Below are positions 1 through 64,000 of a stretch of DNA of 64,000 nucleotides, piece by piece. Position numbers and translations under genes: made by a program. The notes under the pieces were generated by a model. The model saw only the letters and a list, made by a program, of their open reading frames with translations. It had not been told where the DNA came from and made no database searches. Numbering within the stretch: position 1 is the first letter of the stretch; every line of letters starts with the position of its first letter. The stretch comes from Pseudobdellovibrionaceae bacterium (GTDB taxonomy: Bacteria; Bdellovibrionota; Bdellovibrionia; Bdellovibrionales; Bdellovibrionaceae), in NCBI GenBank assembly GCA_030158485.1, contig JAOASS010000015.1, positions 61,324-125,323 of the forward strand. Direction: 5' to 3'.

Positions 1-86
1 ATATCGCCTACACGTTTGTTGACGGAAAAAATTTGGCCTACATTGTTCAATGTCCTGCAACAGGTGTTTCTTTTGAAATTAAATAA
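1..86 (+). CDS. 3' end of an unrecognised protein
   Basis: The window opens inside a plus-strand reading frame. Codons counted from base 3 give 27 residues ending in VSFEIK before a TAA stop at 84-86. The frame is followed directly by a rho-independent terminator, which supports a real gene end. Too little is visible to name the protein. The one cysteine lies in a QCPATG context. Confidence 0.6.
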   Translation, partial: IAYTFVDGKNLAYIVQCPATGVSFEIK

Positions 87-102
87 GCCTTCATTAAATA
101 AA

Positions 103-125
103 AAGCCCTGAATTAATCAGGGCTT
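103..125. terminator. Bidirectional intrinsic terminator
   Basis: A perfect 9-bp stem (AAGCCCTGA / TCAGGGCTT) encloses a 5-nt loop. A/T-rich flanks lie on both sides. It sits between the end of the plus-strand gene at 86 and the end of minus-strand atpE at 176, so it can serve both converging transcripts. Confidence 0.85.
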
Positions 126-175
126 CATTTAATGTCGCCATCAATTGCTATCAGGCAAAATAATAATTTAATTTA

Positions 176-493
176 TTATTTCATTCCAGGGATCACTAAG
201 AATGCGATCAAGAACGCCAAGATAACAAGAGATTCGATAAGAGCTAAGCTCAAAATCATCGGTGTGAACATCTTGTCAGTTGCAGAAGGATTTCTTGAGA
301 TACCTTCTAAAGCTGCGCTTGCTGCTTTACCTTGAGCCAGTGTTCCGCCTAATACTGCGATAGAAATCGCAAGTGCGGCGCCAATAGCCAAAAGACCGTT
401 GTTACCGCCAGCAGCCGCTGCTTGTGCAGCTTCTTGTGCTTGGGCTCCAACAGAGGCTAACAATACTGTCAGCATAAGAGTAATTTTTTTCAT
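176..493 (-). CDS. atpE: ATP synthase F0 subunit c
   Basis: This is the proteolipid that forms the rotating ring of the F-type ATP synthase in the inner membrane. At 105 aa it is longer than the usual 70-90. Residues 1-19 look like a signal peptide ([19 protein letters not shown]), followed by an Ala-rich stretch. Two hydrophobic helices follow, at about 33-53 and 78-101, joined by the polar loop with R67-N-P. The ion-carrying carboxylate is E87. Aligning on the loop Arg places Q54 and S88 at the positions of the Gln and Ser ligands of Na+-type rings, but the usual downstream Tyr is absent. It lies 22 bp downstream of atpB, apart from the other atp genes at 21-27 kb. Family assignment is firm; ion choice is open. 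Confidence 0.95.
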
Positions 494-515
494 GTGGTGC
501 TTCTCCTTCAGAGTG

Positions 516-1202
516 TTAGTGATCGCTGGCCTGTGCTAGCGCAACATAAACCATTGATAATAATGTAAATACAAAAGCTTGAATTATTGAAACAAGGATC
601 CCCATCAAATAAAATGGGATTGGTATTCCGATTGGAACCAGATCCAAAAATACGGACAAAACTGTGTGGTCACCACGCATAACATTTGAAAGACGAAGCC
701 CTAATGTTAAAGGTCTGATGGCATTCGAAATAATTTCGATCGGCACCATAATCATAAACATCCACCAAATTGGACCCACAAAATGTTTTAAGTAGTGAAG
801 ACCTTGTCTTTTAAATCCAACAAAGTTGTACGCAAGGAATGAAAAAATACCGAAAGCAAAAGTCGTGTTCATATTTTCAGTCGCGGGAGTCATTCCTGGA
901 ATAATGCCTATAAAATTATTAAAAAGAATAAAAAAGAATATCGCAGTAAAATACGGAACGTAATGTTTTCCTTCGTGACCAATAACTTGGTTAGCAAGTT
1001 TGTAGATAAATTCAGTTATTACTTCAAAAACTCCACGAACTGAAAATCGACTGGAAGGAATGACCGCAGCCTGACCTGTTCCCAATTGAGATCTCGCAAC
1101 AGCGCCAATTCCAACGCATGCAACTGTGGCAGCAGCTAAAGTTGCAATGTGGACGGTTTCATAAGTTACTCCGGGTATCATTTGCGTCCAATTAAATGAC
1201 AT
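516..1202 (-). CDS. atpB: ATP synthase F0 subunit a
   Basis: This membrane stator subunit carries the two ion half-channels facing the c ring. The 228-residue product has about five to six hydrophobic segments. The signature near the C-terminus reads [17 protein letters not shown], with R170 as the essential arginine. It departs from the common RLFGNMxAGE ending. The conserved Gln of the last helix is seen in IQAFVF. It precedes atpE in a minus-strand operon with the AtpI/AtpZ-like genes upstream. The protein is on the short side for the family, but both ends look natural. Confidence 0.95.
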
Positions 1203-1243
1203 AATCTTCTTTCATCTTTAATTTTACGTAACAGGTTCAAATC

Positions 1244-1585
1244 TCATTTTTTCGTCACAGCAAATAAGACTATGGCTACTGGATTTAACATAATTCCAAC
1301 AGTTAGGGCTTTGATTTGGCCCGTACTAAGTGGAAACAAATACCAGAACGATAAACCTAAAAGCGCGTATTTAATTACAACGGCGATGACTGAGGGGGCA
1401 ATCTTTTTTTTTGCGAAAACTCTCCACCAAACAAAGTAAAGGAGGCCGATTTGTAAACCCGAAATAAGACTTCCGTATAGAATGAATAAACCATCTTGAT
1501 GCGACGAGTCTTTCGGCCATAATAGAAAGCACATAACAGTTAAAATAAACTGGATCATAAAAAGACGGGCAGCATTACTTGTCAT
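1244..1585 (-). CDS. atpI: AtpI-like ATP synthase assembly membrane protein
   Basis: This small protein has four predicted transmembrane helices, at about residues 7-23, 31-55, 66-84 and 90-109. Its place just upstream of atpB matches the ATP synthase I chain, which helps c-ring assembly or ion supply in other bacteria. The function is inferred from size, topology and context, because the family has few invariant residues. Its start overlaps the end of the upstream AtpZ-like gene by 11 bp, which points to translational coupling. Confidence 0.65.
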   Translation of the reverse strand: MTSNAARLFMIQFILTVMCFLLWPKDSSHQDGLFILYGSLISGLQIGLLYFVWWRVFAKKKIAPSVIAVVIKYALLGLSFWYLFPLSTGQIKALTVGIMLNPVAIVLFAVTKK

Positions 1586-1778
1586 TCTGGGTTTTCATTT
1601 TTTTGAGCAAAAGAGTCAGTCGGTAAAACCACGCCGCAAGCCCTAAAAAAACAAGAATTACGGGCCAGATATTTTTCATAGGCTTTTGTGTTTCCAACCA
1701 AATTCCAACCCAAATATTAACAAAAACTATTCCGATAAGCTCAAAGCCCATGCCAACAAAAACTAGATATTTCTTCAT
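1575..1778 (-). CDS. AtpZ/AtpI-like two-helix membrane protein
   Basis: This 67-residue protein has two hydrophobic helices (about 5-28 and 37-58) with a GIVFVNIWVGIWLE stretch and a Lys-rich C-terminus. That shape is typical of AtpZ or putative F0F1-ATPase subunit proteins, which accompany AtpI in many genomes. It overlaps the TPR lipoprotein gene upstream by 4 bp (ATGA) and the AtpI-like gene downstream by 11 bp, so it belongs to the atpBE operon. The assignment rests on topology and neighbourhood. Confidence 0.6.
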   Translation of the reverse strand: MKKYLVFVGMGFELIGIVFVNIWVGIWLETQKPMKNIWPVILVFLGLAAWFYRLTLLLKKMKTQNDK

Positions 1779-2599
1779 TTTCTGTAACCTCGAGCTCCTG
1801 GTTGATTTCGGGCTCTTTCTTGAATTCTTTTAAGCCTCAAGTCTAAATATTCTTTGGGTTGATAAACGTCTTTAATTTTTTCTAGTACTTCAAGAGCTTT
1901 TTTGTAGTCCCCATTTTCTTCATAGGAAAGTGAAAGAACTAAATGTACATTTTCTTTCAAAGATTTTTCAGAGAACTTTTCAATAATAGAACTAAAAATT
2001 AGAGCTGCTTCAGAAAACTTTTTTTGAGCTACGAACACATTTCCCCTTAAAAGCCTGGCCTGAAATTCAGTATCCAAATCAGAGCGTAATTTTAAAATCT
2101 CGTCGATTTCACTCATTGTTTGAAAATAATTCCCTAGGTAATAATAGCTTCTTGCAACAGATAATTTGTGAATTGCTTTTTCTGAGTCGACACGACTGCC
2201 TGCTGATAGTTTAGAAAACTCGACGGCCGCGCTTTCATAATCTTGTAAGCTTTCAAAGTAAATAGAAGCTAACTGTTTTTGACCTTCCAAGCGCTCGTTT
2301 TCTAAGGGGGAATGAAGAACTATTTGCTGATAATAAAAAGCGGCTTTTTTGTAGTCTTTTATTTCTAAAAACTGTATTCGAGCAGCTTCTCGCATGGCCT
2401 TCAGAGCAGTTGTAGATTGATTATCCCGCTTGATTGCTTGATCAAAATATTGAGCAGCCCTTCGCCACTCTTTATTTTTTGCATATTTTTGACCTTTTTC
2501 AAAATCGAATTCTTGTCGATTCGTACAACTTATCAGGCAACAGACTCCTAACAAACCTGTTGCTAAATATAAAACAAAACGACTAGTGAGTTTCTTCAC
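1775..2599 (-). CDS. TPR-repeat lipoprotein
   Basis: The N-terminus is a lipoprotein signal (hydrophobic stretch ending LISC, with the Cys at residue 25), so the mature protein should be membrane anchored and face the periplasm. The rest is made of helical tetratricopeptide-like units, for example [15 protein letters not shown], and later [12 protein letters not shown] and [10 protein letters not shown]. Such proteins usually scaffold other proteins; no specific partner can be named. The start is GTG at 2599 and overlaps the 3' end of gyrA by 17 bp. It leads into the AtpZ/AtpI/atpB/atpE genes. BamD-like and Tol-Pal-like lipoproteins share this architecture, but I see no clear signature of either. 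Confidence 0.7.
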
Positions 2600-5039
2600 C
2601 AGCTCGTTCCTCGTCCATCACAACGGCCAAGCCAGATACGACTTCTTGTTTTTCGTCTAAGTTGATAAGTCTAACGCCTTGAGTATTTCGCCCTAAAACA
2701 GAAATATCAGAAATTTTCATACGGATGACTTGTCCTTGATCTGTCGACAGAATGAGCTCTTGGGCCGCTGATACTTTTTTAGTGCCAATTACAACTCCAA
2801 CTTTATCCGTCGTTTTCTGAGTAATAATACCGACTCCTCCGCGGCTTTGAATTCTATATTCGTTTGTTTCAGACCGTTTTCCATAACCTTTAGACGTCAC
2901 CATGAGAATCGTATCTGTCGTATTCTTTTCTAAAATTTCCATACCAACTACGATATCTTTTTCAGATAACGTCATGCCTTTTACTCCGCGCGCATTACGT
3001 CCCATTGAGCGGACATCATTTTCATTAAAACGAATCGACATTCCTTCTTTTGTTGCAATAAAGATATCACTTAGCCCATCAGAAATCTTGCAATCAATAA
3101 CGCTGTCCTCAAGGTCCGTAGTCAGAGCAATAATTCCAGCCTGACGAGGATTGGCAAAAGCGTCTAGGGATGTTTTTTTAATAATTCCTTTTTCCGTAAG
3201 CATCACAACATACTTATTTTCACTGAATTCTTCGACTGGTAAAATAGATCTTACCTTTTCGTTAGCGGCGAGTTGCACCACATTTGCAAGTGATTTGCCT
3301 TTTGATGTTCGCGTTCCCAATGGAAGCTTATGAACTTTACACCAATAGGCTTTGCCTTTGTCTGTAAACACTAACAACATCGTCTTCATGTTGGCTGTAA
3401 AAATATCAGTTACGTAGTCCTCTTCACGAGTTTCCATGCCCTTAAGACCCTTACCGCCACGCTTCTGAACACGATATTCGTCCGTAGGAATTCTCTTGAT
3501 GTATCCTGTGTTTGTAATTGTCACGACCATTTTTTCGTCAGCAATTAGATCTTCATCTTCTAAGTCCGTTAAGTCGCCTGTGATTTGGGTGCGTCTTTCA
3601 TCGCCGTATCTTTCACGTATGTCTTCAAGTTCTTTTACAATGATTTTATAAATCTCTTTTACGTCACCTAAAACAAAACGGAGCCATTCTATTTGCTTCA
3701 TAAGTTCGGCCAACTCATCAATCAGCTTTTGTCTTTCTAAACCTGTTAAGCGCTGTAGTCTCATTTCTAGAATGGCCTGAGCTTGAAGTTCAGAAAATTG
3801 AAACGTTTCAACAAGAGCAACTTTAGCTGCAGCTGCTTCTTTAGAAGCTTTTATTGTGGCAATTACAGCATCAATGTTATCTAAAGCTTTTTTCAAGCCC
3901 TCTAAAATATGTGCCCGTGCTTGAGCTTTTTTAAGATCAAAAATGCATCGTTTAGTAACCACGTCACGTCGATGATCCGCGAATGCTTCTAACATTTGTT
4001 TCAAATCAAAAGTGACCGGCTGATTCTTGGCATCCAGTGCTAACATAATAATGCCAAAACTGACCTGCATTTGCGTGTATTTATAAAGACGATTTAAAAT
4101 GACGCTTGCGTTTTCGTTTCTTTTTATTTGAATCAAAATCCGCATGCCCTCACGAGAAGACTCGTCGCGAATATCAGAAATACCTTCAATTGTTTTTTCT
4201 CTTACTAAGTCTGCAATACTTTCAATTAAACGCGCTTTATTCACTTGGTATGGAATCTGAGTCACAATAATATCTTCATGATCTTTTCTTTGCTCAATTT
4301 CTGCGACGGCTTGAAGCGTGATAACTCCGCGGCCTTTTTTATAGGCCTGCAAGATACCTTCACGTCCTGCAATAATTCCGTATGTTGGGAAATCAGGCCC
4401 CTTGATATGTTCCATCAAATCTTCAACGGTGCAGTCGCGATCATTAATTAAATGGATCGCACCATTGATAACTTCTGTTAAATTATGCGGTGGAATATTA
4501 GTCGCCATACCAACCGCAATACCAGCAGAACCATTCACCAAAAGATTTGGAAATTTAGCCGGAAGCACAAGAGGAATTTCCAATGAATCATCGTAATTGG
4601 GGCCAAATGGAATTGTTTCTTTTTCAATATCATTCAAGAGCTCTTCTGCCAGTCTCGACATCCTAATTTCTGTGTAACGCATAGCCGCGGGACTATCCCC
4701 ATCTATTGATCCGAAGTTTCCCTGCCCGTCTTCAAGTGGATAGCGAAGAGAAAAATCTTGAGCCATTCGAACAATTGAATCGTAAACTGCCGTATCGCCG
4801 TGCGGGTGATATTTACCGATAACATCACCGACAATACGAGCCGATTTTTTATACGGCTTATCGTGTGTGTTACTTAATTCACTTTGTGCAAAAAGAATTC
4901 GGCGATGTACTGGCTTTAAGCCATCGCGAACATCTGGCAATGCACGACCGACTATAACACTCATTGAGTATTGTAAGTAAGCTTCACGCATTTCTTTTGT
5001 GATATCGATCGTTGAAATACCTTTTTCTTGATTTTCCAT
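2583..5039 (-). CDS. gyrA: DNA gyrase subunit A
   Basis: This is the breakage-reunion subunit of gyrase, which introduces negative supercoils. From the ATG at 5039 the protein is 818 aa, and its numbering matches E. coli: the catalytic tyrosine is Y122 in AMRYTE. I prefer this ATG to the upstream GTG at 5051 because an AGGTGA ribosome-binding site lies 8 bases before it. The quinolone-resistance region reads HGDTAVYD, so residue 83 is Thr where E. coli has Ser, and D87 is kept. A GyrA box variant (QKRGGKG) opens the C-terminal beta-pinwheel. It sits 57 bp downstream of gyrB. Confidence 0.98.
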
Positions 5040-5096
5040 ATTCACATTCACCTATAATTTGCAGATCTAAAATTCGTTAAAAAAATTTGCTCAGTA

Positions 5097-8641
<3,545 letters not shown>

Positions 8642-8657
8642 GAGTAGAAACTCTTGA

Positions 8658-9761
8658 TCAAATTCTCATCGGCATAACAACGCATGTGTATTCATCATCG
8701 TTATGTTGTTTTATTAAACCTGGTGATAGTTGATCATTCAATTCAAGATCAACTATGTCCTGATCCATGCTCATTAAAACATCGGTTATGTATTTTGCGT
8801 TAAAGCCAATTTTAATATCTTGGCCTTTGTAATTTACTTCTATTTCTTCTTTTGCATCACCAAGTTCTGGATTTTGAGAAGATATTTCCATTTTTCCGTT
8901 ACTGAATATAAACTGTACAGCTTTTGATTTTTGATTTGCCAAAAGCGCTACTCGTTCAAGTGATTGTAAAAATATTTGTCTTGGTAAATTTAATTTAAGA
9001 GGAAGTTTTGCAGGAATAAACTGTTGGTAGTTTGGATATTTACCTTCTATCAAACGAATCATTAAAACAGCAGATTCGCTTTTCATAATGAACTGCGATC
9101 CTTCTATCGCTACTTGTACGGTTCCCTGATGACTTTCCAATATTTTTTTAATTTCGTACAAACCTTTTCTGGGAATGATTACTCCTTGCATAACAGGAGT
9201 TTCAATCGATTCAATTTTTTTATTTATTAAACTCATTCGATGACCGTCAGTTGCAACCATTCGAAGTCCGTTTTTACTAATTTCGAAAAAGACTCCGTTC
9301 AAGTGGTAACGTGTTTCATCATTCGAAACACTGTAAATTGTTTTATCGATCATTTCTTTTAAAGTTTGAGCTTCGATCTTGTTGAAAGACTGTGGATTGT
9401 ATGTTGGAAAAACGGGGTAATCTTCAGAGCTAACTCCAATAATTTTAGATACGTATTTTCCTTGTTTAATCTGAAGCCAATTATTTTCTTTTTTAGTAAG
9501 TTGAATGGGACCGTCTGAAAGTTTTTTCGCAATTTCAAATAAATTTTTAGCACTGACTGCAACCTTCCCTGATTGAATAACTTGTGCGTTAACCTCATCA
9601 GTAAGACTTACTTCTAAATCTGTTGCAAAGACTTTTAATTTTTTTTGATCTGCATCTAAAAGCACATTTACTAACACGGGCATCGTGTTTCTTTTCTCAA
9701 CTATGTTTTGAGTTTTACCGATCAATTGTAGTAAGTCTTTTTTATCTATCTCTATATTCAT
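8658..9761 (-). CDS. dnaN: DNA polymerase III beta sliding clamp
   Basis: This ring-shaped processivity clamp tethers polymerase III to DNA. The 367-aa protein matches the family along its length, including ATDGHRMSL in the middle domain and the C-terminal ending YTCVVMPMRI. The start is ATG at 9759-9761. The only upstream Shine-Dalgarno candidate is a weak GAGA, and the AT-rich segment spanning the start is probably part of the origin unwinding region. Confidence 0.97.
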   Translation of the reverse strand: MNIEIDKKDLLQLIGKTQNIVEKRNTMPVLVNVLLDADQKKLKVFATDLEVSLTDEVNAQVIQSGKVAVSAKNLFEIAKKLSDGPIQLTKKENNWLQIKQGKYVSKIIGVSSEDYPVFPTYNPQSFNKIEAQTLKEMIDKTIYSVSNDETRYHLNGVFFEISKNGLRMVATDGHRMSLINKKIESIETPVMQGVIIPRKGLYEIKKILESHQGTVQVAIEGSQFIMKSESAVLMIRLIEGKYPNYQQFIPAKLPLKLNLPRQIFLQSLERVALLANQKSKAVQFIFSNGKMEISSQNPELGDAKEEIEVNYKGQDIKIGFNAKYITDVLMSMDQDIVDLELNDQLSPGLIKQHNDDEYTCVVMPMRI

Positions 9762-9971
9762 ATATATCTCGTATTAGTAGTAGGGGCGTGGAAAACCTAT
9801 CAAAGTACTTAAGTAATTGTAAATATTAAATAAGTCCTGTGGAAAAACACCCCGCGTAACTTTCCTGAAGCCAAGGCATTTTGTGGATTACCGCAAGTCA
9901 CATTTTTATAAATATCTAATCCACATGAGTATCCACAATCCACATTCACACCCCTGTGATATTGTGGATTC
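9740..9971. other. oriC: Chromosomal replication origin (oriC) with DnaA boxes
   Basis: The gap between dnaA and dnaN holds seven sites of the form NN(A/T)TCCAC(A). Plus-oriented sites are 9917-9925 (TAATCCACA), 9929-9937 (GTATCCACA) and 9936-9944 (CAATCCACA, overlapping the previous by 2 bp). Minus-oriented sites are 9787-9795 (TTTTCCACG), 9838-9846 (TTTTCCACA), 9882-9890 (TAATCCACA) and 9963-9971 (GAATCCACA, inside the dnaA 3' end). An AT-rich stretch lies at about 9798-9836 and another runs across the dnaN start. The gap on the other side of dnaA (11341-11594) has no comparable cluster. The location agrees with the dnaA-dnaN origins of many bacteria. Confidence 0.85.
9775..9795 (-). promoter_or_regulatory. 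DnaA-trio-like origin unwinding module
   Basis: Read on the minus strand, a DnaA box (TTTTCCACG, 9795-9787) is followed by a CCC spacer, three CTA triplets (9783-9775) and then AT-rich DNA leading into the dnaN start. This is the order of the basal unwinding element known from Bacillus subtilis: a DnaA box, a GC cluster, trios that carry DnaA onto one strand, and the melting region. The role is inferred from layout alone. Confidence 0.55.
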
Positions 9972-11340
9972 TAGTAGCTAACTCTTCAATATCCTTAAAA
10001 ATATCTTGATCATTCGATTGTAGATGATGAACACGCTGTATTGCGTTCATCACAGTTGTATGATCCCGTCCACCGAAAGCTTTGCCGATATCAACTAGGG
10101 ATTTATCTAAGAATTTTTTTATTAAATACATAGCAATTTGACGTGGCACTACAATTTGTTTTGCTCGGGCGCTGGATTTAAGATCACAAAGCTTGATTTC
10201 AAAGTGATCTGTCACGATTCTTTGGATTTCTTCTACACTGATCGTCGCTTGTGTTTCGTGTTGAGCTAGCACCCTTTTAACGAGGTCATAATTGATTTCT
10301 AGGCCTTGAAGTTCAGAAAACATTTTAATTTTCTTAAGGTTTCCTTCGAGTTCTCGGATTGATCTCTTTGAAATTTTTGCGACATACGTGACAACATCTT
10401 CTGAAATCCTAAGACCTAATTTTTCCGCTTTGTATCGAAGAATTGCTATCCTGGTTTCAACATCTGGCATTGTGATATCGGCAATTAAACCGCGCTCTAA
10501 ACGAGTTCTATTACGGTCTTCTATATTCAAAATATCTTTTGGCATTCGATCGCTTGCGACGATAACCTGTTTTTTCAAGTCTATGAACGTGTTGATAATG
10601 TGAAAGAACTCGTTTTGAGTGGCTTCCCCTTTACCTATATACTGAATGTCGTCGACCAACAGAACATCTGTGCTGTCTCTGTATTTTAGTCGAAACTTAT
10701 CCATTTGATGATGTCTCATTGCAGCAATACATTCATTTAAAAAACGCTCAAATGAAATGTAAGTAATTCTAAGGTGGGGAGAAGATTCCCTAATATGATT
10801 TCCAGCTGCGTGCAAAAGGTGAGTTTTGCCCATTCCAACAGGTCCAAATATGAAAAGTGGATTGTAGTCATCTGCACCCGGATTTCTTGCAACATTATAA
10901 CAGGCCGCATGCGCAAACTCAGAATTTTTGCCCACTACAAAAGTAGAAAACGACATTTCATTGTTCAAGGGATCCGATTGAGTTCGAGTGTCTTTATAGA
11001 CTGGATAAGCAGCCGGCTGAGTTTTACTAAAAGCTTCTTCCAAAGCTTGTGGGCTTTCTGGAGGCAATGGCAGTGCTTGGCCAGTAATAACAAACTCAAC
11101 CTCAAAAGGAGATTTGTAACTATCTGAAATTTCTGCAATTATTTTATCCTGTAAATTTTCCACAACATAATATTGATGAAGCGGATTGGGCACACCTAAA
11201 ATAAAGCGGAGCCTATCTTGAGTCACTTTACTTTCAACGAATTGGATCGGATCAAGCCAAGTTGACAGGGACTTATTACTTAGGTTCCGCCCTTTCATTT
11301 GAATTTTGATCTGATCCCAGTACGAACTGTTAACTTCCAC
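9946..11340 (-). CDS. dnaA: Chromosomal replication initiator DnaA
   Basis: DnaA binds oriC and melts it. The 464-aa protein has the AAA+ domain with Walker A GPVGMGKTHLLHA and Walker B VLLVDDIQYIG. The C-terminal DNA-binding domain carries the signature GGRDHTTVMNAIQRV. The N-terminal domain I is followed by a Pro-rich linker at about residues 90-130. The start is GTG at 11338-11340, supported by AGAGGGG 8 bases upstream. It is divergent from rpmH, with 254 bp between them, and its 3' end contains a DnaA box. Confidence 0.98.
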   Translation of the reverse strand: MEVNSSYWDQIKIQMKGRNLSNKSLSTWLDPIQFVESKVTQDRLRFILGVPNPLHQYYVVENLQDKIIAEISDSYKSPFEVEFVITGQALPLPPESPQALEEAFSKTQPAAYPVYKDTRTQSDPLNNEMSFSTFVVGKNSEFAHAACYNVARNPGADDYNPLFIFGPVGMGKTHLLHAAGNHIRESSPHLRITYISFERFLNECIAAMRHHQMDKFRLKYRDSTDVLLVDDIQYIGKGEATQNEFFHIINTFIDLKKQVIVASDRMPKDILNIEDRNRTRLERGLIADITMPDVETRIAILRYKAEKLGLRISEDVVTYVAKISKRSIRELEGNLKKIKMFSELQGLEINYDLVKRVLAQHETQATISVEEIQRIVTDHFEIKLCDLKSSARAKQIVVPRQIAMYLIKKFLDKSLVDIGKAFGGRDHTTVMNAIQRVHHLQSNDQDIFKDIEELATRIHNITGV

Positions 11341-11594
11341 GCTTTGCGCCCCTCTGCTGACGTGCTGATTTTTTGAAATAAGAAAGGTGGTCTTAACAAT
11401 AGTGACCTCTTGTGATCAAGCTATGATCAGCAGTTGACCTTGATGCCGCAATGTGGTTAATTTCGACCCCACGTATTTAGTAGTTCCTTGTTTTGACAGA
11501 CAGATATATAGAGGGACGAAGTAATTAAGCATTGCAATGCGTCACCTGTCTTTGAAGGCAGTGGCGAAAAAGTGCGTATATTTGAGGTGAACTT

Positions 11595-11744
11595 ATGAAA
11601 AGAACCTACCAGCCCAGCAAGCGCCGTCGCAAAAACAAGCACGGTTTCCGCAAGCGTAACAGCACGAAAACTGGTAAAAAAGTGATCAAGCGTCGTCGTG
11701 CTAAGGGACGAAAAAGACTTGTCATCAAAAAAACCGGGAAATAA
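11595..11744 (+). CDS. rpmH: 50S ribosomal protein L34
   Basis: This 49-residue, very basic protein begins [18 protein letters not shown] and ends in KKTGK, which is the typical L34 sequence. A GAGGTG ribosome-binding site lies 5 bases before the ATG. It is the first gene of the rpmH-rnpA-yidD-yidC-jag-mnmE series. A TTGACA hexamer at 11493-11498 is a possible -35, but no convincing -10 sits at the right distance. The 254-bp gap to dnaA must carry the divergent promoters. Confidence 0.97.
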
Positions 11745-12096
11745 AGCTGTCATTAAAAGACTAAAGAAAAATTCGGAGTTTCTTGAGCTTCGTAAAAAAG
11801 GTCTTCGCCTAAGGGCTACTGATTGGTTGCAAATCCAGTTTCAGAAGTCTAAAGAAGAAGATCTATACGTGGGAGTTACAACCGGAAGAAAAGTCGGTTC
11901 AGCTGTCATGAGAAACAAGCTCAAAAGATGGTGTTTAGAGTACTTTCGAACGCATCGACGGGACCTTGTTTCTTTAAGCGGTCGAATAAACATTTTATTT
12001 CGCCCACAGCCAGTTGGTTTTTATAAGGAACTCAGTCATGAAAAATTGGACTACGAACTACACAAAACTCTTTCTCGGCTTATCAAAAGCCACTGA
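11698..12096 (+). CDS. rnpA: Ribonuclease P protein component
   Basis: This protein subunit of RNase P matures the 5' ends of tRNAs. The family pattern is seen in [18 protein letters not shown], the [16 protein letters not shown] segment (a variant of the RNR motif) and the C-terminal helix. The frame opens at GTG 11698, giving an overlap of 47 bp with rpmH. TTG at 11719, preceded 10 bases earlier by AAGG, would give a more usual 125 residues and still overlap rpmH by 26 bp. The exact start is therefore uncertain. The 3' end overlaps yidD by 59 bp. Confidence 0.9.
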
Positions 12097-12355
12097 AGGT
12101 TTGGTTCGAATGGGGCTTGTTTTCTTAGTTGGAATTTATAGAACAGTAGGGACTCAGTTTTTAGGTGGTCAATGTCGCTTTAATCCCTCTTGTTCTCTAT
12201 ATGCTTTAGAGGCGCTTCAAACTCAGCCACTTCACACGGCGCTTCGTTTAATAATTAATAGAATCTTAAGATGTCATCCTTTTGGTTCTTCTGGTTGGGA
12301 TCCTGTTCCCTCTCGAAAGGAAAAAGTAAATGTTAGAGAACAATCAGCAACCTAA
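12038..12355 (+). CDS. yidD: Membrane protein insertion efficiency factor YidD
   Basis: YidD is a small membrane-associated protein that assists YidC insertion. The 105-aa protein shows the family core [17 protein letters not shown] and [15 protein letters not shown] chose ATG 12038 because AAGGAA lies 7 bases before it. Upstream TTG 12014 in the same frame has no such site. It overlaps rnpA by 59 bp and yidC by 26 bp, both out of frame, which is tight even for this conserved cluster. Confidence 0.93.
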
Positions 12356-13943
12356 ACTTTTTGATTCAAAAACGCTTTTGGCCATTGTTTTAATCGGTCT
12401 TTTTTATTTAGGCTGGCAAAAGTATCTGAATCAGAAATATCCAACAATCAATCAGAAGAAATCAGCGATTTCCACTGATCTTTCCACAGAGCAATCAGTG
12501 GACTCGGCTGCGAAAGCCACATCAGAATCAAATCAAGAATTAAAACTAACAGCGGCAACAGAAGCAAAAAAAAATCCTGACTTAGGCGCGGTGTTGGTTG
12601 CAGAAAAAATTTCCTATGAAGATGATCGAGTCAGATTTAAAGTAAGCTCTGAAGGAATGGCCATTTTAGATTATCAAAGTAAAGATTATTTTGATCGCAA
12701 AAATAATCCTGTAGCGTTAACTGCTGAAAATAAGCCAGTTTTCGCTTTTGTTTGGGGTTTTGATAATAAGCTAGTGAATTTTAAATTGTCGAAGAATCAA
12801 AATGTTTTTAAAGGTTATGCGACAGTTGACGGCATTACGATTGAAAGAATTCTGACCTACGATCCTCAAAGTTATTCTTTCGCACAGGAAATCAGAATTT
12901 CTAATCCTGAAAATAAGGCGGGCCAGTTTGCTTTAACTAGCCAAGATATTATTCGTACTCCAGAATCTTCGTCATTTCTTTTTCCCTCTTATGAATTCCA
13001 AGATTTATTGACGTTTACAAAAGGCCGGAAAGAAAGTGTGAATATTTCCCAAGCCTCTGAATCTTTAAAAAATGATTTTAAAGCTCTCAGCTTATATTCT
13101 GTCGGGACACAGTATTTTACGACGGGAATTTTAGATGAAAGTGATATTTTGCCAGATTTGAGTTTTTCAGCAGATGTGAATGCAAAAACCATTCTGCATA
13201 CGTTAACTTATGCAATCCCTCAGGCGGCTCAAATTCTTTATAAGCAGGCGGTTTTTATTGGCCCCAAGTCCACAGAAAAACTCAAAGCCGCAAACATAGG
13301 GTTCGTTGAATTGTTAGATTTTGGTATGCTGTCTTGGATATCAAAGCCGATGCTATCTGTTATGAAGTGGTTTTTCGGAATTGTTGGCAACTGGGGCTTT
13401 GCGATTATTTTATTAACTCTTCTGGTAAGAGCTCTTGTTCTTCCTTTTAATTTGATGTCTTACAAATCAATGAAAGGCATGCAAACAATTCAACCGGTTC
13501 TAGCGGGCCTGCGTGAAAGATACAAAGATGACCCAGTTACTTTGAACCGCGAGATGATGTCGGTCATGAAGGAAAATAACGCGAATCCGCTGGCGGGTTG
13601 TTTGCCAATGCTTTTACAAATACCGATCTTTTTTGCACTTTATAAAGTAATTGGTTCAAGCGTCGAGCTTTATCAAGCTCCTTTTTTCGGATGGATTCAA
13701 GATTTGAGTTTCCACGATAAGTTTTATGTTCTTCCTGTTCTTATGGGCGTGACGATGTATCTTCAACAAAAAATGACTCCATCAACGATGGATCCAACGC
13801 AAGCTAAGATATTGGCTTTTATGCCGATTTTATTTTCAGTTTTTATGCTCAACCTTCCCGCAGGCTTGACGCTTTATATGTTTGTGAGTGCGGTATTTGG
13901 AATCATCCAACAAAAAACCTTTATGACATTGATGAAAAATTAG
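12330..13943 (+). CDS. yidC: Membrane protein insertase YidC
   Basis: YidC inserts and folds inner-membrane proteins, including F0 subunit c. The 537-aa protein has a first helix at about residues 13-29, a charged Ser/Ala/Lys-rich linker, a large periplasmic domain (about 80-330) and the conserved five-helix core. The core shows the groove arginine in [20 protein letters not shown], followed by [21 protein letters not shown] and the final helix before [11 protein letters not shown]. The long periplasmic domain is the Gram-negative form. It overlaps yidD by 26 bp and lies 38 bp before jag. Confidence 0.97.
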
Positions 13944-13981
13944 GGAAGTCGTTAAGGGCTGATCAAAACGAGGAGAAATAA

Positions 13982-14530
13982 ATGGCTGGTTTTTTTAAAA
14001 AACTATTTGGCGGAAAAAAACAGGGTGGCGAAGTTGAAGCTCTTGTCGAGGAAACTCTTGCGGGAATTATAGACAAAGCGGGCTTTGAACTGACTTTCGA
14101 CTTAAAGTTTGAAAAAAATGATGAAGAAAGTGTTTTGACGATTGATTTCACGGGTGCAGACGAAGAGCTTTTGAAAGATAAAAAAGGTCAACTTTTAGAC
14201 TCCTTTCAGTTGCTTATCAAAAGAGTTATTCAACATAACTTTCCAGAAGATAAAACAAATGTACTAGTCGATGCTGGTGGTTACCGTGAAGAAACTGAAC
14301 AAGCGTTAATTGATAAAGCAGAAAACTTAAAACAAATGGCACTTGAGCAGGGCCGTTCTGTTTATTACCGAGCGCTGCCCCCTAAGGAAAGAAAAGTCGT
14401 TCACCAATACCTGGCGCAAGATCCTCGGGTCAAAAGTCGTTCATTGGGTGATGGTCTTTACAAAAAAATTAAAATTTACCCCGTTAAGAGTTCAGACGCC
14501 AACGCGGGAGAAGCTGCGCACGACTCATGA
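13982..14530 (+). CDS. jag: Jag/KhpB-like R3H-domain RNA-binding protein
   Basis: The N-terminus (MAGFFKKLFGGKKQGG) resembles the Jag_N type. A central KH-like region at about residues 30-100 contains LLDSFQLLIKRVIQHN, and the C-terminal R3H domain shows LPPKERKVVHQYL and VKSRSLGDGLYKKIKI. The family binds RNA and is linked to cell envelope control in other bacteria. The start has GAGGAG 5 bases upstream. It overlaps mnmE by 4 bp (ATGA) and follows yidC, the usual place for jag. Confidence 0.9.
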   Translation: MAGFFKKLFGGKKQGGEVEALVEETLAGIIDKAGFELTFDLKFEKNDEESVLTIDFTGADEELLKDKKGQLLDSFQLLIKRVIQHNFPEDKTNVLVDAGGYREETEQALIDKAENLKQMALEQGRSVYYRALPPKERKVVHQYLAQDPRVKSRSLGDGLYKKIKIYPVKSSDANAGEAAHDS

Positions 14531-15954
14531 TATCCTTAGGCGGCTCTCGGGACTCACAAACAATTTGTGCTGTTTCTACTCCGCCTGGATACGGTGGTAT
14601 TTCTGTCATACGTTTAAGCGGTCCATTAGCGGCCGCAACTGCTCACCGATGCTTGCACCACTTCCCCATCAAGCCAGAAAGTCATAGAGCTTACTATGGC
14701 CTTTTTTTTGATCCCACTTCAGGGCAGGAAATTGATCAAGTTGTTGCTCTTTATTTTGCCAATGGTCGTTCTTACACGGGTGAAGAAACCATTGAAATTT
14801 CTTGTCATGGAAGCCCTATTATCTGTGAAAGAATTCTGAAAACATTAATTGAACAAGGTTTAAAGCCAGCTCAACCTGGCGAATTTACTTACAGAGCGTT
14901 TATGAACAATCGATTAGACCTTGTTCAGGCTGAAAGTGTTTTATCTTTAATTGAAAGTCGATCTCAAAAGTCTGCAGAGATTGCCCTGAGACAGCTCGAA
15001 GGCGATCTGTCTTTCGAAATCAACAAACTTGAAAGTGAAATGACTTGGTGTTTGGCTCATATTGAAGCTGGAATTGATTTTGCGACTGAAGGTTTGGAAA
15101 TTACGACCCAAAATGAACTTGTTATGAAACTCAGTGAGTGTCTCATGGCGCTCAATATTCTTTTGTCGACCTATCAAAAAGGTAAGACTTTGAAAGATGG
15201 CCTACAGGTGGCTCTTGTTGGACGGCCAAATGTTGGCAAATCAAGCTTATTAAACCTTTTGCTGGGTTATGATAGGTCTATTGTGACGGCTCAGCCCGGA
15301 ACAACCAGAGACATGGTTGAAGCCGATGTTATCTTTGAAGGTATTCGAATTGTTTTTCAAGATACAGCGGGACTGCGCTCTACTTCAGAAACCGAAGATC
15401 CAATTGAAGTGATGGGTATGAAAAAATCAGAAGCAGCAGCCAAAAAAGCAGATTTAGTGCTTTTTTGTTTCGATTTAGCAGAAGGTTGGAATTCTACCGA
15501 TGAGCAGTGGCTTAAAAACTTATCGCCTCAGAATCTCATTTTTTTGGGAAATAAATCTGATCAAGCCGAAAGCGCAAAGAATTCTTCATTAGATGCAGAA
15601 GCGGTTATGAAAAAACTACAGATTATTCCTGATATTTCAAAGTCCCCAGTGCTCTTTGTCTCAGCTCTTGATAAAAATCATCGTCAAGTGGTGATGAAAT
15701 CGATCAAAAAAGCTGTGTCGGTGGACCTTCAAGGTGAACAGATTCTTTTGTCTCACGCGAGACATTTTGAAAACATTCTGAAGGCGAAAACTTTTACCGA
15801 ACAAGCAATTCAGGCTTTGTACGATAATGTGGGGCCTGAATTTGTCAGTATTGAATTGAAAGAAGCTTTGATTTCATTACAAGAAACTTTAGGAAAAAGA
15901 TTCGATGATCAAATTATGGACCGAGTTTTTAAAGAATTTTGTATTGGTAAATAA
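14527..15954 (+). CDS. mnmE: tRNA modification GTPase MnmE
   Basis: With MnmG, MnmE modifies the wobble uridine (U34) of certain tRNAs. The 475-aa protein has an N-terminal folate-binding domain (YGGISVIRLSGP) and a helical domain. The inserted G domain shows GRPNVGKSSLLN, DTAGLR and NKSD. The C-terminal active-site motif is CIGK, with Cys three residues before the terminal Lys. Its ATG overlaps the jag stop. A 60-bp gap separates it from its partner mnmG, so the two may be co-transcribed. Confidence 0.98.
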   Translation: MISLGGSRDSQTICAVSTPPGYGGISVIRLSGPLAAATAHRCLHHFPIKPESHRAYYGLFFDPTSGQEIDQVVALYFANGRSYTGEETIEISCHGSPIICERILKTLIEQGLKPAQPGEFTYRAFMNNRLDLVQAESVLSLIESRSQKSAEIALRQLEGDLSFEINKLESEMTWCLAHIEAGIDFATEGLEITTQNELVMKLSECLMALNILLSTYQKGKTLKDGLQVALVGRPNVGKSSLLNLLLGYDRSIVTAQPGTTRDMVEADVIFEGIRIVFQDTAGLRSTSETEDPIEVMGMKKSEAAAKKADLVLFCFDLAEGWNSTDEQWLKNLSPQNLIFLGNKSDQAESAKNSSLDAEAVMKKLQIIPDISKSPVLFVSALDKNHRQVVMKSIKKAVSVDLQGEQILLSHARHFENILKAKTFTEQAIQALYDNVGPEFVSIELKEALISLQETLGKRFDDQIMDRVFKEFCIGK

Positions 15955-16014
15955 CAGATGCGTTTTTCTGAAATATTTTTTTCTTCAATATTTTAATTCA
16001 GCTTCGAGGCCCGC

Positions 16015-17934
16015 ATGAATCAATATGATGTAATTGTTGTCGGGGCAGGGCACGCGGGCATTGAAGCTTGCTTAGCGACTTCACGATTAGGATTAAAGAC
16101 TTTAATTGTAACTACCAATATCGACAGAATTGGTTATATGAGCTGCAATCCCTCTATTGGTGGTCTTGCGAAAGGCCATATGGTTCGTGAACTTGATATT
16201 TTGGGCGGACAAATGGGTTTCGCTGCAGACAAAACATGCATACAGTATAAAAGACTTAATTCATCTAAAGGGCCTGCTGTGCGCGGTACTCGCGTACAAA
16301 ATGATAAACATGAATACAATAAATTCATGACACAAACTTTGAACAACCAACAAAATTTAGTTGTTCGGCAAGGCGAAGTAAAAAGACTTTTGCTTGATCA
16401 AAATATTTGTGTTGGCGTTGTTCTTGATGATGGTAGTGAAATTAGAAGTCAGGCTGTCGTGATTACGGCAGGTACGTTTATGAATGGAGTCATGCACATC
16501 GGTCTTCAACAAAGCCCCGGTGGTCGCATCGGTGACAAAGCCTCGATTGGTTTATCGGACCAACTCCGCGAATTTGGATTTAATGTTCAAAGACTTAAAA
16601 CAGGGACTCCTCCAAGGCTTTTGAATAGCAGTATTGATTGGTCTAAAACAACGGCTCAATACGGTGATCCTAAGTTCTTCCCATTTTCCTTAAGATCCTC
16701 TGATCAATTCGAGCTCAAACAAGTAGCCTGCCACCTGACTCGCACAACAGTAGAAACTCATGAAATTATTCGCGAGAATCTGAATAAATCCCCTTTATTC
16801 TGTGGAATCATCGAGGGGGTCGGGCCGCGCTATTGCCCCAGTATTGAAGATAAAATTACCCGGTTTTCAGATCGTGATTCCCATCAAACATTTCTAGAGC
16901 CAGAGGGTCTTAATACGGACTTAATTTATCTTCAGGGCATATCAACAAGTCTTCCCGAAGAAGTTCAATATAATTTTTTAAGAACGATTCCGGGACTTGA
17001 AAATGTTAAAATTGTCAGACCTGGTTATGCAGTTGAATACGACTTTATCGAGCCCACTCAGATTTTGCACACACTTCAAACAAGGACAATTGATAGATTA
17101 TTTTTAGCAGGGCAAATCAATGGAACGAGTGGTTATGAAGAGGCTGCTGTTCAAGGTTTTATAGCGGGAGTTAATGCGGCTCACATGGTTTTGGGTCGTG
17201 ACGAATTTATTTTAAATCGTGACGAAGCTTACTTGGGTGTTTTGATAGATGATTTAGTTACGAAAGGCACACGAGAACCTTACAGAATGTTTACTTCTCG
17301 TGCAGAACACCGTTTGGTGTTAAGAGAAGACAATACTCTTGATCGTTTAGCTGCGCGATCTTCTAAATTAGGACTTTTACCTGCAGTTGATTTGGCAAAA
17401 CTGAATTTAATAAGTGATCAAAGGCGCGATCTTTCATCCTACTTAAAACTCACTAAAATTTTTCCGACACAGGAAATGCAACAAAAGCTACGCGATCGTC
17501 ATTTAGTTGTAATGACCAAGTCATTAACCTTAGAAGAGTTTTTGAGACGTACAGATGTAACTCCGGAAATTGTTGCAGACTTGGGTTTTACAATGAATCT
17601 AGATCCACTTGTTTCCGAAGCGGTTGAAATTGAAGTCAAATATGCCGGCTACGTTAAAAGACAGCTAGATTTGATTCAGCAATCAAAAAAATTTGAAGAC
17701 CTGCTTTTACCCGAAGATTTAATCTATTTATCTGTTCGTGGTCTATCTAATGAAGAAATAGATAAATTATCAAAAATAAGACCTCGTACTTTGGGCCAAG
17801 CTCAGCGCATTAGCGGAGTAAATCCTTCTGCGATTCAAGCCATCATGATACATTTGAAAAGTCGTCGCTCTGCGAAGGAGAATTCATTTGAGTCAGCCGG
17901 TAGAAACAACAGTCCCGACCAATTGGCGAATTGA
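16015..17934 (+). CDS. mnmG: tRNA U34 carboxymethylaminomethyl enzyme MnmG
   Basis: This FAD enzyme is the partner of MnmE. The 639-aa protein opens with the FAD-binding VVGAGHAGIEACLATSRLG and shows the family signatures CNPSIGGLAKGHMVRELD, RLKTGTPPRL and GQINGTSGYEEAAVQG. The helical C-terminus binds MnmE and tRNA. GAGG lies 6 bases before the ATG. Its last 47 bp overlap the start of rsmG in another frame. Confidence 0.98.
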   Translation: MNQYDVIVVGAGHAGIEACLATSRLGLKTLIVTTNIDRIGYMSCNPSIGGLAKGHMVRELDILGGQMGFAADKTCIQYKRLNSSKGPAVRGTRVQNDKHEYNKFMTQTLNNQQNLVVRQGEVKRLLLDQNICVGVVLDDGSEIRSQAVVITAGTFMNGVMHIGLQQSPGGRIGDKASIGLSDQLREFGFNVQRLKTGTPPRLLNSSIDWSKTTAQYGDPKFFPFSLRSSDQFELKQVACHLTRTTVETHEIIRENLNKSPLFCGIIEGVGPRYCPSIEDKITRFSDRDSHQTFLEPEGLNTDLIYLQGISTSLPEEVQYNFLRTIPGLENVKIVRPGYAVEYDFIEPTQILHTLQTRTIDRLFLAGQINGTSGYEEAAVQGFIAGVNAAHMVLGRDEFILNRDEAYLGVLIDDLVTKGTREPYRMFTSRAEHRLVLREDNTLDRLAARSSKLGLLPAVDLAKLNLISDQRRDLSSYLKLTKIFPTQEMQQKLRDRHLVVMTKSLTLEEFLRRTDVTPEIVADLGFTMNLDPLVSEAVEIEVKYAGYVKRQLDLIQQSKKFEDLLLPEDLIYLSVRGLSNEEIDKLSKIRPRTLGQAQRISGVNPSAIQAIMIHLKSRRSAKENSFESAGRNNSPDQLAN

Positions 17935-18550
17935 AACTTGGTTTAGTGATCTTGATAAACATGTCCAGTCTCAATTAAAGAAACTGAATGATGAATTAAT
18001 CAAAGCAAACAAAGTAACGAGCTTAGTTCCAATCAAAACAATTCCTTTTGCTGATGCGCTCCACTTTGCGGACTCGATCCTAGCAGCTAAAATTATCCAT
18101 TCTGATAATCCCAGCATGGATGAAATTTATGATTTTGGGTCTGGTAATGGCTTTCCGGGACTAGTCAGCGCTATTCTTTATCCCAAGATTAGGCACATTC
18201 TAGTTGAAATAGATGACAAGAAAAACGAATACTTAAGGCACTGCATTAAGTCTCTTAGTTTATTAAATGTTAAGGTTATGTCCATTAATATTGAAGCCAT
18301 GGAGGCCAACTCAGTTAAATTTGGCATTTGTCGCGGACTATTCAACATATCCAAAGCGATACTCATGACTAGGCGATGTATTGCTAAGGATGGCACTCTC
18401 TATCATATTAAATCGGAAAATTGGAGCATGGAAGTTGGCGAGATCCCGACCCAGCTTTGTTCTGTCTGGACACCCGCCTTAGTCAAAGAATACAAACTTC
18501 CCATTGGCGAAGTGCGCTTTGCTGTAGTTAAAACAGACAAAATATCCTGA
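17888..18550 (+). CDS. rsmG: 16S rRNA (guanine-N7) methyltransferase RsmG
   Basis: RsmG methylates G527 of 16S rRNA (E. coli numbering) using S-adenosylmethionine. The SAM-binding motif is IYDFGSGNGFPGL, and the following VEIDDKKNEYLRH matches the family. The start is TTG 17888, chosen because AAGGAG sits 7 bases upstream. This gives 220 aa and a 47-bp overlap with mnmG. Its last codons and stop lie inside the left arm of a long palindrome that contains a parS site. Confidence 0.9.
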   Translation: MSQPVETTVPTNWRIETWFSDLDKHVQSQLKKLNDELIKANKVTSLVPIKTIPFADALHFADSILAAKIIHSDNPSMDEIYDFGSGNGFPGLVSAILYPKIRHILVEIDDKKNEYLRHCIKSLSLLNVKVMSINIEAMEANSVKFGICRGLFNISKAILMTRRCIAKDGTLYHIKSENWSMEVGEIPTQLCSVWTPALVKEYKLPIGEVRFAVVKTDKIS

Positions 18551-18578
18551 TTGTTCCACGTAGAACAGTCAGGATATT
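18541..18578. promoter_or_regulatory. parS: parS site inside a 38-bp palindrome, possible terminator
   Basis: The 16-bp core TGTTCCACGTAGAACA (18552-18567) matches the ParB-binding palindrome with one mismatched arm base. It is flanked by a perfect 10-bp inverted repeat, AATATCCTGA and TCAGGATATT, so the whole unit is a near-perfect 38-bp palindrome. The left arm includes the rsmG stop codon. As RNA it would fold into a long hairpin between the converging rsmG and lipoprotein genes, but no clear U-run follows on the plus side. ParB binding is strongly suggested by parA/parB 650 bp away; the terminator role is inferred. Confidence 0.8.
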
Positions 18579-18604
18579 CATGACCACTCATTTTCTCTAG
18601 ATGA

Positions 18605-19099
18605 CTATTTATCCTGACTAGTCGGCGCCTGTGCCGGTGTGCCTTTTTTGTATTTTTCGATACGATCTTTTTGATCCCACTGCATTTTTGCCTGCCGAAG
18701 CCGCTTTTCTGCAAAGTAAGAATCAATTTTATTCTTATCTGGCCAATCAGTTTTGTTTTTATGAGATTCTAGATACTCAAGCTGTGCTTCTTTGGCCCGA
18801 CTTTCAATTTTCAGTTTCCAAAACTGCAATTGTTGTAGCAACTTATCTGCTTGCGCCTGCTGTTCATTTAACTTTTTACGATTTGCATTATACTGACCCG
18901 ACTGGGGCACACTATTTCGCATTTCTTTTTTTGAGCCATCGATTTGTTTATTGAGAGCTTCTAATTGTGAGTTGGTCGCAGCCTGCTGAGAAACATAGTC
19001 GAGCAGAATTGGATCGCGGCGATAAGCTTCCGAATCAGCTTTTGTGCATGCTGAAAAACAAAATAACGCTAAAAAAAGAGATAAAAATAGGTTTTTCAT
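18605..19099 (-). CDS. Small coiled-coil lipoprotein between two parS sites
   Basis: The protein has a lipoprotein-type signal (hydrophobic run ending CFSAC, Cys at residue 18) and a charged helical body. The body is rich in Gln, Lys and Glu, including KLNEQQAQADKLLQQLQFWKLKI, and probably forms a coiled coil. The tail KKGTPAQAPTSQDK is disordered. Start 19099 is preferred because the signal peptide begins there (MKNLFLSL). An in-frame ATG at 19117 lies beyond the parS palindrome and would add a charged leader encoded by parS itself. Its only Shine-Dalgarno candidate, GTGGAAC, is part of the parS. Function unknown. Confidence 0.7.
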   Translation of the reverse strand: MKNLFLSLFLALFCFSACTKADSEAYRRDPILLDYVSQQAATNSQLEALNKQIDGSKKEMRNSVPQSGQYNANRKKLNEQQAQADKLLQQLQFWKLKIESRAKEAQLEYLESHKNKTDWPDKNKIDSYFAEKRLRQAKMQWDQKDRIEKYKKGTPAQAPTSQDK

Positions 19100-19100
19100 A

Positions 19101-19116
19101 TGTTCCACGTGGAACA
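19101..19116. promoter_or_regulatory. parS: parS site, perfect 16-bp palindrome
   Basis: TGTTCCACGTGGAACA is a perfect palindrome and one of the standard variants of the ParB-binding parS sequence. It lies one base before the start codon of the minus-strand lipoprotein gene and about 94 bp before the parA start. ParB bound here would cover the translation start region of the lipoprotein gene and could influence the parA promoter. Confidence 0.92.
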
Positions 19117-19209
19117 TCGGCATTTTAAAGAAAAAATGAAGCGCGTAAGAAGAAATTAAACTTGCTTCATGGTGCCAAGTACTGGATTAATTTTAAACAA
19201 GGAGCAAAA

Positions 19210-20028
19210 ATGTCCATAGGTTCTTGTAAAATTATATGTATCGCGAATCAAAAAGGAGGTGTTGGTAAAACAACAACTTCAGTCAATTTAAGTTCCGCCC
19301 TAGCAAAATTAGGAAAGGCTGTGCTGTTGATTGATTTAGACCCTCAAGGCAATGCTTCCAGTGGTTTAGGTATAAAAAGGTACGAAACCCAAGAGTCCAA
19401 CAGTTATCATGTTCTGATCGGTGAAAAAACGATTAAAGAAGTGATGATTCAGTCAACAACTCCCAATTTATTCGTATCAACCGCAAATCCCGATCTAGTT
19501 GGAGCTGAAATTGAGCTTGTGGACTTTCCAAGGCGTGAATATCGATTGAAAGAAGCTCTCGACGCGGTCAGATCCGAATTTAACTATATATTAATAGACT
19601 GTCCGCCATCATTGGGTCTTTTAACATTAAATGCATTAACCGCCGCGGATTCATTTTTAGTTCCACTTCAGTGTGAATACTATGCGCTGGAAGGGTTAAG
19701 CCAATTACTAAATACCGCTGGCTTAGTAAAAAAGGGACTTAATCCGCAACTCCACATCGAAGGCATAGTTTTGACGATGTTCGATAAAAGAAACAATCTA
19801 AGTCACGATGTTGTAAACGAAATTCAATCTCACTTCGGCGATAAAGTATTTAAGGCCATTATTCCACGAAACGTAAGATTATCAGAAGCACCTAGCCACG
19901 GAGTTTCGATTTTAGATTACGATGCTAAGTCAATTGGGGCCGCAATGTATATGGATTTGGCGAAAGAAGTCGTATTGCGAACTACAGAAAAGAAACAGGC
20001 AGAATATCCTGGAGACCTAAATGTCTGA
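19210..20028 (+). CDS. parA: Chromosome partitioning ATPase ParA
   Basis: ParA moves ParB-parS complexes and so segregates origins. The 272-aa protein opens with the deviant Walker A box ANQKGGVGKTTTSVNLS and continues with LLIDLDPQGNASSGLG and the IDCPPSLG motif, all typical of chromosomal ParA/Soj. I chose ATG 19210 because GGAG sits just upstream and the sequence before it is unlike the family. Its end overlaps parB by 8 bp. A weak promoter-like pair (TTGCTT at 19162, GATTAA at 19185) lies upstream. Confidence 0.96.
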   Translation: MSIGSCKIICIANQKGGVGKTTTSVNLSSALAKLGKAVLLIDLDPQGNASSGLGIKRYETQESNSYHVLIGEKTIKEVMIQSTTPNLFVSTANPDLVGAEIELVDFPRREYRLKEALDAVRSEFNYILIDCPPSLGLLTLNALTAADSFLVPLQCEYYALEGLSQLLNTAGLVKKGLNPQLHIEGIVLTMFDKRNNLSHDVVNEIQSHFGDKVFKAIIPRNVRLSEAPSHGVSILDYDAKSIGAAMYMDLAKEVVLRTTEKKQAEYPGDLNV

Positions 20029-21067
20029 AATAAATAATGAAATGCAGAACAAAAAAAAGGGATTGGGACGCGGCTTAGGTTCTCTGCTCAAAACCCATGG
20101 AAGTCATGCGCTTGACGAAGTTGAAGTGATTGAACAAAAGCGGCCAGAAGTATCAATTTCGGCAAGGCCTCTTGCTCAGCCGACACCATCTATACCGGTC
20201 AATACGATTGTTAAAAATGTAGTTACGGCGCCAGTGCCACCACTTGAGCTCACTTCAAACAATCAAGATAAAATGTGGATGCTGAGTATTGAAAAGTTAA
20301 AAAGTGGAAAATATCAGCCACGAAAGCATTTTGATAAAACATCGTTAGACGAACTCTCTGCCTCTATTAAAGAGCATGGCATCCTTCAGCCTTTAGTCGT
20401 GCGTTCAGTTGGGGCTGGTCAATTTGAGATTATAGCCGGAGAGCGAAGATGGAGAGCCGCACAATCAGCAGGGCTTCATGAAGTGCCTGCTATAATAAAG
20501 ACATATGATAATCAAAAAACTCTTGAACTTTCTTTGATTGAAAACTTACAGCGTGAAGACCTCAATCCGATCGAAGAGGCCGAAGGCTACTTGCGACTGA
20601 TTAATGAATTTAACCTGACGCAAGAAAGAGTTGCTGAAAAAGTAGGAAAAGAAAGGGCTACGGTTGCCAATGCATTAAGGCTTTTAAAATTAGCGCCGGA
20701 AGTTCGTGAAATGGTTCAAACGACTCAATTATCACAAGGGCACGCTAAGGTTTTATTAGGAATTGCTGACTTTCTTCAGCAAAAAGAGCTTGCTAAATTG
20801 GTAACTCAATCTGGCCTATCCGTGCGTAAGCTAGAGGAATTAATACAGAAAAAGATAACTCCAAAAAACGACTTACAAAAAACGAATGAAAACGGCGAAA
20901 GTGTAACAAAAAGACTTATTGCCGGCCTTGCGGACGAAATGCAAAAGCTACTGGGAACCCGGGTCAATATAGATTACTCGAATGCAAAAGGTAAAATGAG
21001 TATTTATTTTTACTCTGACGATGAGCTCACTCAAATTATTGAAAAACTTCGGGGAGCTAAAAATTGA
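20021..21067 (+). CDS. parB: Chromosome partitioning protein ParB
   Basis: ParB binds parS, uses CTP to clamp and slide along DNA, and recruits ParA. The N-terminus KKKGLGRGLGSLL is the usual ParA-stimulating peptide. A variable linker at about residues 30-85 follows. The CTP-binding box reads IIAGERRWRAAQSAGL, followed by LIENLQREDLNPIEEAEGY and a helix-turn-helix near LTQERVAEKVGKERATVANALRLL. The C-terminal dimer domain is present. Both candidate sites lie upstream of its operon. Confidence 0.97.
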   Translation: MSEINNEMQNKKKGLGRGLGSLLKTHGSHALDEVEVIEQKRPEVSISARPLAQPTPSIPVNTIVKNVVTAPVPPLELTSNNQDKMWMLSIEKLKSGKYQPRKHFDKTSLDELSASIKEHGILQPLVVRSVGAGQFEIIAGERRWRAAQSAGLHEVPAIIKTYDNQKTLELSLIENLQREDLNPIEEAEGYLRLINEFNLTQERVAEKVGKERATVANALRLLKLAPEVREMVQTTQLSQGHAKVLLGIADFLQQKELAKLVTQSGLSVRKLEELIQKKITPKNDLQKTNENGESVTKRLIAGLADEMQKLLGTRVNIDYSNAKGKMSIYFYSDDELTQIIEKLRGAKN

Positions 21068-21405
21068 GCCAAAAAGATATTCGTTCACAAGTCACCGCTT
21101 TACTAGACCAGGGAGCTTCTTTTGAAGGTCGTCTAACTTTTGAAGGAACGGTCCAAATAGGTGGAAATTTTAAGGGCGAGATTTTTACTCAAGATACTCT
21201 TGTAATTGGCGAGACCGCGCGCGTCGTAGCACAAATCGAAGCCGATACAATAGTCATGAGTGGACATGTTGAGGGAAATTTATTTGCCCGAACAAAAGTT
21301 ATTATGCAGCCTCCAGCTGTATTCAAGGGAACAGTTACAAGTCCAAGTTTAAAAATTGAAGAAGGCGTCGTGTTTGAAGGTGCCTCGCATATGCCTAAGC
21401 GGTAA
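21064..21405 (+). CDS. Bactofilin
   Basis: Bactofilins are small proteins that polymerise without nucleotide into filaments made of right-handed beta-helices. This 113-aa protein shows the pattern of short repeating turns with Gly and hydrophobic residues, such as FEGRLTFEGTVQIGGNFKGEI and VEGNLFARTKVIMQ. It begins at TTG 21064, overlapping the parB stop (TTGA), so it is made together with ParAB. In Myxococcus, bactofilins and ParAB work together to place the origin regions near the poles; a similar role is inferred here. Confidence 0.88.
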   Translation: MSQKDIRSQVTALLDQGASFEGRLTFEGTVQIGGNFKGEIFTQDTLVIGETARVVAQIEADTIVMSGHVEGNLFARTKVIMQPPAVFKGTVTSPSLKIEEGVVFEGASHMPKR

Positions 21406-21433
21406 GCACAACAAATTGCCTTTTAATTACGAC

Positions 21434-21482
21434 TTGACCCTTATTTCAGTCAGATGTTAATTCCCTCTCTCCGAGGGAAAAT
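21434..21482 (+). promoter_or_regulatory. Candidate promoter and hairpin-covered ribosome-binding site for the atp operon
   Basis: TTGACC (21434-21439) and GTTAAT (21456-21461) are separated by 16 bp and form a plausible sigma-70 promoter. Just downstream, CCCTC (21463-21467) can pair with GAGGG (21473-21477) around a 5-nt loop. The right arm is the Shine-Dalgarno sequence of the first atp gene (ATG 21483), so the hairpin could limit its translation. Both are weak predictions from short motifs. Confidence 0.4.
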
Positions 21483-21911
21483 ATGCTGCAGCAATTAGGT
21501 ATCGACTGGACATTTTTTATCCAATTTGGGCTTTTTATTTTTGCCGTTACGTTTTTAACTCTTTATGTATTTGGCCCCTACGCCAAAGCCGTAGAAGGAC
21601 GAGAACAGCAAACTAAGGGGTCCCAGGACCAGGCCGTTGAGTTTGAAAAACAAACGGTAGAATTGCACTCTGAATACGAACACAAAGCCCGCGATGTGCA
21701 CGGAAAAATTCAAGAAGTTTACAAACACATGAGATCAGAAGCTAATTCTGAATATGAAAAAACAATTAAATCAGCGCGTACTGAATCTGAAGCTTATGTT
21801 GAACAAGCCAGAAGCCAAGTGAAAGCTTCCGTTGCGTCAGCACGCGAAACGTTGAAAAAAGAAACTCCGCAAATCGTGATGGCACTTACACAAAAGTTAC
21901 TAGGAAAATAA
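21483..21911 (+). CDS. atpF: ATP synthase F0 subunit b'
   Basis: This is one of two b-type stator genes in tandem. It has one N-terminal transmembrane helix (about 11-30, FFIQFGLFIFAVTFLTLYVFG) and a long charged helix with Ala-rich spacing that forms the peripheral stalk coiled coil, ending ALTQKLLGK. At 142 aa it is short for subunit b and fits the b' type. A single base separates it from the next b gene. The pair probably forms a b/b' heterodimer. Confidence 0.85.
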   Translation: MLQQLGIDWTFFIQFGLFIFAVTFLTLYVFGPYAKAVEGREQQTKGSQDQAVEFEKQTVELHSEYEHKARDVHGKIQEVYKHMRSEANSEYEKTIKSARTESEAYVEQARSQVKASVASARETLKKETPQIVMALTQKLLGK

Positions 21912-21912
21912 G

Positions 21913-22485
21913 ATGAAATTAATAGTATTTATTATGACAACAGCATTTTCGGTTGCTTTTGCGGCTGGTGGCGAAGGTCATCATGCCGAAGGCGTGCCTC
22001 AGGTGGTATTGTGGCAAGCCATTAACGTCGCCATTATTTTTTCATTTGTTTATTTTAAATTCGGTAAAAAAATCATGGAATCATTCAAAGCAAGAAACGC
22101 TTTGTTCATGAACGAAGCAGAAAAATCACAAAAAATTCAGCAAGAAGCTGAAGCCAAACTGGCTGATATTAAGCATAAAATTAGGCACCTCGAAAATACA
22201 GCAAATGAAAGCATTGAAAGAGCACGCGCGGAAGCTGCGGACATGCGAAGTCAATTGGCTCAGGAGGCAAAGCAACTAGCAGAAAGAATAAAGCATGAGG
22301 CCCAATCTGCGGCGCTAGTTGAAATACAAAATGCGAAACGGGCTTTGCACGAAGAAGTGGTGAATGAATCAGTTAGACAAGCCAAAGAAATTTTGAAAAA
22401 AGATGTCGGTCAGTCGGATCAACAAAGACTTCAAGATCACTTCACTTCCGAAATTGAAAGTGTCCGCTTAGGAGCAAAAGCATGA
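21913..22485 (+). CDS. atpF: ATP synthase F0 subunit b
   Basis: This second stalk subunit has 190 residues. Unusually, it starts with a signal-peptide-like segment (MKLIVFIMTTAFSVAFAAGG) and a short His-rich stretch (GEGHHAEG). Next come the membrane helix VVLWQAINVAIIFSFVYFKFGKKIM and a long coiled-coil domain. It overlaps atpH by 4 bp (ATGA). Whether the first segment is cleaved or stays as an extra helix cannot be read from the sequence. Confidence 0.9.
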   Translation: MKLIVFIMTTAFSVAFAAGGEGHHAEGVPQVVLWQAINVAIIFSFVYFKFGKKIMESFKARNALFMNEAEKSQKIQQEAEAKLADIKHKIRHLENTANESIERARAEAADMRSQLAQEAKQLAERIKHEAQSAALVEIQNAKRALHEEVVNESVRQAKEILKKDVGQSDQQRLQDHFTSEIESVRLGAKA

Positions 22486-23030
22486 GCCAAGTTGAACTAG
22501 CAAAACGTTACGCTAAAGCTATTCTTCAGTTGGGCCATCAAAAGGGAAAAGCAAAAGAATATTCATCGCAAATTAAAACAATCGCAAAAATTGTTTCAAC
22601 TGAAATAGATGTCATATCATTTTTTTCGAACACAACCGTTTCTCAAGACATCAAAAAGAAATCACTTGAAACGTTATTCGAGGGTGGACAATACGCAGAA
22701 GACGTAAGGGCCTTTCTTTATTTATTAGTTGATCGTTCGCGAATGTCGGCACTTATCGATATTGCTCAGGCAACTGAAAATATCTTAGACGAAGAAGAAG
22801 GCGTTACTCGTGGAAAAATTAAATCTTCAACGCCCATTTCGGAACAAACAAAAAGTAATTATGAAAAAAAGATTGGCGAAGCTCTAGGGAAAAAGATTTT
22901 CCTAGAGGCAGCTGTCGATGAAAAAGTTATGGGTGGAATACGAGTTGAAGTTGGTGGCTGGACATTTGACGACAGCCTGGAAACCCACTTAGATGCGTTA
23001 GGCGAACAGTTATTAAAAAGTAAAAATTAA
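22482..23030 (+). CDS. atpH: ATP synthase F1 subunit delta
   Basis: Delta joins the F1 head to the b stalk (the OSCP role). The 182-aa protein starts MSQVELAKRYAKAILQLG, the usual delta N-terminal helix. It ends with a beta-rich domain carrying VDEKVMGGIRVEVGGWTFDDSL, which matches the family motif ending in D-x-S. It overlaps the b gene upstream. A 65-bp gap with an AGGAGAG ribosome-binding site precedes atpA. Confidence 0.94.
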   Translation: MSQVELAKRYAKAILQLGHQKGKAKEYSSQIKTIAKIVSTEIDVISFFSNTTVSQDIKKKSLETLFEGGQYAEDVRAFLYLLVDRSRMSALIDIAQATENILDEEEGVTRGKIKSSTPISEQTKSNYEKKIGEALGKKIFLEAAVDEKVMGGIRVEVGGWTFDDSLETHLDALGEQLLKSKN

Positions 23031-23095
23031 GAGAATAAAAAGTTTTGTATCATAAATTTTAAAGTAATGAAGTTACCTAAATAACAGGAGAGAGA

Positions 23096-24628
23096 ATGGA
23101 AACAAGTCAGATTCGTGCCGATGAAATCAGCCGGGTTCTCCGCGAACAGATCAATCAGTATAACAAAAAAATTGAAGTCAGTGAAACTGGCAGTGTGATT
23201 TCCGTGGGCGATGGTGTTGCGCGTGTATTTGGCTTGGACCATGTCATGGCCGGAGAACTCGTTGAGTTTTCGAGCGGCGTTAAAGGTATGGCTTTAAATT
23301 TAGAAGAATCCTTTGTTGGCGTGGTTGTTTTCGGTGAAGACCGTCTTATTAAAGAAGGTGATACTGTTAAAAGAACGAAACAAATTGTTTCTGTTCCAGC
23401 GGGCGAAGCGCTTTTGGGCCGCGTTGTTGACGCGCTTGGAAATGCAATTGATGGACGTGGGCCAATCAAAACTGAACATTCTCGTGTGGTAGAAATTAAA
23501 GCTCCGGGTATCGTTTATCGGCAGCCTGTTAGTGAGCCTATGCAAACAGGAATCAAATCAATTGATGCTTTAATTCCAATTGGCCGTGGTCAACGTGAGC
23601 TCATTATTGGCGATCGTCAGACAGGAAAGACAGCCATTGCGATTGATACAATTATTAATCAAAAGGGCCAAAACGTTCAGTGTTTTTACGTAGCAATTGG
23701 ACAAAAACAGTCAACAGTTGCGCTTGTGGTGGAAAAGCTCAGACAAGCTGGCGCTATGGATTATACAACTGTTATTGCGGCGAACGCTTCTGATCCGGCC
23801 CCTTTACAGTTTTTAGCGGCATACTCTGGAACGGCAATGGCAGAATATTTCCGCGATTCGGGTCGACATGCGCTTATTATCTACGACGATTTAACAAAAC
23901 AAGCCCAAGCTTATCGTCAATTATCACTTTTGCTTCGCCGCCCACCGGGTCGCGAAGCTTATCCAGGCGACGTTTTTTATCTACACTCTCGCCTACTAGA
24001 GCGGGCGGCTAAATTATCTGATGATAAAGGTGGAGGTTCGTTAACGGCACTTCCAATTATTGAAACACAAGCCGGAGACATTTCTGCTTATATTCCAACA
24101 AACGTTATTTCGATTACTGACGGTCAAATATTTTTAGAAACAGATTTGTTCTACAGAGGTGTTCGTCCAGCTGTTTCCGTTGGTAAATCAGTCTCTCGCG
24201 TTGGCGGTGCTGCTCAAATTAAAGCGATGAAGCAGGTCGCGGGCTCGGTGAAGCTTGAGCTTGCTCAGTATCGTGCATTAGAAGCTTTTGCTGCGTTTGC
24301 TTCAGACCTTGATAAAGCTTCTCAACAACAGTTGGCTCGCGGAAGAAGACTTGTTGAGCTTTTAAAACAAGGTCAATACGCACCCTTCAAAGTTGAAGAT
24401 CAAATTGCTTCGATCTTGGCAGTTAATTCAGGCTATGCCGATGGTTATGCCGAAACAGATATTCGTCGATATGAAAAAGAAATGTTAGAGTTTTTAAAGA
24501 CAAAGCATTCACATATTTTGAAAAATATTGCAGATAAAAAAGCGATTGCTGATGACACTAAAAAACAACTTCTTGATGCATTAACAGAATTTAAAGCCAT
24601 CTTTCAACCAACAAAAGATAAGAAGTAG
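23096..24628 (+). CDS. atpA: ATP synthase F1 subunit alpha
   Basis: Alpha is the non-catalytic nucleotide-binding subunit of the F1 head. The 510-aa protein shows Walker [16 protein letters not shown], the [17 protein letters not shown] segment and the signature [17 protein letters not shown] with the arginine that reaches the catalytic site. Length is standard. Confidence 0.98.
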
Positions 24629-24633
24629 TCATC

Positions 24634-26932
<2,299 letters not shown>

Positions 26933-26933
<1 letters not shown>

Positions 26934-27340
26934 TGATGAAGCTTACACTTTTGACTCCAGAAAAAAAAATCGTCATGAGCCAGGAAGTGGAAGAAGTTCT
27001 GGTTCCTGGTCACAATGGGGAATTAGATATTTTACCTGGTCATGCGCCTTTGATGACTTTGCTTTCGACAGGAATTTTGCGTTGGAAGTTAAAAGGTAGC
27101 ATTGAGTTTCATAAGATCGTGGTTTCTTGGGGTTACTGTGAAGTAAATCCAGAAGGAGTCATTGTTCTTGCAGAAACTTCAGTTCTTCCAGAAGAAGTTC
27201 AAGTAGAAGCTTTCAAGTCTGAAATCAAAACTTTGGAAACAAAACTAGGTGTTGAAGATTTGAATAACGAACAATGGAATGAATCTCAAAGAAGACTTTC
27301 AGAACTTAAATCGAGTCTTGAAATGGGTTTTCAAAAATAG
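26933..27340 (+). CDS. atpC: ATP synthase F1 subunit epsilon
   Basis: Epsilon is the small rotor subunit that can inhibit ATP hydrolysis. The 135-aa protein has the N-terminal beta-sandwich with VEEVLVPGHNGELDILPGHAPLMT and a C-terminal two-helix region ending in SLEMGFQK. Two ATG codons in a row (26933 and 26936) are both possible starts. It is the last gene before a strong terminator. Confidence 0.95.
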
Positions 27341-27412
27341 TGTAGAATTAAAGCGACAGGAACTGCCTTAACTAAAGGACTTCACTACTTAAGGCAAGTA
27401 ATGCGAGAATTT

Positions 27413-27440
27413 AAAAGGCCACTTCCCGTGGCCTTTTTTT
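27413..27440 (+). terminator. Intrinsic terminator of the atp operon
   Basis: A 10-bp stem (AAAAGGCCAC / GTGGCCTTTT) with a 5-nt loop is followed by further T residues, seven in a row within the right arm and tail. A weaker 8-bp inverted repeat (27364-27371 with 27389-27396) lies just upstream. Together they close the operon 72 bp after atpC. Confidence 0.92.
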
Positions 27441-27518
27441 ATGACAATAGTCTGAATTCCGACTTCGAAAATACTTCTTTCTTAAAGCATGAACTTTAAA
27501 TGGTAACCTTTAATAAGA

Positions 27519-28427
27519 ATGAAAAACCATCTTATTTGGGCTCTTGTTATGTTTGTTTCAATATCTTCATATTCACAAGATGAAGTCACAGATGAGTTTG
27601 AAATAAACGATGCGCCGATAGAAATAAATTCATCTCAAGAAAATCTTCAGCGAACAGAAGCGCCACTTGATTTATCTTCACAAGAAAATCAAGACCCGAT
27701 TGAAAACGACACAATTGTGGTGAGAACTCGTGAAGATGAAAATTTAAAATACACGGGCACAAATGACTTAGTCGAAGTTCGATTACCGCAAGATGTCTTT
27801 CTTCCCTACAAACAGCGCCAAAGTGACTGGGGATTTATATTTTCATTAGGTGCAGAGCAAACTAAATTTCCAAGTTTGTTAACCCAAGTGGGCCTTTCGA
27901 TGGGAGATGATTATACTTTCGAAGAAATGTTTGGGAAAAATGGAGTTACTATGTTCAGCCTTGAGGCGGGGCCTAAGTATAACACACGCTCGGGATCATT
28001 CGGAATATTGGCTGGTTATGGAAGTTTAAATGCAAAAGACAGTCGAATTGGATCAGAATCAGAAATCACGGTGACTCGGTATGCGCTCAATATTATTTAT
28101 TATTTAGATACTTTATTTACAGAAGCTTATTTCATTCCCTACGTTGGCGGTGGTTTGTGGCAAGCAGATTACCGAGAAACATCTGAGACTTACCCAGATG
28201 AAGTGGGAAAATATACGACTAAACCAGGAACTCAATACAGAGTGGGTGCGCTTTTTGGACTTGATTGGATCGAAGGCGATGCCGCTCGTGTTAGTCGAAA
28301 ACAAAATGGCACTCAAGGTACATTTTTAAATGTTTATGCTCTTACAACAATGATGAGTGAATCAAACCCAGATCCTGATCTTCAAAGTGAATTGGACTTA
28401 GGCGCGTCCATTGTGGTTGAATTTTAA
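27519..28427 (+). CDS. Putative outer-membrane beta-barrel protein
   Basis: The 302-aa product starts with a signal peptide (about residues 1-19, ending SSYSQ). An acidic, probably disordered segment follows (about 20-75) in which SSQEN occurs twice. The remainder alternates polar and hydrophobic residues in strands with many Tyr and Gly, such as FGILAGYGSL and YFIPYVGGGLWQA. It ends in a phenylalanine (IVVEF), the usual outer-membrane barrel signal. I do not recognise a specific family. Its stop interlocks with that of mfd. Confidence 0.6.
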   Translation: MKNHLIWALVMFVSISSYSQDEVTDEFEINDAPIEINSSQENLQRTEAPLDLSSQENQDPIENDTIVVRTREDENLKYTGTNDLVEVRLPQDVFLPYKQRQSDWGFIFSLGAEQTKFPSLLTQVGLSMGDDYTFEEMFGKNGVTMFSLEAGPKYNTRSGSFGILAGYGSLNAKDSRIGSESEITVTRYALNIIYYLDTLFTEAYFIPYVGGGLWQADYRETSETYPDEVGKYTTKPGTQYRVGALFGLDWIEGDAARVSRKQNGTQGTFLNVYALTTMMSESNPDPDLQSELDLGASIVVEF

Positions 28428-31400
28428 ATCAGACCGACCAAATACGTGAGCTCTTCATAAACTAAATTCCAAGTTTGATTTGAAAGTCTAATATTCAGTC
28501 TGTTGTCAGGTGTAATAGAATATTTTTTATTTTCTCTTGATGCGAGCGAAATGAGAGTTTCTGTTTTTAAGGGCGTTTTTTCGGTAAACTGAAGTGAAAT
28601 TGATTTTAATCCTGAGCTGATATCTTTAATTTTTAAGCGTTTACAAAAATGTCTGATCAACATGATGCCCATCAAATTTAGGACAGGCTCTGGAGGGTTT
28701 CCAAATTGGTCCCGAAGTTCAGCTTCGATTTGTTCTAGATCATTTTCATTTTCGATATCTGACAAGGCTTTGTAGTAGCTTAAGCGAAGCCTGATGTCCG
28801 GAATATACGAGTCCGGAATAAGAGCCTGAATTTTTAGATTAATCTCTGGATCAAGCTCAATATCGTCTGGAGTTTCACCACGTGCTGTTGATAAAGCTTC
28901 TTTTAAAAGATCCATATAAAGTTCGTAGCCAACGGAATTAACGTGGCCAGACTGATTTTCGCCTAGAATGTTTCCCGAGCCACGAAGTTCTAAGTCGTAC
29001 TGAGCTATTTTAATTCCGCTACCAAGAGCGGTATTTTCCTGGATGATTTTAAGTCGTTCTTCCGCCAGTTTATCCAATTGTTTGCTTCTTGGTAAGATCA
29101 GATAACAATACGCACGTTGTTTACTTCGACCCACTCGCCCTCGCAGTTGATAAAGTTGGCTCAGTCCAAAAAGATGGGCTTCATTGATAAACATTGTATT
29201 CGCGCGCGGGACATCCATTCCGGATTCGACAATGGCGGTACAAATAAGAACATCAATTTCGTGGTTAAAAAATTCAAGCATCACTTTTTCAAGTTCATGT
29301 TCTGGCATTTGTCCGTGGGCGACCCGAATTCGTGCCTGTGGGACTATCAAGCGAATTTCATCTGCTAAACCATAAATCGATTCGATGCGATTGTTAATAA
29401 AATAGACTTGTCCTTCACGTTGAATTTCAGAAACGATCGCTTTGCGAATTGTTTCTGGTTCAAATTTACTAATAAAGGTTCGAGTCGGCAGTCGATCAAC
29501 TGGTGCTGTATTGATTAAACTAAGATCTCGAATACCCGAAAGACTCATGTTTAAAGTTCTTGGAATGGGCGTCGCAGATAAACTGAGAGTATCAATTGAA
29601 GTTTTAAATTTCTTGAGGCGTTCTTTGTGGGCTACGCCAAATTTTTGTTCTTCATCTACAATCAATAGACCAATATCTTTAAAAACAATATCTTGGCTTA
29701 GGATTCTATGTGTTCCTATCAAAATCTGTGCTTTACCATCTTTTACTTCTTTGACTGTTTTTTTGGCGTCAGTTGTCGAAACGAAGCGATTGAGAACGCG
29801 AATTTCAAAAGGCCAACCCTGAAAACGCTTTTTAAAAGTTTCATGATGCTGAAATGTTAAAACAGTTGTCGGCGCCAAGACTGCCACTTGTTTGCCAGAA
29901 GCAACACTTAGAAAAGCCGCGCGCATTGCAACTTCTGTTTTTCCAAAACCAACATCTCCGCATATCAAACGATCCATTGGTTTAGAAGAAGTGAAGTCTT
30001 TTACTAAGTCATCAATTGCGCGCAATTGATCGTCTGTTTCTTCGTAAGGAAAACCTTTTTCAAATTTAAGCAAATCTCCTTCGTCCCAAGCCCAAGCTGG
30101 CCGATGAAGTTCTGATCTTAATGCATAAAGCTTAAGTAGATCTGAGGCCAAGTCGCGCAGATGTCCTCGAACCTTTGTTTTCGTTTTTTCCCATCCGACT
30201 CCGCCAAGTTTATCCAGACCAATAGTTGCGGCGGCGCCAGAATATTTTTGTAACTGATTGACTCTGTAGACAGGAAGATAAAGTTTATCTTTATCCTTAT
30301 AACTGACTTGAATAAATTCGGTTTCAATTCCACCGATATTCATGATTTGAAGTCCTTCGTAAAGCCCAATGCCATGTTTTACATGAACAACGTAATCACC
30401 GGGTTTTAAATCGCCGAAGTTTAGACGTTTCGCTTTTTTTTGAAAATCAGAAACGGCATCTGACTTCTTACGCTGCTTCTTGCCTAACAAGTCTTCTTCT
30501 TGCAAAAGAACAAGATTTTCTTCTGAAAGCAAAAGGGATTCATCTAGGGATCGCGGAATAAGAATAATTTTTTTATGATCTGAATGAAACCAAGAGTTCC
30601 AAAGGAATTCATTTTCACTTGCATCTTGAAACTCAAAACCCATTTTTTGTAAAGCAAAATGGACCTTTTGTAACGAAGACGCGTTCTTATGAGTAATCCA
30701 AATTCGAGATCCATTTTCATGATAAGCTCGAATCTTTTTCTTAAAAGCCTCTGCCCAGGTGTCTGTTCCGAAGGCTTCAGCATGGGAAATTTTCATAAAA
30801 TCGAATGGAAACTTTGACGAATATTGAGCTTTTATAATTCCGGTCTCGTCTGCGGCTGCTTCTAAAGATGAAAATACAATTTTTTTTCCACCTTCAGGGA
30901 ATTGAAGATTTTCGATTTGATCGAAAAGTAGTTCACGAGGTGGTCGTATAGCTTGAGCCGTGGAGGCTCTTTCGTCATTGATAAGTTCAGCAAGCCAACT
31001 ATCGTGGCTTCTTTGAATTTCAAGACTATCAATCTGCCAAATATTTAATTCAGAATTAAAATAATCAATTGGTGAAGACAAATTTTCAAAAAAGAAGGGA
31101 AGTAAAAATTCTTGTCCGTCAAATAAGTGTTTGAGTACCAAAGATCTAACAAGCTGTTCTGAGTCTGCATTTTGAAAAGATCTTTCTGCTAAATTTTTTC
31201 GAACGCGAGCTACAATTTTTTCATATTCTTGATCTGTGTAGAGGGCTTCCTGTGCTGGAATAAGTGTGAAAGCTGAAATTTCAGTTTCACCCCGCTGAGT
31301 ATCCGAATTGAAAAACCTGAGAGATTCAATTTGATCCCCAAAAAGTTCAATACGAATGGGTTTATCATAAGAAGGTGTAAAGAGATCAACGATGCCACCT

Positions 31401-31978
31401 CTGATAGCAAATTGACCGCGGTCTTCTACAATCGGCGCCGCACGGTAGCCCAAAGAACTTAAGAGTTCTGCAAAATGAGAAGGGATTTCATCGCCCTTTT
31501 CATAAGACCGAGTCAGGGAATTAAAGATTTTAAAAGGAAGAGTTTTTTGAACTAAGGAAGATAAAGAAGCGACAAAAAGATCTCCAGCTTTTGCATTCTG
31601 AGCAGCGTGCAAAAAATGAAGACGGGAACTTATAACGCGGGGCTGCGAATAGAGTCCTGAGTAAGGCGAAACGTCAAAGCTTCGCATTGATACACAAGAA
31701 CGAGTCGGATCGAAAAACTTCACAAGATCCTGAAACTCTTGCGCCTTTTTATCATCAGAAACTATAACCAGATGCGGCAAGCGATTGATCATTTTCGAGT
31801 GACTAGTCGAGAGCAGAAAAGCGATCGGCAAAGCAGAGCTTGTGCCTGAAATTTCAACATGTGAGAACCTAGATTCGAAAGCCCGTTCTAAAATTTCTTC
31901 GAGCCTGAGCCGTGGCGATTCAACCTGTATAGGGCTCATGGAAGCGGGAGTCTGAGGTGGTTGAACTTTATCATTCAT
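28424..31978 (-). CDS. mfd: Transcription-repair coupling factor
   Basis: Mfd removes RNA polymerase stalled at DNA damage and recruits the UvrA repair machinery. The 1184-aa protein has the UvrB-like N-terminal region and the RNA-polymerase-binding domain beginning GDYVVHVKHGIGLYEG. The translocase motor shows Walker A GDVGFGKTEVA, the DEEQ box (LIVDEEQKFG), SATPIPRTL and QLRGRVGRS, followed by the C-terminal inhibitory domain. Its start is divergent from nuoA with about 100 bp between. Confidence 0.97.
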   Translation of the reverse strand: MNDKVQPPQTPASMSPIQVESPRLRLEEILERAFESRFSHVEISGTSSALPIAFLLSTSHSKMINRLPHLVIVSDDKKAQEFQDLVKFFDPTRSCVSMRSFDVSPYSGLYSQPRVISSRLHFLHAAQNAKAGDLFVASLSSLVQKTLPFKIFNSLTRSYEKGDEIPSHFAELLSSLGYRAAPIVEDRGQFAIRGGIVDLFTPSYDKPIRIELFGDQIESLRFFNSDTQRGETEISAFTLIPAQEALYTDQEYEKIVARVRKNLAERSFQNADSEQLVRSLVLKHLFDGQEFLLPFFFENLSSPIDYFNSELNIWQIDSLEIQRSHDSWLAELINDERASTAQAIRPPRELLFDQIENLQFPEGGKKIVFSSLEAAADETGIIKAQYSSKFPFDFMKISHAEAFGTDTWAEAFKKKIRAYHENGSRIWITHKNASSLQKVHFALQKMGFEFQDASENEFLWNSWFHSDHKKIILIPRSLDESLLLSEENLVLLQEEDLLGKKQRKKSDAVSDFQKKAKRLNFGDLKPGDYVVHVKHGIGLYEGLQIMNIGGIETEFIQVSYKDKDKLYLPVYRVNQLQKYSGAAATIGLDKLGGVGWEKTKTKVRGHLRDLASDLLKLYALRSELHRPAWAWDEGDLLKFEKGFPYEETDDQLRAIDDLVKDFTSSKPMDRLICGDVGFGKTEVAMRAAFLSVASGKQVAVLAPTTVLTFQHHETFKKRFQGWPFEIRVLNRFVSTTDAKKTVKEVKDGKAQILIGTHRILSQDIVFKDIGLLIVDEEQKFGVAHKERLKKFKTSIDTLSLSATPIPRTLNMSLSGIRDLSLINTAPVDRLPTRTFISKFEPETIRKAIVSEIQREGQVYFINNRIESIYGLADEIRLIVPQARIRVAHGQMPEHELEKVMLEFFNHEIDVLICTAIVESGMDVPRANTMFINEAHLFGLSQLYQLRGRVGRSKQRAYCYLILPRSKQLDKLAEERLKIIQENTALGSGIKIAQYDLELRGSGNILGENQSGHVNSVGYELYMDLLKEALSTARGETPDDIELDPEINLKIQALIPDSYIPDIRLRLSYYKALSDIENENDLEQIEAELRDQFGNPPEPVLNLMGIMLIRHFCKRLKIKDISSGLKSISLQFTEKTPLKTETLISLASRENKKYSITPDNRLNIRLSNQTWNLVYEELTYLVGLI

Positions 31979-31983
31979 AATTC

Positions 31984-32012
31984 TTGGAAATCATTGAAGT
32001 TCCGTCTATAAC
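31984..32012 (+). promoter_or_regulatory. Candidate sigma-70 promoter of the nuo operon
   Basis: TTGGAA (31984-31989) and TATAAC (32007-32012) are separated by 17 bp, the ideal distance. They lie about 70 bp before nuoA. The same TATA segment read on the minus strand (GTTATAG) could act for mfd, so the two divergent promoters may overlap. Confidence 0.5.
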
Positions 32013-32079
32013 TTACACAAGCAACAAATAGCAACACAAAGCCGCGACATTAGCAAATCATCAAGATGTGGAGGGCCGA

Positions 32080-32472
32080 TTGACATCAGCAGCAACGTCG
32101 ATGCCTATAGGTGGAATTATATTTTTGGCAATTTTTATTGCGATCTTTGGAACGGGTCTGATTTTTTTAGCCAGAGCAATCGGCGGGCAAAGAAAAAATA
32201 ACTCTGCCGCCAAAAGAGATGTTTACGAGTGCGGAATTCCTGGACAAGAAAAAAAAGAATCTAAAGTTTCTGTTAAATTTTATCTGACAGCGATACTTTT
32301 TATCTTATTCGATATTGAAATTATTTTTATGTACCCTTGGGCCATTTCTTTTCGCGATTTTATATCAAGCGGAATGGGGACGCCGGTTTTGATTTCGATG
32401 GGGGTCTTTGTCGCCGTGTTTATTTACGGCCTTTGGTGGGAAGTTAAATCTCGTGCGTTGGAGTGGGACTAA
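32080..32472 (+). CDS. nuoA: NADH-quinone oxidoreductase subunit A
   Basis: NuoA is a membrane subunit near the quinone site of complex I. The 130-residue protein has three transmembrane helices and the diagnostic loop with YECGIPGQ (the conserved Glu-Cys-Gly). It also has FYLTAILFILFDIEIIFMYPWA. TTG 32080 is favoured because GTGGAGGG lies just upstream. GTG 32068 is also in frame but falls on that site. It is followed directly by nuoH rather than nuoB. Confidence 0.93.
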   Translation: MTSAATSMPIGGIIFLAIFIAIFGTGLIFLARAIGGQRKNNSAAKRDVYECGIPGQEKKESKVSVKFYLTAILFILFDIEIIFMYPWAISFRDFISSGMGTPVLISMGVFVAVFIYGLWWEVKSRALEWD

Positions 32473-32474
32473 AA

Positions 32475-33632
32475 ATGGGTCAAGATATATTAGAAATCAC
32501 AATAAACTCTGTAAAACTAATTTTGATTTTCTTAATGATGGTTCAGGCTGTGCCTATTTTGGTTTGGCTTGAGCGCAGAGGCTCTGCTTTTATTCAAAAT
32601 CGATTCGGACCCAATCGAGTTGGTCCGCTTGGGCTAGTTCAGCTTTTGGCAGATGCCGTTAAGTTTTTGACGAAAGAAGATTTTGCGCCAGATAAAGCCG
32701 TAAGATCTCTTTTCTATGCCGCACCTGTTTTTGCGCTTATACCCGCAACGCTTGCGTACGCGGCCATTCCTATGTCCACACCAATTTCAATCGCAGCTTT
32801 CGAAGCTTTTGGTTCTACTTGGGGCCCTTACCTTTTCAGAGTCCAGGGTTATGAAATTGGTGTCGGAATAGTTTTTATTTTAGGCGTTTCTTCACTTGCG
32901 GCCTACACAATCTTAATGGCCGGATGGGGCTCTGGTTCTAAATTTTCTTTGCTAGGAGCTTTGCGAGCCTCTGCACAAGTTATTTCTTACGAACTTGCTT
33001 TAGGCCTTTCCATTGTTGGCGTTATTATGATGTACGGTACTTTTAACTTGAGCGAAATGATACAGGCTCAGCAGGGGCCCTTTCAGTTCTCTGCTTTTGG
33101 TTACACGATTGCCTCAACTGTTGATTGGATACCAAACTGGGGAATTTTCTATCAACCAATTGGATTTATTCTTTTCTTTGCGGCAGCTTTTGCTGAATCA
33201 AATAGACTTCCTTTTGACTTGGCAGAGGGCGAAGCCGAGCTTGTGGCGGGGTTTCACACGGAGTACGGCGGATTTAAAATGTTGATGTTTTTCATCGGTG
33301 AATACGGTCACATGATGATCGCAGCAGGTCTTGCAACAACATTTTTCTTTGGAGGATACGGAATCCCCGGAATCACAGCGCAAGAGCTACAGCAAGTTAT
33401 CGTTGGCTGGGGCTATGCAGATCAAACAGCCAATATCTTGAACGCCGTACTTCACTTTCTTATGTACAACGTTAAATTCGCTATTTTTCTTTGGATATTT
33501 ATTCATGTGAGATGGACTTTGCCACGTTTTAGATATGATCAACTCATGGATTTAGGTTGGAAAACAATGCTTCCGTGGGCGCTGGCCAACACAATTTTAA
33601 CAGCTATTGTGATTTACGTAGTAGCAGCCTAA
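32475..33632 (+). CDS. nuoH: NADH-quinone oxidoreductase subunit H
   Basis: NuoH forms much of the quinone chamber and the first part of the proton path. The protein (about 385 aa from ATG 32475) shows the family signatures LERRGSAFIQNRFGPNRVGPLGLVQ and AESNRLPFDLAEGEAELVAGFHTEYGG. It has about eight or nine membrane helices. A GTG at 32463 is in frame but overlaps the nuoA end without a better ribosome-binding site. Confidence 0.97.
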   Translation: MGQDILEITINSVKLILIFLMMVQAVPILVWLERRGSAFIQNRFGPNRVGPLGLVQLLADAVKFLTKEDFAPDKAVRSLFYAAPVFALIPATLAYAAIPMSTPISIAAFEAFGSTWGPYLFRVQGYEIGVGIVFILGVSSLAAYTILMAGWGSGSKFSLLGALRASAQVISYELALGLSIVGVIMMYGTFNLSEMIQAQQGPFQFSAFGYTIASTVDWIPNWGIFYQPIGFILFFAAAFAESNRLPFDLAEGEAELVAGFHTEYGGFKMLMFFIGEYGHMMIAAGLATTFFFGGYGIPGITAQELQQVIVGWGYADQTANILNAVLHFLMYNVKFAIFLWIFIHVRWTLPRFRYDQLMDLGWKTMLPWALANTILTAIVIYVVAA

Positions 33633-33679
33633 AAAGGGGCGCACAGGCTGAAGGCTTGAGCGCAAGAGAAGGAGATAAA

Positions 33680-34216
33680 GTGACAGCAGATGCCTTTTTG
33701 TTTTGGTTTTTAGCTTTGATAACTATTGGCGGCGCCAGTCTTGTTATTTTGATGAAAAACCCTATTTATTCAGCACTCGCACTTGTTTTTACAATGTGTG
33801 GAATTGCGGCCCTTTTTGTGACTCTCGACGCTTTTTTTGTGGCGGGGGTTCAAATTATTGTTTACGCCGGCGCTGTGATGGTGCTTTTTGTGATGGTACT
33901 CATGCTTTTTGATTTGAAGCATGAAGTGGAAGCTTTTTCTAAAGGGCGAATTACAGGCGCTATTAAGCTGGCTACAGCGGGGCTACTTGCAGGGCTCGTC
34001 ATGGGAGCTATTTTTTATAGCTCGACTGCTGTTGATACGGTTATTACAAAGCAATTGGCAGCGGCTTCAGGTGATCCTTCAAAGCAGTTGGGGATGCGAC
34101 TTTTTACTCAGCACATATTTGCTTTTGAAGCTTTAGGAATTTTACTTTTAGTTGTTGCCGTTGGCGCTGTTGCGCTAGCGAGAAGCAAAGGGGGAACCCA
34201 TCATGATCAACGCTGA
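33680..34216 (+). CDS. nuoJ: NADH-quinone oxidoreductase subunit J
   Basis: This five-helix membrane subunit has 178 aa. It shows [50 protein letters not shown]-type helices, typical of NuoJ, including the pi-bulge helix around [11 protein letters not shown]. The start is GTG 33680, set by AAGGAG 5 bases before it. The frame runs 41 codons further upstream, over the nuoH end, but without a plausible start. It overlaps nuoK by 14 bp. nuoI, usually between H and J, is missing. Confidence 0.94.
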
Positions 34217-34529
34217 TTTTATTGTTGATGTGGGAATAAGCCATTATTTGATTCTATCTGCGATTCTTTTTTCGCTTGGAATGATTGGTGTGCTACTCAG
34301 AAAAAATGCAATTGTCATGCTGATGTCGATTGAGCTCATGTTAAATGCAGTGAACTTAAGCTTCATTACGTTTAGCAAATATAACAGTCATATTGATGGT
34401 CAGATCATGGTTTTTTTCGTGATGACGATAGCTGCCGCAGAAGCTGCGGTCGGATTGGCTCTGATTGTTTCAATATTTAAGCGTTATAAAGAAGTGAACA
34501 TTCGATTTTTTGAGCATCTGAAGGGATAA
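34203..34529 (+). CDS. nuoK: NADH-quinone oxidoreductase subunit K
   Basis: This three-helix subunit has 108 aa. Two conserved intramembrane glutamates needed for proton transfer are visible, in [12 protein letters not shown] and [12 protein letters not shown]. The start overlaps nuoJ by 14 bp, and two bases separate it from nuoL. Confidence 0.96.
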
Positions 34530-34531
34530 TC

Positions 34532-36466
34532 ATGGATCACACAGCAATAGTTTCTGTCCTTTTCGCTTCGCCCTTATTGGGATTTTTAATTAATGGCATC
34601 CGACGGAATCATCATTCGGCAAATGTCGCGGGTGCTATCGGTTCTTTAGCTGTCTTTATTTCTTTTGTTTGTTCGATACTTCTTTGGATTGATCTTCAGG
34701 GAATGGCCCCGGATGCAAGACGTATCCACGTTGTCTACGGCTCTTGGATGGCGATTGAAAGCTTGAAAATTGATTTTGGATTTTGGATTGATCAGCTAAG
34801 CTCCTTAATGATTCTTATCATCACGGGCGTTGGTTTTTTGATTCACTTATTTTCTGTCGGATACATGTCACACGATAAAGGTGTTGCAAAGTATTTTTCA
34901 TATCTGAATTTTTTCATATTTAATATGTTGGTCCTAGTTTTGGGCGATAGCTTGGTTACTTTGTTTGTTGGCTGGGAAGGCGTTGGCTTAGCGTCTTACC
35001 TACTGATTGGATTTTGGTTCACGGATGGCGAAAAAGCAGCTGCCGGAATGAAAGCTTTTATTGTAAACCGTATTGGTGACGCCGCTTTTTTAATCGGAAT
35101 GTTCATTTTCTTTGTCAGCTTTGGAACGCTTAATATTCAAGAACTTAATTCGATGGCGCCTACAATCATGGAAAGCACTTGGTTTGGAATCGTCACATTA
35201 GGGACTCTTTTTCTTTTTGGCGGAGCCACGGGAAAATCTGCGCAGATTCCACTTTATATTTGGTTACCCGATGCAATGGCGGGCCCAACGCCAGTATCTG
35301 CTTTGATCCATGCTGCAACAATGGTAACGGCAGGGGTTTATATGATAGTGCGATTAAATCCACTCTTCATTGCGGCTCCGAATACAATGATGGTGATTGC
35401 TGTTATTGGTGCGCTCACAGTTGTCTTGGCGGCAAGCATTGGCATTGCCCAGAATGATATCAAAAAAGTTCTAGCTTATTCGACAGTTTCACAACTTGGA
35501 TATATGTTTCTAGCCTGCGGAGTTGGTGCTTTTACAACTGCGTTTTTTCATCTGATGACGCATGCGTTTTTTAAAGCACTTATGTTTTTAGGTTCGGGCT
35601 CTGTGATTCACGGCATGGAAGGCGAGCAAGACATTCGTAAAATGGGTGGACTGAAGAAGTATCTACCGTGGACACATTTAACTTTTATGATGGGTTGGCT
35701 TGCTATTATTGGGACGCCAGGATTTTCAGGATTTTTTTCCAAAGATGAAATTCTTTGGATGTCTTTTCATTCCCCACGTGGACACTGGGCTCTTTGGGTA
35801 CTTGGTGTTATTGGCGCGACAATGACCGCATTTTATATGACTCGCCTGATGTGTCTCACTTTTTGGGGCAAAAGCCGGGTTGCTAAAACTCTCCATCCTC
35901 ATGAATCACCAGCAACGATGTTAATTCCACTGTTTGTTTTGGCTGCCCTTTCTGTTGTCGGTGGATATGTTGGTATTCCGCATATCATTTCGGAAATATT
36001 ACCTGGTCACCCGGCTAATATATTGGAACACTGGTTTCAACCTATTATTAAAACGGTTCCAGGGCTTGTGGCCGGTGACCCTGCGATGGAGTGGGGCTTG
36101 ATGGGAGCTTCTGTTGCGCTCGCTTTAATTTCAACAATTTTAGCGTACCAATTATATGTTAAAAATCCGTCGGCAATTGAAAGGTTCACTCAAAAAATTA
36201 ATCCTATTTATCAGTTGGTCTCTAAAAAATATTTAGTAGATGAATTATACTTTGGATTTATTGTAAATCCTATCGTTCGCCTTTCTGAAAACCTCTGGGC
36301 TTATATCGACGTGCGCTTTATTGATAAGTGTACATACTGGGCAGGAGATTTGATGAAAGGTAGTGGATCGTTTGTTCGTTCTCTGCAAAATGGGAATTTA
36401 CAAACATATGCTATGTATATTGGAATTGGTTTAGTTGTGGCTCTGTCTTTGGTAATGATGAGGTAA
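34532..36466 (+). CDS. nuoL: NADH-quinone oxidoreductase subunit L
   Basis: NuoL is the distal antiporter-like proton-pumping subunit. The 644-aa protein shows the core motifs GWEGVGLASYLLIGFW (with the key Glu), GATGKSAQIPLYIWLPDAMAGPTPVSALIHAATMV and the Lys/His residues of the central half-channels. The long C-terminal lateral helix region ends in a final membrane anchor (about 617-643). Length is normal for NuoL. Confidence 0.97.
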   Translation: MDHTAIVSVLFASPLLGFLINGIRRNHHSANVAGAIGSLAVFISFVCSILLWIDLQGMAPDARRIHVVYGSWMAIESLKIDFGFWIDQLSSLMILIITGVGFLIHLFSVGYMSHDKGVAKYFSYLNFFIFNMLVLVLGDSLVTLFVGWEGVGLASYLLIGFWFTDGEKAAAGMKAFIVNRIGDAAFLIGMFIFFVSFGTLNIQELNSMAPTIMESTWFGIVTLGTLFLFGGATGKSAQIPLYIWLPDAMAGPTPVSALIHAATMVTAGVYMIVRLNPLFIAAPNTMMVIAVIGALTVVLAASIGIAQNDIKKVLAYSTVSQLGYMFLACGVGAFTTAFFHLMTHAFFKALMFLGSGSVIHGMEGEQDIRKMGGLKKYLPWTHLTFMMGWLAIIGTPGFSGFFSKDEILWMSFHSPRGHWALWVLGVIGATMTAFYMTRLMCLTFWGKSRVAKTLHPHESPATMLIPLFVLAALSVVGGYVGIPHIISEILPGHPANILEHWFQPIIKTVPGLVAGDPAMEWGLMGASVALALISTILAYQLYVKNPSAIERFTQKINPIYQLVSKKYLVDELYFGFIVNPIVRLSENLWAYIDVRFIDKCTYWAGDLMKGSGSFVRSLQNGNLQTYAMYIGIGLVVALSLVMMR

Positions 36467-36468
36467 AA

Positions 36469-37989
36469 ATGATTTTATCAACGCTGATTTTTCTACCCGT
36501 TCTTTTTGCGATCGTAATCGCTTTATGGCCGCAGAAGTCCACAATCAGACCGATTGCACTTGGATTTTCTATTGCGCACTTTATTTTCGGTCTTACATTA
36601 TTTCGTGAATTTGATCCAAATATTGCGGATTTACAATTAGTCGAAAAGTATATGTGGATGGAACGATTTGGTATTCAATATTTCCTTGGAATAGATGGAA
36701 TATCATTTTGGCTTATACAGCTGACGGTATTTTTAGCTCCGTTGATTTTATTGGCGAGTTGGAAAAGTATTGATAAAAACATCAGAGGCTTTCACATTTG
36801 TTTCTTCATTTTACAGACGGCGATGTTGGGTACCTTTTTAGCTTTTGATGCCATCTTGTTTTATGTATTTTGGGAACTTTCATTAATACCAATGTATTTC
36901 ATGATTGGTATTTGGGGTGGAGCTCGACGAATTTATGCCACATTGAAGTTTTTTATTTTCACGATGGCAGGATCTCTCTTAATGTTGGTTGCCATCATCT
37001 ATATGATGTTTTTAACCCAACAGGCTTTTGGCACAATGAGCTCAAGTCTTCTCGATTTTTATAAGTTGAGTATACCGTTTATTGGCCATGAGTTTTTTAG
37101 TATGCAGACACTTCTGTTTTTTGCATTTGCATTAGCTTTTGCAGTAAAAGTTCCTTTATTTCCTTTGCACACATGGTTACCAGATGCACACGTTGAGGCG
37201 CCAACGCCAGGCTCTGTGGTGCTTGCCGGTGTGATGTTAAAAATGGGAACTTACTGTTATTTAAGATGGGTTTTACCGTTATTCCCGGAAGCGACAGAAT
37301 ATTGGGCTTGGATCTTTATCATGCTCGGAGTAATCGGTATTATTTATGGCGCACTTGTGGCCATGGTCCAACCAGATATCAAGAAGCTCGTGGCTTATTC
37401 TTCAGTTTCTCATATGGGTTATATAATCGTTGGAATTTTTGTTTTTAATCATCTGAGCTTACAGGGCAGCTTATATCAAATGCTAAACCACGGAATTAGT
37501 ACGGGAGCGCTCTTCATTTTAATCGGCATGCTCTACGAGAGAACTCACTCAAGAGAAATTAAACATTATGGTGGGTTGGCGTCAGCGTTACCCATTTATA
37601 CAATCTTCTTTTTTATTGTGACCTTTTCGTCTATTGCAGTTCCTTTGACCAACGGTTTCGTCGGAGAGTTTTTAATTTTACTTGGGACGTATAAAGCGAT
37701 TCCAATGGCGGCTATATTTTCAGTAACGGGTGTTGTGCTGGGCGCTGCGTACATGCTTTGGATGTGTAAACGAGTATTCTTTGGCGAAAAAGGTCCACTT
37801 GTTGCCGATGCCCATCATCCGCTTGTTGATCTGAACGCTCGAGAAATTGTGATTTTAGTTCCATTCGTTATTATGATTTTTATAATGGGACTTTTTCCGA
37901 ACGTGTTTTTAAAATGGTCTGAAGCAAGCGTTGATTACCTTATTAAAAATAAGGCGAACTATGAACTGACCATCAAAGGAGCAAAGTAA
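36469..37989 (+). CDS. nuoM: NADH-quinone oxidoreductase subunit M
   Basis: This antiporter-like subunit has 506 aa. Motifs include FWELSLIPMYFMIGIWGG, with the conserved Glu, and VKVPLFPLHTWLPDAHVEAPTPGSVVLAG. Later comes KKLVAYSSVSHMGYI. Its stop shares a base with the nuoN start (TAATG). Confidence 0.97.
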   Translation: MILSTLIFLPVLFAIVIALWPQKSTIRPIALGFSIAHFIFGLTLFREFDPNIADLQLVEKYMWMERFGIQYFLGIDGISFWLIQLTVFLAPLILLASWKSIDKNIRGFHICFFILQTAMLGTFLAFDAILFYVFWELSLIPMYFMIGIWGGARRIYATLKFFIFTMAGSLLMLVAIIYMMFLTQQAFGTMSSSLLDFYKLSIPFIGHEFFSMQTLLFFAFALAFAVKVPLFPLHTWLPDAHVEAPTPGSVVLAGVMLKMGTYCYLRWVLPLFPEATEYWAWIFIMLGVIGIIYGALVAMVQPDIKKLVAYSSVSHMGYIIVGIFVFNHLSLQGSLYQMLNHGISTGALFILIGMLYERTHSREIKHYGGLASALPIYTIFFFIVTFSSIAVPLTNGFVGEFLILLGTYKAIPMAAIFSVTGVVLGAAYMLWMCKRVFFGEKGPLVADAHHPLVDLNAREIVILVPFVIMIFIMGLFPNVFLKWSEASVDYLIKNKANYELTIKGAK

Positions 37990-39449
37990 TGAATTTCACT
38001 GCTAATATGGGAGACCTGCTTCTCATTACCCCGATGATTGCTTTGTTTATAGCGTCTTTAATTCCAATTACGATCAAAGTTTTAAAAGGCAATGTTGAGC
38101 AAAAACCGATTGCAACTTTAGCGCAAGCACTACTTGGAATTGTTGCAGCAGCAGGATTTTTGATCGTATTTGGTGGATCAGGTAAAACTGCATTTAATGA
38201 TGTCCTTATATTTGACGGAATCACACAATGGATGGGGTTGATTGCTTTATCTGCGGCAGCAGGGTCCATGATTTTGATGTATGAAAATCCATCAACTCGC
38301 GGAGTTCAGTTTTCAGAACTGGTGTTTCTCAGCTTAAGCTCTATTTTGGGCATGATGATATTAATTTCCGCACTGGATCTGTTAATGATTTTTATTGGGC
38401 TTGAGCTGATGTCATTATCTCTTTATCTGATGATCGGCATGAGCCACGAGCAAAGATTAGCCAAAGAAAGTGCCTTTAAGTATTTTGTTTTGGGCAGCTT
38501 TGCGTCGGCTATTTTTCTTTACGGTATTTCTTTTGTTTTTGGATCAAGCGGACAGACAAATATTTTAAAGCTTTTAGAAGTCACAATGAATTTGATTCAA
38601 TCAAACCAAATGTTTTTATTTGGGATGATTTTAATTGTTGTTGGTTTTTGTTTTAAAGTCTCTATTGCTCCATTTCATGCGTGGACGCCCGATGTTTACC
38701 AAGGGGCTCCTACTCCGCATACGGCTTTTATGGCAACAGCCGTTAAAGTCGTTTCTTTTGCTGCATTTTTAAGAATCATTGCAACTCGCCCGCTGATTGC
38801 CTCTGACAATTTATTTGAAGTTTTACAGTGGTTAGCAGTGATTACGATGATCGTTGGCAATACCGCCGCTATCTTGCAAAACAATGTCAAAAGAATGCTC
38901 GCCTACTCAAGCATTGCGCACTCGGGATATCTTTTAATTGGTGTTATCACCGCTGGAATTAGTGATAACGGCACGATTGGTGCTTCAAGTGTTATCTTTT
39001 ATTTATTTGCTTATTCTTTGATGACTATTGGATCTTTTGCGTTGGTTTCAATGATGGAAAAAACCGAAGATCATTCTCTTGAAGTTGGAGATCTTGCGGG
39101 TTTCGCTAAGAAAAGACCTATTCTTGCCTTATCTTTTGCTGTGTTTATGTTTTCACTTGCCGGACTCCCGCCATCATTAGGCTTTTTCTCTAAATTCTAT
39201 CTGTTCAATGCAGCTATTGGAGAAGGACTTATTTGGTTAGCAATATGGGGCGTTTTAAATTCTGTTATCAGTGTTTATTACTATTTAAGGCCAGTTGTGA
39301 TGATGTACATGCATGAAGGCGAAAGTGACGTGGCATCTGCAAATCATTTTGCAACGGCGATTACAATTGTTGTGACGGCAATACTTACATTATTGCTCGG
39401 AGTTGTTTCTGGACCTCTTCTAACGTTAGTTGAAAGCAGCCTCATTTAA
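37989..39449 (+). CDS. nuoN: NADH-quinone oxidoreductase subunit N
   Basis: This antiporter-like subunit is last in the operon, with 486 aa. The conserved region shows FIGLELMSLSLYLMIG, FKVSIAPFHAWTPDVYQGAPTPHTAFMA and VKRMLAYSSIAHSGYLLIG. About 14 membrane helices are expected. Its stop is interlocked with the stop of the opposing patatin-like gene. Confidence 0.97.
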   Translation: MNFTANMGDLLLITPMIALFIASLIPITIKVLKGNVEQKPIATLAQALLGIVAAAGFLIVFGGSGKTAFNDVLIFDGITQWMGLIALSAAAGSMILMYENPSTRGVQFSELVFLSLSSILGMMILISALDLLMIFIGLELMSLSLYLMIGMSHEQRLAKESAFKYFVLGSFASAIFLYGISFVFGSSGQTNILKLLEVTMNLIQSNQMFLFGMILIVVGFCFKVSIAPFHAWTPDVYQGAPTPHTAFMATAVKVVSFAAFLRIIATRPLIASDNLFEVLQWLAVITMIVGNTAAILQNNVKRMLAYSSIAHSGYLLIGVITAGISDNGTIGASSVIFYLFAYSLMTIGSFALVSMMEKTEDHSLEVGDLAGFAKKRPILALSFAVFMFSLAGLPPSLGFFSKFYLFNAAIGEGLIWLAIWGVLNSVISVYYYLRPVVMMYMHEGESDVASANHFATAITIVVTAILTLLLGVVSGPLLTLVESSLI

Positions 39450-40663
39450 ATTCCGTATTGTTTTAATGAAAATAAAGCGGATTTAAAACCAATTCCGACG
39501 ATTTTTTCTAAAGTTTTGGGATTGAGGCTGAAGTGGTCAGCAAAAAACATGTCTGAATTTTGTGCTCTAGGATGAATATAAACATAATCAGTATTTGGTT
39601 TAATATGCATTTTTTGCTCAAGCTCTGAAAGGATTTTTTTTCTAGCTATTTCGGGTAAGTTTTCAGTTTTAAAGAAATGATCAACAAGAAGATAGGTTTC
39701 TTTTAATTTTCTATCCCACTCAATATGTTTTGCAATTTTTTGTTGAATCACCTGATACAGAGCCTGATTGAGGATAACAGGTATTCCAAATCGATGAAGG
39801 CTTCCCACTTCTTCAGTGTAATGATAAGGCTGGACTGAGTAAGAAGAAATAACAAGATCGCAACCATGATCGGCAGCGATGTGAGAGGATAGAGTTTCTC
39901 TAATTTCTCCATCGTAATAATAAAGTTTTTTTCCATCGGGCCTTTTGATTTCGTAAGGCGCATAAACAGGCGGTAAAGAAATTGAAGCGGCAGCGGCCTC
40001 ACTGATACTAGCGTAATTTATGAACTTCGTACTGGAATTCTTGTAGGACTCTGGGAAAGGGCCAAAAATAGCTTTTCTGGTATGGTTTAACTGAGTCGCA
40101 ACAAGATAAAGCTCGACGCCAAGCCTTGAAAAATCGTTTTCGACCAAGACGTATTTTCTGAGATATTTTTCCAAGTTATGGGATGTGAACATGCCGTTAA
40201 TTTTGAAGCCGGATTTAAACAGAGCTTCGAGTCCGCCCGCCAGCCAAGACTTCCCAAAAAATCTTTGGGGAAAATAATTTGTTAAGCTTCTTCCATTCAC
40301 TGCAAAAATATGACGATATGTCAGCGGCTTTAAAGTTTTGATATTTTCTTGTGTGTACCGAAGTCGCTTTCCAAGGCCAATTTGAAAAGCATTGATAAGT
40401 GATTCGACGTCATAACCTGCAGCCAAAATTGAACTAACAAAAGATCCAGCACTTGATCCAACATAAAGACGAACCGTTAAATTATCAGACTCTGGATACA
40501 AATGCCGCACCAAGTCTTTCGTGCCGCCCGCAAATTTGAAGCCTTTTTCTTTCAATGCTAAGCAAACGCCAATATGGAAAGCTGCCGCTTTAATGCCGCC
40601 TCCACTTAAAACTAAGCCAATTTTCTTTTTTGAGCGAATGTCCATGACTAAGGAGTTGAACAT
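39446..40663 (-). CDS. Patatin-like phospholipase
   Basis: This is a predicted lipid acyl hydrolase. The oxyanion hole is LVLSGGGIKAAAFHIG at about residues 17-32, and the nucleophile elbow is GSSAG with S71. The catalytic Asp is probably in YYDGEIRET, where DGE replaces the common DGG/DGA. No signal peptide is seen. It could act on its own lipids or, in a predatory lifestyle, on prey lipids; that is speculation. An alternative start is Met7 (40645); neither has a clear ribosome-binding site. Confidence 0.82.
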   Translation of the reverse strand: MFNSLVMDIRSKKKIGLVLSGGGIKAAAFHIGVCLALKEKGFKFAGGTKDLVRHLYPESDNLTVRLYVGSSAGSFVSSILAAGYDVESLINAFQIGLGKRLRYTQENIKTLKPLTYRHIFAVNGRSLTNYFPQRFFGKSWLAGGLEALFKSGFKINGMFTSHNLEKYLRKYVLVENDFSRLGVELYLVATQLNHTRKAIFGPFPESYKNSSTKFINYASISEAAAASISLPPVYAPYEIKRPDGKKLYYYDGEIRETLSSHIAADHGCDLVISSYSVQPYHYTEEVGSLHRFGIPVILNQALYQVIQQKIAKHIEWDRKLKETYLLVDHFFKTENLPEIARKKILSELEQKMHIKPNTDYVYIHPRAQNSDMFFADHFSLNPKTLEKIVGIGFKSALFSLKQYGI

Positions 40664-40830
40664 ACATTAAAAGGTTTGGAAAGCCTGACTATCCAGACTA
40701 ACGGCCTAAAATGCCTATCCTCCAGAGGAAATTAAGGGGACGAAGGGCTAGTAAAAGTTCGACTAGTCATACGAAGTTTGACACAAAAGTCTACCATGCT
40801 AGTTTGAGTAGGCAGAAGGGTTGTTGTTTT

Positions 40831-41415
40831 ATGTCAGGAGTTTGGTTGCCTATCACTGATTACTCAGCAAAACACAAAGTCAGTGTGAGCACTTTACGAC
40901 GACGCATAAAAGCAGACGACATCAAGTACCGCTTTCTTGAAGGTAAGTACTTGCTCCTGGACGAACCTGTAACCACTCCCGCATTTCATCGCCCCTCCCT
41001 TAGCGATTCGATAGCGACTGAGAACGTGGCAACAGTATCTAGGCACAACCCGACTCATGGCTCAGCACAACAACAAGCTAGCCATGAGTCGGCGTTTGGA
41101 CAGATGGTGTCGCAACAAACTCAGAAGCAACGAACTGCGGAGCCTGCGACGTCAATCGTGACGAATGGACCAGCACTCAATAATCACCCACCGACATCTG
41201 AATTAAATTTAGATGGACCGATTTTGAGTGCGGCCAACAGGCTTTTAAATGAACTCAAAAAAGCTTATTCACAAATTCTTCAAGAAAAAGAAGAGCAAAT
41301 TCTTCAGTTAAAAGAAGAAGTCACGGACCTTAAAACATTGGTTCGCGTTCTAGAAGGCGAAAACGACAAACTGAATTCTCGCTTGGGGTCGCCATACCGC
41401 CCCCTTGATTTGTAA
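40831..41415 (+). CDS. Helix-turn-helix protein with C-terminal coiled coil
   Basis: From ATG 40831 the protein has 194 aa. Residues 1-45 look like an excisionase/MerR-type winged helix: WLPITDYSAKHKVSVSTLRRR, then KYRFLEGKYLLLDE. The middle (about 50-140) is low-complexity and rich in Gln, Ser, Thr, Asn and His. Residues about 140-185 form a strong heptad coiled coil (ILQEKEEQILQLKEEVTDLK). It is probably a dimeric DNA-binding protein. The frame extends upstream to 40711 with a very basic leader, but AGAAGGG lies 10 bases before 40831. The gap 40664-40830 otherwise shows no gene. Confidence 0.65.
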   Translation: MSGVWLPITDYSAKHKVSVSTLRRRIKADDIKYRFLEGKYLLLDEPVTTPAFHRPSLSDSIATENVATVSRHNPTHGSAQQQASHESAFGQMVSQQTQKQRTAEPATSIVTNGPALNNHPPTSELNLDGPILSAANRLLNELKKAYSQILQEKEEQILQLKEEVTDLKTLVRVLEGENDKLNSRLGSPYRPLDL

Positions 41416-41446
41416 GAAATCAGTATAACTAACAGAACGTTATGCC

Positions 41447-42550
41447 TTATGTGCCTGTCACATTTGAGTGTATTTGTAGAAAAATATTGAAGCTTTTGTG
41501 CAGCCAGTTTTGAACTTCGCTTTTTTGCTTAATATCAACTCCTGCCGCTTTTAAAAGAGGGCCAAAATGATTTATATCCTGGCAGTTTGAAACTAAATTC
41601 GTAAAGTCTTTAATCGTCATAAAGGACTTGAAATTTTCAGTTAATTTTTCAACACTGATTTTTGGTTCATATATGAGCAAAGTTGATTCGTGTGAAAAAT
41701 AAAAAAAGAAAAACTCTGCTTGCTGCCTTTCTGCTAAAGTTAGATTTTGTACTAATTTTAGAAAGTTTTTAGCGTAAGGTTGGAAATCAGCCGATTGAAA
41801 TTGATAAGGATAGGAATGAGCGGCGTCATGCGCCCAAAAGAGGTAGGGAGAATACGAAACACCATCTACCTTAACTTTGACTAAATTATGGCCTAAAGGA
41901 GAAATTCCTTCAGCCGTGAATTCGTTCAACGCAAAAAGGCCAAGGTCACCAAAAAAGGGTAAAGAAATATTTTTCTTATCAGCTAATCCGTTTACCAAAC
42001 GAGGAAGACTAACAGTTCCATCAAAATATTCAGCTGCGGACTCATGATTTTTCCAAGCTCCCGCTTGAAGCTTTTCCCCCAAAGGCAAGTCAAAGTGAAA
42101 AGAGTTGTCTGTTAAAAGCGAAACTCTCATTGAAAAAATAATGAGCCAATGAAATGTGATTTGGTTTTTTTCAATTTTTGCTATGGCTTCTTTTTCAAAT
42201 GCTGAAAAAAGTAAATAATTTGACTTCGTACGTCTCCAAATGGGTAGTAGTTCTTTTGCCTGCTTTAAGTGTGAGATCATGTTTTTCACGATTGGTTTTA
42301 ATTCTGAAAAAGCTTGGTGCTTGCGATCTTTTGCAGCATAAAATTGAGCTTGTGATTTCAATGTTTTCGAAGTTGAAATGAGACTTGTAGCCTGCTCAGA
42401 ACCAGCAAAAAAAGGATCTGAAATTTGATCTTTTTGAGTGGAAAGTGACAGCGCTTTATTTTTAAGTTGAGATAAAAGATCTAAACAAAACAAGCCTTGA
42501 GCATGAGAAAATTGAAAAATACAAAAAAATAGAAAAACAAACTTCTTCAC
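41447..42550 (-). CDS. Secreted protein of unknown function
   Basis: The 367-aa protein begins with a clear signal peptide (MKKFVFLFFCIFQFSHA, cleavage after about residue 17) and is then mostly helical and charged. A segment LFWAHDAAHSYPYQFQ holds several His and Asp residues and could bind metal, but I recognise no family. Its 3' end faces the helix-turn-helix gene with a 31-bp gap. Its gene follows lon on the same strand but lies beyond lon's terminator. Confidence 0.6.
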   Translation of the reverse strand: MKKFVFLFFCIFQFSHAQGLFCLDLLSQLKNKALSLSTQKDQISDPFFAGSEQATSLISTSKTLKSQAQFYAAKDRKHQAFSELKPIVKNMISHLKQAKELLPIWRRTKSNYLLFSAFEKEAIAKIEKNQITFHWLIIFSMRVSLLTDNSFHFDLPLGEKLQAGAWKNHESAAEYFDGTVSLPRLVNGLADKKNISLPFFGDLGLFALNEFTAEGISPLGHNLVKVKVDGVSYSPYLFWAHDAAHSYPYQFQSADFQPYAKNFLKLVQNLTLAERQQAEFFFFYFSHESTLLIYEPKISVEKLTENFKSFMTIKDFTNLVSNCQDINHFGPLLKAAGVDIKQKSEVQNWLHKSFNIFLQIHSNVTGT

Positions 42551-42620
42551 ATATTGATACTTAGCAATTAGTCAGCCAAGAAATGTAAAAAGAGTGACAA
42601 CAAAGTGTCTCAACTTGAAA

Positions 42621-42650
42621 CAAAAAAGATTGGGTTCGTTAACCCAATCT
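42621..42650 (-). terminator. Intrinsic terminator downstream of lon
   Basis: On the minus strand a perfect 10-bp stem (AGATTGGGTT / AACCCAATCT, 4-nt loop) is followed by TTTTTTG. It lies about 124 bp after the lon stop and before the next minus-strand gene. The rest of 42551-42773 shows no gene. Confidence 0.9.
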
Positions 42651-42773
42651 CAAAATTGTTATCTTATGATTATGAGTTCGACGGCAGACTTCGACTTCGT
42701 TCGAAAAAAAGTTTGAGCCTTGCGTTGCCCCAAAACCTAAACTAAAGCACCGCCACGCCCCATGTGCCGTCAC

Positions 42774-45182
42774 CTAGGCGGCGGCGGCAGGTGTTTTTTG
42801 CTTTTTTCCGCCTGATTTGGGCTGTGTGTTTTTCTTACTTTGAGTTGCTTTTTCGAATACAACGGCAAACACTTCGTCTAAATTTTCAGCCAAAATGAAA
42901 TTCATTTTTTCTCTGAATGTTTTAGGAATGTCAGCCAAGTCTTTTTGATTTGCAAAAGGGATAATAACTGTTGTGATCCCTTGGTTCAAAGCAGCTAAAC
43001 ACTTTTCACGAATTCCACCTACAGGTAGAACTCTTCCTTGTAAAGTAACTTCACCTGTCATCGCGATATCATGACGGATTGGAGTATCTGTCATCAAGCT
43101 CACCAAAGCAGATGTTAATGTAATACCAGCAGAGGGACCATCTTTTGGAATAGCACCAGCAGGTAAATGAACATGGATGTCATATTTATCAAAAAAGTCT
43201 TCTGGAATTTGCAATTCTTCCATGTGAGCTTTTGCGTATGACATGGCGGCATGAGCAGACTCTTTCATAACATCACCCAGTTGGCCGGTTAAAGCCAAAT
43301 GACCTTTGCCCTTCATTTTAAGAGCCTCAACAATCAAAACCTCGCCACCGGCTTGAGTCCAGGCAAGACCTTGAACAACTCCAATTTGCGAATCAAGTAA
43401 CTTGTCATCACGCAAGAATTTAGGTGGTCCCAACAGTTCAGGAACACTTGTATCGGTAATTTCACAGTAAGAACTTTCACCCATGACAACCATTTTAGCT
43501 ACTTTTCGACAAACGGAACCGATCTCTCTTTCAAGATTTCGAAGACCTGCTTCTCGAGTGTAACCTGCGATCACGGCTTTGATTCCATTATCCGTGAAAC
43601 TAATATTTTTTGCCGTCAGACCATTGTTTTCGATTTGTCGCGGAATTAAATGTTTTTTTGTGATCAAGAGCTTATCATTTTCTGTATAACCAGGGATGTA
43701 CAGAAGCTCCATACGATCACGCAATGCTGGTGGAATATTTTCAACCACATTAGCTGTCGCGATAAAAAGACAGTTGCTTAAATCAAAATCAACATTCAGA
43801 TAATTATCTCGAAATGTAGAGTTTTGTTCTGGGTCCAAAACTTCGAGCATTGCTGCCGAAGGATCACCTCTAAAATCGCTTCCTAATTTATCGATCTCAT
43901 CAAGAACGATAACGGGATTATTTGTTTTCGCTTGGCGCATAGCCTGAATAATTTTACCAGGCATGGCCCCAACATATGTTCTACGATGCCCACGGATTTC
44001 GGCTTCATCTTTCACGCCACCCAGAGCGATTCTAAAATATTCTCGTCCCATTGATCTTGCGATTGACTTACCAAGTGATGTTTTGCCAACGCCCGGAGGT
44101 CCTGCAAAACAAAGAATAGGACCCTTCATATCTGTTTTCAATTTTCTAACAGCTAAAAATTCTAAAATTCTATCTTTTACTTTGTGCAGTTCGTAATGGT
44201 CTTCATCTAAAATTTCTTTTGAACGTTTCAAGTCATGAATATCTTCTGTTTTTTTGCTCCAAGGAAGATCCGCCATCCAATCAAGATATGTGCGAACCAT
44301 TGTTGCCTCTGAAGCATCTGGATGCATTCGCTCTAAACGTGATAATTGCTTCAAAGCTTCAGCTTCAACGGCCGGAGACATTCCAGCATTTGTTAATTTG
44401 TTACGTAACTCTTCCATTTCTTCAGACTTCGCATCGTTTTCACCGAGCTCATTTTTAATCTGCTTCATTTGTTCGCGTAAAAAATATTCGCGTTGTGATT
44501 TAGATAAATCTTCTTTTGCTCCACCATTTGCTTTTCTTTGCGCTTGAAGAACTTCAACTTCTGCTGCTAAAAGCTCATTCACATTTTTTAGGCGCTCACA
44601 GGGATCAAGAATTTCTAATATTCTTTGTGCTTCAACTGTTTTAATTCCGATATTAGAAGCAATTAAATCAGCGATTCGACCTGAATCTTTGATGTCATCT
44701 AAAACAAGTAAAATATCGGGCGACAAAGGTTTTCCAAGAGCAATAATTCTTTCTACATATTCTTTAGTAGAACGTATCATAGCTTCAACTTCAGCTGTAG
44801 TTGCTGTGACGGCAGTGTCTTCTAATTTTTCAACGCCCACTTCGTAATGAGGCGATTGCTTTGTAAAACCTGTAATTTTACCTTTAGAAACACCTTGGAT
44901 CAAAATTTTTACGCGGCCATCAGAAAGCTTTCGCATTCTCATGATCATCGCAATTGTTCCTGTTGTATAGATATTATCTGGAGTTGGATTTTCTTCGTTA
45001 AAATCTTTTTGTGAAGCTAGAAAGATGAGTCTGTTTTTTGCAAGAGCTTCTTCGACAGCTCTGATCGAATTTTCCCGTCCTACAAAAAGGGGAATGATCA
45101 TGTAAGGAAAAACAACGATATCCCTTACTGGTAACATAGGTAGTGTTTGAGGGATCTCGAGAACCTTATCATCAAAACTCAT
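42774..45182 (-). CDS. lon: ATP-dependent protease La (Lon)
   Basis: Lon degrades misfolded and regulatory proteins in the cytoplasm. The 802-aa protein has the N-terminal substrate domain (LPMLPVRDIVVFPYM) and the AAA+ domain with Walker A GPPGVGKTSLGKSIA. The protease domain has the catalytic Ser in PKDGPSAGI and Lys in GGIREKCLAA. The C-terminal tail is Lys/Ala rich (KKQKTPAAAA). GGAGG lies 6 bases before the ATG. Two DksA-type genes lie upstream. Confidence 0.98.
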   Translation of the reverse strand: MSFDDKVLEIPQTLPMLPVRDIVVFPYMIIPLFVGRENSIRAVEEALAKNRLIFLASQKDFNEENPTPDNIYTTGTIAMIMRMRKLSDGRVKILIQGVSKGKITGFTKQSPHYEVGVEKLEDTAVTATTAEVEAMIRSTKEYVERIIALGKPLSPDILLVLDDIKDSGRIADLIASNIGIKTVEAQRILEILDPCERLKNVNELLAAEVEVLQAQRKANGGAKEDLSKSQREYFLREQMKQIKNELGENDAKSEEMEELRNKLTNAGMSPAVEAEALKQLSRLERMHPDASEATMVRTYLDWMADLPWSKKTEDIHDLKRSKEILDEDHYELHKVKDRILEFLAVRKLKTDMKGPILCFAGPPGVGKTSLGKSIARSMGREYFRIALGGVKDEAEIRGHRRTYVGAMPGKIIQAMRQAKTNNPVIVLDEIDKLGSDFRGDPSAAMLEVLDPEQNSTFRDNYLNVDFDLSNCLFIATANVVENIPPALRDRMELLYIPGYTENDKLLITKKHLIPRQIENNGLTAKNISFTDNGIKAVIAGYTREAGLRNLEREIGSVCRKVAKMVVMGESSYCEITDTSVPELLGPPKFLRDDKLLDSQIGVVQGLAWTQAGGEVLIVEALKMKGKGHLALTGQLGDVMKESAHAAMSYAKAHMEELQIPEDFFDKYDIHVHLPAGAIPKDGPSAGITLTSALVSLMTDTPIRHDIAMTGEVTLQGRVLPVGGIREKCLAALNQGITTVIIPFANQKDLADIPKTFREKMNFILAENLDEVFAVVFEKATQSKKNTQPKSGGKKQKTPAAAA

Positions 45183-45256
45183 ATAGTGCCTCCGCTAGCT
45201 CCAACTTAGATGTTTCTACGTGTAGAGTTGATCGGAGGTACAAGCAGCATGCTTTA

Positions 45257-45279
45257 AGAAAAAACGACTTTCAAAAGTC
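45257..45279 (-). terminator. Weak intrinsic terminator after the DksA-type gene
   Basis: On the minus strand a short stem (GACTT / AAGTC, 4-nt loop) is followed by GTTTTTTC. It lies about 80 bp after the DksA-type stop at 45360 and before lon. A second small stem (CTGACA / TGTCAG, 45318-45333) lies between them without a T-run. Confidence 0.45.
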
Positions 45280-45359
45280 CTGATTTTACGAGGGTTTGCG
45301 GGGCATTTAAGACAGGACTGACATCCGTGTCAGAAATCCTCATCCTTTGAGAAAAACTT

Positions 45360-45719
45360 TTATTGATACAAAGGTGATGTCGACTCTTGCTCTTCTTTGC
45401 AGGAAATACAGAGACTTGTGAAGGGTCTAGCTTGTAGGCGCTTAAGACCAATCGGATCAGAACAGCTTTCACACTGACCATAAGTCCCGTCAGCAATCTT
45501 ACTGAGTGCTTTCTCGATTTGGTGCAAGACCTGGATTTCTTTTTCACGAATTTGCAAACCAAGGTTTTGAGATTGCTCAAAAACGCTTTGTTCTGATTCG
45601 TCAGCAAGATGCAGAGAAGCCATAAGCGATTCTGTCTTGAATTCTTTTTGTCGATTAAGAATCACACTCTTTTGATCGAGTAGAGAATCTTTGATCGCAA
45701 TAATTTCGGCTGACTTCAT
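45360..45719 (-). CDS. DksA/TraR-type zinc-finger protein
   Basis: The 119-aa protein has a helical N-terminal region and a C-terminal C4 zinc site: C83, C86, C104 and C107, reading CESCSDPIG and then LCISC. This matches the DksA/TraR family, which enters the RNA polymerase secondary channel and modulates transcription, often with ppGpp. AGGGGG lies 8 bases before the ATG. The coiled-coil tip acidic motif typical of DksA proper is not obvious, so a family call is safer than dksA itself. Confidence 0.85.
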   Translation of the reverse strand: MKSAEIIAIKDSLLDQKSVILNRQKEFKTESLMASLHLADESEQSVFEQSQNLGLQIREKEIQVLHQIEKALSKIADGTYGQCESCSDPIGLKRLQARPFTSLCISCKEEQESTSPLYQ

Positions 45720-45827
45720 TCAATATCCCCCTTGGATGATTTCACCGAATAACAATAGAGTTAAACAATGGCGGCATCTTACGAATACACAGAATGATGT
45801 CACTAAAAAAATTAGTTTGCTTTATAG

Positions 45828-46202
45828 TTAAGCAAATCTCTTTCGCACTGCCTCTCTGATTTCTGCACCTTCAATGCTGAGTCGTGTCCAAGGTAATGCC
45901 ATGAGTCTTTCAATTTCAATATTCTCTTCTGTTTCTTCACATATACCAAAAGTTCCCAGTTCCATTCTTGAAAAAGCACTTTCAATTTCAAAAAGTTGTT
46001 CTCGAATTTTATTTTGAAAAGTAAGTAAAGAGTGTTCAGCCAGCTGTGCAATTGTTTGATCGATTTCATCGCCACTCAGGTCAACACCTTTTTTAATTTC
46101 TTCCTGTTGATGACGAAGTCTATTGATTAAGTTGGCTTTTTCCAGCGCAAGTTTTTTCCTACACTCCAAAATGATTTCAGATTTGAGTTTACTGCGAATC
46201 AT
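45828..46202 (-). CDS. DksA/TraR-like protein with a lost zinc site
   Basis: The 124-aa protein matches its downstream neighbour in length and layout: a long helical hairpin, then LGTFGICEETEENIEIERLMALPWTRLSIEGAE-type ending (residues 82-114). The segment aligns with the zinc finger, but only C88 remains of the four cysteines. Some DksA relatives work without a full set of cysteines. It is likely a paralogue with its own role in RNA polymerase control. A run of six G lies upstream of the ATG as ribosome-binding site. Confidence 0.72.
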   Translation of the reverse strand: MIRSKLKSEIILECRKKLALEKANLINRLRHQQEEIKKGVDLSGDEIDQTIAQLAEHSLLTFQNKIREQLFEIESAFSRMELGTFGICEETEENIEIERLMALPWTRLSIEGAEIREAVRKRFA

Positions 46203-46285
46203 AACAACCCCCCATCAGCGATGAATCTTAATTGAATCACCATTGGGAGATATGACGGGCCTAGCCAGAGGTACGGGTTAAAAAA

Positions 46286-47884
46286 TTATTCGACCGTATC
46301 AAGAGGTATAACTTCTCCTTTTCGGAGAGTTAAGGAATACAGGGGTCTTAAGACTTCTCTGGTTGGAGACATGTTTAAAGGACCAACAGCGCCTGGAAAA
46401 TTTTCCAAATCCATTAAAGCCGAAGCGACTTCTCGACGAGAATCCGAGCCTTTTAAAATAAGGCCCCTCAGGATCAGAGCGCTTTCATAGGCTTGAATTT
46501 CCATCATGGTGGGGTCATCGCGAAAGAGACTTTTAAATTCTGCAACAAAACGTGAATTTTTTGCAGCTGATGAGTTTTGAATAAAACCGTCAACAAAAAG
46601 AAGTGAGTTTTGAAAGTGACCGGCTCTTCTTGCAAGGCCAGGACTGTTCCAAAGATTTGTTCCAAGTAAGTGAATATCTTTGACTCCGACGTATGATAAA
46701 AAAGCAGAAATTTGTCCCATATTTTTGGCGCTGTCAGGAATGAAAACAGCATCAAAGTTGATCACAGGATCTAATATATCTTCGGCGCTGATATTTTCTC
46801 GAGAAGATCTTTTATTTGCTTTTTGCGAAAATTCTTTTTGTTTTGCTTTGTATTCTTCGAGTCTTGCTTCAATATAAAACTTACCGACTAACTTTTGGCA
46901 AACATGTTTGTGATCTGTTGAGCTTGGGTCATAAGTTTGTGCTGCCGTGATTTCACCACCTCGAACCAAAACTTCGTCCCAAAAAATATTGGCGGACTCA
47001 ACACCGTAAGCATCGTTGGGATAAAGAACTGCGAATTTTCTCATGCCATATTGGGTCATTGCGGTATGAACAAGATGATGAATTTGCATTTCAGGAGTGA
47101 GCGAGTTGCGATAAACGAACGGACTTACGTCTGTTAGGCCTGAACGCTGTGAAAGCGTCATAAGCGGCACGCCAAGCTCATCAGCTTTTAGAGCGGCGCT
47201 TTCGGCTTCTCGAGATGAAAGCGCGCCAAGAACGGCGACAACGTTATCTTCACGTACCAAGCGTTCGACGCCCCTTCTGGCTTTATCGGGATTGCTTTGG
47301 GTGTCGATAACCGCAAGCTGAAAATTACTTTTTCCGTAATGAAGTCCCAAACCCATTTCAATGGCTTTTAATGTTCTTTGCCCAACGGCCGCACTTCTGC
47401 CAGTTAATGGAAGGATAGCACCAATTGTTGTTGAAGAGACGCGCTCTAACGATTTTAAAAGATCTAAATTGTTTTTAGATTGTTGAGCCCAAATTGTGCC
47501 CTGCCCCTGGTCCATGACTTGATTAAAATAGTTCAACGCCATTTCTCTATTTCTTCGAGCCATTTCTTGTTCACCTAGGCGGTAGAGAATTTCAATTTTT
47601 TGAGGGCCGTATTGTGGGTCTTGAAGTGAAGACCTGAGCTGATCAGGGTTGAGGCTTCTCCAGTCTGGAGTCTGTGTGATACCAGCCGCTTGGGATTCGG
47701 ATTGCGATACCGAAGATCGTGAATCTAATCCAGGCGGATTAACAGGTCTTTTAGGAGGTAGTATCTGAGGAGAACTGCTTCCATATCCAACTGTGGACCT
47801 TGATCCACGAGAGGATCGTTTTGTGCTGACAGAGCAAGAAATTAAAACGGCTGAGATCGCTAAAAGGATTATTAATTTTTTCAT
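46286..47884 (-). CDS. LpoA-like / periplasmic-binding lipoprotein
   Basis: The 532-aa protein has a lipoprotein signal (AVLISC, Cys at residue 17), a Ser/Pro/Gln-rich linker and a short helical TPR-like region (about 75-150). A type I periplasmic-binding fold follows, opening [25 protein letters not shown]. This arrangement is shared by LpoA, the outer-membrane activator of penicillin-binding protein 1A, and by amino-acid transporter binding proteins. With no transporter genes nearby, an LpoA-like role in peptidoglycan synthesis is plausible but unproved. Its start overlaps the dnaJ stop by 4 bp. Confidence 0.7.
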
Positions 47885-48858
47885 TTTCTGGTCCTCATAA
47901 AATCGGCCATCTTCTTTTTGTATTCTACGACGCCTTCGGGTTCGCCAATTTTAGCCGCTAATTTTTCAACGAGTTCGATTTCTTCCTGAGTCAGCCTGGC
48001 CGGGGTAACAAGTTGAATCTTCACTAACATATCACCAGCGCCAAAACTTCCAAGTCTAGGAAAACCTTTGGCTTTCAAGCGAAAGGTTTGACCAGAAGAA
48101 GTCCCTGGTGGAATTTTTAAAACAGATTTTCCAGTTAGCGTAGGAATTTCGATGGAAGTGCCAAGTAAAGCATCGGTAAAATTAAGCGGAACATCCAATA
48201 ACACATCATTTTCTTCACGACTAAAAAAAGCATGGGGTTGAATTTGCACAATCACATAAAGATCACCAGCCAGCCCACCGCTTCCAGGGGAATCACCTTC
48301 ATTAGAAAGTTTGAGCTTTTGATTTTCTTTGACGCCCGCTGGAACGTTAACGGAAAGCTTAGTTGTTTCATTATTAACGCCCTTTTGGCGCACAAAAGAA
48401 ATTAACTTTTCACATCCCGAAGCGGCTTCTTCAAAAGTAATTGAAAGAGTATAACGTAAGTCAGCGCCGCGTGACGGTCGACGTGATCTCGCTTTTCCTG
48501 AAAAAAAATCTCCGAAGACATCTCCGAAAATATCTTGAAATTGTTCGGGGTCTCCTTGGAATTGGCCACCACCTCGGCCACCTTGTCGAAAGCCTTCAAA
48601 TCCCCCAGCAGCGCTGCCGAAACCGCTATAGTTTTGAAAGTCTGAACTTCCAAATTGGTCATAACTTTTTCGTTTTTGTTCATCACTTAAAGTTTCATAA
48701 GCTTCTGTGATTTCTTTGAACTTATCTTCAGCTTTTTTATTTCCAGGATTCTTGTCTGGGTGATATTGGATTGCGAGCTTTCGATAGGCTTTTTTGAGCT
48801 CATCAGAAGTTGCCGTTCGCGGCACGCCCAGAATAGAGTAGAAATCTTTTTTTGCCAT
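47881..48858 (-). CDS. DnaJ-type co-chaperone lacking the zinc finger
   Basis: The 325-aa protein has an N-terminal J domain with the HPD motif (YHPDKN) and a Gly/Phe-rich region (about 73-115). The C-terminal peptide-binding domains follow directly, so the CxxCxGxG zinc repeats are absent. It is thus of the CbpA/DnaJ type B form. It would stimulate DnaK and pass it substrates. It is coupled to grpE (shared base TAATG) and overlaps the lipoprotein gene downstream. dnaK is not in the window. Confidence 0.92.
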
Positions 48859-49379
48859 TAAGCCTCTGGTTTGCGAGCAATAATGACTCTTCCTACGCGC
48901 AAAATTTTATCATGATATTTATAAGGTTTTTCGAAAACGCGTAAAACATGTCCGTCTGGGATAAGGTCGGTGGGTTCGCTACCAAGAGCTTCATGAATTG
49001 CAGGATCAAAAGGTTGCTTTTCGGAAGAAATTTCTTTGATACCATGCTTGTCTAATAATGACTTAAGTTCTTTTGAAGTCATTTCAACACCCTTGACGTA
49101 TGTATCAAGAGATTCAGGCTTTACTTCTAACGATAAAGCACGATCAAAATTATCCACAATTCCAAGCAGATCTTTAGCTAAGCGTTCACCAGCATATTTC
49201 ATAAGATCTGAACGTTCTTTGACGGCATGTCGTTTATAGTTTTCAAATTCAGCTCTTAAGTATAAAAAATCATTTTTATACTTTTCAGCTTCAGCTTGTA
49301 GCTTTTCGAGTTCAGAAATTTCGTGTTTATCGGCCCCGTTTACGGAGCTCTTTTCACTGGCTTGATCATGATCAGACAC
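48858..49379 (-). CDS. grpE: Nucleotide exchange factor GrpE
   Basis: GrpE releases ADP from DnaK. The 173-aa protein has the long N-terminal helix ([23 protein letters not shown]) and the beta-wing end reading [41 protein letters not shown], with family residues throughout. The start is GTG 49379 preceded by AAGGGGATG. No CIRCE heat-shock operator is visible upstream. Confidence 0.95.
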
Positions 49380-49545
49380 GGCGCATCCCCTTGATTAAAT
49401 GACACTCTAACTTTGTGTAGTCATTGGCTTTTGTCAACCCGACCAACGCTCTCAAATAAATAGAGGCGGCGCACAAGTTGGTATTTAAGAAGATTTTCTC
49501 GTGACCTGAGGTCTTGTGTTGTTAACCTGTCAAAGGGTGTTAACT

Positions 49546-50025
49546 ATGAAATCAATTGTATGGGCTTTAACAGTCTTGATTTTAACGGCATGCGAAGATT
49601 TTTGCCAGTCGGAAGTCATTGAAACAACACAGCTCACAAATAAAACAACACAAGATCTTGAAATTGAGCTTTGTAAAATCCCTTATCAACAATTGACAGG
49701 CAAGCCTGATGATAAAACAGCAACAAAAAGTGGAAACTTTGTATTTAGTATTTTAAAGAATCAAGATGGGACAATGTTGCTTGATAGCTACCCTCTCAGT
49801 TTAAAGAAGGATAGCCAGGACAAATGCCCTCAAGAATTGCCTCCTAGCTACAATAGCCAAGTGTTTTTAACTTCTAAAAGTTTTTTTCAAGTAAAACTTT
49901 GCCGTGATACTCAAGATCCAGTGAAAGTCATGGTCATCAGTTTGACTTCAAGTTGTCCAGCGGGAACAACAGCACAAGCTCAAGTTCTTGCGAATTGTAA
50001 TGAAACAAGTTTGATTGAAAATTAG
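49546..50025 (+). CDS. Hypothetical lipoprotein
   Basis: From ATG 49546 the protein has 159 aa, with AAAGGG upstream. It has a lipoprotein signal ending ILTAC (Cys at residue 16) and then a small domain rich in Thr, Gln and Lys with about seven cysteines, probably disulfide-linked outside the cytoplasm. I recognise no family. It is divergent from grpE and its stop interlocks with hemW's. Confidence 0.6.
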   Translation: MKSIVWALTVLILTACEDFCQSEVIETTQLTNKTTQDLEIELCKIPYQQLTGKPDDKTATKSGNFVFSILKNQDGTMLLDSYPLSLKKDSQDKCPQELPPSYNSQVFLTSKSFFQVKLCRDTQDPVKVMVISLTSSCPAGTTAQAQVLANCNETSLIEN

Positions 50026-51185
50026 GTTTCTTTTAAAAAAGTTAAAGCTAAGAAAACCTGATTACTTAAGACAACTCCGTCTTCAGTTAATTTAAAGCCA
50101 GTATTATTTTTTTCGAGCCAATTTTTTTCAACTAAAGTTTGGCAAATATTTTGAATTTTTAAAGCTTGTGTCGCATTAAATTTTTTTGTTACAGCCGTCA
50201 TATCAAGACCAGAAAGCATTCTTAAAGAGGTATGACAATAATCTGTCATCGCCTGATGACGTTGTAAATTTTCAAATTGTGTGTCTGGCAATTCGAGTGG
50301 TGATGAAGTTGATGTTCCTTCTTTAATTTGCTTTTCATAATCATCGATTGATCTGACATTCCAAAATCTGACACCATATTCAGTCATTTTAGAATAAGAG
50401 TGAGAACTCAGCCCAAGTCCCCACCATTCTTGGTCAATCCAATAAAGAGTGTTGTGCTTAGATTCAAAACCGGGTTTTGCAAAATTTGAAATTTCATACT
50501 GAAGATAGCCTGCATTTTTTAATGTCGAAGCAATGACTTCGAACATTTCGACTTGTTTGTCGTCATCCGGCCTGCCTGCGGACAAAGGATTTTCTTTTGG
50601 AACTGTTAAACAATACGGCGAGACATGTGGAGGATCAAATTTTAGAACATAATCGAGATCACGCTTAAGGTCATCCATCGTTTGTCCAGGCAGTGCAAAA
50701 AGAAGGTCAAATGAGTAATTCACTTGATAGCTTTTAAGAAACAAGAGCGTTTCTTCGGTTTGCAGCGCTGTGTGTTCACGTTTTACTTTTTTAAGCTGAA
50801 CATTGTCAAACGTCTGTGCTCCGACGCTAAATCGATTTACTCCGCTTTGAAGATAAATTTCCATCTTTTTTCTATTTAAAGTAGCGGGATTAATTTCGAT
50901 AGTGACTTCTGTATCTGGACCACGAGTAAAACCATGCTTTTCAAGACCCTGGATCATTTGTACTATATTTTCAGGATCAACTAAGGACGGAGTTCCCCCG
51001 CCGAAGTAGATGGTATTCAAAAATTTTGGAGAGAAAAAAGATTTTTTTTGCTCCATTTCTTGAAGCACAAGCTGAGTGTATTTTTCGGGTGGCAATATCT
51101 GTGATTGTTCGTAGGTTGCGAAATCACAGTAAGTGCAACGCTGAAGACAGTAGGGAATATGAAAATAGACTCCGAATTGTTCCAT
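50022..51185 (-). CDS. hemW: Radical SAM haem chaperone HemW
   Basis: HemW-type proteins carry haem and belong to the coproporphyrinogen-oxidase-like radical SAM family. The cluster motif is CLQRCTYCDF, preceded by VYFHIPY, followed by IYFGGGTPSL and SVGAQTF. Start ATG 51185 gives 387 aa with the motif near the N-terminus as usual. ATG 51209 and TTG 51227 are in frame but run into the divergent M16 gene; none has a clear ribosome-binding site. Confidence 0.88.
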   Translation of the reverse strand: MEQFGVYFHIPYCLQRCTYCDFATYEQSQILPPEKYTQLVLQEMEQKKSFFSPKFLNTIYFGGGTPSLVDPENIVQMIQGLEKHGFTRGPDTEVTIEINPATLNRKKMEIYLQSGVNRFSVGAQTFDNVQLKKVKREHTALQTEETLLFLKSYQVNYSFDLLFALPGQTMDDLKRDLDYVLKFDPPHVSPYCLTVPKENPLSAGRPDDDKQVEMFEVIASTLKNAGYLQYEISNFAKPGFESKHNTLYWIDQEWWGLGLSSHSYSKMTEYGVRFWNVRSIDDYEKQIKEGTSTSSPLELPDTQFENLQRHQAMTDYCHTSLRMLSGLDMTAVTKKFNATQALKIQNICQTLVEKNWLEKNNTGFKLTEDGVVLSNQVFLALTFLKET

Positions 51186-51207
51186 AACTAAGTTAGAGGT
51201 GTAGTTC

Positions 51208-53799
51208 ATGAAGCTCAAAAAGTTCAAGCTTAAAAATCAGTTACAAGTTCTTTTAGTGGAAAGTAGAAAATCACCCGTGGTTTCTGTTCAAATGTGGGTG
51301 CGCACAGGAAGTGCTGATGAAAAAAAAGGCGAAGAAGGAATTAGTCACTTCATTGAACATTTGCTTTTTAAAGGAACAAGAAAATTCAAAACAGGTGAAA
51401 TTGCCTCTCTCGTTGAAGGCTCGGGGGGTGAGCTTAACGCCTACACTTCCTATGATCAGACAGTTTTTTATGTCACGATTGCCTCTTCAAAGTCCGATGT
51501 TGCTCTTGAAGTGATTAGCGAAATGATGGGATTTCCAGAATTTGATCCAGCTGAAATTGACAATGAGCGTGGCGTTGTAATCGAGGAAATCAAACGGGGT
51601 GAAGATTCTTTAGGAAGCGTCGCTTGGAAAGAACTATTTGCAACCGTCTTCAAGAAACACACTTACAAAACTCCCATTATTGGTTTTGATAAAAACATAG
51701 AAGAATTTACTTCAAAAAAGATTAAAAACTATTTTAATACCCGCTATGTTCCATCAAACATGTTTCTTGTTGTAACAGGCGACTATAATTCATCAGAAAT
51801 GAAGAAAAAAGTTGAAAAATATTTTGGAGAATTCAAAGCCTACAAACTTGATAATCGAAAACGACTTAAAGAGCCTACTCAAAAAGCACCCCGTGCCCAT
51901 ATTGTTAAAACAAAATTCAAAAAAACTCAAACCTACTTAGCCTGGAGATCACCATCTATCCAGGGCGCTGATGTTCCAGCTCTGGATGTTTTGTCTATGA
52001 TTTTAGGTACAGGAGACAGCTCGCGCCTAGCCAAAAAGCTTCGACTTGATAACTTACTTGTGCAAAGCGTAGGCTCAATGGCCTATACGCCAAAAGACGA
52101 AGGTGTATTTGCTTTTGTCATGACCGGAGAGCCCGATAAACTTCCGCTAGCGATGAAAGAGTCTCTCGATGTGGCGCTTGAAATAATGAAAGCACCGCCA
52201 TCGCAGGAAGAAATGACAAAAGCTCTGTCTATACTTTCCAGTGAAGATATTTACTCGATGGAAACAGTTGATGGCTTGTCTCGAAAGATAGGTTCAGATC
52301 AGTTTTATATGAAAGACCCCGAATATTTCAAAAAATATTTAAAAGCTGTTTATGAATTAAAACCACATGATATTTCAAAAGTGGCTCGTAAGTATTTAAA
52401 ACCCGAAGCGCTTTCAGCCGTGTATTTATCTGAAGAAATACCAGAAAATTTTCAGCAAGAAATAGATGGATTATTGAAAAATTATACAAAAGACTATGAG
52501 AAAGTAAAAAAAGTCCAACTTCGGAAATTGAAGTTTTCAGCTAAGCCAATCAAGATAAAATTAAACAGTTCAGAAGTGGCAAAAACCGTAGTTAAGGTCA
52601 GGACTTCTGGTCTTACTTTAGTCACGCGAAAACAAACCGAAACTCCTACGTTTTCTCTGCGCATGGCTGCGTTGGGCGGGCTGCGTGCAGAAAAATCTGA
52701 AGACTCTGGTGCAGTCGAACTCATGACTCGCCTTTGGACTACGGGATCTCAAAATTACAATGAAGATCAAATTAATCAAATAGTTGAATCAAATTCGGCA
52801 GGTCTTTCCGCATTCGGGGGGCGCAATACAATCGGTCTTACTCTAGACGGCCTTTCGCCTTCACAAAAAGATTTGTACGCTGTGTATTTTGATCTTCTTA
52901 AGTCACCGTCTTGGGATCAGAAAATTATGGATCGCGAAAAACATGTTCAGCTTCAGCAGATTAAACACAAACAAGACAACCCAGCACAAGTCTGCTTTCA
53001 ACAGTTTCACCAAATGATGTTTGAAGGTCATCCCTACAGCCGTGATACTCTCGGTTCCGAAAGGACATTAAGTTCGATTAAAAGAGACAAAATGCTTTAT
53101 TATCAAAAAACTCTTTTGCAGCTCAAAAATATGGTTTTGGTGGCAGTGGGAGATTTCGATGACAAGTTACTTGAAAAAGAAATTGTTTCCTTAGAAAAAA
53201 GTCTAAGTCCGGGAAATCAGTTTAAGTCCGATTTGAAATTGCAGAAAATTGAAAGAAAAAAAGAAGGCTATATTAAACTTGAAAAAGAACAAACCCATAT
53301 TGTTCTAGGCTACAGAGGTCTTACGATTCAATCAGAAGATCGCTATGTGTTGGATATCATTCAGTCAGTACTGGCGGGACAAGGTGGAAGATTATTTCTA
53401 GAACTCAGAGACAAAAATTCGTTAGCATATTCCGTTTCGCCGATCCGTATGGAAGGTCTTGAAGCCGGATATTTTGGCACGTATATTGGTTGTTCGCCGG
53501 ATAAAAAAGACAAGGCTATTGAAATGATGCGAATAGAGCTCAAAAAAATGTCCAGCCAGTTAATTTCGGAAGAAGAGCTACAGCGTGCGAAGAATTATTT
53601 AATAGGGCAACAAGCAATTAGCTTACAAAGAAAATCAACAGTGAGTCAGTCTATTCTAATGGATGTTACATATGGCTTGCCGGCGAATCTTACTTTTGAA
53701 GTGATAGAAAAGTATAAAAAAATTACGCGCCAACAAGTACAAGATTTATCGAAACGTCTTTTTTCGGGCCCTGAAATTTTAAGCATTGTTGGGATTTAA
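51208..53799 (+). CDS. M16-family zinc metallopeptidase, two-domain form
   Basis: The 863-aa protein contains two M16 repeats. The first has the inverted zinc motif H47-F-I-E50-H51 and the third ligand probably E127 in NERGVVIEEIKRGED. The second (about 440-860) lacks the motif and ends in an AYSVSPIRMEG/GQQAISLQRKS region typical of the non-catalytic partner half. Such clamshell enzymes degrade peptides; no signal peptide is seen. AGAGGTG lies 6 bases before the ATG. It is divergent from hemW with only 22 bp between starts. Confidence 0.92.
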   Translation: MKLKKFKLKNQLQVLLVESRKSPVVSVQMWVRTGSADEKKGEEGISHFIEHLLFKGTRKFKTGEIASLVEGSGGELNAYTSYDQTVFYVTIASSKSDVALEVISEMMGFPEFDPAEIDNERGVVIEEIKRGEDSLGSVAWKELFATVFKKHTYKTPIIGFDKNIEEFTSKKIKNYFNTRYVPSNMFLVVTGDYNSSEMKKKVEKYFGEFKAYKLDNRKRLKEPTQKAPRAHIVKTKFKKTQTYLAWRSPSIQGADVPALDVLSMILGTGDSSRLAKKLRLDNLLVQSVGSMAYTPKDEGVFAFVMTGEPDKLPLAMKESLDVALEIMKAPPSQEEMTKALSILSSEDIYSMETVDGLSRKIGSDQFYMKDPEYFKKYLKAVYELKPHDISKVARKYLKPEALSAVYLSEEIPENFQQEIDGLLKNYTKDYEKVKKVQLRKLKFSAKPIKIKLNSSEVAKTVVKVRTSGLTLVTRKQTETPTFSLRMAALGGLRAEKSEDSGAVELMTRLWTTGSQNYNEDQINQIVESNSAGLSAFGGRNTIGLTLDGLSPSQKDLYAVYFDLLKSPSWDQKIMDREKHVQLQQIKHKQDNPAQVCFQQFHQMMFEGHPYSRDTLGSERTLSSIKRDKMLYYQKTLLQLKNMVLVAVGDFDDKLLEKEIVSLEKSLSPGNQFKSDLKLQKIERKKEGYIKLEKEQTHIVLGYRGLTIQSEDRYVLDIIQSVLAGQGGRLFLELRDKNSLAYSVSPIRMEGLEAGYFGTYIGCSPDKKDKAIEMMRIELKKMSSQLISEEELQRAKNYLIGQQAISLQRKSTVSQSILMDVTYGLPANLTFEVIEKYKKITRQQVQDLSKRLFSGPEILSIVGI

Positions 53800-53820
53800 T
53801 GAGTCGGCCGGCTAGGGCCA

Positions 53821-53878
53821 TCTCGAGTTAAGTCAGGTATAAAAAAAAGTTATTGAAGTGTCTCGACTTGAGTCATGT
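53821..53878. repeat. Two imperfect 18-bp direct repeats, 40 bp apart
   Basis: TCTCGAGTTAAGTCAGGT (53821-53838) and TCTCGACTTGAGTCATGT (53861-53878) match at 15 of 18 bases and start exactly 40 bp apart. They lie in the 128-bp gap before the unknown gene at 53928. A related string, GTCTCAACTTGA, occurs near 42606. The even spacing hints at a protein-binding pair, but this is only suggestive. Confidence 0.45.
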
Positions 53879-53927
53879 TTACTTCAGTCCGACGCTAAGA
53901 CTTCCGAAAGACTGATAAAATAGACGT

Positions 53928-54542
53928 ATGGGCACACCAATATTTGTCAGTCCTAAGGACTTTTTTAAAGAAGCCGTCAGAGACGCTTTTTCCAAGAGAA
54001 AAATCGAAGCATTTCCTATGGCTGAAGATTATCTTGTTCATGTTCTTGAGCATTATGTCGTTGCAGATCATTTACATGAATCTGAAAATGCAGAGTCTCA
54101 TGGACCCAAAAAAATTACTACACTGGCCGAAACACTTTTAATTGCAGCTCAGTCTGAACATTCGACTAAAGTCGATATGTTAAAAAAGCTAGGCGATAGG
54201 ACTTTATACATATGTGGATTTTTTAGTGATTCATTCCAACGAAAAGTGATTGATGTCGACTACTGTGCAGAAATGGGTGGCACGGCTTACCGAATTTTAG
54301 CGCAGTCTACAAAAGAAGATACACTTAGCAAAGTCTATAGCCTTTATTCAAAAAAGTTTTTGGCCTTCGTTGATGTGCTTAACTACATCAGTGAAAAATC
54401 ACAGCTTCAATCTTCTAGCAATGTTTTGCGCATCTATGACCGCTACCTTAAAACGGGCTCCGAATTAGCGCGAGAAAAGTTATCTCACTTGGGAATAGTA
54501 CCAATTTCTCGTGTGGACCAAAAAAAGGTATCGCAATACTAA
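53928..54542 (+). CDS. Conserved-looking protein of unknown function
   Basis: The 204-aa protein is mainly helical and soluble, with no signal peptide. It contains MAEDYLVHVLEHYV near residue 30 and TTLAETLLIAAQSEH near residue 64. I recognise no family. It lies immediately upstream of tatB, whose start is 23 bp after its stop, so it may be co-transcribed with the Tat genes. A GATAAAAT string just before the start may be part of a promoter. Confidence 0.65.
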   Translation: MGTPIFVSPKDFFKEAVRDAFSKRKIEAFPMAEDYLVHVLEHYVVADHLHESENAESHGPKKITTLAETLLIAAQSEHSTKVDMLKKLGDRTLYICGFFSDSFQRKVIDVDYCAEMGGTAYRILAQSTKEDTLSKVYSLYSKKFLAFVDVLNYISEKSQLQSSSNVLRIYDRYLKTGSELAREKLSHLGIVPISRVDQKKVSQY

Positions 54543-54564
54543 GCAGCATGCTAATTTCGAGACT

Positions 54565-54831
54565 ATGTTTGGACTTGGTTTTTCTGAAATCATTATTCTT
54601 GGTGTATTGGCCCTTATTCTTTTAGGGCCTGAACAGCTGCCTGATCTTGCGCGAAAATTAGGGCGGTTTATTAATGATCTCAAACGGACAACCGATGGAA
54701 TCAAAAATGAATTTCATAACTCTGGAATGAACCCAACAAATTTACTCGAAGATATCAAACGCGAACGGCCAAAAGAAAATATCAAAGAAAAAACAGATTT
54801 GCCCGGAAATGATGACAGTGGAAAAAAATGA
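54565..54831 (+). CDS. tatB: Sec-independent translocase subunit TatB (TatA/B family)
   Basis: The 88-aa protein has a single N-terminal membrane helix, then an amphipathic helix and a charged tail ending in DDSGKK. The N-terminus reads MFGLGFSEIIILGVLALILLGPEQLP. The Glu at residue 8 and the GPEQLP hinge are TatB-like. ATG 54565 is chosen because the family starts there; the upstream extension is charged and unlike it. It overlaps tatC by 23 bp. No second TatA-type gene is seen nearby, so it could also serve as TatA. Confidence 0.85.
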   Translation: MFGLGFSEIIILGVLALILLGPEQLPDLARKLGRFINDLKRTTDGIKNEFHNSGMNPTNLLEDIKRERPKENIKEKTDLPGNDDSGKK

Positions 54832-55558
54832 ATCTCTGACTCAGCATTTAAAAGATCTTCGAAGTTGTCTGATAAAAAGTACTTGGGCTGTCGCAATATT
54901 CACTTGTGTAGCTTATTACTACTCGGAATTCATTTTTGATTTTTTAAGAAATCCCGCCATTAAGTATTTACCAAACGGAGGCCTAGTTTTTACGCATCCC
55001 ATGGATAAATTTATGGCCCACTTAAAAATTGCAGTCTTCACAGGTATTATCGCGGCAGCACCTTTCTGGCTTTACCAAATTTGGTCCTTTGTTGCCCCTG
55101 GCCTTTATCAAAAGGAAAAAAAATACGCTGCGAATTTTATTTTATCCGGAACGTTACTTTTTTTAGTCGGAGTTTCTTTTAGTTATTTTTTGGTATTACC
55201 AACTGCATTTGAGTTCTTGTTTAATTTTGGAAGCACAATTGATAAACCCATGATTACGATTAGCGAGTATATGAACTTTGTCGTTCAAATGAGTCTTATG
55301 TTTGGAGTCTCGTTTGAGTTACCCCTGATACTTGTGATGCTTGGAATAACAGGAATTGTCAGCGCCGATTTTTTGCGCAAACAGCGCCGAGTTTCTTGGC
55401 TTATTTTAGCCGTTCTTTCGGCTTTTTTAACGCCAACTCCAGATGCCTTAAGCATGTTTATGATGTTGATACCCATGTTAATTTTGTTCGAAATCGCAAT
55501 TTTCTTAGTGGCCAGAGTTGAAAAAAAATCAACTGACGAAGTAGTTACGGAAATTTAA
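54809..55558 (+). CDS. tatC: Sec-independent translocase subunit TatC
   Basis: TatC recognises twin-arginine signal peptides and forms the core of the Tat export channel. The 249-aa protein has six membrane helices. It shows the N-terminal motif LTQHLKDLRSCLIKS with the conserved Glu-binding region, FVAPGLYQKEKKYA, and FGVSFELPLILVMLG with the intramembrane Glu. Its stop interlocks with the opposing biotin carrier gene by 4 bp. Confidence 0.96.
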   Translation: MMTVEKNESLTQHLKDLRSCLIKSTWAVAIFTCVAYYYSEFIFDFLRNPAIKYLPNGGLVFTHPMDKFMAHLKIAVFTGIIAAAPFWLYQIWSFVAPGLYQKEKKYAANFILSGTLLFLVGVSFSYFLVLPTAFEFLFNFGSTIDKPMITISEYMNFVVQMSLMFGVSFELPLILVMLGITGIVSADFLRKQRRVSWLILAVLSAFLTPTPDALSMFMMLIPMLILFEIAIFLVARVEKKSTDEVVTEI

Positions 55559-56082
55559 GGATCCTCAAACTTGATCAGTATAGCCCCTGATTCCACTGAA
55601 TCGCCTTGCTTAATCATGATGTCTTTGATCTTAACATCGCGGGAAGTTCGCATTTCATTTTCCATTTTCATTGCTTCCATAATCAAAAGTGGCTTGTTGG
55701 CTTTTACAATATCACCAATTTTAGCAAATATTTCGATGACTTTGCCAGGCATTCCCGCTCGCAAATCAGATTCACCACCAAATACGCCGCCCTTTTTTAA
55801 AGACTCATGTAAAATCATTTCATCGTTATAGATTTTAATCGTTCTAAATGAATTTCGAGTGAAAACCGTATATTCTGTGTCTTTGCCAATGACGTCGATC
55901 AGAAATGAGCTGCCGTTAAAAAGAAAGCTAATATATTGTTCCGCCACTTTGAAATCATTTTTAGCGATATCATAGTGAACCCACTCTTTAGAGCCTTCTT
56001 GTAAAGAAACTTTCCAAGTATGACGAAGTTCGGTCACGTCAATTTTATAATTTTTGCCTTTAAGTTCTGCTTCAAAATACAT
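55555..56082 (-). CDS. Biotin carboxyl carrier protein of an acyl-CoA carboxylase
   Basis: The 175-aa protein carries a C-terminal biotinyl domain (about 105-173) with the attachment motif EAMKMEN, the biotin going on K139. The N-terminal part (1-90) is beta-rich and would dock it to its partners. It is the last gene in a carboxylase operon, 14 bp after the biotin carboxylase gene. It would shuttle CO2 between the two enzyme subunits encoded upstream. Confidence 0.92.
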   Translation of the reverse strand: MYFEAELKGKNYKIDVTELRHTWKVSLQEGSKEWVHYDIAKNDFKVAEQYISFLFNGSSFLIDVIGKDTEYTVFTRNSFRTIKIYNDEMILHESLKKGGVFGGESDLRAGMPGKVIEIFAKIGDIVKANKPLLIMEAMKMENEMRTSRDVKIKDIMIKQGDSVESGAILIKFEDP

Positions 56083-56096
56083 ATTTCACTTAACCT

Positions 56097-57605
56097 TTAC
56101 ATTCTAAGAGCAAGTTTGCGGCCGATTCTTTTCCAATTGCTAACTAAATTTAATTGTCTCACGTCTTTTGATTTACGATCGTTGTAAGCTTGAATAGCTG
56201 CTGCAATTAGAAAAACAGGATCTTCTACTTCAGTGAAAAGTTGAGGCTCTATAACTTCAAAGTTTTTTTCAATAAATTGAGTGGTATAACTTCCGTCAAT
56301 AAACTTTTCATGATTCAAAATTGATTTGTGCAGAACTATATTTGTTTTGATTCCCGTTAATACAAACTCGGTTAAAGCCCTTTGCATTCGTCCTATAGCT
56401 TCTTCTCGTGTTTCACCCCAAGTTATTACTTTGGCAATCATGGGATCATAATAAATAGGAACCTCATAGCCAGGATAAGCATAGGAATCGACCCGAAGGA
56501 AAGGACCCTGCGGATGTCGACAAGCATTGATTCGACCCGGACTTGGTTTGTATGTGATAGGGTCTTCAGCACAAATGCGGCACTCAATTGCATGACCCTT
56601 TTGTTTCACATCAGATTGTTTCATGGAAAGTGGATTGCCTGCAGCAACCGAAATTTGTTCCCGGACCAAGTCATAACCTGTGGTTTGTTCTGTTATCGGG
56701 TGCTCAACTTGCAGGCGAGTATTCATTTCCATGAAGAAAAATTCTTTTGTTTTATTGTCGAAAATAAATTCGATTGTGCCGGCTCCTACGTAGCCGATTT
56801 GTTGAGCCGCCCTGACGGCGGCATCACCCATTTTTTGGCGAACTTCTGCTGGGACAGAAGGACTCGGAGCTTCTTCAATAATCTTTTGATGTCTTCGTTG
56901 AACAGAACATTCTCGCTCGAAAAGATGAACAACATTTCCATGGGTATCGCCAAAAACCTGAATTTCGATATGTTTAGGGTCATTGATAAATTTTTCGATA
57001 TACACAGTGGGATCTGCAAAATAGTTTTGTCCTTCGGAGCGGCACGCCCTGAAAGCACTTTCGAGTTCTTCTGCTTTTTTTACAACTCGCATTCCTTTTC
57101 CACCACCACCCGCAGAGGCTTTGATGATGACAGGAAATCCAATTTTTTCTGCAATCTTCTGAGCCTCTTCAACAGACTCAACTCCGCCATCACTACCTGG
57201 AACAGTTGGAACTTTGGCGATTTTCATAAGAGCTTTTGCCGAAAGCTTATCTCCCATTGCTTCAATATTTTCAGGCGTAGGCCCGATAAACACAATTCCA
57301 GCTTTGGCACAGGCCCGTGCAAAATTTGTATTTTCAGAAAGAAATCCGTAGCCGGGATGAATAGCATCGACGCCGGCTTCTTTTGCAACAGATAAAATTT
57401 TCTCGTAATTTAAGTAGGATTCTTTGCTTGGCGCAGGACCCACGTTGTAAGCTTGGTCAGCCAAAAACACGTGCAGACTTTCACGATCAGCATCACTGAA
57501 AATAGCCACAGATCCAATTCCAAGCTCACGGCAGGCGCGGGTGATGCGAATTGCAATTTCGCCTCTGTTGGCAATAAGAATTTTTTTAAATGGAATATTC
57601 ATCAT
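56097..57605 (-). CDS. Biotin carboxylase subunit of an acyl-CoA carboxylase
   Basis: This ATP-grasp enzyme carboxylates the biotin of the carrier protein. The 502-aa protein begins KILIANRGEIAIRITRACRELG and shows the Gly-rich ATP loop IIKASAGGGGKGMRVV and the catalytic region FMEMNTRLQVEHPITE. It is longer than AccC of acetyl-CoA carboxylase (about 450), with an extra C-terminal part typical of propionyl/methylcrotonyl-type enzymes that lack a fused biotin domain. GGAG lies 6 bases before the first of two ATG codons. Confidence 0.93.
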   Translation of the reverse strand: MMNIPFKKILIANRGEIAIRITRACRELGIGSVAIFSDADRESLHVFLADQAYNVGPAPSKESYLNYEKILSVAKEAGVDAIHPGYGFLSENTNFARACAKAGIVFIGPTPENIEAMGDKLSAKALMKIAKVPTVPGSDGGVESVEEAQKIAEKIGFPVIIKASAGGGGKGMRVVKKAEELESAFRACRSEGQNYFADPTVYIEKFINDPKHIEIQVFGDTHGNVVHLFERECSVQRRHQKIIEEAPSPSVPAEVRQKMGDAAVRAAQQIGYVGAGTIEFIFDNKTKEFFFMEMNTRLQVEHPITEQTTGYDLVREQISVAAGNPLSMKQSDVKQKGHAIECRICAEDPITYKPSPGRINACRHPQGPFLRVDSYAYPGYEVPIYYDPMIAKVITWGETREEAIGRMQRALTEFVLTGIKTNIVLHKSILNHEKFIDGSYTTQFIEKNFEVIEPQLFTEVEDPVFLIAAAIQAYNDRKSKDVRQLNLVSNWKRIGRKLALRM

Positions 57606-57617
57606 AATAAACTCCGA

Positions 57618-59177
57618 TTAAAGGGGAATATTCCCATGTTTTTTAGGTGGGATCAAATCTCGCTTGTGTTTAAGCATTTCAAGAGAATCAATGATACGCT
57701 TTCTTGTTAAAGCGGGCTCAATGACTTCGTCAGTGTATCCTAATTCTGCCGATACGTAGGGGTTACTAAATTTTTCTTCATATTCGGCAATGAGCTCGGC
57801 TCTTTTGGCGGGACTGTCTTTTGCTTTTGCTATTTCTTCTCTGAAGATAACATTCACAGCGCCTTCAGCACCCATCACAGCAATCTCGGCTGAAGGGAAT
57901 GCTAAATTCACATCAGATCTTAAAAGTTTAGAGCCCATCACGATATAAGCTCCACCGTATGCTTTGCGTGTGATTACCGTAATTTTAGGAACGGTAGCTT
58001 CAGCGTAAGCATAAAGTAATTTTGCTCCATGAGTAATGATACCATTCCACTCTTGATCTTTACCTGGTAGAAAGCCAGGAACGTCGACGAAGCTAACAAC
58101 AGGTATGTTAAAGGCATCACAGAAGCGAATAAATCTTGCTGCTTTTCTTGAGGCTTCAATGTTCAAACAACCCGCGAGAACCTGCGGCTGATTGGCGACA
58201 ATCCCAACAGGACGACCATTAAAACGAGCAAAGCCGACTATCACGTTCTGAGCGTAGTGCTTGTGTATTTCCAAAAAGTAACCTTCATCTACACACTCGG
58301 TGATGACCTGAAGCATGTCGTAAGGTTTCTTAGGATTATCGGGAATCAAAGTATTCAAATTTTCAACAATCCGATCGGGTCGATCGTTTGTTGGTAGAAC
58401 AGGGGCATCATCCAAATTATTTGCAGGTAAGAAACTTAAAAGTTCACGAATCATGAGTAAGCAATTTTTATCATCTTCGGTTGCAAAATGAGCAACGCCC
58501 GATTTCTGAGAGTGCGTCAGCGCGCCACCTAAATCTTCTTTGGTCACATCTTCATGAGTCACCGTTTTAATAACGTCTGGACCTGTCACAAACATGTAGG
58601 AAGAGTTTTTGACCATGAAAATAAAATCTGTGATGGAAGGAGAATAGACGGCTCCACCGGCACAGGGGCCCATGATAGCTGTAATTTGGGGAATAACGCC
58701 GGAACCTAAAACATTTCTTGTGAAAATATCAGCATAGCCACCAAGAGACTCGATGCCTTCCTGAATTCTAGCCCCACCAGAATCGTTCAATGAAATAAAA
58801 GGTGAGCCATTTTTAATAGCAAGGTCCATCACTTTACAAATTTTATTCGCTTGTGTGCGGCTCATAGAGCCACCAATCACAGTGAAGTCTTGGCTTGAAA
58901 CATAAACGATTTTGCCATTCACGCGGCCATATCCCGTCACAACACCATCGCCAGGCGACTTGTTATTTTCCATTCCATAATGAGTACATCGATGAGTAAC
59001 AAATCGATCCATTTCCACAAAACTTCCAGGATCTAATAAAACATCAAGCCGTTCGCGTGCCGACAGTCGATTGCCTTTTTTTTGTTTTGCGATTCTGTCA
59101 GACCCGCCTCCTTCCATCGCTTTTTGATTGCGATGTTCAAGATCTTGTAATAGGTGCTGCATTTTTTCAGTCATCAT
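57618..59177 (-). CDS. Carboxyltransferase beta subunit of an acyl-CoA carboxylase
   Basis: The 519-aa protein is of the PccB/AccD5 type, a single chain holding both crotonase-like halves. It shows [35 protein letters not shown] and [16 protein letters not shown], and in the second half [17 protein letters not shown] with [16 protein letters not shown]. Together with the next two genes it should carboxylate an acyl-CoA, most likely propionyl-CoA, to methylmalonyl-CoA; the substrate is an inference. The first of two ATG codons has AGGA upstream. Confidence 0.93.
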
Positions 59178-59221
59178 AGTGAAGGGTCCTTTTTTTAAAT
59201 TTCAAATTTAATTTCTAAGTT

Positions 59222-60511
59222 TTAAGGATAAGCGCGTCCATAGAGACGCGGAAAGGGTGCCGTTTCTCTAACGTGAGGCAGTCCACAAATCCAGGTGACC
59301 GCTCTTTCAAGTCCCAGTCCAAATCCAGAACTTGGCACTCCACCATAGCGTCGTAAATCTAAGTACCATTCGAAATCTTTCATATCCAGCTTGTGTTCGT
59401 GAATTTTTGAAACGAGCTTTTCAATACTCTCTTCACGTTGTCCACCGCCAATAATTTCGCCGTAACCTTCAGTTGCCAACAAATCACAGCCCATTGCATA
59501 TCCAGGCTCTTTTGGATCTTCTTTCATATAAAAAGCTTTGATCGCGGAAGGATAGTGATGAACAAAAACAGGTCTATCAAATTGTGAAGAAATAATTGTT
59601 TCATCCGGGGCTCCGAAATCATCACCGACAACAAAACTAGGATTTTCTTTTAGAATAATTTTTGCAGCTTCTTGATAGTGTATTTTAGGGAACGGAGCGA
59701 TGATGTTCGCCAACTTTGAAAGGTCTCTTTCCAAAACCTTCATTTCTTCCTGACGATTTTTAAGAACTCTTTGTACAATGTATTCAACAAATTGTTCCGC
59801 TAATTCCATATTGTCGTACATATCATTAAAAGCGACTTCTGGTTCGACCATCCAAAATTCGATAAGATGTCTGCGAGTTTTTGATTTCTCTGCCCTAAAA
59901 GTGGGACCAAAGCAGTAGACTTTTCCAAAGGCCCGAGCCGTTGCCTCCATGTAAAGCTGCCCCGATTGCGATAGATACATTTTTTCATCAAAATATTTTG
60001 TTTCGAAAAGATTAGATGTTCCTTCGCATGCACTCGGTGTAAAAATCGGAGCATCAGTTAGAGTAAATCCGCGGCCATCAAAAAAATCACGAATGGCCAT
60101 AATAATTTCATGGCGGACGCGCAAAACGGCATGCTGTCTTTTTGATCGAATCCAAAGATGACGATTTTCCATCAGAAAATCAGTTCCATGATCTTTTGGT
60201 GAAATAGGGTAATTTTCGCTTTTACCAACAATTTCAAAATTTTGCGCACCGATTTCAAAAACATTTTCATGTTTAGGGTGTTTTCGTACGATGCCTGTTA
60301 GTTTGAGAGAAGTTTCTTGAGTGATTTGATCAAAATTTGTCAGCGCCTCTTCTGCGCACTCACCTTTAAAGAAAACACATGACGCGATACCAGTGCCGTC
60401 TCTAAGTTCTAAGAATTTAACTTTGCCAGATGATCTGACTTGATAAGCCCAACCTTTTAGTTCAACAGTTTGGCCTACATAATTTTTTAAATCCGCAATA
60501 TATGTTCGCAT
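59222..60511 (-). CDS. asnS: Asparaginyl-tRNA synthetase
   Basis: This class II enzyme charges tRNA-Asn. The 429-aa protein has the N-terminal OB-fold anticodon domain ([24 protein letters not shown]) and the catalytic motifs [20 protein letters not shown] (motif 2) and [21 protein letters not shown] (motif 3). Overall it fits AsnRS rather than AspRS. AGAGGA lies 6-7 bases before the ATG. Confidence 0.95.
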
Positions 60512-60592
60512 ATGTCATCCTCTTTGCCCGCGTTGCGATTCAAGACACAAAGAGAGAAGCTATCACATGTTGCGGCGTATAATCGAAGAGTT

Positions 60593-61834
60593 TTAAGGAA
60601 CTAAACGCCGCAACTCATCAAGAGATTTTTCGAGATTAAGACGACCGCGGGTCAAAGTTTTTGAGTTTTTACCAGGAACAACATCGACTCCTTGCAATAT
60701 TGCCTCTTTGATTTGCAAATTTGTGGCTGTTGGTTTGGCGCTCCATAAAATTGCGGCAGCACCAGCTACGAAGGGTGCAGCCATACTTGTTCCATCCATC
60801 GTTAGGTATCTTCCGCCAAAAGCTGTGCTCAAAATACTGACTCCGGGGGCTGTTAAGTGTGCGTTTCTGAAGCCGGTATTGGACCAAGCGGGAACTAAAT
60901 CAAAAAGGTCAGAAGCAGAAACCGTGATTTGTCCTGCTAAATTATAAATTGCTGGGTAAAACGGAGTCACATCAATATCGGCGCCACTGTTCCCTGCGGC
61001 GACAACAAGCAAAATTCCTTTTTGACTGAGCTCCATAAAAACATTTGCTAGTGATTCCGAACAGCCAGAACCTCCCCAACTCGAATTTACAACTTTAACT
61101 TCGCGTGCTGCCGCATATTGCAAGGCCAAAACGGCATCGCCCAATGTTCCACTTCCGGAACCATCTAAAAATGATGCGGGGACTATTTGTGATTGGGGCG
61201 CTACGCCTGACATAAACCCTTCATTTGGATCAGCAGCAATAACGCCGGCCACATGACTTCCATGATCATTTGTTTGGGTAGAAGCAGAAGCTGATAAAAA
61301 AGCGAATCCTAAATAGTCATCAACATATCCGTTTTCGTCATCATCGCGCCCATTGTCCGGAGTTTCTTTTGTGTTAATAGCAATACGTGTTCGAAGTTGA
61401 GGGTGCGTGACATCAATTACAGAATCAACAACTGCTACTTTTACATTTTGTCCTTTGAAGCCCTCTGCCCAGACTGCGGATGTTCCAATAAGACTTTGTC
61501 CCCAGTCATCACGACTTTGGTCTGTTGAGTTAATCATCTGTGAACTTATTGGCTGAATTAAATTAATTTTTTGATTGATTTGGACATGTTTAATTTTTTG
61601 TACGTGCAAAGCCACGAATTTTTGTTTGAAACTTTCGGGATCCACACCTTTTTCCACAGAAAAAGAGCCATCTTCCCATTGTACAATAAATTCAGTTTCG
61701 ATCGCCGCTGACGTTCGGCATTTCAAAGCATCAAAGCTGGACGTGACCTGGTTTATTTTTCCTGTTTGAGGTGAGCAGCCAGATATCAATATGAAGCAAA
61801 ATAAAAGATTGAACAATTGGCACGATCTGTCCAT
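60593..61834 (-). CDS. Subtilisin-like serine protease, lipoprotein
   Basis: From ATG 61834 the protein has 413 aa. It has a lipoprotein signal (ILISGC, Cys20) and a propeptide-like region (about 35-105). The S8 protease domain follows, with catalytic D137 (AVVDSVIDVTHP), H191 (NDHGSHVAG), oxyanion N282 (AAGNSGAD) and S350 (MDGTSMAAPFVAG). A calcium-site-like DDDENGYVDDYLG lies between Asp and His. All catalytic residues are intact, so it should be an active protease anchored to a membrane or the cell surface. Confidence 0.92.
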   Translation of the reverse strand: MDRSCQLFNLLFCFILISGCSPQTGKINQVTSSFDALKCRTSAAIETEFIVQWEDGSFSVEKGVDPESFKQKFVALHVQKIKHVQINQKINLIQPISSQMINSTDQSRDDWGQSLIGTSAVWAEGFKGQNVKVAVVDSVIDVTHPQLRTRIAINTKETPDNGRDDDENGYVDDYLGFAFLSASASTQTNDHGSHVAGVIAADPNEGFMSGVAPQSQIVPASFLDGSGSGTLGDAVLALQYAAAREVKVVNSSWGGSGCSESLANVFMELSQKGILLVVAAGNSGADIDVTPFYPAIYNLAGQITVSASDLFDLVPAWSNTGFRNAHLTAPGVSILSTAFGGRYLTMDGTSMAAPFVAGAAAILWSAKPTATNLQIKEAILQGVDVVPGKNSKTLTRGRLNLEKSLDELRRLVP

Positions 61835-62029
61835 GAGCGCCACTTTCTGGGAAAATCCTATTCCCAATCCTAAGACCTGCATCGGCAGGACTTAGGTTAC
61901 TTATCGGATCAAAACGGGATTTTCTTGAGCAAAACTAGACCCTTGTTAAGGACATTAAGCGCACCCGACTTCGGACTATTAATTGAAGTACTTGTTAAAC
62001 AAAAAACCTTTTAAAATTAGCATGTTAGT

Positions 62030-62626
62030 ATGAACAAAATAGGACCTATCAAAATTTTAATCGCATTTGTAACAGGTATTTTAACGGGTCTGTTATCAAG
62101 TCAGTACTTCCTCAATAAAAACCCGAAAATAATAGAAAAGCAGACTCAGGAGTTTGCTCAAAATTGTCCACCACCAGAAGGGGTTCTTGCGCCAATTGAA
62201 GAAACAAAAATCGTTCAGCCTATTTTAAAATTAGAAAATGGGACATTTCCAGCGCCTCAGTTTTCAAAAGAAATGCCACGAAATTTTGAATCAAAACATC
62301 CTGGAGAGTTTAAAGTAAAATGGGACTTAATCCCAGGCGCTAGCAAATACAGAGTCAAAATTGTTGATATCAAAAACGAAATAAAACAGACAGCTTCCAC
62401 CGTAAAAGAGACTCTTTATGTTAAGAGAATTCCTTGGGATGGAAGTGACGAACCTTTCGTTAAATATAAAGTTTTTTTAGTTTCAATTAATGAAAATGGA
62501 GAAGAAGGCCCTCCTGGTGAAGTAAGAGCGCTCAAGCTTTATAAAGAACATGCATTTTTTCCGTCAAATAAAAAAGTCAATCCGCTTGAAGCACCTGAAA
62601 TTAAATCGATTACAACAGAAGATTAA
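62030..62626 (+). CDS. Membrane-anchored fibronectin-III-like protein
   Basis: The 198-aa protein has one N-terminal membrane helix (about residues 7-25) with no obvious cleavage or lipid site. A Pro/Glu-rich spacer and one beta-sandwich domain follow (about 88-170): KVKWDLIPGASKYRVKIVD then VKYKVFLVSINENGEEGPPG. This pattern recalls fibronectin type III. Its stop shares a base with the next gene's start (TAATG), so the two are made together. Function unknown. Confidence 0.65.
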   Translation: MNKIGPIKILIAFVTGILTGLLSSQYFLNKNPKIIEKQTQEFAQNCPPPEGVLAPIEETKIVQPILKLENGTFPAPQFSKEMPRNFESKHPGEFKVKWDLIPGASKYRVKIVDIKNEIKQTASTVKETLYVKRIPWDGSDEPFVKYKVFLVSINENGEEGPPGEVRALKLYKEHAFFPSNKKVNPLEAPEIKSITTED

Positions 62627-64000
62627 TGAATCGAAAAATAAACAGAATTTTTATATTTATGCTGATGTTTTATGGGGGATTAATTGACTCCATTTATTCA
62701 ATTGCACAAAATTCAGATCAAGAAATTAAAGAAACAATTCAGAATGAAGATCTTCCGGCAAGAACAGTTAAATTTGAACTGAGTGAGATCGAGGGTAGTT
62801 CAGGTTACGATGTTGAACTTGTTTCAATAGACAGAGTCTGGAAAAAAAACCACAGCTTCAAAATTTCTGGCAAAGTGCTGAGAGTTCGTTTGGCATCAGG
62901 TCGATACCGAGTTCGAACAAGAACATACAACATTGAAAACATAAACGGTGATTGGAGTCAGTGGCGAGACTTTTTCGTCGAGTACAAGCCAGTTGAAAAT
63001 ATTTATCCCCAAGAAGGGGCGTTAATTAAACCGATATCTAAAGAAGATGAAAAAATCATTTTTGAATGGCCTGAAATCAAAGGTGTTTTTGCGTACTTAT
63101 TCGAAGTCAGAACAATTGATGATGAAATTATTGAAAAAAAAATTATAAAAAATTATTTTCGAACTGTTCAATTGCCGATTGGACAAAAGTATAAATGGAA
63201 CATCCAGCCCCTGGCTTATGAAGGCCAAGAAAAAACAATAAAACGACTTTCAAAGTATAATACTTTTGAAGTTGGCAAGCCGATTCCAAACACAACACCT
63301 ATTAGTATCAATGTGGACGGGAATCAAGAGGCTGTTCGTTATGAATATGAATTTGTGAGATTTCTATCATACACAGAAACAACTCCGCCAATTATATATG
63401 AATCAGTTCTTCCAGAGTTTAGAGCCAGCTTAGAGCCAAGTGAATATGAGCTTCGCGTTCGTGCTATCTACAGAAATAATAAAAAAAGCGACTGGGGCCC
63501 TGGTCAAAGATTCTACGTACCGTTTACGTCGGCTGCTGGAAAGTACCCTAAGGAAAATGAAATATTTAATGCAAATCATCCCAAAAAATCGGAAGTAGAA
63601 ATTGCATGGCATCAAGTTGATAAAGCAAAAAAGTATATTCTTTATGTCTTTAATGACCAGAATGAAGTGGTCAATAAAATATCAACTGAAAAAGAAATTG
63701 CAATCGTAAAGCTTCCTGCCGGGGCAAGGTACCATTACCATGTTCAAGCTTATTCATATCGCGAAAAAGAAAGAAAGCCTCCTTCTGTTGGAAGTCGAAC
63801 GATACCCTTTGTTATTTCTGAATATGTTTATCAAAAATTTAGTGAAGCGGAAGAGCCTTCGGATCTTTATGGTTGGGCTAACTGGGTTGGCTCGACAGTG
63901 AACTATAAAAGTAAAAATTTTGATAACAATTCACTAACGACGAATAATATTTTTGGCGGAACGGGACAACTTGCGATTGGATATTGGGAAAGATACACAA
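62626..64000 (+). CDS. Large secreted protein with fibronectin-like repeats, cut by window end
   Basis: An open frame runs from ATG 62626 to the window end, 458 codons without a stop. Residues 1-27 look like a signal peptide (ending YSIAQ). At least three similar beta-sandwich units follow. They can be recognised from IIFEWPEIKGVFAYLFEVRT, YEYEFVRFLSYTE and VEIAWHQVDKAKKYILYVF. The last visible part (GWANWVGSTVNYKS, then GTGQLAIGYWERY) looks like the start of an outer-membrane barrel. A surface role is likely; the family is not recognised. Confidence 0.65.
   Translation, partial: MNRKINRIFIFMLMFYGGLIDSIYSIAQNSDQEIKETIQNEDLPARTVKFELSEIEGSSGYDVELVSIDRVWKKNHSFKISGKVLRVRLASGRYRVRTRTYNIENINGDWSQWRDFFVEYKPVENIYPQEGALIKPISKEDEKIIFEWPEIKGVFAYLFEVRTIDDEIIEKKIIKNYFRTVQLPIGQKYKWNIQPLAYEGQEKTIKRLSKYNTFEVGKPIPNTTPISINVDGNQEAVRYEYEFVRFLSYTETTPPIIYESVLPEFRASLEPSEYELRVRAIYRNNKKSDWGPGQRFYVPFTSAAGKYPKENEIFNANHPKKSEVEIAWHQVDKAKKYILYVFNDQNEVVNKISTEKEIAIVKLPAGARYHYHVQAYSYREKERKPPSVGSRTIPFVISEYVYQKFSEAEEPSDLYGWANWVGSTVNYKSKNFDNNSLTTNNIFGGTGQLAIGYWERYT

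Follow-up and report, generated by a model that had tools for sequence, protein, structure and literature searches.

The 64,000-nucleotide stretch of DNA analyzed here (the window) belongs to a Bdellovibrionaceae draft genome (G000), a relative of predatory Bdellovibrio. Its minus strand carries, in this order, dnaA, dnaN, recF, gyrB, and gyrA. The dnaA gene (9946 to 11340, minus strand; TIGR00362, 454.4 bits) encodes the initiator, and dnaN (8658 to 9761, minus strand; TIGR00663, 316.7 bits), whose ATG lies at 9761 to 9759, encodes the sliding clamp. The intergenic region between them (9762 to 9945, minus strand), the predicted core of oriC, measures 184 bp, while 205 to 250 bp is usual across the family. 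The GC skew switches sign at this gap, which agrees with the expectation for an origin. A scan of the window for RNA elements and tRNAs found none. Judged from its sequence features, the locus is very probably the chromosomal oriC with a working DnaA-trio module.

Five perfect copies of the DnaA box consensus NN(A/T)TCCACA were found within the gap: TTTTCCACA at 9838 to 9846 and TAATCCACA at 9882 to 9890 on the minus strand, and TAATCCACA at 9917 to 9925, GTATCCACA at 9929 to 9937, and CAATCCACA at 9936 to 9944 on the plus strand. A sixth, GAATCCACA (9963 to 9971, minus strand), lies inside the dnaA 3′ end. An earlier note on this DNA had counted six such boxes toward dnaA, two of them overlapping by 2 bp; the number and the overlap (9929 to 9937 with 9936 to 9944) are both correct, while only five of the six are in the gap. 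Next to the trios is the box proximal to the DNA unwinding element (DUE), TTTTCCACG (9787 to 9795, minus strand), which ends in G, has two mismatches to TTATCCACA, and is TTWTCMACG-like in relatives. A weak box with one mismatch, ACATTCACA, covers the dnaA stop codon (9942 to 9950, plus strand) and is kept in most of the family. Box-like words with one mismatch allowed are not enriched across the window (52 found versus 49 expected); the signal lies in the cluster and its register. In the listed family members, the box positions relative to the dnaA stop are constant to 1 to 2 bp. The boxes over the stop and in the dnaA 3′ end (9942 to 9971) occupy the same sites in most of the family, and the end of dnaA would thus also be origin DNA. 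A terminator-like hairpin on the plus strand (9880 to 9897) overlaps the box at 9882 to 9890 and probably results from the box sequence itself.

On the minus strand, the proximal box is followed by a CCC spacer (9784 to 9786), a GC cluster whose GC-rich character is kept in most relatives, then by the DnaA-trio array CTA CTA CTA ATA CGA (9769 to 9783), and finally by a putative AT-rich DUE (9731 to 9768). The three CTA triplets pointed out earlier are all present (9783 to 9775), although the array is best read as five triplets. The bound plus strand reads 5′-TCG-TAT-TAG-TAG-TAG-3′, with C, A, A, A, and A as middle bases. Beyond the CTA run, the minus strand continues with ATACGAGATATAT up to the dnaN ATG, which leaves 7 bp between the fifth triplet and the start codon. 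The published search rule for the basal unwinding system (BUS), which is widespread, asks for a box with at most two mismatches to TTATCCACA, located 0 to 16 bp away from at least three NAN triplets in a row (PMC8287927). Here, the box TTTTCCACG is separated by 3 bp from four NAN triplets and one NCN on the bound strand, and box, spacer, trios, and AT-rich DNA stand in the same order and orientation as in BUS.

DnaA was aligned to the B. subtilis structure 8BTG, with the base-capturing residues taken from PMC10721633; E198, N202, I205, M208, R217, and E244 correspond to B. subtilis E183, N187, I190, I193, R202, and E228, and the base-capturing ISM residues are therefore kept except for the I193-to-M208 replacement. 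A DciA helicase loader is also encoded in the genome. Element order, strand, conservation, and DnaA residues all agree with the proposal of the earlier note that this is an oriC whose unwinding module is a BUS of the B. subtilis type.

We compared 151 genomes in total. The main comparison included 93 genomes of the order, from 10 families, obtained by whole-genome searches. Once the patterns had been noted, 30 more class members and 28 genomes from other classes were retrieved as a held-out set. Runs of at least three exact CTA triplets occur in 64 of the 93 gaps, whereas dinucleotide shuffling of the gaps yields them in ~0.1% of cases. The five-triplet array is present in most of the 93 genomes ~163 bp past the dnaA stop, and the lack of CTA conservation that the earlier note named as a refutation is therefore not observed; its start lies 160 to 166 bp past the stop in nearly all of them, and its distance to the dnaN ATG ranges from 7 to ~200 bp. 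In the held-out set, a clear array was found in 28 of 30 class members and 22 of 28 members of other classes. Of the 28 held-out class members with such an array, most keep the 163-bp register; it does not hold in the other classes of the phylum, whose gaps are longer. Conservation of the module spans the order, and the module can still be recognized throughout the phylum. The anatomy of the locus, its conservation, its register, the pattern of base changes, and the conserved DnaA residues are direct observations. Four small genomes of the same order (G115, G113, G126, and G124; 1.4 to 2.0 Mb) have an unclear, degenerate, or displaced trio array in the dnaA-dnaN gap, and their origins may have decayed or been relocated.

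The middle C of the fifth triplet is informative with regard to how trios are read. Cryo-EM and mutants of the B. subtilis system showed that the middle trio base needs an exocyclic amino group, and a middle C works in vitro nearly as well as A; the authors left open whether a middle C is used naturally, and considered that homologues might read other sequences (PMC10721633). We counted base changes as parsimony events on a DnaA+DnaN tree, and the P values below are hence approximate. On the displayed strand, the middle-base changes are T>G in 24 cases, T>A in 8, and T>C in 1. The main change is thus A>C on the DnaA-bound strand. At ordinary gap positions of the Bdellovibrio-like genus, T>G accounts for only 10 of 67 changes (P = 1.4e-13 for the trio excess), and at conserved columns with a T majority for 44 of 194 (P = 1.5e-9); the first and third triplet positions do not show the T>G excess. 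Counted as cells and not as events, the middle bases in the other classes of the phylum include 16 G, 3 A, and 1 C, and those in the held-out class members 6 G, 4 A, and no C. Fewer than three NAN in a row were found in 29 genomes with a clear array, 18 of which have A or C at all five middle positions; several close relatives break the three-NAN rule yet hold N(A/C)N throughout. Triplet 3 is the exception. It accounts for five of the eight T>A changes, and its middle base is often T on the bound strand (G020, G023, G050, G073, G077, G083, G084, and G121), which counts against the amino-group rule and is not predicted by it. As a whole, the A-to-C pattern fits the amino-group rule of B. subtilis and suggests that the trio letter code accepts A or C and is thereby less strict than the usual search rules. 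The substitution pattern would then be natural evidence for the use of middle cytosines by origins, and an N(A/C)N search would recover origins passed over by a (.A.){3,} search (18 genomes here).

The putative DUE includes the dnaN ATG and the first codons, ATG AAT ATA GAG ATA GAT. The ATG lies 7 bp past the fifth triplet in G000, its congener G001, and G008 from another genus, and only in these three of the genomes examined, all of them drafts. Most genomes have 26 bp or more between the trios and the ATG, and the AT-rich element precedes the dnaN leader. The corresponding gap is 60 bp in G010, the sister of G008, and 62 bp in G002, which belongs to the genus of G000; the compaction therefore arose at least twice. 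The 38 bp after the trios, mostly coding in the short-gap genomes, have a dG of −37.2 here versus −38.1 ± 2.5 in 90 relatives, and the three short-gap genomes, with −37.2, −39.2, and −39.4, are as weak as the long-gap relatives. Of 76 gene starts, 98.7% are more stable than the dnaN start region here, and the dnaN start regions of the short-gap genomes are less stable than 98.5 to 100% of the sampled gene starts. All six early dnaN isoleucine codons of the three short-gap genomes are ATA, compared with 28 of 116 in the other genomes. We consider it fairly likely from these figures that the melting zone coincides with the dnaN start and that ATA codons keep this DNA weak.

The short gap might instead be a lineage accident with no role in melting, in which the ATA codons simply follow the AT-richness of gene starts. 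The layout occurs in only three genomes, AT-rich starts are common, and 40% of the isoleucine codons at gene positions 2 to 6 of G000 are ATA (codon backgrounds were taken from 20-kb stretches). G008 argues in the other direction: it acquired the layout independently, and ATA makes up 1.0% of isoleucine codons in its sampled stretch, yet both early dnaN isoleucine codons are ATA. With the bias of 6 out of 6 and the low stability of the start regions also counting against it, an accident is possible but the more doubtful explanation. A coding DUE would offer a natural example of one stretch of DNA serving both as origin element and as coding start. An in-frame ATG is visible 39 bp upstream in G008, where dnaN could start earlier. 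No strong Shine-Dalgarno sequence is visible before dnaN in the G000 sequence; the GAG at 9770 to 9768, partly in triplet 5, may serve as one.

The suggestion that melting runs into the dnaN start is partly supported: the weak DNA after the trios is the dnaN start in this genome, a layout shared by only three of the genomes examined. Its corollary, that opening regulates dnaN via the ribosome-binding site, is not supported, since that site acts in RNA and not in a melted duplex. A link between initiation and clamp expression as a general design was likewise rejected on the distances given above: the overlap is a lineage-specific compaction.

Upstream of the trios, we found a second conserved element. 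In E. coli, the IHF site sits in the interval from the DUE-proximal DnaA box to its neighbor. At the equivalent place here, ~39 bp upstream of the first trio, lies the IHF-like site TTACAATTACTTA (9810 to 9822, minus strand) with the core CA-N5-TTA; an IHF-assisted origin of the E. coli type would have the IHF consensus WATCAANNNNTTR in this interval. The site matches 7 of the 9 specified positions of WATCARNNNNTTR, and the full 9 of 9 is reached at this position in some relatives. CA and TT are the core elements kept in E. coli IHF sites (PMC10380432). The conserved element, W-W-W-C-A-R-N4-T-T-R, keeps a constant position of about −39 relative to the first trio. Of the 93 genomes, 91 have its TTR at −30 to −28 relative to the trio (mean 17.6 and maximum 53 at other offsets), and 59 have the CA-N5-TT core (control mean 3.1, maximum 28). 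In the held-out genomes, TTR is present in 25 of 28 class members and 20 of 22 members of other classes, while the CA core is weaker (11 and 9, near the control maxima). The genome encodes four proteins of the HU/IHF family, one of which is clearly IHF alpha (143.9, against an NCBIfam cut-off of 111); the best beta candidate scores 98.8, below its cut-off of 115. On this basis, the chances are about even that an IHF/HU-type protein introduces a bend in the interval flanked by the two DUE-side boxes. The constant distance from the dnaA stop to the trios, taken together with the IHF-like core, suggests an E. coli-style bend joined to a B. subtilis-style trio opener.

Some of the conservation in this part of the gap could be transcriptional. 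From 9787 to 9823, a TTTACA...TGnTAGGTTTTCC arrangement is conserved in the Bdellovibrio-like genera, and its parts are mostly absent together elsewhere. This TTTACA...TTA...TGnTAGG pattern beside the trios may be a dnaN promoter, with its −10 element touching the proximal DnaA box. TTTACA and TAGG co-occur (both in 28 genomes, neither in 60, mixed in 5), and their spacing is about that of an extended −10 promoter. The co-loss, however, comes down to only three independent starred pairs and has no phylogenetic support, and outside the Bdellovibrio-like genera TAGG is lost while CA-N5-TTR stays. A sigma-70 consensus scan gave three weak matches, near the shuffle level and none at TTTACA/TAGG, and a search of the available papers found none on dnaN transcription starts in Bdellovibrio. 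We regard the promoter as unlikely, and it would in any case be compatible with the origin reading. That opening starts in the AT-rich 9798 to 9836 stretch between the DUE-side boxes, with the CTA run as a spacer or helper, is very improbable: within this gap, the weakest 20-mer of all does lie there (~9814 to 9833) and not past the trios, and an annotated trio of Thermotoga maritima can be non-essential and so supportive at most (PMC10316083), but the least stable 20-mer starts 16 to 17 bp past the first-trio start in the close relatives checked (G001, G002, G007, G008, and G010), the stretch carries the conserved IHF-like element instead, and the DnaA of B. bacteriovorus opens one end of its origin, within the predicted AT-rich, trio-bearing DUE (PMC5124646).

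Returning to the trio module as the opener, we infer that DnaA binding, DNA bending, and strand opening take place at the gap in the following way. DnaA would fill the box array, a scaffold with rigid spacing relative to the dnaA stop, and an IHF/HU-type protein would bend the stretch that separates the two DUE-side boxes. DnaA at 9787 to 9795 would then load a DnaA filament onto the plus strand over the triplets at 9783 to 9769. The filament would capture the bases of triplets in which the middle one is expected to bear an amino group (A, or C in triplet 5), and it would stretch and open the AT-rich DNA past the trios. With the leader lost in this genome, the opening zone would be the dnaN start itself, kept weak by its ATA codons. 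A more far-reaching reading would have trios read in nature as N(A/C)N and not as NAN, whole lineages of the phylum using mixed A/C arrays together with an IHF-type bend fixed 39 bp upstream, and, in at least two lineages, a melting element moved into the dnaN frame with codons tuned for easy opening; we put this at slightly less than an even prospect.

Overall, this is an ordinary origin and an informative variant. The BUS reading is right, and it was already known for the close relative B. bacteriovorus, for which trios, a DUE, and origin binding and in vitro unwinding by DnaA were reported in 2016 (Makowski et al., PMC5124646). Beyond prior knowledge, the comparison suggests three things: an A/C letter rule that operates in nature, an IHF-like core locked in position, and a coding DUE. 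The B. bacteriovorus origin (BdoriC) shares with the present locus the gene order, the location in the dnaA-dnaN gap, the NN(A/T)TCCACA consensus, trios close to box 1 and separated from it by a short GC-rich spacer, an AT-rich DUE, and boxes in the dnaA 3′ end, its intragenic boxes 7 and 8 being the counterpart of the box at 9963 to 9971 (PMC5124646). It differs in having a separate AT-rich DUE and dnaN leader in a gap of 232 bp, whereas the DUE here enters the dnaN codons in a gap of 184 bp; in addition, no IHF-like site was described for BdoriC (PMC5124646). The B. subtilis BUS (PMC6669920, PMC8287927, PMC10721633) has the same box, GC spacer, 5′-TAG-3′ trios, and AT-rich DNA, and a DnaA with the base-capturing residues, but it uses a tandem pair of proximal boxes, while the present origin has a single proximal box, a middle C in triplet 5, an IHF-like site upstream, and a DciA loader. 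E. coli oriC likewise has a CA...TT IHF-like core between the DUE-proximal and the next DnaA box (PMC10380432), but its DUE motifs are of the 13-mer/TT type, whereas the origin described here combines a clear trio array with an IHF-like site predicted from sequence.
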